Positions 1 to 47,598 of a stretch of 47,598 nt of DNA are shown here, one piece after another; within the stretch, counting starts at the first letter, position 1, and every line of letters starts with the position of its first letter. A model generated the notes under the pieces. That model ran no database searches. It was not told where the DNA came from and was given only the letters and a program-made list of their open reading frames with translations. Position numbers and translations under genes: made by a program. This stretch comes from Myxococcales bacterium (GTDB taxonomy: Bacteria > Myxococcota_A > Polyangia > Polyangiales > Polyangiaceae): positions 1 to 47,598 of the forward strand of contig JAAFHV010000040.1 of NCBI GenBank assembly GCA_013297655.1, given 5' to 3'.

Positions 1-48
1 GTCCACCAGACACGAATTCGAGGGCCCGGCGCGATCCGTCCGCCTGCG

Positions 49-170
49 CGAGCCGTCCGCCAGCTACGAGCCGCCCGCCTGCTGCGAGCCGCCCGCCAGC
101 TACGAGCCGCCCGCCTGCTGCGAGCCGTCCGCCAGCTGCGAGCCGTCCGCCAGCTACGAGCCGTCCGCCA
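49..170. repeat. 18-bp tandem repeat, about 6.8 copies
   Basis: The unit cgagccgtccgccagcta begins at 49, 67, 85, 103, 121, 139 and 157, the last being partial. Variation is limited to T/C in the gtcc/gccc position and to the last bases (cagcta, tgctg, cagctg). The period is a multiple of three, but no start codon or plausible protein covers the array in this window, so it is more likely an intergenic minisatellite than a coding repeat. A gene running off the left edge cannot be excluded. Confidence 0.9.
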
Positions 171-202
171 CGAATTCGAGGGCGCCCGCCGAGCGCAGCG
201 AG
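170..202. repeat. 33-bp direct repeat, copy 1 (contains GAATTC)
   Basis: Bases 170-202 are identical to 237-269. A shorter 14-bp match to its beginning (acgaattcgagggc) lies at 12-25, so the 18-bp tandem array is bracketed by copies of this sequence. The copies share an EcoRI-like GAATTC core and a cgccgagcgcagcgag tail. No function is evident. Confidence 0.85.
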
Positions 203-236
203 CCGTCCACCTGGAGCCGTCCGCCGTCCCCGAGAT

Positions 237-269
237 ACGAATTCGAGGGCGCCCGCCGAGCGCAGCGAG
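237..269. repeat. 33-bp direct repeat, copy 2
   Basis: This is the exact second copy of bases 170-202. The 34 bases between the two copies contain two degenerate pieces of the neighbouring 18-bp unit (agccgtcc), which suggests the whole block grew by slippage or unequal recombination. Confidence 0.85.
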
Positions 270-612
270 GCAGTCGCCCGAACAACCGTATCGAGCAAGG
301 CCGCAGGCCGCCGCGAAGATACGAACGCCGCCCCAGCAGGTTTGCGGGGCGGCGCGTAGGAAGCGAAAGGAAGTGGAGAAAGCGAAGCTAAGGGGTGGAG
401 AGCCTTGGACCTCGGAGTCGGGCAACCCCGAGGTCCGTTTGGGAGGAGGCGAGGAGGATGAATGCGGGAAGCGTGCCACCTTGGAATCGCCGCAGAATCG
501 CGCCAGATCCCTGCGCCGATCGCCAACATCGTCAACGGCGGCTGGCACAATCGTGGCACATGTCGAGGGAGGGCTTGCGAGGTCGCGAGCGCTGCATGAC
601 ATTGCGGGCGCC

Positions 613-2487
613 ATGTCGACCCATGCCTTTCAAGCCGACGTCACCCGGCTCCTCGAGCTGGTGGTGCACTCCCTCTACTCGAACAAGGAGATCTTCCTCC
701 GCGAGCTCGTCTCGAACGCCGCCGACGCGCTCGACAAGCTTCGTTTTCGCGCCGTAACGGACCCCACGCTGATGGGCGACGTGCCCCTCGGGATCACGCT
801 CCGGCCCGACGCCGAGAACAAGACACTCTCGATCGAGGACACCGGGATCGGGATGAACGAGGAGGAGCTCGTGAAGCTCCTCGGCACCGTCGCCCACTCC
901 GGCACCCGCGAGCTCTACGAGAAGCTCTCGAAAGCGGGGGACGCGAAGGACCTCTCCCTCATCGGTCAGTTCGGTGTCGGCTTTTACAGCGCGTTCCTGG
1001 TGGCCGAGCGGGTGGACGTGATCTCGCGCGCGGCCGGGCAAGACAAGACCTTCAAGTGGACGTCCGACGCGAAGAGCGAGTTCACAGTGGAGGAGCTCCC
1101 CGAGCCGCGCGCCACGCACGGCACGACCGTGACCTTGCACATGAAGGAAGAGCACGTGGAGTTCCTCGAGAACTGGCGCCTCCGCAACCTCGTCGAACGC
1201 TATTCGGACTACGTGCCGCACGCCGTCTCCCTCGTCACGAAGGACAAGGACGGCAAAGAAGAGACGAACGTCATCAACCGCGCGACCGCCCTCTGGCAGC
1301 GATCGAAGAGCGAGATCACGGACGAGCAGTACGACGAGCTTTACAAGCATATTTCCCACGATTTCGAGAAGCCGTACGCGCGCTCGCACTTCAAGATCGA
1401 GGGCTCGCTCGAGTTCACCGGGCTCCTCTTTTTGCCGCGTCGCGCGCCGAACGATCTGTTCGACCCGAACAAGTCGAAGGGCCTTCGGTTGTTCGTGAAG
1501 CGAGTCCTCATCATGGAGGACTGCACCGAGCTCTTGCCGCCGCACCTCCGCTTCGTGCGCGGCCTCGTCGATTCCGACGATCTGCCGCTCAACGTATCGC
1601 GCGAAATCCTCCAAGACTCGAGCACGCTCCGCGCGATCAAAAAGCAGGTCACGAAGCGCGCCCTCGACATGATCGAAGATCTCTCGAAAGAAGATCCGGA
1701 GGCGTACCTCGAGCTCTCGCGCACGTTCGGCGCGGTGCTGAAAGAAGGCGCCGCGATGGGCGAAACGGACGACAAGCTCGTCTCGCTCCTGCGCTTCGAA
1801 TCGACCAAGACCGGCGCCGGCGAAGGCCCCGCCATGATCTCCCTCGACGACTACGTCGCGCGTATGCCCGAGGGGCAAAAGGCGATCTACTTCCTCCACG
1901 GCCCGAACCGCGCGTCGCTCCTCGGCTCGCCCTACCTCGAGACGCTCACGAAGAAGGGCTACGAGGTGCTCCTCCTCACCGACGCGGTCGACGAGTTCGC
2001 CGTCGCCGGCATTCGCAAATGGAAGGACAAGGAGCTCACCTCCGCGATGCAATCGGGCCTCGACCTCGGCGAGACCGACGAGGAAAAGAAAGATCGCGAG
2101 GTTCGAAACGACAAGCTCAAGGGCCTGGTCGAGCTCGCGAAGAAGATCCTCGAGGGCCGCGTGCAGGAGGTCAAAGTGTCGGACCGTTTGACCGACTCTC
2201 CCTCGTGCCTCGTGCTCGGACCGGGGGGCACGCCGCTCGCGATCGAAGCGATGCTCCGCGCCGCCGGTCGCCCCGTTCCTCCGAGCCCGCGCATCTTCGA
2301 GCTCAACGCGACCCACCCGCTGGTGGAAAAGCTCGGTCTCCGCGCCGACGCGAACGCGAGCGACGAGGCGATCGCCGACTACATCGAGGTCCTCTACGAC
2401 CAAGCCAAGCTCGCCGAAGGTGGCGTTCCCGACGATCCGGGACTTTACGGCCGCCGCGTCGCGAAGCTGCTCTCGCTCGGCGCGTGA
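613..2487 (+). CDS. htpG: Chaperone protein HtpG (bacterial Hsp90)
   Basis: This is an ATP-dependent cytosolic chaperone that remodels client proteins, commonly with the DnaK system. The 624-residue product matches the normal length of E. coli HtpG. The GHKL ATP-binding domain is clear: ELVSNAADALDKLR (about 31-44, with the ATP-contacting Glu31 and Asn35), the DTGIGM loop at 76-81, and the GQFGVGFYS lid motif near 118-126. A middle domain and C-terminal dimerisation domain follow. I chose ATG 613 because family similarity begins at MSTHAFQADVTRLLELVVHSLY. Upstream codons in the same frame look non-coding. No strong Shine-Dalgarno sequence precedes it. The gene appears to be a single transcription unit. 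Confidence 0.97.
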   Translation: MSTHAFQADVTRLLELVVHSLYSNKEIFLRELVSNAADALDKLRFRAVTDPTLMGDVPLGITLRPDAENKTLSIEDTGIGMNEEELVKLLGTVAHSGTRELYEKLSKAGDAKDLSLIGQFGVGFYSAFLVAERVDVISRAAGQDKTFKWTSDAKSEFTVEELPEPRATHGTTVTLHMKEEHVEFLENWRLRNLVERYSDYVPHAVSLVTKDKDGKEETNVINRATALWQRSKSEITDEQYDELYKHISHDFEKPYARSHFKIEGSLEFTGLLFLPRRAPNDLFDPNKSKGLRLFVKRVLIMEDCTELLPPHLRFVRGLVDSDDLPLNVSREILQDSSTLRAIKKQVTKRALDMIEDLSKEDPEAYLELSRTFGAVLKEGAAMGETDDKLVSLLRFESTKTGAGEGPAMISLDDYVARMPEGQKAIYFLHGPNRASLLGSPYLETLTKKGYEVLLLTDAVDEFAVAGIRKWKDKELTSAMQSGLDLGETDEEKKDREVRNDKLKGLVELAKKILEGRVQEVKVSDRLTDSPSCLVLGPGGTPLAIEAMLRAAGRPVPPSPRIFELNATHPLVEKLGLRADANASDEAIADYIEVLYDQAKLAEGGVPDDPGLYGRRVAKLLSLGA

Positions 2488-2621
2488 CCGCTCGCGCCCT
2501 GGAAAAAAACCTGTTTCGTGGCTCGCCGGGAGGTCGGCGGGCCGCGAAGAACGGACGACACGACCCCTGGACTGCCGAGGATCGCCACGCTTCGAAGGAC
2601 GAGGCGTGCGGGGCGCCTCTC

Positions 2622-3200
2622 ATGCGGGTGAGCGCACTCCGGCGCGTACGAAAATCGGGTTCGCGAGCACGCGCGGGGCTCGTCATCGGCATCTTGCTCG
2701 CGGTGTGCCTCGGGAGCGGTCGTGCGGCGGCGCACGCGATCCCGCGGCTCTACGTTTCGGTGGGCCCCGCCGCCGCGATCGAGCCGGGGCGTCGTCTCGG
2801 GCTCGTGGGCGGCTCGCTCGTCCTCGGGCTCGGGGTCGATCCCGAGGCCGACGCGCTGCTCGTGCAGGGGCTGTTCTTGTCGTCGACGACGGACCTCGAC
2901 ACGAAGATCCTCCCCGCCGGCGAATTTACGTGGGGCGCGGTCCTGATTGGCTATCGCAGGTTCTTCCCTATCTTCGAGGGGAGCGGCGGCGTGAGGCCCT
3001 ACTGCACGTTGTGGCTCGGCGGTGGCGGCGCGGTGCAGGGCCTCCGCGGGAACGAGCAGCTCGTCAGTGGCTCCCTCGTCGTCTCGGGCGATCTCGGGCT
3101 CCGCATCAACACGTTCGTCACGGTGGCGGTGCAGGGCTCGTACTCCGCGCCGCTCGTGGCCGCGCCGCTCGGGCTCGTGATTCAGCTCGGGCTCCCGTGA
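2622..3200 (+). CDS. Hypothetical envelope protein with signal peptide
   Basis: The predicted 192-residue protein starts with a basic stretch (RRVRKSGSRARAG) followed by a hydrophobic core and a likely signal-peptidase site around GRAAAHA, near residue 35. The mature part is rich in Gly, Val and Leu with alternating hydrophobic patterns (for example GSLVLGLGV, LRINTFVTVAVQGSYSAP). This would fit a small outer-membrane beta-barrel or a surface beta protein. I do not recognise a family. It lies 134 bp after htpG and before tex on the same strand. Start ATG 2622 is chosen because it gives the signal peptide; its ribosome site is weak. Confidence 0.7.
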   Translation: MRVSALRRVRKSGSRARAGLVIGILLAVCLGSGRAAAHAIPRLYVSVGPAAAIEPGRRLGLVGGSLVLGLGVDPEADALLVQGLFLSSTTDLDTKILPAGEFTWGAVLIGYRRFFPIFEGSGGVRPYCTLWLGGGGAVQGLRGNEQLVSGSLVVSGDLGLRINTFVTVAVQGSYSAPLVAAPLGLVIQLGLP

Positions 3201-3387
3201 ATGTCATCGAAGGAGGAGCCCGTGGCCCTCGCCGCGCCCTTCGGCCTCTCCGCCAAGGTCGGATATCCATGAAGAATGCACGTATCGTGGAGGCGCCTAC
3301 GCGCGAAATCCGCAGGCCGGGCGGGGTCGTCGGAGAAGCGTTTCGTGGTGCTGTTCAAACGTCCAGGTCTTGGGTAAGGAAGCTCTC

Positions 3388-5724
3388 ATGACGGACGCTC
3401 CCCCGATCGACGATCCCTGCCCCCGCATCGCCCTCGATCTGAACATCCCGCTGCCTTCGGTGAAGTCCACCGTCGCGCTGCTCGCGGAGGGGGCCACCGT
3501 GCCCTTCATCGCGCGCTATCGCAAAGAGCAGACGGGCGGCCTCGACGAGGTGCAGATCCGCGACATCGAGGAGAAGCGTGTGTACTACACGGAGCTCTTG
3601 GAGCGCCGTCGCACCGTGATCGCGGAGATCGAGTCGCAGGGCAAGCTCACCCCCGAGCTCCGCAAGAAGATCGACGCGACGTGGGTCAAGTCGGAGCTGG
3701 AAGACCTTTATTTGCCCTTCAAACCGAAGCGTCGCACCCGCGCGACGATGGCGCGCGAGAAGGGGCTCCAGCCGCTCGCGGACATGATCTTGGCGCAAGC
3801 TTCGGGCGATCCGAAGGCGCTCGCGCAGCCCTTCGTGAGCGACGAGAAGGGGGTCGCCGATCTCAAGGCGGCGCTCCAGGGCGCGCGTGACATCGTGGCG
3901 GAGGCGATCGCGGAGCGGGCCGAGGTTCGTCGCACCGTGCGCGAGATTTACCGCAAGGAAGCGGTCGTCGCGTGCGCGCCCATCGCGGAGAAGACGAAGG
4001 CGCCCACGAAGTTCGAGATGTATTACGACTTCCGCGAGAAGCTGGAGGGGCTGCCCTCGCATCGCTACTTGGCCATTCGTCGCGGCGAGGCGGAGGGCGT
4101 GTTGCGCGTCGATCTGGAGGTCGACAAAGAGCGCACCTCGGCGAGCGTGCAAGGCATGGTCGGGGTAAAACCTTCGTCGCCGTTCGCGCCGGAGCTTCGC
4201 GCCGCGGTGGACGACTCGGTCGCGCGCCTCTTGTGCCCGAGCATCGAGAGCGAAGCGCGGATCGACCAGAAAATGCTGGCCGATCGTGACGCGGTCGACA
4301 TTTTCGCGGAGAACCTGAAGAAGCTCCTCCTCGGCGCGCCGCTCGGTCGGCGGGTGGTGCTCGGGATCGATCCGGGGCAGCGCACGGGCTGCAAGTGTGT
4401 CGTCGTGGACGACACCGGGAAGCTCCTCGAGCACACCCTCGTGAACCTCGTGCAAGGCGATCGCGCCCTCGACCACGCCAAGAAGACCATCGCCGCGCTC
4501 GTCGCGAAGTACTCGCCCTTCGCGGTCGCGGTGGGCAACGGAACCCACGGCCGGGAGACGGAAGACTTCGTCCGCAAGGTGCTCGCAGAAGAGAAAAAAG
4601 ACGTGATGGTCGTGCCGGTGAGCGAGTCCGGCGCATCGGTGTATTCTGCAAGCGACGTCGCGCGCGAAGAGTTCCCCGATTTGGATCTCACCGTCCGCGG
4701 CGCGGTGTCGATCGCGCGGCGGCTGCAAGATCCGCTCGCGGAGCTGGTGAAGCTCGATCCGAAGGTGATCGGCGTGGGCCAGTACCAGCACGACGTGTTC
4801 CAGCCGATGCTCAAGCGCAAGCTCGCGGAGGTGATCGAGTCGTGCGTGAACGCGGTCGGGGTGGAGCTCAACACGGCGAGCGCCTCGCTCCTCGAGCACG
4901 TGGCGGGGCTCGGTCCTACCGCGGCGAAGAAGATCGTGAAGCACCGCGAAGAGAAGGGCGCGTTCGCCTCGCGCGCGGAGCTCATGAAGGTTGCCGGCAT
5001 CGGCCCGAAGGCGTTCGAGCAGTGCGCCGGCTTCGTCCGCGTGCGAGGTGGCAAGCACCCTCTCGACGCGAGCGCGGTGCACCCGGAGCGCTACGCTCTC
5101 GTCGAGACGATCGCAAAAGATCAGGGCGTGAAGCTCGCCGATCTTCTGTCCAACGCGGAGCTCGTCGCGCGCATTCCATGGGCAAAATACGCCTCGAACG
5201 ACGTGGGTATGCCCACCTTGGAGGACATCAAGAAGGAGCTCCAGAAGCCCGGCCGCGATCCGCGCGACGCGTTCGAGCCGCCCAAGTTCCGCGACGACGT
5301 ACGCACGATGGAAGATTTGAAAGAGGGAATGGAGCTCGAGGGCGTGGTCACCAACGTGACGGCCTTCGGCGCCTTCGTGGACGTTGGCGTGCACCAAGAC
5401 GGCCTCGTCCACGTGTCGCAGCTCGCCGATCGTTTCGTGAAGGATCCCCACGAGGTCGTGAAGGTGGGCGACAAGGTGAAGGTGCGCGTCGTGGAGGTCG
5501 ATCTGGTGCGGAAGCGGATCGCCCTCACGGCCCGCAGTGGCGCCGCGCCGCAGGGGAATTCGCAGGGTCGGCCCGCGTCAGGCGGCGGCGGGGGCCAGGG
5601 TCGCCCGGGGGGTGGCGCTTCGGATCGCCGCGGTCCACCGCCGCAAGCGCCGAAGGCTCCGGAGGGCCCCAAGTTCGCGAACAACGCCTTCGCGGCCGCG
5701 TTCGGTAAGACGAAAGGAAAGTGA
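3388..5724 (+). CDS. tex: Tex-family RNA-binding transcriptional accessory protein
   Basis: The product has 778 residues, close to the usual 770-780 for Tex. The order is an N-terminal helical Tex domain, a YqgF/RNase H-like domain starting near 322 (VVLGIDPGQRTG), two helix-hairpin-helix motifs around 500-560 (GLGPTAAKKIV and GIGPKAFEQCAG), and an S1 RNA-binding domain around 647-717 (GVVTNVTAFGAFVDVGVHQDG). A Gly/Pro/Gln-rich disordered tail ends in basic residues. Tex proteins bind nucleic acid and affect transcription and RNA turnover. ATG 3388 has an AAGGA sequence about eight bases upstream, which makes it a better start than the TTG at 3370. Confidence 0.95.
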   Translation: MTDAPPIDDPCPRIALDLNIPLPSVKSTVALLAEGATVPFIARYRKEQTGGLDEVQIRDIEEKRVYYTELLERRRTVIAEIESQGKLTPELRKKIDATWVKSELEDLYLPFKPKRRTRATMAREKGLQPLADMILAQASGDPKALAQPFVSDEKGVADLKAALQGARDIVAEAIAERAEVRRTVREIYRKEAVVACAPIAEKTKAPTKFEMYYDFREKLEGLPSHRYLAIRRGEAEGVLRVDLEVDKERTSASVQGMVGVKPSSPFAPELRAAVDDSVARLLCPSIESEARIDQKMLADRDAVDIFAENLKKLLLGAPLGRRVVLGIDPGQRTGCKCVVVDDTGKLLEHTLVNLVQGDRALDHAKKTIAALVAKYSPFAVAVGNGTHGRETEDFVRKVLAEEKKDVMVVPVSESGASVYSASDVAREEFPDLDLTVRGAVSIARRLQDPLAELVKLDPKVIGVGQYQHDVFQPMLKRKLAEVIESCVNAVGVELNTASASLLEHVAGLGPTAAKKIVKHREEKGAFASRAELMKVAGIGPKAFEQCAGFVRVRGGKHPLDASAVHPERYALVETIAKDQGVKLADLLSNAELVARIPWAKYASNDVGMPTLEDIKKELQKPGRDPRDAFEPPKFRDDVRTMEDLKEGMELEGVVTNVTAFGAFVDVGVHQDGLVHVSQLADRFVKDPHEVVKVGDKVKVRVVEVDLVRKRIALTARSGAAPQGNSQGRPASGGGGGQGRPGGGASDRRGPPPQAPKAPEGPKFANNAFAAAFGKTKGK

Positions 5725-5809
5725 GCGCTGCGCTGCGTCCGGAACACGCCGTCGCGCGCTTCGAAGCTCGACGGCCCGGGCTCGGTGGCTGTATCGTGCA
5801 ACTGAGTCG

Positions 5810-6214
5810 ATGAACGTCTTCGCCGAGGGCGACAACTACCGAATCGTGGTGGAGAACGGGATCGCCACGTGGACGGTCTGGCGTCGCCCCGACCTCGACA
5901 TGGCGGCCGGGGCAGCGCTCGCGGAGCGTCAGGCGACGGAGGCGTCGCGCCTGCTCGTCCGCGGGGTGCGGGCGCTCGTCTTCGATTTGCGTCAAGGTCC
6001 CGACATCGCCGGTCCGAAGACGCAGGCCGCGCTCGGCAGCATTTTTTCCCCGTTCGAGAGGATGCGGATTCCGCTCGCGGTGGTGGTGGCGTCGCCGATG
6101 CAGCAGCTCCAGATGAACCGCCTCGTGTCGGAGCACGCGCCCACGATGGGCACCGTCTACACCACGCTCCCCGAGGCCGAAGCGGGCCTCGCGGAACGCG
6201 CACCGATGCACTGA
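5810..6214 (+). CDS. STAS/SpoIIAA-like small protein
   Basis: The 134-residue protein begins with a short beta strand pattern (YRIVVENGIATWTVWRRPDLD). A helix follows, then RALVFDLRQGPDIAGPKTQAALG and a second alternating segment IPLAVVVASPMQQLQMNRLV. This beta-alpha layout is typical of the SpoIIAA-like STAS fold found in many proteobacterial genomes as single-domain proteins. No Ser-phosphorylation site of the true SpoIIAA type can be pointed out with confidence. It follows tex by 85 bp and precedes the tRNA. Function is unknown; the fold assignment is an inference from pattern. Confidence 0.7.
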   Translation: MNVFAEGDNYRIVVENGIATWTVWRRPDLDMAAGAALAERQATEASRLLVRGVRALVFDLRQGPDIAGPKTQAALGSIFSPFERMRIPLAVVVASPMQQLQMNRLVSEHAPTMGTVYTTLPEAEAGLAERAPMH

Positions 6215-6244
6215 GCCCCGAATTTGGGTATGCTCGGTGTCGCC

Positions 6245-6325
6245 GCACGGGTGGCGAAATGGCAGACGCAGCGGATTTAGGTTCCGCCGCCGAAAGGCGT
6301 GGGGGTTCGAGTCCCTTCCCGTGCA
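6245..6325 (+). tRNA. tRNA-Leu (anticodon UAG)
   Basis: A class II tRNA of 81 nt. The acceptor stem is GCACGGG pairing with CCCGTGC, with A as discriminator; CCA is not encoded. The D-arm carries the leucine-type GGCGAAATGGCAGACGC. The anticodon stem GCGGA/TCCGC closes the loop TTTAGGT with anticodon TAG. A long variable arm CGCC-GAAA-GGCG and a T-arm with GGTTCGAGTCC follow. UAG decodes CUA and, through wobble, other CUN codons. I found no direct repeat of its 3' end elsewhere in the window that would mark an integrated element. Confidence 0.95.
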
Positions 6326-6463
6326 CTTCTCTTGCGCTGCAAATCGCGAGCGGAGCTCCGTCGAGACCGCGCCGACGACGTTGCCGTGCCGCTTCGTAGC
6401 GGTGCGAGCCTCCGGTCGCCGGCGCGGCTTATCGCGCTCGCGGTTTCGGTCTAAGACCGGGCC

Positions 6464-7093
6464 GTGGACACCCCTCCCGCCCACGACCTCGATGGTCTCC
6501 CGAGCGCACCTCCTGCCGCAGCGCCCGCCGCGACGAGCACGCGCGAGACGGTGAAGCTCGTGGCGCAAACGGTGGTGCCGCTCGCGGTCGTGTTCCTCGC
6601 CGTGAGCCTCGCCGCGGCCGGGTTTCGGCCCGAGCTCAGCGCCCTCGGTACCGCGTTCGTGAAGCGCTTCGGATACCCTGGAATGGCGCTCGGCGCCTTC
6701 GTGTCCGACGCGTTCAACTTCCCGATACCACCGCAGTTTTACCTGCTCACCGCCGTCGCGGCGGGGGCACCTCAGGTGCCTTCGGTCGTCGTCGTGTGCG
6801 TGTCGTCCGTGATCGCGGCGAACGTGGCCTACGCGGTCGCGGGTTACCTCGCGCGGATCCCCTTCGTGCGCCGTCGCATCGAGGCCTCGCGGCCGCGGAT
6901 CGACCCGCTCTTCGCCCGCTACGGCTACTACGCCGTCGCGATCGGGGCGATGTCGCCGATACCGTTTTCGCTCCTCTGCTACGTCGCGGGCCTCTACCGC
7001 GTGCCGTACCGCATCTACGCCGTGCTCGTGCTGATGCGGATCCCGCGGCTCCTCGTGTTCTACGCGCTGATTCGGCTCGGTTGGGCGCACTGA
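6464..7093 (+). CDS. VTT/DedA-like (YqaA-type) membrane protein
   Basis: This is a 209-residue integral membrane protein. After a Pro/Ala-rich cytosolic N-terminus come a hydrophobic helix (VVPLAVVFLAVSLAAAG), then FGYPGMALGAFVSDAFNFPIPPQFYLL, a further membrane segment, a basic loop (RIPFVRRRIEASRPRID), and FARYGYYAVAIGAMSPIPFSLLCYVAGLY. The F/Y-G-x-x-x-V-x-x-G-A-x-x-P-x-P arrangement is the signature of the VTT/SNARE-associated family, which includes DedA proteins and YqaA and is linked to lipid scrambling and envelope maintenance. The start is GTG 6464, the first in-frame initiator before the similarity. No partner gene is evident. Confidence 0.8.
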   Translation: MDTPPAHDLDGLPSAPPAAAPAATSTRETVKLVAQTVVPLAVVFLAVSLAAAGFRPELSALGTAFVKRFGYPGMALGAFVSDAFNFPIPPQFYLLTAVAAGAPQVPSVVVVCVSSVIAANVAYAVAGYLARIPFVRRRIEASRPRIDPLFARYGYYAVAIGAMSPIPFSLLCYVAGLYRVPYRIYAVLVLMRIPRLLVFYALIRLGWAH

Positions 7094-7212
7094 CCCTCCG
7101 TCTTCGACGAGCTCATCGGCCACGCCCCACGTTGGCCGCCCGGTTCGGGATCTCCCGCGCGATGGCGTTTCCCATCTCCCGCGCCGCCCGCAGAGTCGCC
7201 TACGATGGCGTC

Positions 7213-7854
7213 ATGCCCGAGACCCGCCACGCGATCGACGGAGCGCTCAAACGTTCGTACCTTGCCTATCTCGCAGCGGCGAGCCGTCGCGCGCTGTCGC
7301 GGCGCGTGGTCGTCGAGATCAACGCGCGTCGCCTCGAAGACGTCGAGACTTCACTCGGGCTCTCGTTCGATCCGCGCGCGCTGCTCCTCTTCGGTGAGCA
7401 CGGCTTTCCTCTTGCCGATGCGGTCAGGCTGAAGCCGAGCGCGGCGAAAGCAGGCGTCCCGAAGACGCTCGTCGTGCTCGGGTGCGAGGAGCACGTGTGG
7501 ACCTGCCTCCGCGCGAAGGCCGAGGCGGAAGAGCCCACGATCGTGCTTTTTCTCGACGACGACCGTAGCGAAGAGCCGATGCCACTGCACCGGTGGTTCG
7601 ACCGCGAGCGCGAAGCCTTCACCGACGGCCCCATCTTGCCGCCGCCACCGTACGTCGACGAGACCCTGGAGGTCGTCGTCCGTCGCGCCGATACGGCTCC
7701 CGTCGTTGCAGCCTATCGCGTGACCCACCCGAAGTTCGGCGAGGGGTCCGTCGTTGCGGAAGAGGGAAGTGGGGATTCCCACAAGCTCGAAATCGACTTT
7801 GGCGCGAATGGCAAAAAGAAGCTCCTCGCTCGCTTCGTCACCCGAATCGAGTGA
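7213..7854 (+). CDS. Hypothetical protein with SUKH-like N-terminus and UvrD/PcrA C-terminal-like motif
   Basis: The protein has 213 residues. The first 140 have a pattern reminiscent of SMI1/KNR4 (SUKH) domains: an LEDVETSLGLSFDPRALLLF helix-like block followed by strands. The last 45 residues contain VTHPKFGEGSVVAEEG and then KLEIDFGANGKKKLLARFV. This closely follows the V-x-H-x-x-F-G-x-G-x-V module at the C-terminus of PcrA/UvrD helicases, a Tudor-like fold that contacts RNA polymerase. I see no helicase part. The SUKH reading is a guess; the C-terminal motif is clear. ATG 7213 was preferred over ATG 7162 because similarity starts near it. It is a lone gene, convergent with the kinase-like gene. 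Confidence 0.6.
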   Translation: MPETRHAIDGALKRSYLAYLAAASRRALSRRVVVEINARRLEDVETSLGLSFDPRALLLFGEHGFPLADAVRLKPSAAKAGVPKTLVVLGCEEHVWTCLRAKAEAEEPTIVLFLDDDRSEEPMPLHRWFDREREAFTDGPILPPPPYVDETLEVVVRRADTAPVVAAYRVTHPKFGEGSVVAEEGSGDSHKLEIDFGANGKKKLLARFVTRIE

Positions 7855-7895
7855 GCCGCGCGGGGGCCGTCGAACCGCGAAACGTCACGCGTCGT

Positions 7896-9230
7896 TCACT
7901 CGAACACGGCGAACAAGACGACGAGCCCCAACACGGTAACTGCTGCGAACACGGCGAGCCCTTGCGCGAAAGGGACCCAGTCGAAGCGCCGCACTTGCAT
8001 ACGCGCACCCGAGGCCGGCGTGGGCATCGACGCGGCGATGCTCGATGCAGACATGGACGCCGAATCCGACGGTGCCGCTACGTCGTGCACGCTCCACGAG
8101 GCTTCCGGGGCCGCGGCCATGATGAGCGTGCGGTTCGGGAGATCGTCGGGCATCGCCATGATGTGGAGCGACGTTGCGTTGGCGTCTTCCGCCGTGGGCG
8201 CTCCGGGGTGCTCTGGTGAGCCTTCCGCGCTCGGCTCGAGGTCGCTCTCGTCGATCGCCTCGATCTCTTCTTCGTCCTCGTCGAAGTCTTGCGCCGCCAT
8301 CGCGGTGGTGCGATCCGAGAGCGCGCTCTTGCCGAGCACGGCGTCGAGCATCGCCCGCGCCGACGGATAACGCGCGGCAGGGGTGCGCTGCATCGCTCGG
8401 AACGCGACGTCGGCGAGGCGCTTCGAGCAGGCCGGACGAACCGCCGTTGCGTGGGGCGCGCTCTCCGAAGGTGACCCCACCGCGGGGAACTTGCCAGTGA
8501 GCATTTCGTAGAGAACGACGCCCATCGAATACACGTCGCTCCGCTTGTCGGCCTTTCCGCCACGCGCCTGCTCTGGCGCCGAGTATCCCGCCCGGCCGAG
8601 GCCCCTCTCGTCGAGCTGCCGCAGCGCTGCGACGCCGAAGTCGGCCACCTTCACCGCCTCCGGCGCGCCCGCGTCCGCGGACACCAAGAGCACGTTTTGG
8701 GGGTCGATGCTGCGGTGGACGAAGCCCTTCGAGTGCGTGACCGCGAGGCCACGAAGCACCTGCGCGACGATCGCCACGATGCGCTCTTCCGCGAGCGCCC
8801 CCGACTCTGCGAGCACGTCGGCGAGCGAGCGGCCCTCCACGTGCTCCATCACCACGTAGAGGGTGCCGTCGGGCTCTTCGCCGGAATCGAGCACCTTCAC
8901 GAACGACGGATGCTCGATGAGCGACGCGGCTTTTGCCTCACGAAGGAAAGCCTCGGAGAACCCAGGACGCCGCGCGAGGGCGGTGTGCACCGACTTCACC
9001 GCGACGCTGCGATCTTGGCTCGCTTGGCGCGCGAGATACGTCGCGCCAATGACCCCCGCGCCGATGAACGAGCGAATCCGATAGCGGCCTCCGACGAGGC
9101 GCCCGAAGAGCGGTTGCTCACGAATCATCGTGCCCGAGACGCTCCGCTCACGCATCGGCGGAGTGGCACTTTCGGGAGTGGCGGACGAAGTCTCTGCAAC
9201 ACTGTTCTTCGCTCGAGGCCGTGAGGTCAT
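7896..9230 (-). CDS. Membrane-anchored Ser/Thr kinase-like protein with altered catalytic loop
   Basis: The 444-residue protein has a bacterial Pkn2-type kinase fold: glycine loop GAGVIG (57-62), VAVK with Lys79, helix-C Glu near 98, DFG at 187-189, SAPEQA of the activation segment, and RSDVYSMGVVLYEMLTGKFP. The catalytic loop reads HRSIDPQN (162-169) instead of HRDLKPEN, so both the catalytic Asp and the following Lys are changed (Ser164, Asp166). It is therefore predicted to be a pseudokinase or a kinase with a rearranged loop. An acidic linker (about 320-360) and a single C-terminal transmembrane helix (FAQGLAVFAAVTVLGLVVLFAVF) follow, so the kinase-like domain is cytosolic and tail-anchored. 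ATG 9230 is the first start; Met26 and Met35 are alternatives. Confidence 0.9.
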   Translation of the reverse strand: MTSRPRAKNSVAETSSATPESATPPMRERSVSGTMIREQPLFGRLVGGRYRIRSFIGAGVIGATYLARQASQDRSVAVKSVHTALARRPGFSEAFLREAKAASLIEHPSFVKVLDSGEEPDGTLYVVMEHVEGRSLADVLAESGALAEERIVAIVAQVLRGLAVTHSKGFVHRSIDPQNVLLVSADAGAPEAVKVADFGVAALRQLDERGLGRAGYSAPEQARGGKADKRSDVYSMGVVLYEMLTGKFPAVGSPSESAPHATAVRPACSKRLADVAFRAMQRTPAARYPSARAMLDAVLGKSALSDRTTAMAAQDFDEDEEEIEAIDESDLEPSAEGSPEHPGAPTAEDANATSLHIMAMPDDLPNRTLIMAAAPEASWSVHDVAAPSDSASMSASSIAASMPTPASGARMQVRRFDWVPFAQGLAVFAAVTVLGLVVLFAVFE

Positions 9231-9917
9231 GAAGGAAGCGTCTCTCGTTCTCTCGTGTCCGAGGTTTTCGAGCGTATCGCTCGAAGCTCTCAGGATAGCA
9301 ATCGACGTTCATCGGGCGAGCTGAATGAATGAAAGGTCGACTCTTTCTGGGTGCTTACATTTCCCTGCCAGAGCCCAATTTGCCGGCAGTTCTCCTGTCT
9401 CGCTCGCTTCGACGAAACCGGCAATCACGGGTGGCGCGGAGTGCGCACATGGGCAGTCCGCGTGTGCAATCGGTAGCCGCTTGCTGAGCGCCATTCGGGT
9501 GTCCGACGAGGCGAACACGCGGCGCTCGCGAAATGCCTACGACTAGGCCGGACGATGAGACGTGTTCGACCCGCCGGACAGCGTCGTCGAGGTCCCGAAG
9601 CCGCAATGTGCGCCGCGTCAGCGCCTCCGCGGTCCCGGCCTCGCCTGGTGCACGGCTTGTCCATCCTCGGCCGAGGGCGGTCCATGTGGCGCTCCGAAGT
9701 ACGGCGTGGGCTCGTCGCGCGTCCTGCACATGCGGCCCGTGGTGGCGGCGAAGAGAGTCGCATCGCTACCGAAGCGCCCGAAGCCCGGCACGCGGCTCGG
9801 GTTCGTCCGCGCCAAAGCTTCGTGATGCGCACGCCTCGCGCCGATCACCTGCGTTCTGGAGGCGCCGCGGGCCGTTTCTCGCTTTGCGCGGGGCGAGCCG
9901 CCGACTAAGGGGTGCGT
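9231..9917. other. Long intergenic stretch without supported gene
   Basis: Short open frames exist on both strands (for example 9309-9518 minus and 9562-9825 plus), but none shows a ribosome site, a recognisable domain, or the codon pattern of neighbouring genes. The first part (about 9300-9450) looks less GC-rich than its surroundings. This may be a decayed gene or a long 5' region serving the kinase-like gene and tmk. No terminator hairpin was identified. Confidence 0.55.
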
Positions 9918-10667
9918 ATGCGTTTGCAGCCTCGTGGGGTCCTCATCGCCTTCGAAGGCATCGACGGCGCCGGCAAGACCACCCAGGTCTCCGCCCTCGA
10001 GAAGTGGCTCGGGACGACGGGCCTCGAGGTGGTCCGCACGAAAGAGCCCACCAATGGCACCTGGGGCCAAATCGTGCGCGCTTCGTCGGTGACGGGCAGG
10101 CTCCCTCCCGAGAAGGAGCTCGAGGTCTTCATCGCCGACCGGCGCGACCACGTGCGGAGCTTGCTCACCCCCGCGCTCGAGCGCGGTGCCGTCATCCTCG
10201 TCGATCGCTACTACTTCTCCACCGCGGCCTACCAGGGCGCGCGTGGCCTCGACCCCGCGGAGATCCTCCGTCAGAACGAGGCCTTCGCCCCGCGGCCGGA
10301 TTTGCTCGTCATCCTCGAGCTCCCCCTCGACGCGGCGCTCGAGCGGATCGAGGTCCGAGGGGGCGGCGAGAACCTCTTCGAGAAGCGCGAAGACCTCGCG
10401 AAGTGCGACGCCATCTTCCGCCGCCTCGAGGGCAACGACATCCTCCGCCTCGACGGCACGCAGCCGGAAGAGACGGTCGCGAAGCTCATCGCCGACGCGG
10501 TCCGCGCGCTCCCCGCGGTGGGCCACGCGCTTCGTTCGTCGCCGAGCGGTGCCGCGCTGGCGGCTACGGCCGAACAAACGACGCTCGCGGAGGTCGCTCG
10601 AATCACGAACGATGCGAGCCTATCGCCGGCCGAGAAGCTCGCGCGCCTCCGAAGGTTGCTCGCTTAG
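9918..10667 (+). CDS. tmk: Thymidylate kinase
   Basis: This cytosolic enzyme phosphorylates dTMP to dTDP in dTTP synthesis. The P-loop EGIDGAGKTT (13-22), the KEPT segment, the DRR motif in FIADRRDHV, and the DRYYFSTAAYQG dTMP-binding motif are all present. At 249 residues it is about 35-40 residues longer than typical bacterial Tmk. The extra C-terminal part (about 208-249) is Ala-rich and ends in a basic helix (SPAEKLARLRRLLA). ATG 9918 is supported by TAAGGGG a few bases upstream; GTG 9912 would sit too close to that site. Its 3' end overlaps the convergent lipoprotein gene by 48 bp. Confidence 0.95.
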   Translation: MRLQPRGVLIAFEGIDGAGKTTQVSALEKWLGTTGLEVVRTKEPTNGTWGQIVRASSVTGRLPPEKELEVFIADRRDHVRSLLTPALERGAVILVDRYYFSTAAYQGARGLDPAEILRQNEAFAPRPDLLVILELPLDAALERIEVRGGGENLFEKREDLAKCDAIFRRLEGNDILRLDGTQPEETVAKLIADAVRALPAVGHALRSSPSGAALAATAEQTTLAEVARITNDASLSPAEKLARLRRLLA

Positions 10668-11495
10668 CTCGTTAGATGGCTTGCGGCGGCCGCTCGTGTC
10701 GTTCGCGGCGTTCGCGCACCGAATGAGCGACTCCGCTTTGTATCGCTGAACGTCGCTCAGGATTTGCCGGAGGGCGGTGCAGAGCTCGTCGTTCTCCATC
10801 GGCCTGCGTGGGCCGCAGAACGACTCGAAGTACGCCTGGGTGCGATCGCCGAGCAGATCGTAACAATCGGCCTTTCCCGTAGCGCCGAGGGAGCTCAGGC
10901 TCTCGAGCGAGAGGCTGGCGGCATAAGGCGCAGTCGCGTCGCCCGGGATCTGCGCGTTCTCGTGAAATAGCGTCGCCGCTTCGTCCCAGTGGTGTGCCTC
11001 GAAGTGAAGACGCGCGAGGGCATAGCGCGCCTCGTTTCGTTCGACCCCGTCGGCGGCCTTGCACACGAAGCGCTCGACCCTCTCGCGGTAGATCGTCTCG
11101 CTCGCCGTGAAGGGCCGCGGGGAGAGGTTGGCGCGCGGCGAGGTGCCTCTTTTTGTCCTCTTTCCGGGCTTCGCGGCGAGGCGCGCCGTCTCGAGCAACA
11201 TGATGGAGCCGTAGTCTTCGTCCGGGCCCGGTGGGCAGGCGTGGGCTTCGACGATCTTCTTGGTGTCGAGGCAGAGCACGGGCTCGGCCGGGCGCTCGTG
11301 CGGGCCACTCGGCGGTGCGATCGTCGGAGGCGATGGGGAGGCCTCTCGCACGAGGGTGGGGACGTTCGTTATCGTCCTCGGTGTGCACGCGGCGCTCGGA
11401 AATCCGAGCGCGCCGAGCGCGACGACGAGAAGAACCAACGACCGACCGAGGCCTCCCTCACGCGTAGCCGACATGACGACCATGGACATGGTCAT
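10620..11495 (-). CDS. Hypothetical secreted protein, possible lipoprotein
   Basis: The predicted 291-residue protein has a hydrophobic segment [18 protein letters not shown] ending in Cys37, which could be a non-canonical lipobox (SAAC). A Pro/Ser-rich linker follows, then a helical domain with a TPR-like repeat (ARYALARLHFEAHHWDEAATLFHENAQIP). Several Cys residues (in LCLDTKK, EAHACPPG, FVCKAADG, KADCYDLLG, FCGPRRP, LIRCANA) suggest disulfide bonds outside the cytoplasm. The start is uncertain: ATG 11495 is used here, with in-frame ATGs at 11489, 11483 and 11474. The gene is divergent from the esterase gene and convergent with tmk. I do not recognise a family. Confidence 0.7.
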   Translation of the reverse strand: MTMSMVVMSATREGGLGRSLVLLVVALGALGFPSAACTPRTITNVPTLVREASPSPPTIAPPSGPHERPAEPVLCLDTKKIVEAHACPPGPDEDYGSIMLLETARLAAKPGKRTKRGTSPRANLSPRPFTASETIYRERVERFVCKAADGVERNEARYALARLHFEAHHWDEAATLFHENAQIPGDATAPYAASLSLESLSSLGATGKADCYDLLGDRTQAYFESFCGPRRPMENDELCTALRQILSDVQRYKAESLIRCANAANDTSGRRKPSNELSEQPSEARELLGRR

Positions 11496-11696
11496 CGTGA
11501 GATTCTTGGGAGGTCGCGGTGCGATCGCCGGGTCCTCGTGGCGCGTGCTTCGTCTCCGTGCGCGTCGCGGGCGCGCTCGAGAGGCGTATGGTGCAGCGCA
11601 GCACGAAGACACAAAGAGGGCCCATTCGACCCGAAGATTTGGCCATCTTGGGGTTGGTGCGTTGCACCATGACGGGTGAGGTGGCAAGGTGGCGCC

Positions 11697-12782
11697 ATGA
11701 AACGCTTGGCCTTCGGCACCGCGGCTTGGATCTTGGTCGCGGCGTGCAGTGGAACCTCCACCGTCACGCCCTCCGACGACGCGGGGACGCCCACGCCCAC
11801 GTCGGACGCCTCGGTCACGCCGGTCCTGCCCGATGGCGCGCCCGTCCCGGACGACGCGGGCCCGCTCCCTCCGCCGCCCGCCGATGGCGGTACGGTGGCC
11901 CCGTTCGCCTATCGCGCGTATCCCGCGCCGACCCAAAACCCGGGTGGCCTCGTGGGCTATGCCGAGGCGCCGGCGGGCAACCCTTCGCGCACGCTCGTCG
12001 TCGTGCTCCACGGCTGCACCCAGCGCGCGAGCGACCTCGCCTCCGCGGGTTGGAGCGACGTCGCCGCGGCCTACGGATTTGCTGCACTCTACATGGAACA
12101 AGTCGGGTCGAACGATCCTTCCGGTTGTTTCCGTTGGTACAGCGCGGACCAAGCGACCCGCGGCAAGGGCGAGCTCGCCTCGATCGCGGCGTTCGCGAAC
12201 GACGCGAAGGCGCGCCTCGGCGCCGACCGGGTGTTCATCGCGGGGCTCTCTGCCGGCGGCGCGATGGCGGCCGCGTTCCTCGCGAATTATCCGGAGATCG
12301 CGAGCGGCGCGAGCCTTCAAGCGGGCATCGCGTTCGGCTGCGCGAGCAACCCGTTCGAGGGCGCCACCTGCGCGGGCGCGCCGAAGCCGTTCACGGCGAA
12401 ACAGTGGGGCGATCTCGTTCGTGGCGCGGCGACGCCGAGCCCTTCCGTGCGTGTCCAAATATGGCACGGTGAGATCGATCCGATCGTGAAGCCCGCCAAC
12501 GCGGACGCCCTCGTCGCGCAATGGACCGACGTCGTGGGCGGCGACGCCACCGCCGACGACGAGAAGACCGAGGGCTTCCTCACGCGTCGCACGTACAACG
12601 ACGGCGCCGGCAAACCGCGCGTGGAGCTCGACGTCATTACGGGCTTCGGGCACGGCATCGCGATCTCCACGCAAGGCGCGGACGCACCGTGCGGCCGCGC
12701 CGGCACCTACGCCGCCGACGCGGGGATCTGCACCGCCGCGAACGCCGCGCGTTTCTTCGGCCTCACCAAGATCGTGCGCTGA
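11697..12782 (+). CDS. Secreted PHB-depolymerase/feruloyl-esterase-type lipoprotein (LpqC-like)
   Basis: The 361-residue protein has a lipoprotein signal (ILVAAC, lipid Cys17) and a long Asp/Pro/Thr-rich linker to about residue 68, then an esterase_phb-type alpha/beta hydrolase domain. Visible catalytic elements are the oxyanion motif HGCTQ (105-109), nucleophile Ser185 in GLSAGG, Asp261 in WHGEIDPIV, and His319 in GFGHG. The family hydrolyses short polyhydroxyalkanoates or hydroxycinnamate esters on plant polysaccharides; the substrate cannot be told from sequence. ATG 11697 has a weak AAGG site upstream. Export to the cell surface fits a predatory or saprophytic lifestyle. Confidence 0.87.
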   Translation: MKRLAFGTAAWILVAACSGTSTVTPSDDAGTPTPTSDASVTPVLPDGAPVPDDAGPLPPPPADGGTVAPFAYRAYPAPTQNPGGLVGYAEAPAGNPSRTLVVVLHGCTQRASDLASAGWSDVAAAYGFAALYMEQVGSNDPSGCFRWYSADQATRGKGELASIAAFANDAKARLGADRVFIAGLSAGGAMAAAFLANYPEIASGASLQAGIAFGCASNPFEGATCAGAPKPFTAKQWGDLVRGAATPSPSVRVQIWHGEIDPIVKPANADALVAQWTDVVGGDATADDEKTEGFLTRRTYNDGAGKPRVELDVITGFGHGIAISTQGADAPCGRAGTYAADAGICTAANAARFFGLTKIVR

Positions 12783-12882
12783 CTGACCCGCCTCGCTCAC
12801 GAGGTCCTCGCCACACGATTCGTCCGTTCGATCGGGCCTAGATGTATGATGCATGCATGCGTGCGCATGGGCCTGCGCGGCC

Positions 12883-13902
12883 TCAGTAGCTGAACGAATC
12901 GAGCTTCGTTTTGCCGCGGAACACCCAATAAACGATGAACGTGTAGGTCGCGATGAACGGCATACCGAGGAACGCGATCACGCGCATGAGGCGGAGGGTG
13001 CTCTCGGACGAAGCTGCGTTCGTGAGCGTGAGCGACCTGTCGGGGTGCGCCGGATCGAGGACCAGGTTCGGGAAGATCGCCATCGCGAGGAGGAACATGA
13101 GCGCGCAAATGAGGCACGCCGTAGAAAAGAACGCGAGGCCCGCGCGGTCGCGGTGCAGCGCGCGCGGCACGTTCGCGATCGCGAGCACGTTGAGCCCCAC
13201 GACCACCCACGCGACGGGCAGGTGCTCGAAGTTGTCGAGCGCGTGCGGGATGGTGGCGAGCGTGAGCGCCGAGGTGGCGACATAGAGCGCGAGGAACACG
13301 AAGAAGGCCACGTAGGCCGTCTTCTTCGCGCGCACGGCGAGGTCACCTTCCACCTTCATGCCGAGGTACGTCGCGCCGTGGAGCGCGGCCATCACGACCG
13401 TGAGCGCGCCCACGAGGAGCGGAAACGGGTGGAACAGGTCCGCGAACGTGCCGGCATACTCCTGCTCTTCGTCGAGGGGAACGCCGCGCAAAATGTGGCC
13501 CACCATGACGCCCATCACGAACACGCCGAGGGTGCTGGAGAGGAAGAACGAGACATCCCAATAGGTGCGCCAAGCGGGTGATTTGCGCTTGCTGCGGAAC
13601 TCGATGGAGATCGCGCGCCCGATGAGGCAGGCGAGGAGCACCACGACGGGCAAGTAGAAGCCGGAGAGGATCGTGGCGTAGGCGCGCGGAAACGCGGCGA
13701 AGAGAGCGCCCCCGAACGTGACGAGCCACACCTCGTTTCCGTCCCACAAGGGGCCGATCGAGTTGAGCAAGATGCGCCGATCGGCGTCGTTGCGGCCGAG
13801 CCAGAGGTGCAATATGCCCACTCCGAGATCGAAGCCATCGAGCACCGCGTAGCCTGCGAGCAAGATGCCGAGCATGCCGAACCAGAAGACGGTGAGGCTC
13901 AC
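12883..13902 (-). CDS. cydB: Cytochrome bd-type quinol oxidase subunit II
   Basis: This is a 339-residue inner-membrane subunit with about eight to nine helices. The family motif GPLWDGNEVWLVTFGGALFAAFP near the N-terminus is intact, followed by EFRSKRKSP and the long run of membrane helices. It pairs with CydA to form the oxygen-reducing bd oxidase, which couples quinol oxidation to water formation without pumping protons. The start is GTG 13902, with GGAGG seven bases upstream. It overlaps the cydA stop by four bases (GTGA), so the two are translationally coupled. The stop is TAG/TGA-proximal at 12883, after ...FRGKTKLDSFSY. Confidence 0.95.
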   Translation of the reverse strand: MSLTVFWFGMLGILLAGYAVLDGFDLGVGILHLWLGRNDADRRILLNSIGPLWDGNEVWLVTFGGALFAAFPRAYATILSGFYLPVVVLLACLIGRAISIEFRSKRKSPAWRTYWDVSFFLSSTLGVFVMGVMVGHILRGVPLDEEQEYAGTFADLFHPFPLLVGALTVVMAALHGATYLGMKVEGDLAVRAKKTAYVAFFVFLALYVATSALTLATIPHALDNFEHLPVAWVVVGLNVLAIANVPRALHRDRAGLAFFSTACLICALMFLLAMAIFPNLVLDPAHPDRSLTLTNAASSESTLRLMRVIAFLGMPFIATYTFIVYWVFRGKTKLDSFSY

Positions 13903-15341
13903 GAGGCTTCCTCCTTCGCCGCGGTCATCGAGTCGGGAGACGAAGGATCCGAGAGCGCGCTCGCGGCCGCCATGAGCCCCTCTTTGCTCGTCTTCTCCTT
14001 GTCGTGGCTCTCGGTGCCTTCGGTGCCATAGGCCGGTCCGTGGAGGATCTTGTCGGTGAGCACGAAGAGCCAAACCGCGAAGAGCGCGAGATAGAGGAGA
14101 GAGAACACCACGATCGAGAAGACGATGCTCGAGCTCGAGACCACCTTCGACGCGGCGTCCTTCGTGCGCAAGAGGCCATAAACCACCCACGGCTGACGGC
14201 CCACCTCGCAGGCCACCCATCCCGCTTGATTGGCCACGTAGGGCATCCACACCGCAAAGACGAACGCGCGGAGGAGCCACTTCTTTTCGAAGATCGTGCC
14301 GCGAATCCGGAAGAACACGCCCACCGCGGCGAGGAGGGTCATCGCCCCCGCGAGAGAGATCATGACGTGGTAGGCCAAGAACGGGACCGCGACGGGAGGC
14401 CTGTCTTCCGGAGGCACCGAGTCGAGGGCAGGGAGCGGCGCTTTGGTGTCGCCCTTCACGAGGAGGCTCAGCATGCCGGGCACGCCGATAGCGTATTTCA
14501 CCTCTCCCGCTTCGCTGTCCGGAATGCCTGCAAGATACAAGGGGACGCCGTTCGGGCTCGTCTTGAAATGACCCTCGAAGGCGGCGAGCTTCACCGGCTG
14601 GTACTCGGCGACGACGGTAGCTTGCTCGTGCCCGGAGAGGCCCATCGCCACTACGCAGGTGAACGCCCAGCCGAGGGCGAGGGTGAAGGCGCGCTTCGAC
14701 ATCGCCGTCTCGATGCCTTTGAGCACGTGGTAGGCCGACACGCTCGCGACGAAGAAGGCGCCGAGGATGAACGCGGCGAGCAGCACGTGGGCGAGGCGCG
14801 GCATCGCCGACGGGTTGAACACCATCGCCCAGAAGTCCACGATCTCGGCGCGCCGGTGCACCCCCTCGCCGACGACGTGGTGGCCGGCCGGTGTCTGCTG
14901 CCACGAGTTCGCGATGACGATCCACACCGACGAGAACACTGATCCGGTGAACACCATGCAGGTGGCGAGGAAGTGGACCTTCGGCGTGACGCGGTCCCAT
15001 CCGAACACCAAGACCGCCAAAAAGCCCGACTCGAGGAAGAACGCGAAGATGCCCTCCGCGGCGAGCGCGGAGCCGAACACGTCGCCGACGAAACGCGAGT
15101 AGGTGGCCCAGTTCGTCCCGAACTGGAGCTCCATGACGATGCCGGAGGCTACGCCGACCGCGAAATTTACCGCGAAAATGCGGCTCCAGAAGCGAGTCAG
15201 CTTGGACCAGGCGGGGTCCTTCGTGCGGAGGTAAAGGCCCTCCATCATCACCATCATCGCCCCGAGCCCAATCGAGAGGGGTGGGAACAGGTAGTGAAAC
15301 ATGATGGTGAGCGCGAACTGCGCCCGCGCGAGGCCGAGCAT
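13899..15341 (-). CDS. cydA: Cytochrome bd-type quinol oxidase subunit I, short Q-loop (CIO-like)
   Basis: The 480-residue subunit carries the haem groups. Candidate axial ligands are His16 (TIMFHYLFP), His185 ([11 protein letters not shown]) and the Met in [12 protein letters not shown]. Glu97 and Glu104 in [12 protein letters not shown] match the conserved proton-path acids. The quinol-binding loop after [16 protein letters not shown] is short, and YHVM replaces the FRIM of E. coli, so this belongs with the cyanide-insensitive/short-Q-loop bd oxidases rather than CydA proper. The C-terminal tail is polar and Ser/Lys-rich. It is the first gene of a cydAB operon. No CydX-like small ORF or cydCD genes are visible nearby. 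Confidence 0.94.
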
Positions 15342-15441
15342 GATGCGGCGACCGTAGAGCCACGCACTGCGTCGGCCAACCTTTTCTACAGCGAAGCATT
15401 TGCGGCCTGAATGGAGACAGTGCACCCTGCATCGGACAGGC

Positions 15442-15738
15442 ATGCTCGGTTTCCTTCGCTCCCTCTTTCGTAGCCGCGCCCCGGTGCCCCCGGTGGTGGT
15501 CCGCGCGCGCACGGGCAGCGTTCCTCCAACGGAGGTCACCGTCGATGCGGTGTGGTACCCGTCCGGCCTTCGCAAAGCGTACCGGGCAAAACACGCGCAG
15601 GGCCTTTGCATGCTCCCGTGGATTCCGGACTCGGATCGGGTCGCGATGACGGTGCGCGCTTCCGGTGCGACCGCCGCGCTCGAAGTCCAAGTCAACGCCG
15701 CGCGCGAAGGTCGCGCCTTCGATCTCGCGCTCGTGTGA
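15442..15738 (+). CDS. Small hypothetical protein
   Basis: The 98-residue protein begins MLGFLRSLFRSRAP, a short amphipathic basic segment. Strand-like stretches follow (TEVTVDAVWYPSG, RVAMTVRASGATAALEVQVNA). Codon use is GC3-rich as in neighbouring genes, which argues for a real gene. I recognise no family. It is divergent from cydA with a 100-bp shared upstream region. ATG 15442 is preferred over 15400 because the extra 14 residues look non-coding; the ribosome site is weak. Confidence 0.5.
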   Translation: MLGFLRSLFRSRAPVPPVVVRARTGSVPPTEVTVDAVWYPSGLRKAYRAKHAQGLCMLPWIPDSDRVAMTVRASGATAALEVQVNAAREGRAFDLALV

Positions 15739-15927
15739 GCGTCAGGGCGTGACCCCACGTGGCCAGCGCCGCTTCTAGTGACCGCGTGACCGCGTGACCG
15801 CGACGAGAAACCTGGAAGCTAATGCTGTGGACGCCCTCGCATGGAGCGCGTGCGGTCTGACGCGATGCGCCTCGCGCGCGGTGGCGTTTGGGGTTTATGC
15901 GCCGGTCGGCTCGTGCGATCTTGGCGC

Positions 15928-16986
15928 ATGCGCGTACGAGCTGGTGTGGTCGGTGCGATTCTGGTCGTCTCGGGTTGCTCCAAGCCAACGAAGACGGAAG
16001 AGCCCCCGCCGCCCCCTCCGTTGGCCATCGCTCCTTCCGTCGCGCCGCCTTCGATCGCCCCGAGCGTCTCCGCGGCGGCGAGCGCCGTCGCGCCAGAGGT
16101 GAAGCCGGCGAGCACGTTCGGACTCGCGGCCCCGGCGGCGTTGGCGCGTGGCCCGATCAAGGTCGCGGGGTATCCGAAGACGGTTTATACGGGCATGAAC
16201 GATCCCGCGACGCGGGCAGGTTTCTCGGCCGACGGCGAGTTTTATGGGTATTGCTCCGACATGAGCGGCGACGAGCCGCGGATGACGTGCGTGGCCCTCG
16301 ATCGCGCCGGAAAGCCGAAGACGCTCAGCACCGACGCGAAGCCGGGAGTGACCGCGAGCAAGAAGGCAGTCGTGAGCGCGTGGCTCGACCAGCAGAAGCT
16401 CCCCACGGTGGGAAAGCACCCCAACGGCGCCCCCCCGAAGCTCGAGGGCGAGTGGCCCTATTCGGATATCGAGCTCAAGGTCGGCGAGGGCAAGCTCGGC
16501 GGCGCGGTAGGGAGCGATCCGGCGGTGTATCCGGTGGTGTTCAAGCCGGCCGCGCCGCTCGCGGGTGTGCCCTATGGCTTCGTCGCGTTGAACTCCCTCG
16601 CGCTCTCCCCCGACGGGAACGAGATCGGTGCGATTGGCCTATTTTTCTGCGGCGAATGGTGCAACGAGTGGGACGTTCGTCGCTGGAAGACGGGTGAGCT
16701 CGCGGCCCTCGTTTACAACGACACGGGCGTGAAGCACCACGCCCAGGGCGACTACAAAGGTTCGTCGGCGCTCTTCCGCAAAGCGTTCTTCGCGAACCCC
16801 TCCGCGAAGCTGCCTATTTACAATTTGGCCTGCGCCCTCGCGCGCCTCGGCGAGGAGGCCGAAGCACAGAAGGCGCTGAAGGGCGCTGTCACCCTCGACC
16901 CGGGCGTTCGTGATCGCGCGCCGAAGGACAAGGACTTCGCGAAGGTCGCCACCGCGGCGTGGTTCACCAGCGCGCTCGCCCCCTAG
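15928..16986 (+). CDS. Lipoprotein with C-terminal TPR-like repeat
   Basis: The 352-residue protein has a lipobox VVSGC with the lipid Cys near residue 19, then a Pro/Ala/Ser-rich linker to about residue 70. The middle domain contains Cys pairs (YCSDMSGDEPRMTC, FFCGEWCNEWDV) and the terminal part has a tetratricopeptide-like helix pair (HAQGDYKGSSALFRKAFFANPSAKLPIYNLACALARLGEEAEAQKAL). It probably sits in the outer membrane or periplasm; function unknown. The stop codon TAG (16984-16986) is formed by the tip of the palindromic repeat at 16983, so the C-terminus may have been redefined by that insertion. Confidence 0.8.
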   Translation: MRVRAGVVGAILVVSGCSKPTKTEEPPPPPPLAIAPSVAPPSIAPSVSAAASAVAPEVKPASTFGLAAPAALARGPIKVAGYPKTVYTGMNDPATRAGFSADGEFYGYCSDMSGDEPRMTCVALDRAGKPKTLSTDAKPGVTASKKAVVSAWLDQQKLPTVGKHPNGAPPKLEGEWPYSDIELKVGEGKLGGAVGSDPAVYPVVFKPAAPLAGVPYGFVALNSLALSPDGNEIGAIGLFFCGEWCNEWDVRRWKTGELAALVYNDTGVKHHAQGDYKGSSALFRKAFFANPSAKLPIYNLACALARLGEEAEAQKALKGAVTLDPGVRDRAPKDKDFAKVATAAWFTSALAP

Positions 16987-17176
16987 AGCACCGAACCGCT
17001 TAATTCGGTCGGCTTTTCGCCGATTTGCTTCGCCGTGCTTCGTTGCTCCTCCTCGGCTAGCAGCAGTAGGACTCGTCCCTCGTCAGGGACTTGCGGCCCT
17101 GTAGCGTCGTCGTCGCGCCTCGCACGGCTCGCAACTCGGCGAAAATCCTCGGTCATTAAGCGGTTCGGTGCTCTAG
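16983..17176. mobile_element. MITE-like palindromic element, copy 1 (194 bp)
   Basis: Perfect 21-bp terminal inverted repeats lie at 16983-17003 and 17156-17176, with the tip ctagagcaccgaaccgctt and its complement. Imperfect complementarity continues inward for about 30 more bases on each side (tcggcttttcgccga against tcggcgaaaatcctc). The outer TA of each end could be the TA duplication typical of IS630/Tc1-mariner elements. There is no transposase inside. A second copy in opposite orientation is at 40580-40735, so this is a dispersed non-autonomous repeat. Relative to that copy it has about 34-40 extra bases near 17076-17115. It lies between two convergent genes. Confidence 0.88.
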
Positions 17177-17210
17177 TCGCGCAGCGGGGGGGCCACGGGG
17201 TTTTCAGCGC

Positions 17211-17498
17211 TCAGTCGGTGAGGAGGCCCGCGTCGCCGAGGCCGAGGGCTTCGGGGCTGGCTGCGATCGTGCCGTTCGAGGTGGCGTCGCGGAGGCCATC
17301 GCTGCCGCCGGCGGCCGCGCGCGCGCAGAAGAGCGCAGCGGCGGCGACGAGGGAGAGGCCCACGATCGCCTTCTTCCTACGAGCGACGCGCGCCCCTTCT
17401 TCGACACGAACACGGGAGAGCACCGAGGCGGCGCGTGCCTCGTTCCATTCCGGGCCAGCGGATCGCGCCGAGAGCACCAAACGATCGAGGGCAGTCAT
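17211..17498 (-). CDS. Small single-pass membrane protein, putative partner of the adjacent ECF sigma factor
   Basis: The 95-residue protein has a cytosolic N-terminal helix (MTALDRLVLSARSAGPEWNEARAASVLSRVRVEEGARVARRKK), one membrane segment (AIVGLSLVAAAALFCARAAA) and a short outside tail. This topology and its four-base ATGA overlap with the upstream sigma gene are typical of anti-sigma or sigma-regulatory proteins. No zinc-binding His-Cys-Cys (ZAS) motif is visible, so the mode of sigma binding is not established. The role is inferred from position. Confidence 0.7.
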   Translation of the reverse strand: MTALDRLVLSARSAGPEWNEARAASVLSRVRVEEGARVARRKKAIVGLSLVAAAALFCARAAAGGSDGLRDATSNGTIAASPEALGLGDAGLLTD

Positions 17499-18037
17499 TT
17501 CTCGAGCCTCCGCGACAAACGGTCTTCCGCTTCTGCGATACGGCGTTTCACCGTCGCGAGCGACACCTCGCAGGCCTGCGCTGTCTCCGGCAAGGTGAGC
17601 TGCTCGATGCGATGGAGGCAAAACGGAATGCGAAGATCTTCGGCGAGGCTTTCGAGCGCCTCGTAGAGATCCAGGTCTTTTTCCTTGCCGCGTGGGTCGT
17701 TCACCTTCGGGGTGGCCTCGAGCCAGCGAAACCCGAACAGACGAAAACGGCGGCGCTTGGCGAACAGGCGGCGCACACGGCGAACCGCGAGCATGAGCAC
17801 CCACGCGCGCACCGGCATCGCCTGGTCGCGGCTCTCGAGGTTCTCGCTCACGTCGAGGAAGGTCTCTTGCACCACGTCGTCGAGATCACGATCGTTGCCC
17901 ATGAGGCGGAACGCGACCTCGGCCACGTGCCGCGCGTGGGCCTCGTAGAGCGACTGCAGCGTCGGCTCCGCGCTCGCGTCCGTCGCGCGAGGAGCGGCGC
18001 ACGGGCCCGCGTAGGGAGAGGGAAAAGGAAGGATCAT
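17495..18037 (-). CDS. ECF-family RNA polymerase sigma factor
   Basis: The 180-residue protein contains sigma region 2 (about 25-95: LYEAHARHVAEVAFRLMGNDRDLDDVVQETFLDV) and region 4 (about 122-175: DLRIPFCLHRIEQLTLPETAQACEVSLATVKRRIAEAEDRL). There is a very basic linker between them (RRVRRLFAKRRRFRLFGFRW). Region 3 is absent, as expected for group 4 sigma factors. It overlaps its small membrane partner by four bases, and it is divergent from the glycosyltransferase-like pair. The intergenic region between them holds two inverted repeats. ATG 18037 has no clear Shine-Dalgarno sequence, but family similarity begins shortly after it. Confidence 0.9.
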   Translation of the reverse strand: MILPFPSPYAGPCAAPRATDASAEPTLQSLYEAHARHVAEVAFRLMGNDRDLDDVVQETFLDVSENLESRDQAMPVRAWVLMLAVRRVRRLFAKRRRFRLFGFRWLEATPKVNDPRGKEKDLDLYEALESLAEDLRIPFCLHRIEQLTLPETAQACEVSLATVKRRIAEAEDRLSRRLEK

Positions 18038-18065
18038 CGTTTGTTCGGACGTGGGAAACGCAGAG

Positions 18066-18091
18066 CGGCTCAAATATCTTCCTTTGAGCCG
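18066..18091. promoter_or_regulatory. 9-bp inverted repeat in the divergent sigma/glycosyltransferase promoter region
   Basis: The arms CGGCTCAAA (18066-18074) and TTTGAGCCG (18083-18091) are perfectly complementary around an 8-bp AT-richer spacer. The site is centred about 41 bp upstream of the sigma start codon and about 41 bp upstream of the glycosyltransferase start. This is the shape of a dimeric repressor or activator operator. The regulator is unknown. Confidence 0.6.
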
Positions 18092-18092
18092 A

Positions 18093-18142
18093 CAGGGAAT
18101 TCCGGCGTGACGGGAAGACGTGAGCTCCCCTCGAATTCCCTG
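18093..18142. promoter_or_regulatory. 10-bp inverted repeat spanning a GTG start codon
   Basis: CAGGGAATTC (18093-18102) and GAATTCCCTG (18133-18142) are exact complements separated by 30 bases that include the GTG start at 18120. The right arm is inside codons 5-8 of the membrane gene. It could form a leader-RNA hairpin hiding the ribosome site, or be a pair of protein-binding half sites. Position and symmetry are seen; function is inferred. Confidence 0.45.
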
Positions 18143-20183
18143 GAAAAATGCGGTCGCCGCGCTGGCGGTGGTCGCGCTCTTCGTCGTCACCACGGCCTTG
18201 CTCGCGTCGCGTGGCGTTTCGGAGGGCACCGAGCTTCGTCTGCTCACCCGTGCAGCGCTCGGGCCGTCGAGCCCCGGGGTCTGGGGCACCGCGCCGCTGG
18301 AGGGAGGCTTGCCGACGGCGATCGCGACGTGGGCCCTCGCGCATCCTTGGGGCCTCGGCGCGGTGCGCTTCGCTTCTGTTGTGCTGATGGCGGCGGGTGT
18401 CGCCGCGACCTATGTCGCGACACGAACGCTCGTCGATGCGCACGCTGCCCGCATCTCCGCGCTCGTGCTCGCGACGTTGCCGCTCTACGCGATGCACGCA
18501 GGCTCGCTCCTACCGGAGGCGATCACGTTCGCCGCGGGCGCGATCACGTTCGCGTGCGCCGTGCTGTTCGTTCGCGACGAGACCCGGACACGATCGCGGA
18601 TCGTGCTCGGCGCCGTCGCGACGATCGCGGTGATGCTCGGCGTGGCGACGCGCGGGGTGCTCCTCGGCGCGTGTGTTCCCCTCGCTCCGCTCGTGGCGGC
18701 GGGTGTGCTCGCAGACGGGAAATCGCGCTTCAAGACGATAGTGTCGCTCGTCGGGTATGGCGCGTTCGTGGTGCTCGGGCTCCGCGGCCTCGGGGCAGCA
18801 CGAGAGAGCGCGGTGACGTTCGACGTGCCGCTCGCGACCGCAGTCCACGAGCTCTTCCCGTGGAGCATCGCGCTGCCGGTGGCGTGGTCGTCGCTGGCGC
18901 GATCGGCGCGCGCGCGCGAGGAGACGAGGCTCTTCTCGACCTCGGTGCTCGTGGGTCTCGGAGTGGCCTATGGGGGCCATCTGCTCGCCGCGCGGGCAGG
19001 GGCCAAAGTGCCATTCGTCGCGCCCCACCTCGTGGCGATGGCGGTAGGCCTCGCGGCCCGTGACGCCGACCACGCGTCGCGCCTCGGGGGACGAAAGCCG
19101 AGCTCGGTCGCGCTCCTCGCGTCGCTCGTTTTTGCCCTCTTGCTCGCGCGCGACGCGTGCCTCTTCCCCGACACGTCGCTCGTGCCGTGCTCGTATGCCA
19201 AAATCCCGGAGCCCGCGCTCGCCCGCCTCGCGACCTTGGTCCCGCTCGTCGCCGGCGCGTTCGTCATCGGGCTCGTCGTCCTCGGATCGCCGCGATTTCC
19301 CTTTGCCCGTTTGATCCCGACCGGCACCTGGTTCGTCGGATGGGGCACCGCTGGCGCGCTCTTGTTCCTCGTCCTCCACCACAAAGCGGTCGAGAGCGCC
19401 CTCTCGCCCCATGCCGCGCTCGATGCCTATCGCGGGCGGAGGACGACGCGGTCGACGTTGGCCATCTTCGGTGTCTCGGAGACGATGGCGAAGGTGTCCG
19501 GGGTCGCGCACGAGACGTCGTTCTCGTCGGCCGAGGCCGCGTCGCTTTGGCTCGGCGACGACCCGTCCCGCTACATGGTGGCCAAACGCGAGCTCCGCGC
19601 GGAGCTCAATTCGCTGCATCGTGCACGTTTCGGGGTGAACCTGCCCGAGATCGGGACACGCGAAGCTTCGGATACCGTGCTGTTCGTGGGGGCGCTCGCT
19701 GCGGGGGAGACGAGCCAAAACCCCCTCGATACGATCGTGCGTGACAGGGCCCCGGAGGGGTATTTCCCAGCGCCGGCGACGTTCTCGATCCCTGTCGACG
19801 CGGTCGCCGTGCGAATCGAGGACAAGCGTGGTCGGGCGGTAAGCGCGGTTGGCTCCGGGTTCGAGGGGGTGGTCAACGTGGTCTATCGTGCGCGTGGCGC
19901 GGTGCCGGCGGGATACTGCAGCTTCGTCCACGTCGACGTGCGCCCCACCCGCGCCGCGGTGGAAGACAAAGAGCTCGCCGTTTATCCGACTCGGCTGTGG
20001 CGTAGTGGGGATTTCGTGGTGGTGTCCCATCCCCTAAAAATTCCGCACGGGGCGACTGCGGGGCGCGCCGAAGTCGGGTTCGGGCTCGGAGTGCTTCCCT
20101 GCACCGACGACCGCCGCGCGGAGGTCGTCTCGGGTCGGCATTCTGGCAATCGTGTTTACGGAGGTAGCGTCGATGTTCGCTGA
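18120..20183 (+). CDS. Multi-pass GT-C (GT39/ArnT-like) membrane protein
   Basis: The 687-residue protein has about ten hydrophobic helices in its first 440 residues (for example VAALAVVALFVVTTALLASRG and LLASLVFALLLARDACLF), then a soluble C-terminal domain of about 240 residues outside the membrane. The layout resembles dolichol/undecaprenyl-phosphate-sugar glycosyltransferases of the GT-C class, but the acidic catalytic pair near the first loop is less clear (SEGTELRLLTRAALG) than in the next gene. It may be a divergent or accessory member. The start is GTG 18120. It overlaps the following GT-C gene by 11 bp, so the two are probably co-translated and cooperate. Confidence 0.7.
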   Translation: MSSPRIPWKNAVAALAVVALFVVTTALLASRGVSEGTELRLLTRAALGPSSPGVWGTAPLEGGLPTAIATWALAHPWGLGAVRFASVVLMAAGVAATYVATRTLVDAHAARISALVLATLPLYAMHAGSLLPEAITFAAGAITFACAVLFVRDETRTRSRIVLGAVATIAVMLGVATRGVLLGACVPLAPLVAAGVLADGKSRFKTIVSLVGYGAFVVLGLRGLGAARESAVTFDVPLATAVHELFPWSIALPVAWSSLARSARAREETRLFSTSVLVGLGVAYGGHLLAARAGAKVPFVAPHLVAMAVGLAARDADHASRLGGRKPSSVALLASLVFALLLARDACLFPDTSLVPCSYAKIPEPALARLATLVPLVAGAFVIGLVVLGSPRFPFARLIPTGTWFVGWGTAGALLFLVLHHKAVESALSPHAALDAYRGRRTTRSTLAIFGVSETMAKVSGVAHETSFSSAEAASLWLGDDPSRYMVAKRELRAELNSLHRARFGVNLPEIGTREASDTVLFVGALAAGETSQNPLDTIVRDRAPEGYFPAPATFSIPVDAVAVRIEDKRGRAVSAVGSGFEGVVNVVYRARGAVPAGYCSFVHVDVRPTRAAVEDKELAVYPTRLWRSGDFVVVSHPLKIPHGATAGRAEVGFGLGVLPCTDDRRAEVVSGRHSGNRVYGGSVDVR

Positions 20184-22662
20184 GGCTCGTGCTTCGATCA
20201 CGAAGGGGCTCGTCGCGCTCGTCGCGCTCGGGCTCGTCGTGGTGCTCTTCACCGCGCGCGTGCCGGGGCCCCTGGCGATCGCGCTCGGCTTCGTCGCTAC
20301 CCTCGTCTGCGCCGCGAGCGTGGTGTCTCTCGTCGAAGCACCCGCGTCCACGGAGCGGGCCGCGGCGCTGGAAATTCGCGCCATCGGCGGGCCGCTCCTC
20401 GCCCTCGCAGTCGCGCTCGCGCTCGTGCAGACGGGGCTCGTGCTCGCGGTCGCGGGGGTGCTCGGGAACGTGGGGGCCGCGATCGTGTGCACGGGCACCT
20501 TCTTGTTCGCGACGATCATGGCCTATCGCTTGGCCGACCGCGTGCGCGGGATCTCCGGCCGTCCGCTCTGGGCGCGCTACTCCTTCGTGGCGATCGTGCT
20601 GCAAGTGCTCGTGACGTTGCCCCTCCTCGGCGCGTTCGGGCTCACCGATCCGTGGGAGACGCACTACGGCGAAGTGGCGCGCGAGATGGTGGCGCGCCAC
20701 GACCCGATGTCGCCCTTTTGGGCGCACGAGGGCTTCTTTCGCACGAAGCCGGTGCTCGATTTTTGGATTCAAGCGCTCTCGTTCCAGGCGACGAACGTGC
20801 ACTGCGCCTCGGGGCAGATGCTCGTTGGTCTCTTTGGCCACGTGGCACGGCCGGAGTGGGCCGCGCGCTATCCCATTTTTGTCATGGCCCTCGTCGGAAA
20901 CGTGACGCTCGGCTTCGGCGTGGCGCGCACGTTCGGCAAGCGGGCCGGGTTCTTCGCGCAGCTCGTGCTCGCGACGACGGCCCACTTCGCGCTCCTCGGC
21001 CACCAGTCGATCACCGACATGCCGCTCGTCTCTTCGGTGATGACCAGCATCGGGCTTTGGCTCGTCTCGCGCGCGACGCCGGAGGGGGCAAGGCCGTTCG
21101 TTGCGCGCCTCGGGATAGGCAAGTGGGAGGTCGTGCTCACGTCGTCGCGCCTCGTCGCGGGCCTCTTTTTGGTGCTGCTCGTCCCCCAAATTGGGCTCCT
21201 GGTTTCTCGGAACATAGACGTTTCGATGCAAGGTGCACTCATCCACGCAGACCGGGTGATCTCGGGCTCGGCGGGCAACGAGCACCTCCCCGGACAAGTG
21301 GCGCGCGTCGTGGAGCGGATCGCGTTCCCGAAGGTGTGGCCCGTTCACCAGGGGCTCGCGTGGGCCTTCTTGGGTATCCTCGTCGCGAGCGTCATCGTAT
21401 CGATTCGTGACGCAAGGGCGCTCGCGATCACCGCCGCGTTCGTGGTTTGTGCGCCCGGTACGCTCGCGAAGGGGCCCGCTGGCTTCGTGTTCCTCTCTGC
21501 GGTCGTGGTGGTGGTGTGGCTCATGGACGAACGAAGCGTGTCGATCGACAAGCTGGGGCCCTACGCGATTGGCGTCTTCGCGCTCGCGATCCTCGTCGTG
21601 CCATGGTTCTTGGCGATGCATCTTCGTCACGGTCGTGCCTTTACGGACGAGCTCGTGATGCGGCACATGATAGGCAGAACGCTCGAGCACCTCCACGACA
21701 CCAACGAGGGGGAGGACACGAGCGCGCGCTACTACCTTTGGCAGCTCGGCTATGGGCTCTTCCCGTGGACGGGGCTCGTTCCGGCGGCGCTCTCTACCTG
21801 GGGTCGCCCTCACGACGGGCCCGTTCGCGAGAAGGCGCGCCTCGGCCTCGTGGCGTGGGCGCTCGTCGCGTTCGCCCTCGTTACGGTGATGAAGACCAAG
21901 TTTCATCACTATGTATTTCCGGCCGTTCCTCCCATCGCGGTGCTCGTCGGAGTGGAGCTCTCGCGGCTCTTCGGCGAGCCGGGTGGTCGCGATCGCACGG
22001 CGCGGGGAGCGCTCGCGGTGGTGGGTGGCATTCTCACCCTCGCCGTAGGAGCCGACTTCTTCGCGGGCCCGGAGTCGTATCCGGGGCATGGGCAGGCGCG
22101 GTTCATGCACCTCTTTACGTACATGTACCGGCGCTCGTGGCCCTCCAATGTCGACCTGCGGATTCCGCTCTTGGTCCTCACGGTCGTCGCGACCGTGTGC
22201 ACGCTCGGACTCGCCGCGCGCCGCGGGCGACGCATCTTGGCCGGCGCGGTGAGCGCGTCGGCCTTCGTGTTCACGCTGTTCTTGCTCGATGTTTATCTCG
22301 TTCGCGCGGCGCCGCACTGGGGCCAGCGCGAGCTCGTCGCGGCGTGGATGGCGAAGCCCGATCGTGGCGCCGAGCCGCTGATCGCCTGGAACATGAACTG
22401 GAAAGGCGAGAACTTCTATGCAGGCAATCACGTCGCCATTTTTCTAAATGGCCACGCGCAGCTACCGGCCTATCTCGCGGGGAAACGAAAGGAGGGGAGG
22501 GGCGTGCTTTATGCCGTTTGCGAGCATTCTCGCGTATCCGAGCTCCGCGCCGCCACGCGCGGCGAGACGACGTGGGAGGTGACGCCGCTCACCACCGCCG
22601 CGCAGAACGACAAGTTCGTCTTGGTCGAGCTTCGCGCCGCCGCCGCGCCGAGCACGAGGTAG
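20173..22662 (+). CDS. GT-C family glycosyltransferase (ArnT/PMT-like), integral membrane
   Basis: The 829-residue product has 12 or more membrane segments. The first periplasmic loop carries TDPWETHYGEVAREMVARHDPMSP, matching the conserved D/E-rich catalytic loop of ArnT/PMT (GT39/GT83) enzymes, which move sugars from undecaprenyl phosphate onto lipid A, lipids or proteins. FFRTKPVLDFWIQA and HQSITDMPLV match further conserved loops. The C-terminal 150 residues form a periplasmic domain. ATG 20173 has GGAGG eight bases upstream, inside the end of the preceding gene, which decides the start. The acceptor cannot be told from sequence. Confidence 0.85.
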   Translation: MFAEARASITKGLVALVALGLVVVLFTARVPGPLAIALGFVATLVCAASVVSLVEAPASTERAAALEIRAIGGPLLALAVALALVQTGLVLAVAGVLGNVGAAIVCTGTFLFATIMAYRLADRVRGISGRPLWARYSFVAIVLQVLVTLPLLGAFGLTDPWETHYGEVAREMVARHDPMSPFWAHEGFFRTKPVLDFWIQALSFQATNVHCASGQMLVGLFGHVARPEWAARYPIFVMALVGNVTLGFGVARTFGKRAGFFAQLVLATTAHFALLGHQSITDMPLVSSVMTSIGLWLVSRATPEGARPFVARLGIGKWEVVLTSSRLVAGLFLVLLVPQIGLLVSRNIDVSMQGALIHADRVISGSAGNEHLPGQVARVVERIAFPKVWPVHQGLAWAFLGILVASVIVSIRDARALAITAAFVVCAPGTLAKGPAGFVFLSAVVVVVWLMDERSVSIDKLGPYAIGVFALAILVVPWFLAMHLRHGRAFTDELVMRHMIGRTLEHLHDTNEGEDTSARYYLWQLGYGLFPWTGLVPAALSTWGRPHDGPVREKARLGLVAWALVAFALVTVMKTKFHHYVFPAVPPIAVLVGVELSRLFGEPGGRDRTARGALAVVGGILTLAVGADFFAGPESYPGHGQARFMHLFTYMYRRSWPSNVDLRIPLLVLTVVATVCTLGLAARRGRRILAGAVSASAFVFTLFLLDVYLVRAAPHWGQRELVAAWMAKPDRGAEPLIAWNMNWKGENFYAGNHVAIFLNGHAQLPAYLAGKRKEGRGVLYAVCEHSRVSELRAATRGETTWEVTPLTTAAQNDKFVLVELRAAAAPSTR

Positions 22663-22761
22663 CGACACGATCGAGTATCCCGCGCGAACGTCGGCCGACC
22701 GCGGCCCTCCTCCTCCTTGCCAATCGAAGTCGCGCGCGGCCGACGGACGTACTTCGCGGGG

Positions 22762-24273
22762 TCACCTCACGACGGTGAGCGCGGTCTCGTCGAGGTGCCA
22801 ACGTGCGGTCGTGACTCGTTCGGCGAGGCGCTCGTCGTGGGTGACCAAAACGAGCGTGCCAGGGAACGCGGCGAGGGCACCCTCGAGTCGCTCGATCGAG
22901 GGCAAATCGAGGTGATTCGTGGGCTCGTCGAGCACCACGAGCCCTGTGGCTTGCGCGAGGGCGAGGGCGAGCCACGTCTTGCGAATCTCTCCGTGCGACA
23001 AGGTCTCTCCCGTCGAACGGGCGAGCACGACGGAGGGCTCGACCCCGAGCGCAGCCAAGAGCGAGAGCACGCGTCCGCGTTCGTCGGGGGGGAGTCGCTT
23101 GATGGAAGCGAGCGCGCGCGCTCCGTCGTCGGCGTTCAAATCTTGGGGCACGGCGAGCACACGCTCGGTGGTCTCGGCCTTCGCGGACGAGACGGGATCG
23201 CCGAAGAGCGCGCGGAGCAGGGTCGTCTTCCCGGCCCCGTTTTTCCCGGTGAGCCACACCTTGTCGCCCCGATCGAGCACGAGCGCCGGTGTCTCGACGC
23301 GGCGGTCGAACACGAAGACCGCGCCGGCGTCGCGGGCGAGGTGGCGTGGCCGTGAAGGTTCGGTATGGCCAATGAAGAGAGAGCGGCCAAGTGGGGTATC
23401 GACCTCGATCGTGTCGAGGCGGGTCACCTTCTCCGCGAGCGCGCCACGAAGCTGCGCGGCCCTCCGCCCGAGCGACCCGACCGCGTTGTCGGCTCGCATT
23501 TGGGCCATCACTCCGCGCGCGTCGGAGTCGTTCTTGTCTTTGGCGCGCGCGCGGCGGCTGGTTTGCACGCAGGCGGCCTCGTGCTCGCGGCGAACGCGGT
23601 CGAGGGCGGCTTTGGACCTTTCGATGCGGGCTCGTTCGACAAGGCGCGCCTCTATGCTCGCCGCGAGCGCCTGGTCCCACTCCGCTTTGGCGCGCGTATA
23701 GGGCATAGGCGCGAGGGTCACCGTCTCACGGTGGATCCGCAGCGTGTGGGTCGTGAGCTCGTCGAGGAGCGCTCGATCGTGGGAAACGATCACGACGATG
23801 CTCCGAGATCGCTTGAGCGCGGAGACGAGCTGTCTCCTTCCTTCCACATCGAGGTGATTCGTAGGCTCGTCGAGGAGCAACAGGTCGGCGGGCGAGGCGA
23901 GGGCGACGGCGAGCTGCCAGCGCTTCTTTTCGCCGGGCGAGAGAGACGAGAAGCGCTCGAGATCGTCGCGGTCGAGCGAGAACGCTGCGCGCGTCCTGAT
24001 GGCCAATCGTGAGCCGTCGTCGGCGAGGGAGCGCATGCCCTCGTCGCGGGTAGTCGCCTCCTGGCAGGCGAGGACGACGGACATGTCTTTTGGCGCGTGA
24101 GCCACCGACCCGGTCGTTGGCGCGAGGGACTTCGCGAGCAACCGAAGGAGGGTGGATTTGCCGGCCCCGTTCGGACCTACGAGCCCATAAAAGCCAGGCG
24201 CGAGGGTGAACGAAGCTCCGGAAAAAAGCAGACGATCGGCGTCGTACGCGACGCGTGAAAGGGTGACCATCAT
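22762..24273 (-). CDS. ABC-F family ATPase
   Basis: The 503-residue protein has two ATP-binding cassettes and no membrane segments. Cassette 1 has GPNGAGKST (33-41), signature LSPGE (111-115) and LLLLDEPTNHLD (131-142). Cassette 2 has GKNGAGKTT (343-351), signature LSHGE and LVVLDEPTNHLD. They are joined by a charged helical linker (about 190-285), which in ABC-F proteins reaches into the ribosomal E/P site. Known members are translation factors (EttA, Uup) or ribosome-protection antibiotic-resistance proteins. The linker with RAKDKNDSDARG differs from EttA, so resistance or translation quality control is possible. Start ATG 24273 is used; ATG 24270 is equally possible. Confidence 0.9.
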   Translation of the reverse strand: MMVTLSRVAYDADRLLFSGASFTLAPGFYGLVGPNGAGKSTLLRLLAKSLAPTTGSVAHAPKDMSVVLACQEATTRDEGMRSLADDGSRLAIRTRAAFSLDRDDLERFSSLSPGEKKRWQLAVALASPADLLLLDEPTNHLDVEGRRQLVSALKRSRSIVVIVSHDRALLDELTTHTLRIHRETVTLAPMPYTRAKAEWDQALAASIEARLVERARIERSKAALDRVRREHEAACVQTSRRARAKDKNDSDARGVMAQMRADNAVGSLGRRAAQLRGALAEKVTRLDTIEVDTPLGRSLFIGHTEPSRPRHLARDAGAVFVFDRRVETPALVLDRGDKVWLTGKNGAGKTTLLRALFGDPVSSAKAETTERVLAVPQDLNADDGARALASIKRLPPDERGRVLSLLAALGVEPSVVLARSTGETLSHGEIRKTWLALALAQATGLVVLDEPTNHLDLPSIERLEGALAAFPGTLVLVTHDERLAERVTTARWHLDETALTVVR

Positions 24274-24616
24274 GAGGACCTCGAGACGCGAGCGAGGCAC
24301 TCGAACGAGAGCCTCTGGGCCAGGGATGAGCCGACGCGCGCGCAAAACGCGCAAGACGCGAGAGACTGGCGAGAGAGTCGCGAAGCTCTGCGCGGGCGAA
24401 TCGGCTCGAACGCTTGGTGTCAGGAGGAGGTGGTCATGGGCGCACGCATCGCTGCGCGCGAGGTGACCGTAGCACGTCTTTTCGAAGTGCCAAGTGCGCC
24501 TCCCGCGCGTGAATCGTCGCGAGCCGGACCGCGGACGGACGGTCGGTCGATGTGTGCATGATGCCAGTATTCTTGCGAGCGCTCGACGGGCTGCTCGCGC
24601 GTCGACGGCTGCTAAC
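24274..24616. other. Intergenic stretch without supported gene
   Basis: About 340 bases lie between the ABC-F start and the stop of a lipoprotein gene on the same strand. Short frames exist but lack ribosome sites and sensible protein composition (Arg/Thr-rich shadow translations). The region should hold the ABC-F promoter and possibly a leader. ABC-F resistance genes are often controlled by leader attenuation, but no convincing leader peptide or terminator was found by eye. Confidence 0.5.
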
Positions 24617-25915
24617 TCAGGGCTCGACCGTGCATAGACCGCGCGCGCCGTCTTGATAGCGCACGACGATCATGGGCTGATCGGGGAAGGGCACCACGAG
24701 GGAGGCAAAAGGCTCTCTCTCGTCGACGACGAGCGGCCTCCCGGTGCGGTCGTTCTCGCCGAGCGGAGATAGGCAAGCAGGTCCGACGACGAGCTCCTTC
24801 GTCGCCCCGGATTCGGCCACACGAAGCAAGGTGCTCTTGGCGGTGAATCCCCAATAGGTGCCGGCGCTGTCGACGTAGGCGTGCGAAACGGGGGGGAGCG
24901 CTCGCGGGGCCGACCAAACGCCGCTCTTGTCCCTCCGCAAGAGCTTTGGCGGCTCCACGCACGGTCCGGTGGTGGGCACGTTCTCCCCCAAGCTGGGCGC
25001 CTGATTGACGAGCAGCGCGTAGAGCCCCGTAGCGGCGGGGAAGACGTGGGCGTGGGTGAGCACGACCCCCTCGGCTTCGTCGAGCGTGCGACACCCGTCG
25101 GAGCCGGGGATGCGCTCTACGGTTACGTTCGCCTGTGCGTCGGCGAGCATACCCACGTAGGCGCCGGGGGCGCATACGTCGGCGCCGACCGCCCAAGGAC
25201 GTCCGTCGCCGTCGTCGGCCATGGATTGCATGAAGAACGTCGCGGGCACCTTCGGCGTGGGTCGGCTCGTGGCTCCGCGTGAGACCATCACGAGAGCGTC
25301 GCGTCGCGCTTTGCCTTTGCACGACGGCCGTTCGAGCACGGCCTGCGCCCCGTCTTGGTAGTGCGAGGGAGTGGGCACGAACACGAACGTGTCTTCCCCT
25401 GTTCGCCGCACTCCGCGGGGTACCTCTTCGAGCTTGTTCGGGTCGAGCACGAAGCGGCCGCCACGATTGGCAAAAAGCTGGGGCTCCGCGCCGCCATAGT
25501 GAATGGACTGTTTCGCGCCGTGCACCACGGCGACGTCTGGCCAGTGCCCTCCGAGCGACTGAACGTGATTCTCCCCGCTCGTGGGCAGTCCCGCGCCGAG
25601 CGAGGCGTCCGCGGTGGGTTTCTTTCCCTTCGTCGCGGATCCCCACAGGCCAGTTCCCATCGACACGATCGCGCGCTCGCCGGCGGCGTGCACGAAGAGC
25701 GGGTGTTTGTCGCGCGAGACCACCACCAACACGAAATCCCCCGTCGGGCGAGGCTTCTCCGGTGTGACCACGAGCGGGGGGGCCGAAGCGGAGGGAGCGA
25801 CCTTCGGCACCGTAACCAGGTTCGTCGGCGGCGCGACGCGCGCGGGCTCTCCGCAGCTCGCGAGCACGAGGAAGATGGGCACGGCGACGGACGAAGCGCG
25901 GTGAAGGGCAAACAC
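24617..25915 (-). CDS. Hypothetical lipoprotein
   Basis: The 432-residue product starts with a short signal (RASSVAVPIFLVLASC, lipobox LASC), then a Pro/Val-rich linker and a large beta-rich domain with scattered Cys residues (RPSCKGK, ADVCAPG, SDGCRTL, TGPCVEPP, GPACLSP, RGLCTVEP). Alternating strand-turn patterns such as GRPWAVGADV and YVDSAGTYWGFTAKSTLLRV would fit a periplasmic beta-propeller. No family is recognised. The GTG start at 25915 is uncertain because no clear ribosome site is seen. It is divergent from the four-gene operon that follows, with 163 bp between them. Confidence 0.75.
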   Translation of the reverse strand: MFALHRASSVAVPIFLVLASCGEPARVAPPTNLVTVPKVAPSASAPPLVVTPEKPRPTGDFVLVVVSRDKHPLFVHAAGERAIVSMGTGLWGSATKGKKPTADASLGAGLPTSGENHVQSLGGHWPDVAVVHGAKQSIHYGGAEPQLFANRGGRFVLDPNKLEEVPRGVRRTGEDTFVFVPTPSHYQDGAQAVLERPSCKGKARRDALVMVSRGATSRPTPKVPATFFMQSMADDGDGRPWAVGADVCAPGAYVGMLADAQANVTVERIPGSDGCRTLDEAEGVVLTHAHVFPAATGLYALLVNQAPSLGENVPTTGPCVEPPKLLRRDKSGVWSAPRALPPVSHAYVDSAGTYWGFTAKSTLLRVAESGATKELVVGPACLSPLGENDRTGRPLVVDEREPFASLVVPFPDQPMIVVRYQDGARGLCTVEP

Positions 25916-26078
25916 GCCAAGATAGTACCCTCGATCGGGTCGTGTGGGGGATGGTGCGCTACAGCCCGTATTCCTCCGCCGATATCGCGTAGCGGCCACG
26001 CCTTGGCGCGTCACGAAATGGTGAGCGCTGCGACGTGACCATCGACCATCGGAGCTACTCCGGTATGCTCGCCCGTCC

Positions 26079-26642
26079 ATGGGGACTGCAAAGAAGGCCG
26101 CGCCCGCGCGGAAGGCGACGTCGATCGCGAAGAAGACCTCGACCATAAAGGCGATCACGAAGAAGGCGGCGCCGAAGGTCGCGCCCGCTAGGAAGCCAAA
26201 GGCGCCGCGTGCGCGGGTGGAGAAGATCACCTTGGCGACCCTCGCCGCCAAGCTCGACACGATCGCGGATCGGCTCTCCACGCTCGAGGCGGTGCTCGGC
26301 GCGGCGCTCGAGGCGCGCGCTCCGGAGGGCCCACCGCGAAGCGCAGCTGGCTCCGCACCGCAGCCGATCGCGAGTGCCGAATTCGACGCCGCGCTCCTCG
26401 CCACGATAGGCGATCTCGACCGCCGCGCGAGGCACGGAGGAATGGTGCCTATCCCAGACGTGCGCGCCGTCTTTCTCGACGCTGGGTGGACGCGGGCAGC
26501 GTTCGACGCGCGCCTCCTGGAGGCGGAGCGTGATTTTCTCGTGGACTTGAAAGTGGCAAACGATCCCCTCCGCCTACCACGCCCGGATCTCGCGATCGAA
26601 GAGCTGGGGCGCGGGCACCTCCAATACGTGGTGATTCGATGA
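26079..26642 (+). CDS. Histone-H1-like-tailed winged-helix protein, first gene of ATPase/nuclease operon
   Basis: The 187-residue protein has three parts. Residues 1-47 are Lys/Ala/Pro-rich (TAKKAAPARKATS, ITKKAAPKVAPARKPK), resembling histone H1 tails and suggesting nonspecific DNA binding. Residues 48-80 are a predicted coiled coil (LATLAAKLDTIADRLSTLEA). Residues 100-187 look like a winged-helix domain: DAALLATIGDLDRRARHGGMVPIPDVRAVF, FDARLLEAERDFLVDLKVANDP, then a strand pair ending LQYVVIR. Its stop overlaps the ATPase start by four bases (ATGA). I infer a DNA-binding or loading subunit of the machine encoded downstream. No clear Shine-Dalgarno sequence precedes ATG 26079. Confidence 0.8.
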   Translation: MGTAKKAAPARKATSIAKKTSTIKAITKKAAPKVAPARKPKAPRARVEKITLATLAAKLDTIADRLSTLEAVLGAALEARAPEGPPRSAAGSAPQPIASAEFDAALLATIGDLDRRARHGGMVPIPDVRAVFLDAGWTRAAFDARLLEAERDFLVDLKVANDPLRLPRPDLAIEELGRGHLQYVVIR

Positions 26643-28882
26643 GCGTCCCGAAGAAGCCTGTCACGAAGTCCGCGCCGGACGGCACTCCCGGCCCGGAAGC
26701 GGCGCGCCTGGAAGAGCTCTTGGCGACCTCGCCGAGCCCGTTCTCGGACTCCGTGCTCCAAAACGCCTTCCACGAGACTCCCGATGTGCCCGAGATCCAC
26801 GCCCGCGCGCGAAAGGCATGCCTCGACCACGTGCGCGCAGCGCGCGAAGAGGGGAAAACTGCGCTCCAAGTGGTGACCGGGGACGCGGGCGACGGCAAGA
26901 CCCACCTCGTCGCGTGGCTGCGGCGGCAATCGGTCGATGGCTTCAGGAAGGGCACCGCGACAGGCCGCTACGCCCTCACCGTGATTCCCCCTTTGCGGTC
27001 GGTGTCGCGCGTGAGCCACCACGTCCTCCAAGAGGTGGTGCGCCAGCTCTCCACGCGGCTTCCAGGCGAGGTTCACGTCGACGACGCGACCGACACGCCG
27101 ATCGAGATCCTCATTTGGCGCGCGCTGCTCGCGATCGCGAAGACCATTCACGACGATCGCACGAGCCACCCCGAGCTGCGAAGTCGGCTCGAGGCGGTGG
27201 TCACGACCAACCCCGACAAGTTCTTGTCGTCGTGTGTGAACCAATTGAAAGAGGCTTGGCGTACCATCGGAGGCGCGTTCGTCGATACGGCGTTGAAGCT
27301 CCCGAGCCTCGATCTCGATCGGGAGGTGTTCCGTGTCGTGGCGCGATTCCCGGACGGCGACGAGCCCGAGCGAACCGCGATCGTCGATTGGCTCGGTGGG
27401 GCGAGCCTGCCGTCCGAGCGCCTCGACGCGCTCGGCACCGCCCTCGTGCTCGACGACGAGGCGGGGGCCACCCGCGGGCTTCACACGCTCCTCGCGCTCG
27501 CGCGTCTCGCGCGGACTCCGATCGCGATCGCCTTCGACCAAATTGAGGGAACACAGAGGCTCGGGGACGACGCGATGTCCGCGTTCCTCGGTACCGTCGC
27601 CGAGCTCTACAACGCGGCGCCCGGCACGGTGTTGCTCGTGTTCTCACAATCGCAGATTTGGCCCGAGCTGAAGAAGAACGCGCCCCAGTTCGTGCAAGAT
27701 CGGCTGAACGACTCGCCGGTGGTCCACTTGCACGGGCTCACCCCCGACGAGGCCCTCGCCCTCGTCGCTACGCGCATGCGGCACTTTTGGGGCAGCATGG
27801 AAAAGGGGCCCGCCGATACCCTCTTTCCGCTCACGAACGAGCGAATCCTCTTCCACGTCAAGCGCGCCAACTTGAGGACGCCGCGCACGGTGGTGCGCTA
27901 TTTCCAGGCGCTCCTGCGCGCGCCAGCAGCCTCCCGTGACTCCTTTGCCGGCCCGCACGAGGTCGCCCCGAAGGAGCTCGTACGGAAGAAGCTCGCCGCG
28001 TTCGTCGAGGAGGCGCGCACCTCGCAACCGCGCGCCGCAGACGCACGCGCCGCGCTCTCGCAGTCGGTCGTCACCGATCTTCTCGTGCAGGCTGCACGCA
28101 CTCGACGCGATGTCGCGGGGGCGAAGGTCGAGGCGGTGCGCTCGAAGCGACTGAGCAAGACCGGAATCTCCGGCGTGGAGCTCGTGGTTCGGCGTGGCGA
28201 TACGAGCAAGCGTGTGTACATCGAGGGATCGAATAGCCAAAATGGCAAATCCGCGGCGTCGACCTTGGCGCGGTTCGCTTCTGTCCTAGAGGCCAATGGC
28301 GCCGACCACGCGGTGCTCCTTCGCGACGCTTCGCTCCCGCTTCCCCCTGCGGCGCGAAAGGCGTTGCTCGAGCTCACCCCGCGCGGCGCTCTGCTCCGGG
28401 TAGAAGAGGGCGAGATCGTCGAGCTCTCCGCGATCGAGGCGCTGCTCAACGCGGCCGCGGCGGGCGACATCGGGCAAAACGTCGACCGCAAGACGGCGCT
28501 CGATCTTGCCGTGGAGTGCGGCATGGCGGCGGCGCTCGGGCTCGAGCAGAAGCTCGTCGAGGTGGTGCTCGCGGGGGAGAGCGCGAACGCGAAAGGCGCG
28601 GAGAAGGCGATCGCCGGCGAGCCCACCGAAGCATCGGCCGACGCCGCGCCGACCTCGCTCGACGCGGTCGCGGTCGCGACGAACGGCGCCGCGATCTTGC
28701 AGCATCTTCGCAACGTGCGCGCGTTCGATCCGGCGGCCCACTTGGCGCGCGCGCTCGGCCTCTCGCTCGAGGCGGTGGACGCTGCGCTTCGTGAACTGGA
28801 GAAGAAGAAGCTCGTCGACGTCGTGAGCGATCGCAACCGCGCTCCCGTGGCGCTCCTTCGGCCGGAGGCCCTGTCCCCATGA
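26639..28882 (+). CDS. AAA-type P-loop ATPase with C-terminal winged-helix region
   Basis: The 747-residue protein has a Walker A motif GDAGDGKT (81-88), a Walker B strand PIAIAFDQIEG (Asp300, with Gln301 where Glu is usual), and a sensor-like strand TVLLVFSQSQ (330-339). The helical region IEILIWRALLAIAKTIHDD resembles large STAND/KAP-like or BREX-type ATPases. Residues 485-600 contain an alpha/beta stretch (GVELVVRRGDTSKRVYIEGSN, then a long helix) that could be a degenerate nuclease-like fold. A winged-helix motif sits near 695-730 (HLARALGLSLEAVDAALRELEKKKLVDVV). It overlaps both neighbours by four bases, which implies one stoichiometric complex. I infer a role as DNA sensor or remodeller. 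Confidence 0.85.
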   Translation: MSVPKKPVTKSAPDGTPGPEAARLEELLATSPSPFSDSVLQNAFHETPDVPEIHARARKACLDHVRAAREEGKTALQVVTGDAGDGKTHLVAWLRRQSVDGFRKGTATGRYALTVIPPLRSVSRVSHHVLQEVVRQLSTRLPGEVHVDDATDTPIEILIWRALLAIAKTIHDDRTSHPELRSRLEAVVTTNPDKFLSSCVNQLKEAWRTIGGAFVDTALKLPSLDLDREVFRVVARFPDGDEPERTAIVDWLGGASLPSERLDALGTALVLDDEAGATRGLHTLLALARLARTPIAIAFDQIEGTQRLGDDAMSAFLGTVAELYNAAPGTVLLVFSQSQIWPELKKNAPQFVQDRLNDSPVVHLHGLTPDEALALVATRMRHFWGSMEKGPADTLFPLTNERILFHVKRANLRTPRTVVRYFQALLRAPAASRDSFAGPHEVAPKELVRKKLAAFVEEARTSQPRAADARAALSQSVVTDLLVQAARTRRDVAGAKVEAVRSKRLSKTGISGVELVVRRGDTSKRVYIEGSNSQNGKSAASTLARFASVLEANGADHAVLLRDASLPLPPAARKALLELTPRGALLRVEEGEIVELSAIEALLNAAAAGDIGQNVDRKTALDLAVECGMAAALGLEQKLVEVVLAGESANAKGAEKAIAGEPTEASADAAPTSLDAVAVATNGAAILQHLRNVRAFDPAAHLARALGLSLEAVDAALRELEKKKLVDVVSDRNRAPVALLRPEALSP

Positions 28883-31134
28883 GCGACTCCTCGTTCTCCG
28901 TCACCGAGGTGGTCACCGCCACCCGCTGCGCGCGTCAGCTCGTGCTCGCGCGAAGAGGCCTGCGGGTCGTGCCCTATGGCGCCGACGCGTTCGGCACTGC
29001 CGCTCACGTCGCGCTCGCCGCGGTCGCGAACGGCGCGCGGACCGATGCCGAGCTTCATGCCCTCCTCGACTACCCGCTCCCCGATCGCGCGCGGGTGATT
29101 CAATCATTGTTTCGTTTGGCGCTCGGGGGGGCTTACGCGCACGCCAAGAAAGTGGCCAATCGCGTCGATGGCGGCGATCTCTCTCGTTTCGCAGACACGG
29201 TGCTTCGCCTCGCGACCCTGCTCGCGCAGCCCCTCACGCGCATGAGCGGCGAGGCGAAGAACGGCAAAGAGGCCGTAGAGTCCGTGTTTTTGGCGTCGGA
29301 AGAAGACGTGACGCTCACCCTGGGGGAGATCACCGTTCGTGGTCGGATCGACCTCATGTGCCGCGACGCCGCCGAGACGTGGCTATGGGACCTGAAGACC
29401 TACGCGGGCACGCACGACGCCGAGCTCGAACAAGTGCGTGTTTATGCGATGGCCTACGCTGCGATGGGCAAACGGGTGCGGCCCGCGCTCTGGCACGTCA
29501 CGCGTGATCGCATCGAGATTCGCAACGCCGACCCGGTGGGCGACGCCGACGTGGCGCAGCTCGGGAAGCTGGTCACGCTGATGCGCAGTTGGGTCGGCGG
29601 CGCACCCCCGCCGCCGGCGCCGGATCTCGGCACCTGTCGCACGTGCCCGGCGCGCAACGAATGCTGGCGCACGTGGGGTCGTACGTTGCCGGACGAGACC
29701 GATCAGGTGCGTCCCCCCACCATGCCGCCGCCCCCGCCAGATGCGCCTCCAGGTGCGCCTCCGGCCGCGCCGCCACCCGCCGAGGCGAAGGTGCCGCACG
29801 TCGTCGCCCCAAAGGTCGCGCTCCCACCGGAGGCACCGACGCGTTCGCCGAGCACGCCGAAGCCCCATGATTTCTCGGTCGAAGGAACGGCGCCGTTGTA
29901 CCTCGGTACCGATCCGAAGAAGCAGCCGGTCACCCTCGACCCGATGGACCTCACCCGCCATGTCGCGGTGTTCGGCGCTTCCGGCTCGGGCAAGACCTAC
30001 TTCGCGAAGTCGATCGTCGAGGAGGCTTTGCTCGCGGGGATTCCCGTCATCGCGTTCGACGTGCAGGGGGATATTTTGCCGCTCGCGGTGACCCGTGACG
30101 ATACCAAGATCGATCCCGCGCTCGAGGCGCGGAGGAACGCTTACCGTGACCGCGCGGAGGTTCGGCTCCTCACGCCGCTCAACGACGCGGGCCTTCGTGT
30201 GGCGATGAACCCCATGAAGCTACCGAAGGGCGACCTCACCCCCGAGCGCCGCTCCATCTGCGCAGAGGCCGCCGCAGACAACCTGCTTTCGTACGCCAAA
30301 ACGGCGCCCGCCACCCGCGAGCACGTGCGCATGTTCTTGGCCAATCGCATCGAAGCCGCGATCGGCAAGACGGCGACGTTGACGATCGCGGATCTCATCG
30401 CCGGGATCGTCGCCGACGAAGAAGAGGACGACGAGCTCCTCGAGCCGAAGGTGCGCGCGAAGCTGGTGAAGGACCTCAAGCTGCTCACCATGGGCACGAA
30501 GAGCTACACGTTTCGGGAAGGTCGCCCGTTCGACCTCGACGATCTCGTGGAGCCGAAGACGCCCGGCAAAGTGCCTCTCAACGTCATTTGGCTCAATGGC
30601 CTCGTCGACCAACAAAGCAAAGAGAGCTTCGTCGCGATGGTCTTGGCCGACGTGTACACCTGGATGCTCGGCCAGCGCGGTGGCAACGCGCGGGTGCTCC
30701 TCTATTTCGACGAGATCGGGCCCTATATGCCGCCGAACGGCGAGCCGCCGACGAAGAAGCTCCTCAAACGTATCTTCAAGGAGGGGCGCAAGTATGGTGT
30801 TTGCGGGCTCTTCTGTACGCAGAACTTCACCGACGTCGATTACAAGGTCGTCTCGCAGGCGAACACGATCGCGGTCGGTCGTGTGAACGCGGCGCAGGAG
30901 AAGAAGAAGGCGATCGAGGCCTTCGGGGCGCCCGCGAACTTCGATGTCGCGGCGGCGGTCACCACGCTCATCGGTGGGGTGCAGGGGCGCTTCTTGCTGA
31001 AACAAGCGTCCGGCAAGGTGGACTGGGTGCAGGGTCGAACACTCCTCACCGAGCACGGGCCGGTGTGGGGCGAAGAGGAGATTCGCGCGGCGACTCCGGA
31101 CGAGACACGCAACGCCTGGAACGAGAAAAAGTAG
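28879..31134 (+). CDS. Fusion of Cas4/AddB-like Fe-S nuclease and HerA-like DNA translocase
   Basis: The 751-residue protein is a two-enzyme fusion. Residues 1-265 form a RecB-family PD-(D/E)XK nuclease with an Fe-S cluster: Cys17 near the N-terminus, Cys253, Cys256 and Cys262 in CRTCPARNEC, His43 of the G-x-x-x-H motif, Asp158 in GRIDLM, Asp171-x-Lys173 in WDLKT, and the QxxxY motif Gln185-Tyr189. A Pro/Ala-rich linker (about 271-325) leads to a HerA/FtsK-type ATPase: Walker A GASGSGKT (366-373), Walker B LLYFDEIGP (Asp611, Glu612), and a CTQNF segment after it. HerA normally forms hexameric rings that feed DNA to a nuclease such as NurA; here the nuclease is covalently attached. The start is ATG 28879, overlapping the previous stop. 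Confidence 0.93.
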   Translation: MSDSSFSVTEVVTATRCARQLVLARRGLRVVPYGADAFGTAAHVALAAVANGARTDAELHALLDYPLPDRARVIQSLFRLALGGAYAHAKKVANRVDGGDLSRFADTVLRLATLLAQPLTRMSGEAKNGKEAVESVFLASEEDVTLTLGEITVRGRIDLMCRDAAETWLWDLKTYAGTHDAELEQVRVYAMAYAAMGKRVRPALWHVTRDRIEIRNADPVGDADVAQLGKLVTLMRSWVGGAPPPPAPDLGTCRTCPARNECWRTWGRTLPDETDQVRPPTMPPPPPDAPPGAPPAAPPPAEAKVPHVVAPKVALPPEAPTRSPSTPKPHDFSVEGTAPLYLGTDPKKQPVTLDPMDLTRHVAVFGASGSGKTYFAKSIVEEALLAGIPVIAFDVQGDILPLAVTRDDTKIDPALEARRNAYRDRAEVRLLTPLNDAGLRVAMNPMKLPKGDLTPERRSICAEAAADNLLSYAKTAPATREHVRMFLANRIEAAIGKTATLTIADLIAGIVADEEEDDELLEPKVRAKLVKDLKLLTMGTKSYTFREGRPFDLDDLVEPKTPGKVPLNVIWLNGLVDQQSKESFVAMVLADVYTWMLGQRGGNARVLLYFDEIGPYMPPNGEPPTKKLLKRIFKEGRKYGVCGLFCTQNFTDVDYKVVSQANTIAVGRVNAAQEKKKAIEAFGAPANFDVAAAVTTLIGGVQGRFLLKQASGKVDWVQGRTLLTEHGPVWGEEEIRAATPDETRNAWNEKK

Positions 31135-31141
31135 GTCATCG

Positions 31142-32041
31142 ATGACGGCGTCGGCGCGAGTAGGGACCATTTTTGCCGAGTTTCGCCTCGAGGTTCTGGT
31201 CGGGGCGGGAGCTTACTCGGCCACGTATGCGGCGAAGCGCTTCGGGGAGGCCGCCGCGATACGTGTACTTTCCCCGGAGGCCGCCGACGATCGGATCGTC
31301 CGCGAAGCGTTCGTGCGCATGCCTTCGCTCGCCGCGGGGATTCGGCACCCCGGAGTCGTGGGTTACGCGGAGGGCGAGCCCGAGACGTACAAGGGCGAGC
31401 TTTATCACCGCATGGAGCTTTGCCTCGGGAATACCCTCACCGACGAGTGGCGCGAAGGTGCCAATCTTCGCCTCGCGGGCGGGGCACGGTCGGCGGCCGA
31501 GGTGGAGCCCACGCTCTCCCTCGAGCGCGCGCTGTTCGTGGCGGAGCGCGTGCTCTCTTGCCTCGCCGCCGCGCACGAGTCGGGTGTAGTCCATGGTCGG
31601 CTCACCCCGGAGAAGCTGCTCGTCGGAGACGAGATCAAGGTGCTCGATTTCGGCCTCGTGCCGTATCGCGGATCGTCGATCTCACCGAGCGAGGCGACGC
31701 CGTACATGGCGCCGGAGGTGGCGATGGGGCTTGTCGACCAGGTCGATTCCCGCGCGGACCTCTTTTCGGTCGCCGCGATCGTGCATGCGCTCGTCACCGG
31801 AAAGACGGTGCACTCCGAGCAGCGCGACTCCGAGTTTGCGGCCGCGATGGCGACTCTTCCTGCGCCGCTCGCGGCGAGCGTGGCGCCTTGGCTACGGGCC
31901 GATGTGTGCGCGTGGCTCGATCGCGCGCTCGCTTGGGATCGCCGAGAGCGCTTCGATACGGCGACCGCGATGCGTGACGGCGCGCTCGAGATCCTCGCTG
32001 CAATCGAGCGAAGGCCGCGCAGCGTTCAGCCGGCCCCGTAG
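31142..32041 (+). CDS. Pseudokinase (Ser/Thr kinase fold, catalytically dead)
   Basis: The 299-residue protein keeps the kinase fold landmarks: a loop GAGAYSATYA (21-30), DFG at 169-171, APE at 190-192, and the SRADLFSVAAIVHALVTGK helix. It has lost catalytic residues. The VAIK lysine is Arg41 (AAIR). HRD is HGR (151-153), the catalytic-loop Lys is Thr155, and the metal-binding Asn is Lys158 (LTPEKLL). No transmembrane segment is present, so it is cytosolic. It lies 7 bp after the nuclease-HerA gene on the same strand and is probably its operon partner, as a scaffold or nucleotide-sensing regulator. Its last 16 bases overlap the convergent glutaredoxin-like gene. Confidence 0.88.
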   Translation: MTASARVGTIFAEFRLEVLVGAGAYSATYAAKRFGEAAAIRVLSPEAADDRIVREAFVRMPSLAAGIRHPGVVGYAEGEPETYKGELYHRMELCLGNTLTDEWREGANLRLAGGARSAAEVEPTLSLERALFVAERVLSCLAAAHESGVVHGRLTPEKLLVGDEIKVLDFGLVPYRGSSISPSEATPYMAPEVAMGLVDQVDSRADLFSVAAIVHALVTGKTVHSEQRDSEFAAAMATLPAPLAASVAPWLRADVCAWLDRALAWDRRERFDTATAMRDGALEILAAIERRPRSVQPAP

Positions 32042-32712
32042 GTTGCTTCCAAGTACTTCACGATGTCGCGCGACTCGAACATTTTGGCGCCCGTGTTGGG
32101 GTCCTCGAGATAAGGGACCTGCACCTTGCCCGCGCGCGCCAAAAACGCTGCGCGATTTGCGCTTCCCTTCGCGACGTTGTGGAGCATATACGGTATTTCC
32201 AGCTCGCACAGCACCTCGCGCACGCGACGCGCATAGGGCGATATCTCGAACGACCAGAGCTCGAGCGGCGCTTCTGGTGCACGGCTCGCGCGCGCCCGCG
32301 ATCCGCTTCCGGCGCGAAGGAGCGAGGCCACCGCCGATAGGCCATCTCCGAGGAGCCCGGTGCGAAGCCCGAGCGGAGCGGGGCCAGTGCCGTAGTGGGC
32401 ATAGAGGTGCTTCACGATCGCGTCCGACTCGTAGAGCGTGACTTGCTGGTTGGGGTCGACGAGGAGCGGGAATTGCGCCTTTCCGCCGAGCGCGATGCCC
32501 TCTTTGCGGAAGCGCCCACCGCCCTTCGGGCTCGGCTTCACGAGCACCTCGAGGTCGAGCATCGAGAGCGCCTCGCGCACCTTGCGGCAGAACGGACAAC
32601 CCTCGAACTCGTAGAGCTCGAGGCGCTTTTCGGGTCGTGGCCCCATGCCGCTCGTGCGAAAACCGAGAGGAAAGCGAACGACCGAGGCGCCGTAGGAGGG
32701 GACGATGAACAT
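32026..32712 (-). CDS. Tandem glutaredoxin/GST-N-like protein
   Basis: The 228-residue protein has two thioredoxin-fold repeats. The first has an intact redox motif CPFC (39-42: LYEFEGCPFCRKVREAL) and the cis-Pro segment FPLLVDPNQQ followed by LYESDAIVKHLY. The second repeats this as LWSFEISPYARRVREVL (SPYA at 158-161, no redox Cys) and VPYLEDPNTGAKMFESRDIVKYLEATY. Similar double-domain proteins are known in plants, cyanobacteria and proteobacteria. They probably bind glutathione through the second domain and use the first for disulfide exchange. ATG 32712 was chosen over GTG 32721; neither has a strong ribosome site. Confidence 0.88.
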   Translation of the reverse strand: MFIVPSYGASVVRFPLGFRTSGMGPRPEKRLELYEFEGCPFCRKVREALSMLDLEVLVKPSPKGGGRFRKEGIALGGKAQFPLLVDPNQQVTLYESDAIVKHLYAHYGTGPAPLGLRTGLLGDGLSAVASLLRAGSGSRARASRAPEAPLELWSFEISPYARRVREVLCELEIPYMLHNVAKGSANRAAFLARAGKVQVPYLEDPNTGAKMFESRDIVKYLEATYGAG

Positions 32713-32917
32713 CGGAGGCACGGTAAAGAGGCGCCCCGCCGGTGTCGACCGCGCCCCGCGTAAAGGTTTGAAAGCCGTCGGCGGAGCGCTTCGCCCTTAC
32801 GTTCCGTATGGTCCGCGAGGCAAAGTGGCGTCGTGGGCGTGGATCCGTTAGCAGACACGGTGGAAGTCGCCTCGAGCCAAGGGTAAGCGACGATCCCACT
32901 CACGCGGCAAGGCGACA

Positions 32918-33592
32918 ATGGCGAACGGGGTCGACCTCCCCAAAAATCGACTGCGATTCTTCGACCCGCGGCGGGCCTCGGGGCGGCTCTTCCTCTCGGT
33001 GCTGCTCGGGCTCGTGATGGCGGCAGGAGTACCCGCTCCTCCGTTGCTTCGCGGGGTCGTCGCGTGGGACGCGGGCGCGGCGCTGCTCATCGCGCTCGGC
33101 TGGAACGTCATCTTGCGGTCTACGCCCGAGATCACGAAGAAGCGAGCGGCGGCCGAGGACCCGGGCCGGAAGATGGTGTGGGTGCTCGCGGTGGTCTCGA
33201 GCCTCTTCAGCCTATTTGCGGCCATCGTCGTGTTGCGGCACGCGTTCTCGATTGGCGTGCAGGGGCGCGTGTGGGCGGTGCTCGGGCTCGCCGCGGTGGC
33301 GCTCTCCTGGGTCGTCACCCACACGTCGTATTCGTTTCGGTATGCCCACCTCTACTATTGGCAAAAACGCGAGTTTGGCCTCCAGTTCCCGGGGGAAGAC
33401 AAACCCTGCGACATCGATTTTGCCTACTTTGCCTTCGGGATCGGTATGTGTTTCCAAGTGGGCGACGTGGCCGTCACTTGCACGCGCATCCGCCGTACGG
33501 TGCTGTTTCATTGTTTGCTGTCCTTCGTGCACAACACGGTGGTCGTCGCGCTGGGGCTGAACGTGGTCTTCGGGTTCTTGGACAAGGGCTGA
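32918..33592 (+). CDS. DUF1345 family integral membrane protein
   Basis: The 224-residue protein has about five hydrophobic helices and the clear family signature VVTHTSYSFRYAHLYYW, then FPGEDKPCDIDFAYFAFGIGMCFQVGDVAVTCTRIRRTVLFHCLLSFVHNTVVVALGLNVVFG. Proteins of this family are widespread and uncharacterised. The start ATG 32918 follows AAGGCGACA, a weak ribosome site. It is followed on the same strand by a GNAT gene 71 bp away. No function is proposed. Confidence 0.9.
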   Translation: MANGVDLPKNRLRFFDPRRASGRLFLSVLLGLVMAAGVPAPPLLRGVVAWDAGAALLIALGWNVILRSTPEITKKRAAAEDPGRKMVWVLAVVSSLFSLFAAIVVLRHAFSIGVQGRVWAVLGLAAVALSWVVTHTSYSFRYAHLYYWQKREFGLQFPGEDKPCDIDFAYFAFGIGMCFQVGDVAVTCTRIRRTVLFHCLLSFVHNTVVVALGLNVVFGFLDKG

Positions 33593-33663
33593 ATCGACAG
33601 AACGGCGGAGGGCGCGCGAAACGGGCGTGCGACCGCGGCGGCTATCGCGTAATAGGCGTGCCC

Positions 33664-34203
33664 ATGTCCGCGCCTATCCTTTGGCAGCCCACGCTCACGG
33701 GCGGAGGTCTCGTCGCCACCCCGCTCCGCGAGTCCGATTTCGACGCCCTCTTCGCCGCCGCGTCAGACCCCGAAATATGGGCGCTTCACCCCGTATCGGA
33801 CCGGTATACCCGCGAAAAGTTCGAGATCTACTTTCGTACGGGGATCGATTCGCGCGGCGCGTTGCTGGTTCGCGACGCGGCGTCGGGGGTGGTGGTCGGC
33901 TCCTCGCGCTTCGTGGGCCACGACCCCGTAAAGCGGGTGATCGAGATCGGCTACACGTTCCTCGTGCGCGCGCTCTGGGGCAGCGGGAAGAACCGCGCGC
34001 TCAAAGAAATCATGCTCGCCCACGCGTTCGAGCACGTCGATCTCGTCGAGTTCTTCGTTGGCTCGAAGAACCTGCGCTCGCGTGGCGCGATGGAGAAGCT
34101 CGGCGGCGAGCTGCTCCGCACGGTGGTGGAGAAAGAGCCAGAGGGCGATCTTCGGGAGTCGATCGTCTACGGCATTCGCAAGCGCGATTGGCCCTTACGC
34201 TGA
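33664..34203 (+). CDS. GNAT family N-acetyltransferase (RimJ/RimL-like)
   Basis: The 179-residue protein begins with the LVATPLRESDFDALFAAASDPEIWALHPVSDRY segment typical of the RimJ/RimL group, continues with VVGSSRFVGHDPVKRVIEIGYTFL, and has the acetyl-CoA pyrophosphate loop region RALWGSGKNRALKEIMLAHAFEH. V-x-x-x-N-x-x-S corresponds to FFVGSKNLRSRGAMEKLGG. It transfers acetyl groups to an amine, often a protein N-terminus or small molecule; the substrate is unknown. The start is ATG 33664. Confidence 0.9.
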   Translation: MSAPILWQPTLTGGGLVATPLRESDFDALFAAASDPEIWALHPVSDRYTREKFEIYFRTGIDSRGALLVRDAASGVVVGSSRFVGHDPVKRVIEIGYTFLVRALWGSGKNRALKEIMLAHAFEHVDLVEFFVGSKNLRSRGAMEKLGGELLRTVVEKEPEGDLRESIVYGIRKRDWPLR

Positions 34204-34280
34204 ACGCGTCGCCGGTGCTCGTCGCGTTCTGGCCGCTAGGAGGTCCGACGACCATGGGCACGTCGATGGCGACCCGCGCG

Positions 34281-36389
34281 CTACCGAAGCGAGTCGCGGT
34301 AGGCCTCGATCGCCGTCTTGTCCTTCGCGCTCGCCTCGGGGAGCGCCTTCTCGAGGAGGGCGCGCGCCACTTCGCGATCTTTGGACTTCTTGGCCGCCGC
34401 GAGGCGGAGGGAGGCGCGTTCGGGCGGAGGGAGAAACGCGACGAGCGCGAGGGCAGAGGCATACGCAGACAGCGCCTTCTCGGGATCCGACTCGAGGGCG
34501 GCCGCTCTTGCGCGAGCGCGGGCGAGGAACACGGGGTGCGCGAGCTTCGCCGCCGCGCGGGCCGTGTCGTAACCGCGAGTCGGGTCCGAGAAGCGCGCCG
34601 TCGACGCGAGCTCTACGGGGAGAATCACGGCGTCCGCGTCGTCACGGCCACGGAGCGCGCGCCCCGCCTTCGCTGCCGCGCGCGCCCCCGACTCGGGCAG
34701 CGTCGCCACCAGCACCGCGTGAGCACGTGCAAGGTGCACGTATTTCGTATACGCCTCGTCGCCAATGGGAAGGGCGCGCGGGAGCGTCCACGCTCCGAGG
34801 CGCGGGAGCTCGGTCTTCGCGGTGCCGGGGCTGAACGTGCGAGTCTCCGCGACCTCCACGTTCACGTCGTGCAGGAGCGAGGCTTCGAGCGCCGCGCGCG
34901 CCTCGATTGCGCCCGCGGCCGCGGCCTCCGTGTTGCCGCGCGCGAGGTTCCACTCCGCTTCGTGCACCTTCGCGAACGCGTAGTGGGGGTGTCCGTCGCC
35001 GTACACGGCTTTGCTCGTCGTGACCTCGATCTCCACGTCGCGTGCTTCGCGATCGAGCGTCATGTCGCCCGCAGCCTCCAAGATCGGGACACACGCCGCG
35101 CGCGCTGCTTCCGTCACCGAGGCGCACGCGTTCGGGGTGTCTTTCGAGGGACGAACGCCCTTCGTGGCGTCGAGGCGCATCCGTGCGACGACGTAGGCGG
35201 TGGTGGTCGGCGCGTCGGCGACCCGCCTGACGAGCGGCGCGAGCTCATCGAGGCGACGAGCTTTTGTCTCGGGATCGAGGTCGGCGCCGGCGGCGAACAC
35301 GGAGAGTCGCGCGCGGAGGGCGTCCATCGCGAGCAGCTCGGCGAACGTGAGCGCGCGGGCGAGGTCGGCGGCGTGGTCCGGCTTGCCTGCGTCGAGCGCG
35401 ATCGCGAGCCCCTTGGCGGCGAGCTCGTCGGCGAGGGCCGCTCCCGCGCGCGCCTTCGTAGGGAGTCCATCTGCCTTGGCGACCATCGTATCGAGCAGAT
35501 CGTCGAACGCGCGTAGGTCGGCGCTGTCGGGGAACACGTTCGCATCGCGCGCGAGCGCCCCCAGCACCACGTTGAAGGCGAAAAGACCTCGTTTCGTCGC
35601 AGGATCGAGGCGCCCGGGCGTGAACGGGGGCACCGCGAGCGGCCGTCGCATGCGCACGTCGAGCATCGAACGCGAATCGATTTTGTCGCGCCCCGCCTCT
35701 GCCGGATCGGGGCCTGCCCCGCGGCACACGGAGGGGTGCTCGAGATCGCGCGCCGCCAAGATCGCGCCCTCGACGGCGGTGCGGTCGCGCACGTGCCCGA
35801 GCTCCTCCACGAGATGACCGAGGTCCTCGTCGAGCAACGCGAGGCACTCCTTCGCCCCCCGCGATTCGCCGCTCGTGGCAGGGTCGCGCGCGGCGCTGTC
35901 GAGCTCGAGCGCCGCGGCGTGGAGGAGACCCATGATCGCCGCCTCCGAGCCAACCGGCGCGGCCGCCGCGTTGAATGCATTATGCACGCGCTCGCGGTTC
36001 GTCGGATCGTTCACGGCGGCAAGGGCGTGGGGCACGAACGGGGGGCTCACGGTCGGCGTCGCGAGCTCCACGGTCGGGGAAGCAGGAGGAGGGCGTTCGT
36101 TCGAGGCGAGACCTCCAGCCGCGATCACGAACAAAAGGGCAGCGCCGACGAGGAGAGGGAGCCGCGCTGCTCCTTTGCTCGCGGCTTCGGGGGCGCGCTC
36201 GGGTTTGCGCTCGTCGGTATGGTCGGTCGTCGGCGGTGCCTGCTTCGTCACCGCCGCTGCCACCCGTGATTGGCAATGAGCGCACGCGCCCGCATGCTCG
36301 GTGATCGCGCGGGTGTCGTCTTCCGTGAGCTTACCCGCCGCGAGATCGGCGAGCTCGTCGTCGTCCACGCATCCCCGAGGATCGGACAT
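34281..36389 (-). CDS. Zinc-finger anti-sigma-like membrane protein with large helical outer domain
   Basis: The 702-residue protein begins with a zf-HC2/ZAS-like module (LADLAAGKLTEDDTRAITEHAGACAHCQSRV: His32, Cys36, Cys39). A disordered charged linker and one membrane helix follow (LPLLVGAALLFVIAAGG, about 77-93). The remaining 600 residues are strongly helical and Ala/Asp/Glu-rich, possibly degenerate TPR-like repeats, and lie outside the cytoplasm. The arrangement is that of a transmembrane sensor that could bind a sigma factor or other cytosolic partner, but no sigma gene is adjacent. ATG 36389 is chosen because it immediately precedes the zinc-finger helix. Confidence 0.8.
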   Translation of the reverse strand: MSDPRGCVDDDELADLAAGKLTEDDTRAITEHAGACAHCQSRVAAAVTKQAPPTTDHTDERKPERAPEAASKGAARLPLLVGAALLFVIAAGGLASNERPPPASPTVELATPTVSPPFVPHALAAVNDPTNRERVHNAFNAAAAPVGSEAAIMGLLHAAALELDSAARDPATSGESRGAKECLALLDEDLGHLVEELGHVRDRTAVEGAILAARDLEHPSVCRGAGPDPAEAGRDKIDSRSMLDVRMRRPLAVPPFTPGRLDPATKRGLFAFNVVLGALARDANVFPDSADLRAFDDLLDTMVAKADGLPTKARAGAALADELAAKGLAIALDAGKPDHAADLARALTFAELLAMDALRARLSVFAAGADLDPETKARRLDELAPLVRRVADAPTTTAYVVARMRLDATKGVRPSKDTPNACASVTEAARAACVPILEAAGDMTLDREARDVEIEVTTSKAVYGDGHPHYAFAKVHEAEWNLARGNTEAAAAGAIEARAALEASLLHDVNVEVAETRTFSPGTAKTELPRLGAWTLPRALPIGDEAYTKYVHLARAHAVLVATLPESGARAAAKAGRALRGRDDADAVILPVELASTARFSDPTRGYDTARAAAKLAHPVFLARARARAAALESDPEKALSAYASALALVAFLPPPERASLRLAAAKKSKDREVARALLEKALPEASAKDKTAIEAYRDSLR

Positions 36390-36455
36390 GGAGCGAACGT
36401 ACCACACGCCGCACGTGTGCTCGCCGCGGGTACTGCTGCGCGCTTCTATCGATGG

Positions 36456-37373
36456 CTACGCGAGGTCTTCCTCTTTGCACGAATAGGGGAAAGTGTCCGT
36501 CGCTTCACTCGGCACGAGATCGTGGAACTTGCCGAGATCGATCACGATGCGGTCGGGAGTGGGCTCGGACATGAGATCGGCGAGGCGTGCGCCCCAGATC
36601 ACGTTCCTCGCCGACCAGGTCTTGCGCGCATGCACGGGTTGGAGGGTCGTCTCGTCGGTCGCGCTGAGCGAGATCGCGAGCTCGATTTCCCCGTCCGCGA
36701 ACGACTTTGGTGTGTCTTTCGCGAGCGGGCTCTTCTCGTCGATCACATGGCGGAGCGTGGTCGCTCGGTTGAGGAGCGGGGTGCGCTCGTGGACGAGGGG
36801 GAGGTATTCGGCGAGGTAGAGCGTGGTGCCCTCTTTGGTCTTCGTCGTGCGCGTGAGGGTGAGGCGCACGTTGGCCTCGACGATGTTGGCGCGGCGCTCG
36901 TTGCCTACGCGAACGGTGAGGGTGGGGAGCCCGTCGATCGGCGTGATGGCGGCGCGGTGGGAGAAACGAATCTTCGTTCGTGCGCGTGAAAATCGCATGA
37001 ACACGAGGCCGGTCGCGAGCGCCGTCACGACGAGCCCGGTCATCGACTCGACGACGACGACCGCGTTGGCGGCGTGGGTCGTGGGGCTCATCGTGCCGTA
37101 TCCGATGGTGCCCATCGTTTGAACGCTGAAGTAGAACGCGTCGAAGAAGCCGCGCACGCCTTCTACACCGCCGACGACCCTGTAGACCGCGGCGAACACG
37201 GCGTTGAGCGTGAGATAGACGGCGCAGATCGACGCGAGGAACGGGGCCCATCGCGCGGCGAGCAGCACGTGGATCACGTCGTCGAGGGCCATCCGCGGCG
37301 CGCCGACGACCTCGACCTGGTAGTCGTCGAAACGTGTAATCTCCCTTCGTTCGCTTGGGGTGCCTCTCGCCAT
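36456..37373 (-). CDS. Inward-rectifier (KirBac-type) potassium channel
   Basis: The 305-residue protein has TM1 (about 42-66, WAPFLASICAVYLTLNAVFAAVYRVV), a pore helix and selectivity filter TIGYG (89-93), and TM2 (about 104-126, VVVVESMTGLVVTALATGLVFMRFSR). These are followed by the large cytosolic immunoglobulin-like Kir domain (FSHRAAITPIDGLPTLTVRVGNERRANIVEANVRLTL). Channels of this group are tetramers gated by ligands, lipids or pH. ATG 37373 is the first start that gives the slide-helix region. The gene ends with a polar, acidic tail (FPYSCKEEDLA). Confidence 0.94.
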   Translation of the reverse strand: MARGTPSERREITRFDDYQVEVVGAPRMALDDVIHVLLAARWAPFLASICAVYLTLNAVFAAVYRVVGGVEGVRGFFDAFYFSVQTMGTIGYGTMSPTTHAANAVVVVESMTGLVVTALATGLVFMRFSRARTKIRFSHRAAITPIDGLPTLTVRVGNERRANIVEANVRLTLTRTTKTKEGTTLYLAEYLPLVHERTPLLNRATTLRHVIDEKSPLAKDTPKSFADGEIELAISLSATDETTLQPVHARKTWSARNVIWGARLADLMSEPTPDRIVIDLGKFHDLVPSEATDTFPYSCKEEDLA

Positions 37374-37559
37374 TGCCGGGAGTATCGCCGGGAACGGCCG
37401 CGTTCGCTGCAGGAGAAGAGGGCAATTCTCCAAGGGGCGAGCGGGCCTTGCAGACGTTCGACGAGAATCGCGCGCGAGCATGTCGAGACCGTCCGATCGG
37501 CTCCGACGACCATCGAAACCGCGGCGCGAACGCCGCCGGTGACCCAAAGGAGCGACGTC

Positions 37560-38015
37560 ATGCAAAAGATCACCACCTTCCTCACCTTCGACCACCAAGC
37601 CGAAGAGGCCGTCCGCCTCTACACCTCGGTCATCGAAGGCTCGAAGATCACGAGCACCGTGAAGGGCCCCAACGGCGCGGTCGTGTCGGTCACTTTCGAG
37701 CTCGCGGGGCAGACGTTCATCGCCCTCAACGGGGGGCCCACGTTCTCCTTCACGCAGGGTATTTCGCTCTTCGTGAGCTGCGAGACGCAGGCCGAGATCG
37801 ATGCCTATTGGGAGAAGCTCACCCGCGGCGGCAAGGAGGTGCAGTGCGGCTGGCTCGTCGACAAGTTCGGAGTGTCGTGGCAAATCGTCCCGCGCGTGCT
37901 CGGCGAGTACATGAGCTGCCCCGACCAAGAAAAAGCGGGGCGCGCGATGCAAGCGATGATGAAGATGGTGAAGCTCGACATCGCCGCCCTCGAGCGCGCG
38001 TTCGAGGGCCGCTGA
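37560..38015 (+). CDS. PhnB-like VOC/glyoxalase-fold protein
   Basis: The 151-residue protein begins MQKITTFLTFDHQAEEAVRLYTSVIEGSKI and has the characteristic GQTFIALNGGP, FTQGISLFVSCETQAEIDAYWEKLTRGGKE and CGWLVDKFGVSWQIVP segments of the PhnB / 3-demethylubiquinone methyltransferase-like family. These are single-domain, usually dimeric proteins of uncertain enzyme function. ATG 37560 has AAAGGAG eight bases upstream, which decides the start. Confidence 0.93.
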   Translation: MQKITTFLTFDHQAEEAVRLYTSVIEGSKITSTVKGPNGAVVSVTFELAGQTFIALNGGPTFSFTQGISLFVSCETQAEIDAYWEKLTRGGKEVQCGWLVDKFGVSWQIVPRVLGEYMSCPDQEKAGRAMQAMMKMVKLDIAALERAFEGR

Positions 38016-38052
38016 GGGCCGGGTTGCGCGGAGCCGACTGCCGACGACGTGA

Positions 38053-38544
38053 TCACGTTCCTACCGTCGGCGTTTGGCCTTTACGTACGAGCGCGACGAG
38101 GGCGACCAACGCCCCGAGCACGGCTGCGATGGCGCCGGTCGCCGCAATTTTCCCGAGCGGAGAGGGAAAGATCGGGTTCGGAGTCGCCACCTGAATTTGC
38201 GCCTCCGGATCGCGCGAGGTCGCGTCGAATAGCCACGTATCGCCCGCACGACCGGAGAGCGAAACGAAGCAGGTACCCTCGCCACCCTTGGCGAGCGTGG
38301 CGCCCGCGAGCGACCGAATCGTGAGGGTGCAGCCCGACTCCGGAGGGTAAATCGAGACCTCGTACTCGTGCTCCGCGACCGGGTCGAAGCGCGCGCGCTC
38401 GGGGTGGGTCGCCATGTCGCGAACTGGAAATTGCCAGTACGGGTGCGGCGGCTCGAAGTTCATGATCGAAAGGCACGAGGCGCCGCCGCACGTGGCGGCG
38501 CCGAGACCGAACAGCGCGATCGCGATCACGAACGCGCCGCGCAC
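38053..38544 (-). CDS. Hypothetical envelope protein with signal and C-terminal membrane helix
   Basis: The 163-residue protein has an N-terminal hydrophobic segment (FVIAIALFGLGAATCGGASC) that may be a signal or lipoprotein signal. A small beta-like domain follows (EYEVSIYPPESGCTLTIRSLAGATL), and a C-terminal membrane helix (IAATGAIAAVLGALVALVALV) ends in RKGQTPTVGT. The start is GTG 38544. It lies 71 bp downstream of the HD-GYP gene on the same strand and could be co-transcribed with it. No family is recognised. Confidence 0.65.
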   Translation of the reverse strand: MRGAFVIAIALFGLGAATCGGASCLSIMNFEPPHPYWQFPVRDMATHPERARFDPVAEHEYEVSIYPPESGCTLTIRSLAGATLAKGGEGTCFVSLSGRAGDTWLFDATSRDPEAQIQVATPNPIFPSPLGKIAATGAIAAVLGALVALVALVRKGQTPTVGT

Positions 38545-38615
38545 GGGTCAGTCGTTTCCAGGGAAAAAAGGCGGGGAAGGCGCGAACCGAAGCCCGCGTC
38601 CGAGCGTCGCCTTCG

Positions 38616-40565
38616 TCACGGCTTGGGCATCTCCCAGCAGCGCGCTTCCTTGAAGATGCGCACGAGATCGCCGTCGACGTGGCCGTCCTTCACGGCGTAC
38701 TCGAGGATGTCGATCGCGCGCTCGAGGGGGACCGCCTTTTTGTACGGGCGATCGCTCGCGGTGAGCGCGTCGAAGATGTCGGTGATGCTCATCATCTTCG
38801 ACTGGACCGGGATCTCCTCCGCGCGGAGGCGGTTAGGGTAACCGGTGCCGTTCACGCGCTCGTGGTGCGCGCCGGCGATGTGCGGTACGCGGCGGAGCGC
38901 TTTGCCCCACGGGATTTGAGAGAGAAACTTGAACGTGTGGGTCACGTGTCCGGTGATCTCTTCGTACTCCGCGGGCGTGAGGGAGCCCTTCTTCACCGAG
39001 AGCGCGATCACTTCCTCGGGCTCTAGGAGCAGCTTCGTCTCGCCGCGGAGGTCGAAGTACCACTCCTTCGCGAGGGCCTCGATCTTCGCAAAATCACCTG
39101 CCGCGAGCACCGAAGGCTCGTTCGCGGCCAAGATCGTCTCGAGCGACTCGTCGAGCTGCTTCGTGCGGCGCAACATCTCGTCGTCGAGGGCCTTCAGGTC
39201 CGCGAGCGGCGCGTGAGCCTCGATCGCCTTCAGCTTGCGGCGCAGGATGTCGGCCTCGATCGAGCGCGCGACGAAATCGAAGCGCGCGCGCACGAGGGAG
39301 AGGTTCTCGTCGTAGAGCTTCTTCGCCTTCACGAGCACGTTCTCGCGGACGCCGATCTTGCCGAAGTCGTGGAGCAGGCTCGCGTACTCGAGCTCCTTCA
39401 GATCTTCTTTCGTGAACGTAGCGTGCTGGAAGGGGCCGCCGGAGGAGTGGTCCACTGCCTTCGCGAGCGAGACGGTGAGATCGGCCACCCGGCGCGAGTG
39501 GCCGCTCGTGGTCGGATCACGCGACTCGATCGCCTCCACGCTCGCGCGCACGAAGCCCTCGAAGAGCGCCTGAATCTCCTGGTACAGCATGGCCGTTTCG
39601 AGGGAAATTCCAGCCTGCGCGGCCACCATGCCGAGTAGCTCTTCGCTTCGTTCGTCGAAGGGCACCACCTGGAGATCGACGAGCGCGAGGCTCGTGAGCT
39701 TCGATCGAGGGTCGCGCTTCTTGTTGATGAGCTGGATGACGCCGATCACCTCGTCGCGCTGCGAGATGAGCGGCACCGTGATCATGCTCTTCGTGCGGTA
39801 GCCGATCTTCTCGTCGAACCTGCGGTCGAACGCGAACGGCGAGTCGACCGGGAGGGCGTACACGTCGTCGATCTTGATCGCGCGCTTCTCCACCGCCGCC
39901 GCGCCCGCGATGGAGCGGTTCGACAGCGGCATCGTGAACTCGCGCGAGTCGAACTTGAGGCTGTCGTTCTGCGAGAGCTTGAATCGAAGGGTTTTCCCCT
40001 CGTTTTCGACCACGTAGATGCTGCCCGCGTCGGCCCCGGTGACGAAGCGGCTCTTCTCGAGGATGAGCCCGAGCAGCTTGTCGACGTCGCGCTCGGTCGT
40101 CATCGCACGTGCGATGTCCACGAGCTCGCCGATCTCGTAGCGGTAGCGCGAGAGGGAGGCGGCGCGGCTCTCCGCGTGGCCCTTCGCTTCCAGCAGCTCG
40201 AACGCGCGATCGGTCGCGACCTCGAGCTCTTCGTTCGACGCATCGGACGGGAGCACGGTCGCGATCCCGAGGCCGCTTCCGCGCGTAAAGTCCTTGTTTT
40301 CTGGGCGTCCGAGCAGCACGAGCAGCGCCTTGCCTTCGGCGCACAAGGGCGCGAACGGCACGAGCAGCGAGCGGCCCTTGTCCCACACGCGGGCCGGTAC
40401 GTAGACCACCATGCACCCCTCGCGAAGCAGCGAGACGAGGAGCGGATGTGGCCGCCCTTGCCGTGCTCCGAGGCGCGCCGCGAGCTCCGCCAGCGTCGCG
40501 GCGAGCGCGTCCATCGTGCCGGCGAGAGGGTGAGGCGTTCCGTTCGCTTCGTGGGTGAGGCTCAT
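38616..40565 (-). CDS. GAF and HD-GYP domain protein (cyclic-di-GMP phosphodiesterase-like)
   Basis: The 649-residue protein has an N-terminal alpha/beta region (1-130), a GAF domain (about 150-325: LLGLILEKSRFVTGADAGSIYVVE, then VPLISQRDEVIGVIQLINK), and an HD-GYP domain (about 335-640). In the HD-GYP part, His356 in SGHSRR, His399-Asp400 in LLHDFGKIG, and HHERVNGTGYP (567-577) are present. The Asp of the usual HHExxDGxGYP is Asn572. About 120 charged helical residues are inserted between HD and the GYP motif. The family degrades c-di-GMP or pGpG using a metal centre. The inverted repeat element at 40580 lies 14 bp upstream of the start codon. Confidence 0.92.
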   Translation of the reverse strand: MSLTHEANGTPHPLAGTMDALAATLAELAARLGARQGRPHPLLVSLLREGCMVVYVPARVWDKGRSLLVPFAPLCAEGKALLVLLGRPENKDFTRGSGLGIATVLPSDASNEELEVATDRAFELLEAKGHAESRAASLSRYRYEIGELVDIARAMTTERDVDKLLGLILEKSRFVTGADAGSIYVVENEGKTLRFKLSQNDSLKFDSREFTMPLSNRSIAGAAAVEKRAIKIDDVYALPVDSPFAFDRRFDEKIGYRTKSMITVPLISQRDEVIGVIQLINKKRDPRSKLTSLALVDLQVVPFDERSEELLGMVAAQAGISLETAMLYQEIQALFEGFVRASVEAIESRDPTTSGHSRRVADLTVSLAKAVDHSSGGPFQHATFTKEDLKELEYASLLHDFGKIGVRENVLVKAKKLYDENLSLVRARFDFVARSIEADILRRKLKAIEAHAPLADLKALDDEMLRRTKQLDESLETILAANEPSVLAAGDFAKIEALAKEWYFDLRGETKLLLEPEEVIALSVKKGSLTPAEYEEITGHVTHTFKFLSQIPWGKALRRVPHIAGAHHERVNGTGYPNRLRAEEIPVQSKMMSITDIFDALTASDRPYKKAVPLERAIDILEYAVKDGHVDGDLVRIFKEARCWEMPKP

Positions 40566-40579
40566 GACAGCTTGCGATG

Positions 40580-40735
40580 CTAGAGCACCGAACCGCTTGA
40601 TGACCGAGGATTTTTGTCGAGTTGCGAGCCGTGCGAGACGCGACGACGAGTCCTACTGCGGCTAGCCGAGGAGGAGCAACGAAGCATCGCGACGCAAATC
40701 GGCGAAAAGCCGACCGAATCAAGCGGTTCGGTGCG
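40580..40735. mobile_element. MITE-like palindromic element, copy 2 (inverted, about 156 bp)
   Basis: This is the reverse-complement relative of 16983-17176. The left end ctagagcaccgaaccgctt starts at 40580. The right arm tcaagcggttcggtgc (40719-40734) is complementary to 40585-40600 over 16 bases, but the outermost five bases are lost. It lacks about 34-40 bases found in the middle of copy 1. It sits between two divergent genes, right against the HD-GYP start, so it may supply promoter or hairpin sequence to that gene. No coding capacity is seen. Confidence 0.87.
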
Positions 40736-40895
40736 CATGCCCCAACCTTCGCGCGACGGAACCTTCGTCGTGCCGAGCGCTCGATGCCCGCGCCCCGGCG
40801 ATGCGTGCAGGATCCACCCTTCGCCGCGACGGCTGCGAGCGCTTCCGCGCCCCGCGGCCTTCCGCGTATCTGTCCACTCCATGTAGGCTACCCCG

Positions 40896-42860
40896 ATGTC
40901 CGAGACCCTCGGCACGTGGGAGCGTGCCCTCTCGAAGCGCCTCGCCGAAGCGGGATCTCCCACGGATTCGGCTGCCGACCCCCTCGACGTACTCGCGGCG
41001 ATCGACGCGACCGAAGCGGCGCGTTTCGCGCTCCGTCTGATGCTCGTCGACGAGATGCGGAACCTCACGCCCTACGAGATGGCGCTCGGCGATCGCAAGC
41101 GAGCGGCGCACGGCACGATACTTCGCGGGCTCTCGGGGCTCTCGCTCGACGAGATGACGTCGGCGCTCGTCATCGGCGCGTTGTGGGTGAACTGGAACGT
41201 GCCCTGGCAGCACGAGCGCTTCACCTTCCTGAGCGAGCACCCCGCGCTCCTGGCGCCCGAGGCGCGGCTCCACGTGCTACGCGCCGCGGTGGCCGCGCAC
41301 GGATGGCTTGCCGCCCCCGTGGGATGGTTCCTCCACCGCCTCATCGAGGATCCTGTCCCCGAATCGGGGGACGAGCTCTACGCGGCGTGGCGCGAGCATC
41401 GGGGCGACGCGCGCGTGGAGCCCGCGCTGGCGGAGGCGGTGATCGCCGCGGGGCATTGTGAGGGGATCGCAGCCATCGCGGCGACGCTCGACACGGATAC
41501 CCCGTCCCGCGACGCCGTGAGCGCCAGCCTCTGCCTCGACCCGACTACCGCGACCGAGCGCCTCGGCCACCTCTTGGATCCTGCGCGCTTCGATCCCGGC
41601 CCGCGCCCGCTCGGAAGCACTCATCTCCTCGATGCGCTCAAGGCCAACGGCCTCCGAGGCGGCGAAATTCATGGTTTTCCCTCGCGCCGACCGCGCGGAT
41701 GGGTGCGCGCCGACCCACGATGGGTCCCGCTCCTCTTGTCGCTCCGAGGGAACCGCGATCCGAACGTCTCGTCTCCCGTGCGCGGCGCGCTCGCTCACGC
41801 CGATCCCGAGGTCGTCGCCGCCCATCTGCCGAAGCCATCGAAGAAAAAGACGGGCAAAGGGCTCACGCTGCGGGAAGCGGGCCGCGCGCCGTTCGTCGGC
41901 GGGGCGTACTGGGGGGATCCGATGGTCACGGCGGGGGGCCGTTTGGCGCTCTTTCCAAGGATATCCCACCTCGAGGTCCGGCACGTCACGGACGGCTTCC
42001 CTATCGCGTTTGCCTTCGAGCTGCCCGCGGGGCTCGCGCTCCCGAGCGAAGCGCGCGACCTCCACGACGACGGGTGGGGTCGTGAGGGCATCCACGGCAT
42101 CGCCCTCCACCCGAAGGCGTCGCGTGTCGCGCTCTCGGCGTCGTCGCGCGACGACTCCAAGAACGGCGTGTTCTTGCTCGACGAGGCAGGCCGCGTCACG
42201 GCGCGCTGGAAGGCGGAAGACGCCTCTCCCCACCGGCTCCACTGGGGTGCCGACGGGACCACGTTGTGGGTCATGGCGGACGCGGACGGCGCCGTCGTCG
42301 TCGCCCTCGATCCCGAGACCCTCGAGGAGCGTGGTCGTTGCACGATTGGCAACTTCCCCCCGCCCGCGTTCCCGAGCGCGTTCGCTCACCCAACAGACGA
42401 CGTGGCCTGTTTCCAGATCGTGTGTGGGCAGGACGGATTCTGGGTGAAGTGCGTGGAGCGAGCGGCAAAAGGCTACAAAGTCAGGAGCCAGAAGCTCAGC
42501 GCGGTGCACCACGACTGGCTGATGTACGGCTTGGCCGAGGGGGGAGCGGCGGTCCTCACGTCGAACGACACGAAGCTCCTCGTGCGCGACTGGCCGACGA
42601 TGAAACCAAGGAAGGGAAAGGTGCTCGGCGGGCAACCTTGGGGCATCGCAGGCTCGGCGAAGTGGGTCATCGTCCCGGTCGCGACGGTGGGCAGCGCCGC
42701 GGACCAGTTCGAGGTCTTCCGCCTCCCGGACGGCGACAAGGTCGGCACGGGCCCCTGGCCGGCGGGGCACGTGCTGCTCGACCTGTGCGGCGACATGGCG
42801 CTGACCACGAAGGACGGCGAGGTGCATGTTTGGAAGCTCGAGGGGCTCGGAGATCGGTGA
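40896..42860 (+). CDS. Large orphan protein, HEAT-like N-terminus and beta-propeller-like C-terminus
   Basis: The protein has 654 residues with no signal or membrane segment, so it is probably cytosolic. The first 330 residues are helical and Leu/Ala-rich with repeated LEDP/HADPEVVAAHL-like units that could be HEAT repeats. From about 345 on it turns to strands: IHGIALHPKASRVALSASS, GVFLLDEAGRVTARWKAED, LHWGADGTTLWVMADADG, AVVVALDPETLEERG and KDGEVHVWKLEG. These resemble WD40-type blades. Domain assignments are pattern-based. It is followed by pdxH on the same strand after 120 bp. No family name can be given. Confidence 0.8.
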   Translation: MSETLGTWERALSKRLAEAGSPTDSAADPLDVLAAIDATEAARFALRLMLVDEMRNLTPYEMALGDRKRAAHGTILRGLSGLSLDEMTSALVIGALWVNWNVPWQHERFTFLSEHPALLAPEARLHVLRAAVAAHGWLAAPVGWFLHRLIEDPVPESGDELYAAWREHRGDARVEPALAEAVIAAGHCEGIAAIAATLDTDTPSRDAVSASLCLDPTTATERLGHLLDPARFDPGPRPLGSTHLLDALKANGLRGGEIHGFPSRRPRGWVRADPRWVPLLLSLRGNRDPNVSSPVRGALAHADPEVVAAHLPKPSKKKTGKGLTLREAGRAPFVGGAYWGDPMVTAGGRLALFPRISHLEVRHVTDGFPIAFAFELPAGLALPSEARDLHDDGWGREGIHGIALHPKASRVALSASSRDDSKNGVFLLDEAGRVTARWKAEDASPHRLHWGADGTTLWVMADADGAVVVALDPETLEERGRCTIGNFPPPAFPSAFAHPTDDVACFQIVCGQDGFWVKCVERAAKGYKVRSQKLSAVHHDWLMYGLAEGGAAVLTSNDTKLLVRDWPTMKPRKGKVLGGQPWGIAGSAKWVIVPVATVGSAADQFEVFRLPDGDKVGTGPWPAGHVLLDLCGDMALTTKDGEVHVWKLEGLGDR

Positions 42861-42980
42861 GGACGCGCATCGCATGACCGGGACCTTCGGTTCGGGGAAG
42901 CGCGACACCACGATGGGCTCTGCGCGAGCGCTCGCTGGACGCGCCTTCTCCCGCGCACCGAACGGCACTAGGGTCGTCGC

Positions 42981-43625
42981 ATGATCCCGAGCGCTCCTAT
43001 CGCATCCCTTCGCCAAGAATACGGCGACGCTCCGCTCGATCCGGCGTCTCTCCCGGCCGATCCGCTCGCCGCGTTCCTCGCCTTCTTCGAGTCCGCGCGC
43101 GCCGCCGAGGTCCCGGAGCCGAACGCGATGACCCTCGCGACGAGCACCACGGACGGCCCCTCCGCGCGGATCGTGCTCCTCAAGGGCGTCGACGATCGCG
43201 GCTTCACGTTCTACACGAACTACGCGAGCGCCAAGGCCAAGGAGCTCGCCGCCGACCCTCGCTGCGGCCTCGTGTTTTCGTGGGTGGAGATTCAGCGTCA
43301 GGTTCGGGTTCGGGGTGTGGCGGAGAAGGTCTCCCGCGAAGAGTCGGAGGCGTACTTTCGCGTTCGTCCGCGCCAAAGCCAGCTCGGCGCCTGGGCCTCG
43401 GCGCAGAGCGAGGTGCTCCCTTCGCGCGAGGTGCTCGAGGCCGAGATGCGCGCCGTCACCGAGCGGTTCGAGGGTCGCGACGTGCCGATCCCGCCGCACT
43501 GGGGCGGCTACCGCGTGGTGCCCTCCGTCGTGGAGCTCTGGCAGGGCCGAAGGAGCCGCCTCCACGATCGCGTGCGCTATACACGGATCGCGGAGGGCTG
43601 GAAGAAGGACCGTCTGTCGCCGTAG
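42981..43625 (+). CDS. pdxH: Pyridoxamine/pyridoxine 5'-phosphate oxidase
   Basis: This FMN enzyme oxidises PNP or PMP to pyridoxal 5'-phosphate, the last step of vitamin B6 salvage. The 214-residue protein has the usual length. FMN and substrate motifs are visible: ARIVLLKGVDDRGFTFYTNYASAKAKEL, VEIQRQVRVRGVAEKV, YFRVRPRQSQLGAWAS and, near the end, WGGYRVVPSVVELWQGRRSRLHDRVRYTR. The C-terminal RLHDR is the substrate-binding signature. ATG 42981 precedes the normal N-terminal helix. It is convergent with the MYXO-CTERM gene. Confidence 0.96.
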   Translation: MIPSAPIASLRQEYGDAPLDPASLPADPLAAFLAFFESARAAEVPEPNAMTLATSTTDGPSARIVLLKGVDDRGFTFYTNYASAKAKELAADPRCGLVFSWVEIQRQVRVRGVAEKVSREESEAYFRVRPRQSQLGAWASAQSEVLPSREVLEAEMRAVTERFEGRDVPIPPHWGGYRVVPSVVELWQGRRSRLHDRVRYTRIAEGWKKDRLSP

Positions 43626-43636
43626 GTGCTTCGGGG

Positions 43637-44590
43637 CTACGCGCGGTTCGACATCCGGCGGCGCACGGCGCGGGCCATCACGAGCGCGGCGGCGACGAGG
43701 GCGAGGCCACCCGAGGACGAGAGCGCGAGTGACGGCGAGGCGTTGCACCCGCCGCCTTCCAGGTTCGACGCGTTCGTCGCGCCAGCGTCGTCCACGCCGC
43801 CGTCGCTCGGGCCGACCGGCGGCGGCGCGGGGGGAGGGTCACATTCGATCGTGACCTCGAGCGGCACGGCTGGAGGATCCGAAGTCGCGCCAGCGACGTG
43901 GGCCTCGAGGGTGAGCGCGATCGTTTTTTTTCCGACCTCACCGTCGGCGCAGAGTCCGGCCGTGCTCGTGATGCCGCGCGACAGCGCGTCGCGCCAACCG
44001 ATCCCGAGCTCCACGACGCCCGCCGTCGGGAATGCGTTGCCATAAGCGACCGTGCCCCATACCGCGGGTTTTCCGGCCACCTTGAGGTCGAACATGGTCA
44101 GCGGCAGGAACGGCGCGAGCTCGGCCGAAGGTGTGAATACGACCGGCGTCGCGCGTTGATTGGCTTTTGGCGTACCCAGCGCGAGGGTGCCCGCGACAGT
44201 GGGAAGCGGCGCGCTCGGGCCGACCTCGAAGGTGGTCGTCGCCTCCCGCTCGATCCTGTCCGAGCAGGTGCCCTCGATCGAGAGCTGCAGTTGCGGAGTC
44301 GGCTTGAGCTCCGCGTCCGGGACGAGCAGAAGCGCGCGTGAACGTGGGTCGGGCGCGCTCGTGAGCACGGCGTCCACCGGCTCGAGCTTGCCCGCGCCGA
44401 GGGTCGTCGTCACCCCCGAGGCGTCGTTCGTGAGCGCGACGAGCGCGGGCGCGTTCGCGGGGATCTTCGCGCCACCGCGTGGACGAAGCTCGATCTGGCA
44501 GGTGGGCCGCGGCGCTCCGGCCTCCGCCCAGGCTGCTGTCGGAGTCACCGAGCCGAGGACGATAGCCAACCAGATTCGAGCTCGCTTCAT
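43637..44590 (-). CDS. Secreted protein with MYXO-CTERM-type C-terminal anchor
   Basis: The 317-residue protein has a signal peptide (MKRARIWLAIVLGSVTPTAAWAEA), then beta-rich sequence with Cys residues. A Pro/Gly/Asp linker leads to GGGCNASPSLALSSSGGLALVAAALVMARAVRRRMSNRA written in pieces: GGGCNASP, a hydrophobic helix GGLALVAAALVMARAV, and RRRMSNRA. The Cys-helix-Arg tail is the MYXO-CTERM sorting pattern, processed in myxobacteria by an archaeosortase-like or rhombosortase-like route. This supports the taxonomic placement. ATG 44590 is supported by GGAGG about eight bases upstream; an upstream TTG would remove that spacing. Function of the body is unknown. Confidence 0.85.
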   Translation of the reverse strand: MKRARIWLAIVLGSVTPTAAWAEAGAPRPTCQIELRPRGGAKIPANAPALVALTNDASGVTTTLGAGKLEPVDAVLTSAPDPRSRALLLVPDAELKPTPQLQLSIEGTCSDRIEREATTTFEVGPSAPLPTVAGTLALGTPKANQRATPVVFTPSAELAPFLPLTMFDLKVAGKPAVWGTVAYGNAFPTAGVVELGIGWRDALSRGITSTAGLCADGEVGKKTIALTLEAHVAGATSDPPAVPLEVTIECDPPPAPPPVGPSDGGVDDAGATNASNLEGGGCNASPSLALSSSGGLALVAAALVMARAVRRRMSNRA

Positions 44591-45031
44591 CACAACCTCC
44601 AAGAGAGCGACATCCTCGCTCAGGCGCAGACAAGAGCACGTGGTGTGCCACTCGAATGAGCTGGCAACCCAGACCGGTCACGCGTGGTACGGCACGGTCT
44701 GGCGCATTGGCGGGGACTCCATGGCCATGCCCATTCGTGGCGTCGCTCGGTCCTGCGGACCTCCCTCCCCACGGTCCATCGTGCCCCCCCTGCGAGCTTC
44801 GCTCTCCCGGTTGGCACGAAGGGTTCGTGGCGTCGCTCGGTCCTGCGGACCTCCCTCCCCACGGTCCATCGTGCCCCCCGTGCGAGCTTCGCTCCCGGTT
44901 GGCACGAGACGGTGCGTGGCGCGCCAAACCCCTCTGGGCGTCCGATACGTGAAGAATACACGCGATCGAGGTGCGCCGATCGCGCTCGGGTTCTCTTTGC
45001 CAATTCGGGTGCGCTCTGAGAGGCTGTTCCG
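44591..45031. other. Intergenic stretch with long direct repeats
   Basis: About 440 bases lie between two divergent genes. No supportable gene is seen on either strand. The central part is the 90-bp direct repeat listed separately. The left part should contain the promoter of the MYXO-CTERM gene and the right part that of the TPM-like/Tim44-like operon. Confidence 0.6.
44734..44907. repeat. 90-bp tandem direct repeat, two copies
   Basis: Unit 1 runs 44734-44819 and unit 2 runs 44824-44907, both starting ttcgtggcgtcgctcggtcc and ending ggttggcacga. They differ by a C/G change and a two-base deletion (gctctcccgg against gctcccgg), so the duplication is recent. Each unit contains GGTCC-TGC-GGACC and a longer pair CGTGCC ... 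GGCACG around the small hairpin GCGAGCTTCGC, so each could fold as RNA or DNA. A shorter related piece (gtgcgtggcg) follows at about 44912. Confidence 0.88.
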
Positions 45032-45640
45032 ATGAAGGCCTTTTTTTCGCCCGACGCGAAAGAGAAGCTCTCGGGGGCCGTGACCGGGATCGAAGGTGGC
45101 ACCGCGGCCGAGCTGGTCGTCAGCGTGCGCGCGCGTTCGGCGACCTACCGCGACGTCGATTTTCTGACCGGCTTCGGCTTCTCCTTCGTCGCGCTTTTGG
45201 TGCTGCTCTTCGATCCGATCGAGCTCGACGAGCGGCTGTTTCCCCTCGAAATCGTGGTCGCGTTCGTGATCGGTACGTTCGTGTCGGCGCACGCGCTGGG
45301 CCCCCTCGTCCTCCCCGAGAAGCGCAAGAGGGACGAGGTCGATCGCGCGGCGAAGGTCGCGTTCGTCGATCAGAAGATTGGGGCGACCACCCGTCGCTGC
45401 GGTCTCTTCGTGTATGCCTCCGGCCTCGAGGGCATGGTGAAGCTCGTGTCCGACGTGGGCGTGCCGCTCGACAAGCTCACGTCCGACCTGGAAAAAGCAC
45501 GAACCAGCCTCGAGGAGGCGCTCCGACGCGACGACGTCGCCGCGTTCGTCACCGGCCTCGAGGTGCTCGGGACCGCGCTCGCCCGTGAGCTCCCCCGTCG
45601 CGAGGACGACGTGAACGAGCTCCCCGACGAGGTCGCATGA
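45032..45640 (+). CDS. TPM-domain-like protein with two membrane helices
   Basis: The 202-residue protein starts like a TPM-type domain (LSGAVTGIEGGTAAELVVSVRARSATY). Two membrane helices follow (FLTGFGFSFVALLVLLF and LEIVVAFVIGTFVSAHALGPLVL), then the second half with TTRRCGLFVYASGLEGMVKLVSDVGVP. TPM domains occur in membrane-linked acid phosphatase-like proteins. The start ATG 45032 follows GAGAGG. The stop overlaps the next start by four bases (ATGA), so it is translated together with the Tim44-like gene. Confidence 0.75.
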   Translation: MKAFFSPDAKEKLSGAVTGIEGGTAAELVVSVRARSATYRDVDFLTGFGFSFVALLVLLFDPIELDERLFPLEIVVAFVIGTFVSAHALGPLVLPEKRKRDEVDRAAKVAFVDQKIGATTRRCGLFVYASGLEGMVKLVSDVGVPLDKLTSDLEKARTSLEEALRRDDVAAFVTGLEVLGTALARELPRREDDVNELPDEVA

Positions 45641-47178
45641 GACGCCGCGCCAACGTATGGCTCGTCATCGTCGCGCTCGTCGTCGCCGCGCCTGCCGTCG
45701 CCTTCGCGCGCCCGGGTGGTGGTCAGAGCTTCAGCGGTGGAGGGAGCAAGAGCTCGGGAGGGGGCTCGTCGAGCCGCAGCTCGGGAGGCGGATCGTCGAG
45801 TCGCAGCTCGGGAGGTGGATCGTCGAGCGGCTCGGGAGGTGGCAGCCCGCTCGGCGGGCTCGTGGTTCTGATCATCTGCGCCGGTGTCGTCGCGGTGATG
45901 AAGGCGATGAACCGGCCCACCGGCGGATACACCACGGGTTACCCCGGGAACGCGCGTCCGTACGTGCCGATGCCCCTCCAGCACTACGTGCAAACCAAAC
46001 CCGAGGTGCCCGCCCGCACCCGCCTCCGCGCCCTCGAGTCGCACGATCCGGCCTTCTCGGTGATCGTGTTCGAGGACTTCGTATCTGCACTCTACACAGA
46101 AGTTATGATGGCGGCGGGGCAGGGCGTGCTCGAGCGGTTCGCGCCCTACCTCGGCGATGGCGGTCGTCGCATCCTCACGACGCGGCCTCTTCACGGCGTG
46201 TCTCACGTGCTCGTCGGCGCGATGAAGATCGACGCGGTCGAGGGCCTGGAGGCGAACGCGACGCACGTGACGGTGCACGTGGTGTTCGAGTCGAACCTCG
46301 CCCGTCGCGATCCCGCGAGCGGCCACGAGCAGGCGATCTATTCGATGGAAAAGTGGAGCCTTCGCCGCGCGAAGAACGCGAAGTCACGAAGCCCGGACAA
46401 GGCGCGTGTGTTCGGCTGCCCGAGCTGTTCGGCGCCGCTCGAACAGATCCTCGCCGGCAAGTGCAAGTACTGCGGCAACGACGTGAGCACCGGCGCGTTC
46501 GACTGGGTCGTCGTACACGTAGAGATCCTGCAGAACCTCGATCGTGGGCCGATGCTCACCGGCAACACGGAAGAGCAGGGGAACGAGCTCCCCACCGTGG
46601 TCGACGACCGCGCCCGTGGGCGCATGGACGAGCTCGCGCGCCGCGACACCGCCTTCTCCTACTCGGGGTTCCTCGCCCGCGTATCGCATGTATTCCACAC
46701 GTTTCACGCCACCTGGTCGGCGCGCGATCTCGGCGCGATGCGCCCCTACTTGAGCGACGCGCTCTTCACGACGCAGACCTACTGGGTGTCCGAGTACAAG
46801 CGGCAGCGCCTCCGAAACGTGAGCGAGAACGCGACGGTGCTCTCGGTGGAGCTCGCCCGCGTCACGAGCGACACGTACTTCGACGCGATCACGGTCCGCA
46901 TTTACGCGAGCTGTCTCGACTATACGCTCTCCGACGATTCGGGTGCGATCGTGAGCGGCAACCGTTCGCAGCCACGTCGCTACACCGAGTACTGGACGTT
47001 CGTGCGCAGCCGCGAGGCGAAGGGCCCCGCGCGGGTCGACCAAGCGTGCCCCCGCTGCGGCGCGCCCCTCGCGATCAACATGAGTGGAAACTGCACGCAT
47101 TGCCAAGCGAAGGTCACGAGCGGCAGCTTCGACTGGGTGCTCTCGCGCATCGAGCAGGACGAGGTCTACGCCGGCTAA
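45637..47178 (+). CDS. Tim44-like membrane protein with internal duplication and two zinc ribbons
   Basis: The 513-residue protein has a signal or anchor segment, a Gly/Ser-rich stretch (27-70), and a membrane helix (LGGLVVLIICAGVVAVMK). It then shows two copies of the same unit: a Tim44-like domain (about 130-250 and 330-460), a zinc ribbon (Cys261, 264, 276, 279 and Cys471, 474, 486, 489) and a short FDWV...E tail (SFDWV near 498, AFDWV near 287). Bacterial Tim44-like proteins are thought to bind membranes or help protein traffic. The duplication with ribbons is unusual. It overlaps the TPM-like gene by four bases. Confidence 0.85.
   Translation: MRRRANVWLVIVALVVAAPAVAFARPGGGQSFSGGGSKSSGGGSSSRSSGGGSSSRSSGGGSSSGSGGGSPLGGLVVLIICAGVVAVMKAMNRPTGGYTTGYPGNARPYVPMPLQHYVQTKPEVPARTRLRALESHDPAFSVIVFEDFVSALYTEVMMAAGQGVLERFAPYLGDGGRRILTTRPLHGVSHVLVGAMKIDAVEGLEANATHVTVHVVFESNLARRDPASGHEQAIYSMEKWSLRRAKNAKSRSPDKARVFGCPSCSAPLEQILAGKCKYCGNDVSTGAFDWVVVHVEILQNLDRGPMLTGNTEEQGNELPTVVDDRARGRMDELARRDTAFSYSGFLARVSHVFHTFHATWSARDLGAMRPYLSDALFTTQTYWVSEYKRQRLRNVSENATVLSVELARVTSDTYFDAITVRIYASCLDYTLSDDSGAIVSGNRSQPRRYTEYWTFVRSREAKGPARVDQACPRCGAPLAINMSGNCTHCQAKVTSGSFDWVLSRIEQDEVYAG
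45754..45845 (+). repeat. 27-bp in-frame coding repeat (Gly/Ser-rich)
   Basis: Units starting tcgggagg lie at 45754, 45781 and 45808, with a shortened fourth piece from 45832. They encode SGGGSSSRS-type units in the linker between the signal segment and membrane helix of the Tim44-like protein. The length is a multiple of three, so copy changes would keep the frame. Confidence 0.8.
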
Positions 47179-47215
47179 AAAAGGGGCGTCGCCGCGATCC
47201 CTCGCGACGACGCCC
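47178..47215 (-). terminator. Intrinsic terminator for the small minus-strand gene
   Basis: The arms 47184-47196 and 47203-47215 form a 13-bp stem with one mismatch around the loop atccct. On the minus strand it is followed directly by a run of six T (complement of 47178-47183). It faces the small acidic gene, which ends at 47227. On the plus strand there is no T run, but the hairpin may also help end the Tim44-like transcript. Confidence 0.82.
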
Positions 47216-47226
47216 GCGACCTGGTC

Positions 47227-47355
47227 TCACTCCGAGTCGTCCTCCAGGGGTCCCGAAGGCGCCGCCGGCAACATCGGCACGGTAGGAGCATCGAAGATCG
47301 AATCCTCCTCGCCGCCCTCGTCCTCCGCAAACGTCCTCTTCGGTTCATTCGGCAT
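47227..47355 (-). CDS. Small acidic protein (42 residues)
   Basis: The product is MPNEPKRTFAEDEGGEEDS followed by IFDAPTVPMLPAAPSGPLEDDSE. It is acidic, Pro-rich and without hydrophobic core, so probably unfolded. An AAAGGA sequence sits seven bases before ATG 47355, and an intrinsic terminator lies 11 bases past the stop. Together these make it a credible small gene. The function is unknown; it could be a regulatory or chaperone-interacting peptide, or a leader-type precursor, but there is no peptide-modifying enzyme nearby. Confidence 0.62.
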   Translation of the reverse strand: MPNEPKRTFAEDEGGEEDSIFDAPTVPMLPAAPSGPLEDDSE

Positions 47356-47598
47356 ATCGAGATCCTTTCGCCAAGAGGCACCGCGCCTCGAGCCCCTCTC
47401 GACGCCCCCCACCCATTCGTTTCCCCCCCCAAAAATTCCCCGCCTCCCGACGCGAGCCCGCGCCCGTCTCGAGCGCGCCCGTCTCGAGCGCGAGTCCGCG
47501 AGCGCGCCCCGAGCGAGCGCCAAGGAGAAGACGGGCTGATTTTCGTCAAGACCGAGCCTGGCCAAGGAGGATCGCCCGGAACCGACTTCTGTCGGTGA

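What the first reader, a model, noticed from the sequence alone, without database searches (positions are those of the whole stretch)
26079..32041. Candidate undescribed four-gene DNA-processing or defence operon
Four co-directional genes with ATGA overlaps or a 7-bp gap encode an H1-tailed winged-helix protein, an AAA-type ATPase, a Cas4/AddB-like Fe-S nuclease fused to a HerA-like translocase, and a pseudokinase. All motifs are visible. HerA pairs with NurA or SIR2-like effectors in known systems, and pseudokinases or kinases appear in BREX/MADS-type defence. I do not recall this exact combination, so novelty is an inference.
Basis: partly seen in the sequence, partly recalled or inferred. 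Interest (0 to 1): 0.82.

Follow-up and report, generated by a model that had tools for sequence, protein, structure and literature searches.

The report
Likely DNA-shredding anti-invader three-gene operon
Three neighbouring genes in a bacterium appear to build a machine that grips DNA, pumps it through a ring motor and cuts it, probably to destroy invading DNA; it is a new variant of a class that was predicted from genomes in 2024, and a fourth gene beside it is probably just a neighbour.

Summary
The four ORFs are real and at the stated coordinates. Three (A-B-C, 26079-31134) form a recurring cassette; the fourth (D, pseudokinase) does not belong to it. B has an Orc1/Cdc6-like AAA+ core (AlphaFold pLDDT 89; best match Cdc6, VIA Z 16.7), a REase-like domain without a conserved catalytic lysine, and a winged helix. 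A is a Lys/Ala-rich tail, a helix and a winged helix. C is a four-cysteine PD-(D/E)XK nuclease fused to a HerA motor. Of 49 surveyed loci with B, 33 have A, B and a nuclease-motor gene in order (some cut by contig ends); the motor is HerA, FtsK or coupling-protein-like, and one locus fuses B and C. B matches (all forms) are patchy: 39 of 98 family genomes. Cassettes share no flanking gene in 11 of 12 informative congeneric pairs, unlike one control gene. This is the grammar of the 'HerA/FtsK capture systems' (Orc/CDC6 branch) that PMC10853773 predicts to be anti-invader systems: a new variant of a known kind. Likely function: recognise, pump and cut foreign DNA. Nothing was tested at the bench, no defence-island signal was seen, and forms with only A and B keep stable sites.

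The parts
26079..26642 (+). gene A, 187 aa: Lys/Ala/Pro-rich, probably disordered tail (res 1-50), helix (52-79), winged helix (99-186)
   Evidence: C-terminal domain profile hit 1e-38 (the profile includes this protein)
26639..28882 (+). gene B, 747 aa: Orc1/Cdc6-like AAA+ ATPase with REase-like middle domain and C-terminal winged helix; 4-bp overlap with A
26786..27928 (+). B residues ~50-430: AAA+ core (Walker A at 81-88, Walker B DQIE at 300-303)
   Evidence: AlphaFold model and fold matches to Cdc6/ORC; Walker residues in 34 of 34 aligned B proteins
28037..28459 (+). B residues ~467-607: helix-three strands-helix-strand domain, REase-like, no conserved catalytic Lys (putative inactive REase)
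   Evidence: DSSP of model; Mrr_cat E 0.012 at 502-561; motif table. Not folded or searched alone
28658..28858 (+). B residues ~674-740: C-terminal winged helix
28879..31134 (+). gene C, 751 aa: four-Cys PD-(D/E)XK nuclease fused to HerA motor; 4-bp overlap with B
28879..29697 (+). C nuclease half (Cys17, Asp158, Asp171-x-Lys173, Gln185..Tyr189, Cys253/256/262)
29890..31122 (+). C HerA motor half (Walker A 366-373, DE 611-612, sensor Gln 648)
31142..32041 (+). gene D, 299 aa pseudokinase 7 bp downstream; adjacent but not a recurring member of the cassette

Best explanation
A-B-C is a compact anti-invader (restriction-like) machine of the HerA/FtsK-capture type. Proposed steps: (1) inferred: A (tail plus winged helix) and B (Orc/Cdc6-like AAA+ with C-terminal winged helix) assemble on DNA with ATP, as Orc/Cdc6 proteins do, and mark an invading replicon or a DNA structure; A changes fastest and is the likely specificity subunit. 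(2) inferred: B recruits or loads C, a HerA ring (hexamer known for HerA proteins, not tested here). (3) inferred from motifs: C pumps double-stranded DNA and its N-terminal Fe-S RecB-like nuclease cuts the strands as they pass. Shown here: the domains, the recurring gene order, the B-C fusion in one relative, conservation of catalytic and Cys residues, patchiness, lack of shared flanks, and different motors in different relatives. D is a local neighbour or at most a local accessory.
For: Domains: ORC/Cdc6 chains lead, prob 1.00, best E 5e-4; 1fnn_A Cdc6 Z 16.7, rmsd 3.3, 246 aligned; C profile matches solved HerA proteins, e.g. 8xau E 1.5e-12, and DptH 7es4 E 7.9e-5. Linkage: 49 B-bearing loci: 33 with A, B and nuclease-motor gene in order (in L062 the contig ends before the motor), 9 A-B only, 1 cut by a contig end, 4 B-HerA fusions, 2 B alone; L106 encodes B, nuclease and FtsK motor in one ORF. 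Active sites: four Cys in 23 of 23 aligned C proteins (of 27 four-Cys-type loci), D..[D/E]xK and Q...Y in 22 of 23; ExK in 5 of 5 aligned Cys-less forms (of 6). Distribution of B matches: 39 of 98 family genomes, 13 of 96 in a class sample, 5 of 95 in a phylum sample with 0 of 75 outside the class. Site: no shared flanking gene in 11 of 12 informative congeneric pairs, against 2-11 shared in all 15 pairs around one control gene. In one genus A is 67-76% identical in the three full-length pairs, B 89-91%. SIR2_2 protein directly downstream in L080 (E 1.1e-24) and, 89% identical, in L081.
Against: No activity or phage phenotype is known. No defence-island signal: of 103 flanking proteins the commonest Pfam family is Pkinase (6), most of the 25 families shown of 105 occur once. 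B has no match in the phage, viral and plasmid searches, only fused B-HerA relatives on two replicons of the plasmid set. G+C is that of the surroundings. G015 has lost the nuclease residues but keeps the operon. L080 and L081 keep the cassette at the same site, and the A-B-only forms L088/L089 and L113-L115 share flanking genes, so these are stably inherited and the A-B pair may have another job. One control gene only; the pairs are not independent. L098 lies next to SbcD/SbcC-like genes, which fits DNA-end processing too. In the fold comparison TnsC (Z 15.3) and other AAA+ proteins (12.6-14.6) are not far below Cdc6.
Confidence: 0.6

Rival explanations
1. A host DNA double-strand-break end-resection unit, a bacterial counterpart of archaeal HerA-NurA(-Mre11-Rad50): B loads the nuclease-motor at broken ends and C resects.
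For: C joins a RecB/AddB-type nuclease to HerA, the two activities of HerA-NurA; in L098 the cassette is followed by a Metallophos (E 6.6e-13) SbcD-like gene and a gene that reads as SbcC (by eye), and similar genes lie near the fused-type locus L032 (by eye). A-B-only forms keep stable sites.
Against: B matches are patchy within the family (39 of 98) and absent from 75 of 75 sampled genomes outside the class, unlike a housekeeping repair unit; most cassettes share no flanks; A diverges quickly; nuclease residues are lost in G015.
Confidence: 0.17
2. Part of the transfer or maintenance machinery of an integrated mobile element, with an Orc/Cdc6-like initiator and a DNA pump, rather than a defence system.
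For: Orc/Cdc6-like ATPase plus HerA, FtsK or coupling-protein-like motor; different sites within genera; fused relatives lie on replicons of the plasmid set.
Against: The nuclease is fused to the motor and its catalytic residues are kept in 22 of 23; no integrase, relaxase or replication gene was recognised by eye among the called genes of the window, and none is among the 25 commonest of 105 Pfam families of the flanks (the rest not shown); no match in phage or viral sets.
Confidence: 0.12
3. A true four-gene defence operon in which the pseudokinase D is a sensor or regulator.
For: D is co-directional, 7 bp downstream, and resembles kinases of defence families (PADLOC PD-T4-6 E 4.9e-39, mad6 E 1.5e-24); pseudokinases are reported in PglW and some DndF (PMC12839542, passage). 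Kinase-fold genes do lie close in a few relatives: 205 bp after C in L096 and about 70 bp after B in the A-B-only locus L107.
Against: No relative of D in the five other loci of the window's B clade; of 27 other complete loci given to the script, 24 have a called next gene and 1 of these (L096) is a kinase; kinases are very common in this genome and another lies at 7896-9155 of the window. PADLOC PD-T4-6 models match 6 of 103 flanking proteins, as many as Pfam Pkinase does, so they are not specific.
Confidence: 0.1

Closest known systems
HerA/FtsK capture systems, Orc/CDC6 branch (PMC10853773, NAR 2024; sections 22 and 26 read, other passages by term)
   Same: Orc/Cdc6-family AAA+ ATPase with a REase-like domain before a C-terminal wHTH, separate wHTH protein, nuclease, HerA or FtsK motor from different sources, patchy distribution
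   Different: The nuclease is a four-Cys PDDEXK_1/RecB-Cas4-like domain fused to the motor; the section names two REase families (one shared with AbiJ) and a 3'-5' exonuclease fusion. Term searches of the main text found no RecB, myxo, Cas4, AddB, Fe-S or Sorangium. Figures and supplement not seen
BREX-related capture (BRC) systems (PMC12839542, NAR 2026; section 36 read)
   Same: ORC/Cdc6 ATPase with HerA/FtsK translocase and a fast-changing wHTH protein
   Different: BRC is defined by PglZ, DUF6079, STAND NTPase, DUF4007 and in part GNAT/TGT; none of these was matched by the four proteins, B having only a sub-threshold BrxC_BrxD match
HerA-NurA end-resection complex
   Same: HerA motor plus nuclease
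   Different: Nuclease here is PD-(D/E)XK with four Cys and fused in cis; NurA is a separate RNase H-like nuclease (recalled)
DndFGH / DptFGH
   Same: HerA-type motor and REase in one protein (DndH model E 5.2e-9 on C); solved DptH matches the C profile
   Different: DndH averages 1700 aa with eight domains and DndF holds a nucleotide kinase (PMC10853773); C is 751 aa and B is Orc/Cdc6-like
HerA-SIR2 / HerA-DUF4297 and MADS (mad8, mad6)
   Same: HerA-family motor in anti-phage systems (names recalled and from listings); mad8 and mad6 models match C and D
   Different: No SIR2, DUF4297 or methylase match in the four window proteins; D does not recur

Membership tests
HerA/FtsK capture system, Orc/CDC6 branch | AAA+ ATPase of the Orc/CDC6 family (which the paper takes to include transposase ATPases and STAND) | tested here: met
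   Foldseek: ORC/Cdc6 chains lead, prob 1.00, best E 5e-4; VIA Z 16.7 to Cdc6 1fnn_A, 3.3 A over 246 residues; TnsC reaches 15.3, so the exact branch within the family is open
HerA/FtsK capture system, Orc/CDC6 branch | inactive REase domain between AAA+ core and C-terminal wHTH | tested here: inconclusive
   Position and secondary-structure order fit, weak Mrr_cat match E 0.012, no conserved catalytic Lys; the domain was not folded or searched alone
HerA/FtsK capture system, Orc/CDC6 branch | HerA or FtsK motor in the same operon | tested here: met
HerA/FtsK capture system, Orc/CDC6 branch | active nuclease | tested here: inconclusive
   Active-site residues kept in 22 of 23 aligned C proteins, activity not measured; whether it is one of the paper's two REase families could not be checked
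[quoted passage not shown]
   A has one predicted wHTH in the window; G015/G016 forms have an HTH-like N-terminus instead of the tail (by eye); relation to DndG not tested
HerA/FtsK capture system, Orc/CDC6 branch | mobile or patchy distribution | tested here: met
   but A-B-only forms and L080/L081 keep their sites
HerA-NurA | NurA nuclease as partner of HerA | tested here: not met
   No NurA model among Pfam or NCBIfam matches of the four proteins at E up to 1; nuclease is PDDEXK_1
BREX / BRC | PglZ and partner components | tested here: not met
   No PglZ, PglX/BrxX, BrxL or DUF4007 among the matches listed for the four proteins (for D PADLOC showed 25 of 28); only sub-threshold BrxC_BrxD on B and the kinase part of PglW on D
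DndFGH | DndF nucleotide kinase and ~1700-aa DndH | tested here: not met
   B is ORC-like (DndF model only E 0.0012 over 36 residues); C is 751 aa and the DndH model matches it in the motor region
active Ser/Thr protein kinase (D) | catalytic Asp (HRD) and VAIK Lys | tested here: not met
   HGR and Arg in D (alignment): kinase fold, predicted inactive

The most novel reading that the evidence does not exclude
A previously undescribed clade of anti-invader systems, centred on one bacterial class, in which one recognition pair (A, Orc/Cdc6-like B) and a RecB-like nuclease are combined with different DNA pumps (HerA, FtsK or coupling-protein-like). Because such pumps are the ones invaders use for packaging, segregation and conjugation, the change of motor could retarget the system to DNA in transit; the H1-like tail of A would hold the complex on DNA.
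Probability: 0.35. Interest if true: 0.72.

Novelty: new variant of a known kind. Interest (0 to 1): 0.5.

Why it matters
HerA/FtsK capture systems were predicted from genome comparison; in the passages read (PMC10853773) their function is proposed, not measured. This cassette is small (three genes, one carrying both nuclease and motor), has natural variants that differ in the motor, a natural active-site loss and a natural B-C fusion. It is a good minimal system on which to test whether an Orc/Cdc6-like loader directs a nuclease-pump to foreign DNA.

Tried and rejected
Four-gene unit with D: rejected. Kinase enrichment near the cassette: 12 of 467 proteins called in the surveyed loci (core proteins and loci without B included) against 2 of 132 around the control, no clear excess. 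Defence-island context: a script selected 121 flanking proteins of 80-1400 aa from 28 loci; I sent 98 of these (23 left out by hand, all of L081's as near-copies of L080's and others unsystematically) plus 5 from the window. PADLOC at E 1e-10 matched 174 families, of which the 25 shown are all kinase or kinase-system models, so this says little. Phage/viral/plasmid origin: nothing for B; for C three motor-only matches in the plasmid set (the Nonomuraea one was not looked at) and none in phages or viral contigs; the viral scans look for short peptide patterns and can miss relatives. The genome-contig scan with C found two motor relatives, without B by profile. Independent capture of HerA by two B clades: on the B tree (34 of the 49 B proteins) the HerA cassettes form two groups (2 changes, forced by starred branches), but the HerA motors of both form one supported clade (97/96), so separate captures are not shown; loss or replacement of C in between, or reassortment of whole C, fits as well, and the deepest B branch is only 93/87. 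Promoters and terminators: no excess over shuffles. Foreign base composition: none. One search has 15 cassette pairs; three with L062, whose contig holds no flanking gene, were dropped before the count of 12. Solved-structure search by B sequence profile gave P-loop and wHTH generalities. Literature: seven answered searches; beyond PMC10853773 and PMC12839542 (passages and named sections) and PMC7159879 (passages) only listings with starts of abstracts were seen. The 2004 FtsK-HerA review is not held.
Full report
What was claimed and what is there. The four ORFs exist as described: A 26079-26642, B 26639-28882, C 28879-31134, D 31142-32041, all on the + strand, with 4-bp overlaps A/B and B/C and a 7-bp gap C/D. 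Pfam gives C a PDDEXK_1 nuclease (E 2.9e-13) and a HerA central domain (E 1.3e-14), D a protein-kinase fold (E 8.7e-17), B only sub-threshold AAA and HTH matches, and A nothing. C carries Cys17, Cys253, Cys256, Cys262, Asp171-x-Lys173 and Gln185...Tyr189, the pattern of RecB/AddB/Cas4-type Fe-S nucleases (pattern recalled; a PADLOC Cas4 model matches at 7.1e-8). D reads HGR for HRD and Arg for the VAIK lysine, so it is a predicted pseudokinase.

Structure of B and A. AlphaFold with 34 natural relatives gives B a mean pLDDT of 89. Foldseek ranks ORC and Cdc6 proteins at the top with probability 1.00 but modest E-values (best 5e-4); BrxC and RdrA chains are also in the list. VIA-align gives Cdc6 of Pyrobaculum Z 16.7, 3.3 A over 246 residues, then many ORC chains; TnsC reaches 15.3 and unrelated AAA+ rows about 12.6-12.9. 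After the AAA+ core the model has helix, three strands, helix, strand, helix, strand, helix (467-607), the order of a restriction-endonuclease fold, then a winged helix (674-740). The Walker A residues and a Walker B 'DQ' are kept in 34 of 34 aligned B proteins, and no catalytic lysine is conserved in the REase-like part. That part was not folded or searched alone, so 'inactive REase' rests on order, position and a weak Mrr_cat match (E 0.012). A (mean pLDDT 77) is a low-confidence Lys/Ala/Pro-rich stretch, a long helix and a well-predicted winged helix; its matches in the PDB are ordinary wHTH proteins, none with E under 0.001. In the G015 and G016 relatives an HTH-like N-terminus stands where the window has the tail (by eye).

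Co-occurrence. tblastn finds A, B and C in order in three other genera of the same family, without D. A profile of B (7 sequences) matched 39 of 98 genomes of the family, 13 of 96 in a class sample and 5 of 95 in a phylum sample, where 0 of the 75 genomes outside the class matched, all at E up to 1e-10. These counts include partial and fused forms, the samples overlap, and only the best 11-12 first-look candidates per genome were scored. I fetched neighbourhoods of many of the best matches and searched 54 sources, the window included, in six frames with profiles. B is found in 49; it is not found in L004, L005, L015, L030 and L031. Of the 49, 33 have A, B and a nuclease-motor gene in order: 13 of the nuclease-HerA kind, 1 nuclease-coupling-protein-like (L112), 13 nuclease-FtsK, and 6 with a Cys-less nuclease and FtsK; nine have A-B only; one (L101) is cut by the contig end; four have B fused to HerA (L032, L033, L102, L103); two have B alone (L117, L118). 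Some of the 33 are cut or broken: the contig ends before the motor in L062 and within it in L097 and L108; in L083 the two halves of C lie in different frames; in L086 B is shortened. The profiles were built partly from the same loci, so the counts describe arrangement, not independent discovery. In L106 B, nuclease and FtsK lie in one ORF, which is direct evidence that B and C work together.

Catalytic residues. 23 C proteins of the 27 four-Cys-type loci were aligned: all four Cys are kept in 23, the D..[D/E]xK and Q...Y residues in 22; G015 has lost them. The five Cys-less forms aligned (of six) keep ExK (by eye). FtsK has Pfam E-values of 7.7e-28 to 1.5e-35 in the three examples scanned, and the motor of G201 matches the coupling-protein model TrwB_AAD_bind best (1.3e-8).

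Site test. For three genera I compared genes flanking the cassette in congeneric genomes with genes flanking one long conserved window gene (3388-5724, Tex by recall). Cassette flanks shared no gene at over 50% identity in 11 of 12 informative pairs and four genes in the twelfth (L080-L081); the control's flanks shared 2 to 11 genes in all 15 pairs. In genus g20 B is 89-91% and the control 89-94% identical; A is 67-76% in the three full-length pairs (80-93% over the short C-terminal piece of the cut L062 copy; the start of A in L083 is uncertain). So the cassette has been inherited within the genus but sits at different places, as expected of defence and mobile modules. Against this: the A-B-only forms L088/L089 and L113-L115 do share flanking genes. 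One control gene is a thin control.

Trees. On the B tree the window groups with L025, L080 and L081 (100/99), then with L026 and L027 (100/99). HerA-bearing cassettes fall in two groups and need two changes; forms without C are nested among those with C. The HerA motors nevertheless form one clade apart from the other HerA domains sampled (97/96). C or its motor has therefore been lost or exchanged, but repeated independent capture of HerA is not shown.

The fourth gene. No relative of D was found in the five other loci of the window's B clade. Kinase-fold genes are 12 of 467 proteins called in the surveyed loci and 2 of 132 around the control. Of 27 other complete loci given to the script, 24 have a called gene after C, and in one (L096, 205 bp away) it is a kinase-fold gene; the A-B-only locus L107 has a kinase about 70 bp after B. 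The host genome has at least 150 kinase matches (150 of 261 candidates were scored). D is best seen as a neighbour, although the 7-bp gap makes co-transcription likely.

Context. The window around the cassette holds what read as ordinary chromosomal genes (by eye), and its G+C does not differ. Among 103 flanking proteins of other loci and the window the commonest family is Pkinase (6); N6_Mtase, SNF2, Exonuclease VII and D12 methylase families occur once each among the 25 of 105 families shown, so no defence-island signal was seen, on a partial list. L080 carries a SIR2_2 protein 290 bp downstream and L081 one that is 89% identical, 119 bp downstream; L098 carries a Metallophos protein that reads as SbcD, followed by a gene that reads as SbcC. 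Fused B-HerA relatives occur in a Methylobacterium and a Tsukamurella replicon of the plasmid set. No match was found in phages or viral contigs.

Comparison with what is known. PMC10853773 (sections 22 and 26 read in full) describes neighbourhoods that combine an Orc/CDC6 AAA+ ATPase, an inactive REase inserted between the AAA+ core and the C-terminal wHTH, an active REase, HerA or FtsK motors from different sources and sometimes a fast-evolving multi-wHTH protein, and proposes that they intercept invading DNA. Of six features tested the cassette meets three (ATPase family, motor, patchy distribution) and three are inconclusive (inactive REase fold, nuclease activity and family, multi-wHTH protein); none is contradicted. 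PMC12839542 (section 36 read) adds BRC systems, whose defining partners are not among the four proteins. Term searches of PMC10853773 found no RecB, myxo, Cas4, AddB, Fe-S or Sorangium, and no other paper on this combination was noticed in the listings of seven searches; figures and supplements were not seen. The verdict is a new variant of a known, computationally predicted kind.

Taxonomy note. That this is a myxobacterium of the Polyangiales type is my inference from the genome sizes (up to 16 Mb in the family) and the number of kinases.

Noticed in passing
L106 5730-9671: B, a Cys-less PD-(D/E)XK nuclease and an FtsK motor in a single open frame of 1,314 aa, beside an A-type gene: a one-piece version of the system.
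   Followed up: partly
L080 180-3485 and L081 256-3729: SIR2_2-domain protein (scanned in L080) directly downstream of the cassette in two relatives of the window; possibly a second effector.
   Followed up: partly
L098 9339-13495: A Metallophos protein that reads as SbcD and a gene that reads as SbcC directly after an A-B-nuclease-FtsK cassette.
   Followed up: partly
L027 4111-6261: The nuclease half keeps its four Cys but has lost the catalytic D..DxK and the Gln, while A, B and the HerA Walker motifs remain.
   Followed up: yes
L088, L089, L113, L114, L115, L116: A-B pairs without any nuclease-motor gene, with shared flanks in L088/L089 and in L113-L115 (stable sites): the recognition pair may have a job of its own.
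   Followed up: partly
window 7896-9155, - strand: Second kinase-fold gene in the window whose catalytic loop also departs from HRD (reads HRS).
   Followed up: no
L131 1274-6242: DUF559 protein, small hypothetical protein and B-HerA fusion between ribosomal-protein genes in Tsukamurella; a gene that reads as DUF559-like also precedes the fused type in L033.
   Followed up: partly
L112 1205-3370: A 722-aa SEC-C-like protein gene overlaps the end of the nuclease-motor gene by 4 bp in G201, the one locus with a coupling-protein-like motor.
   Followed up: no
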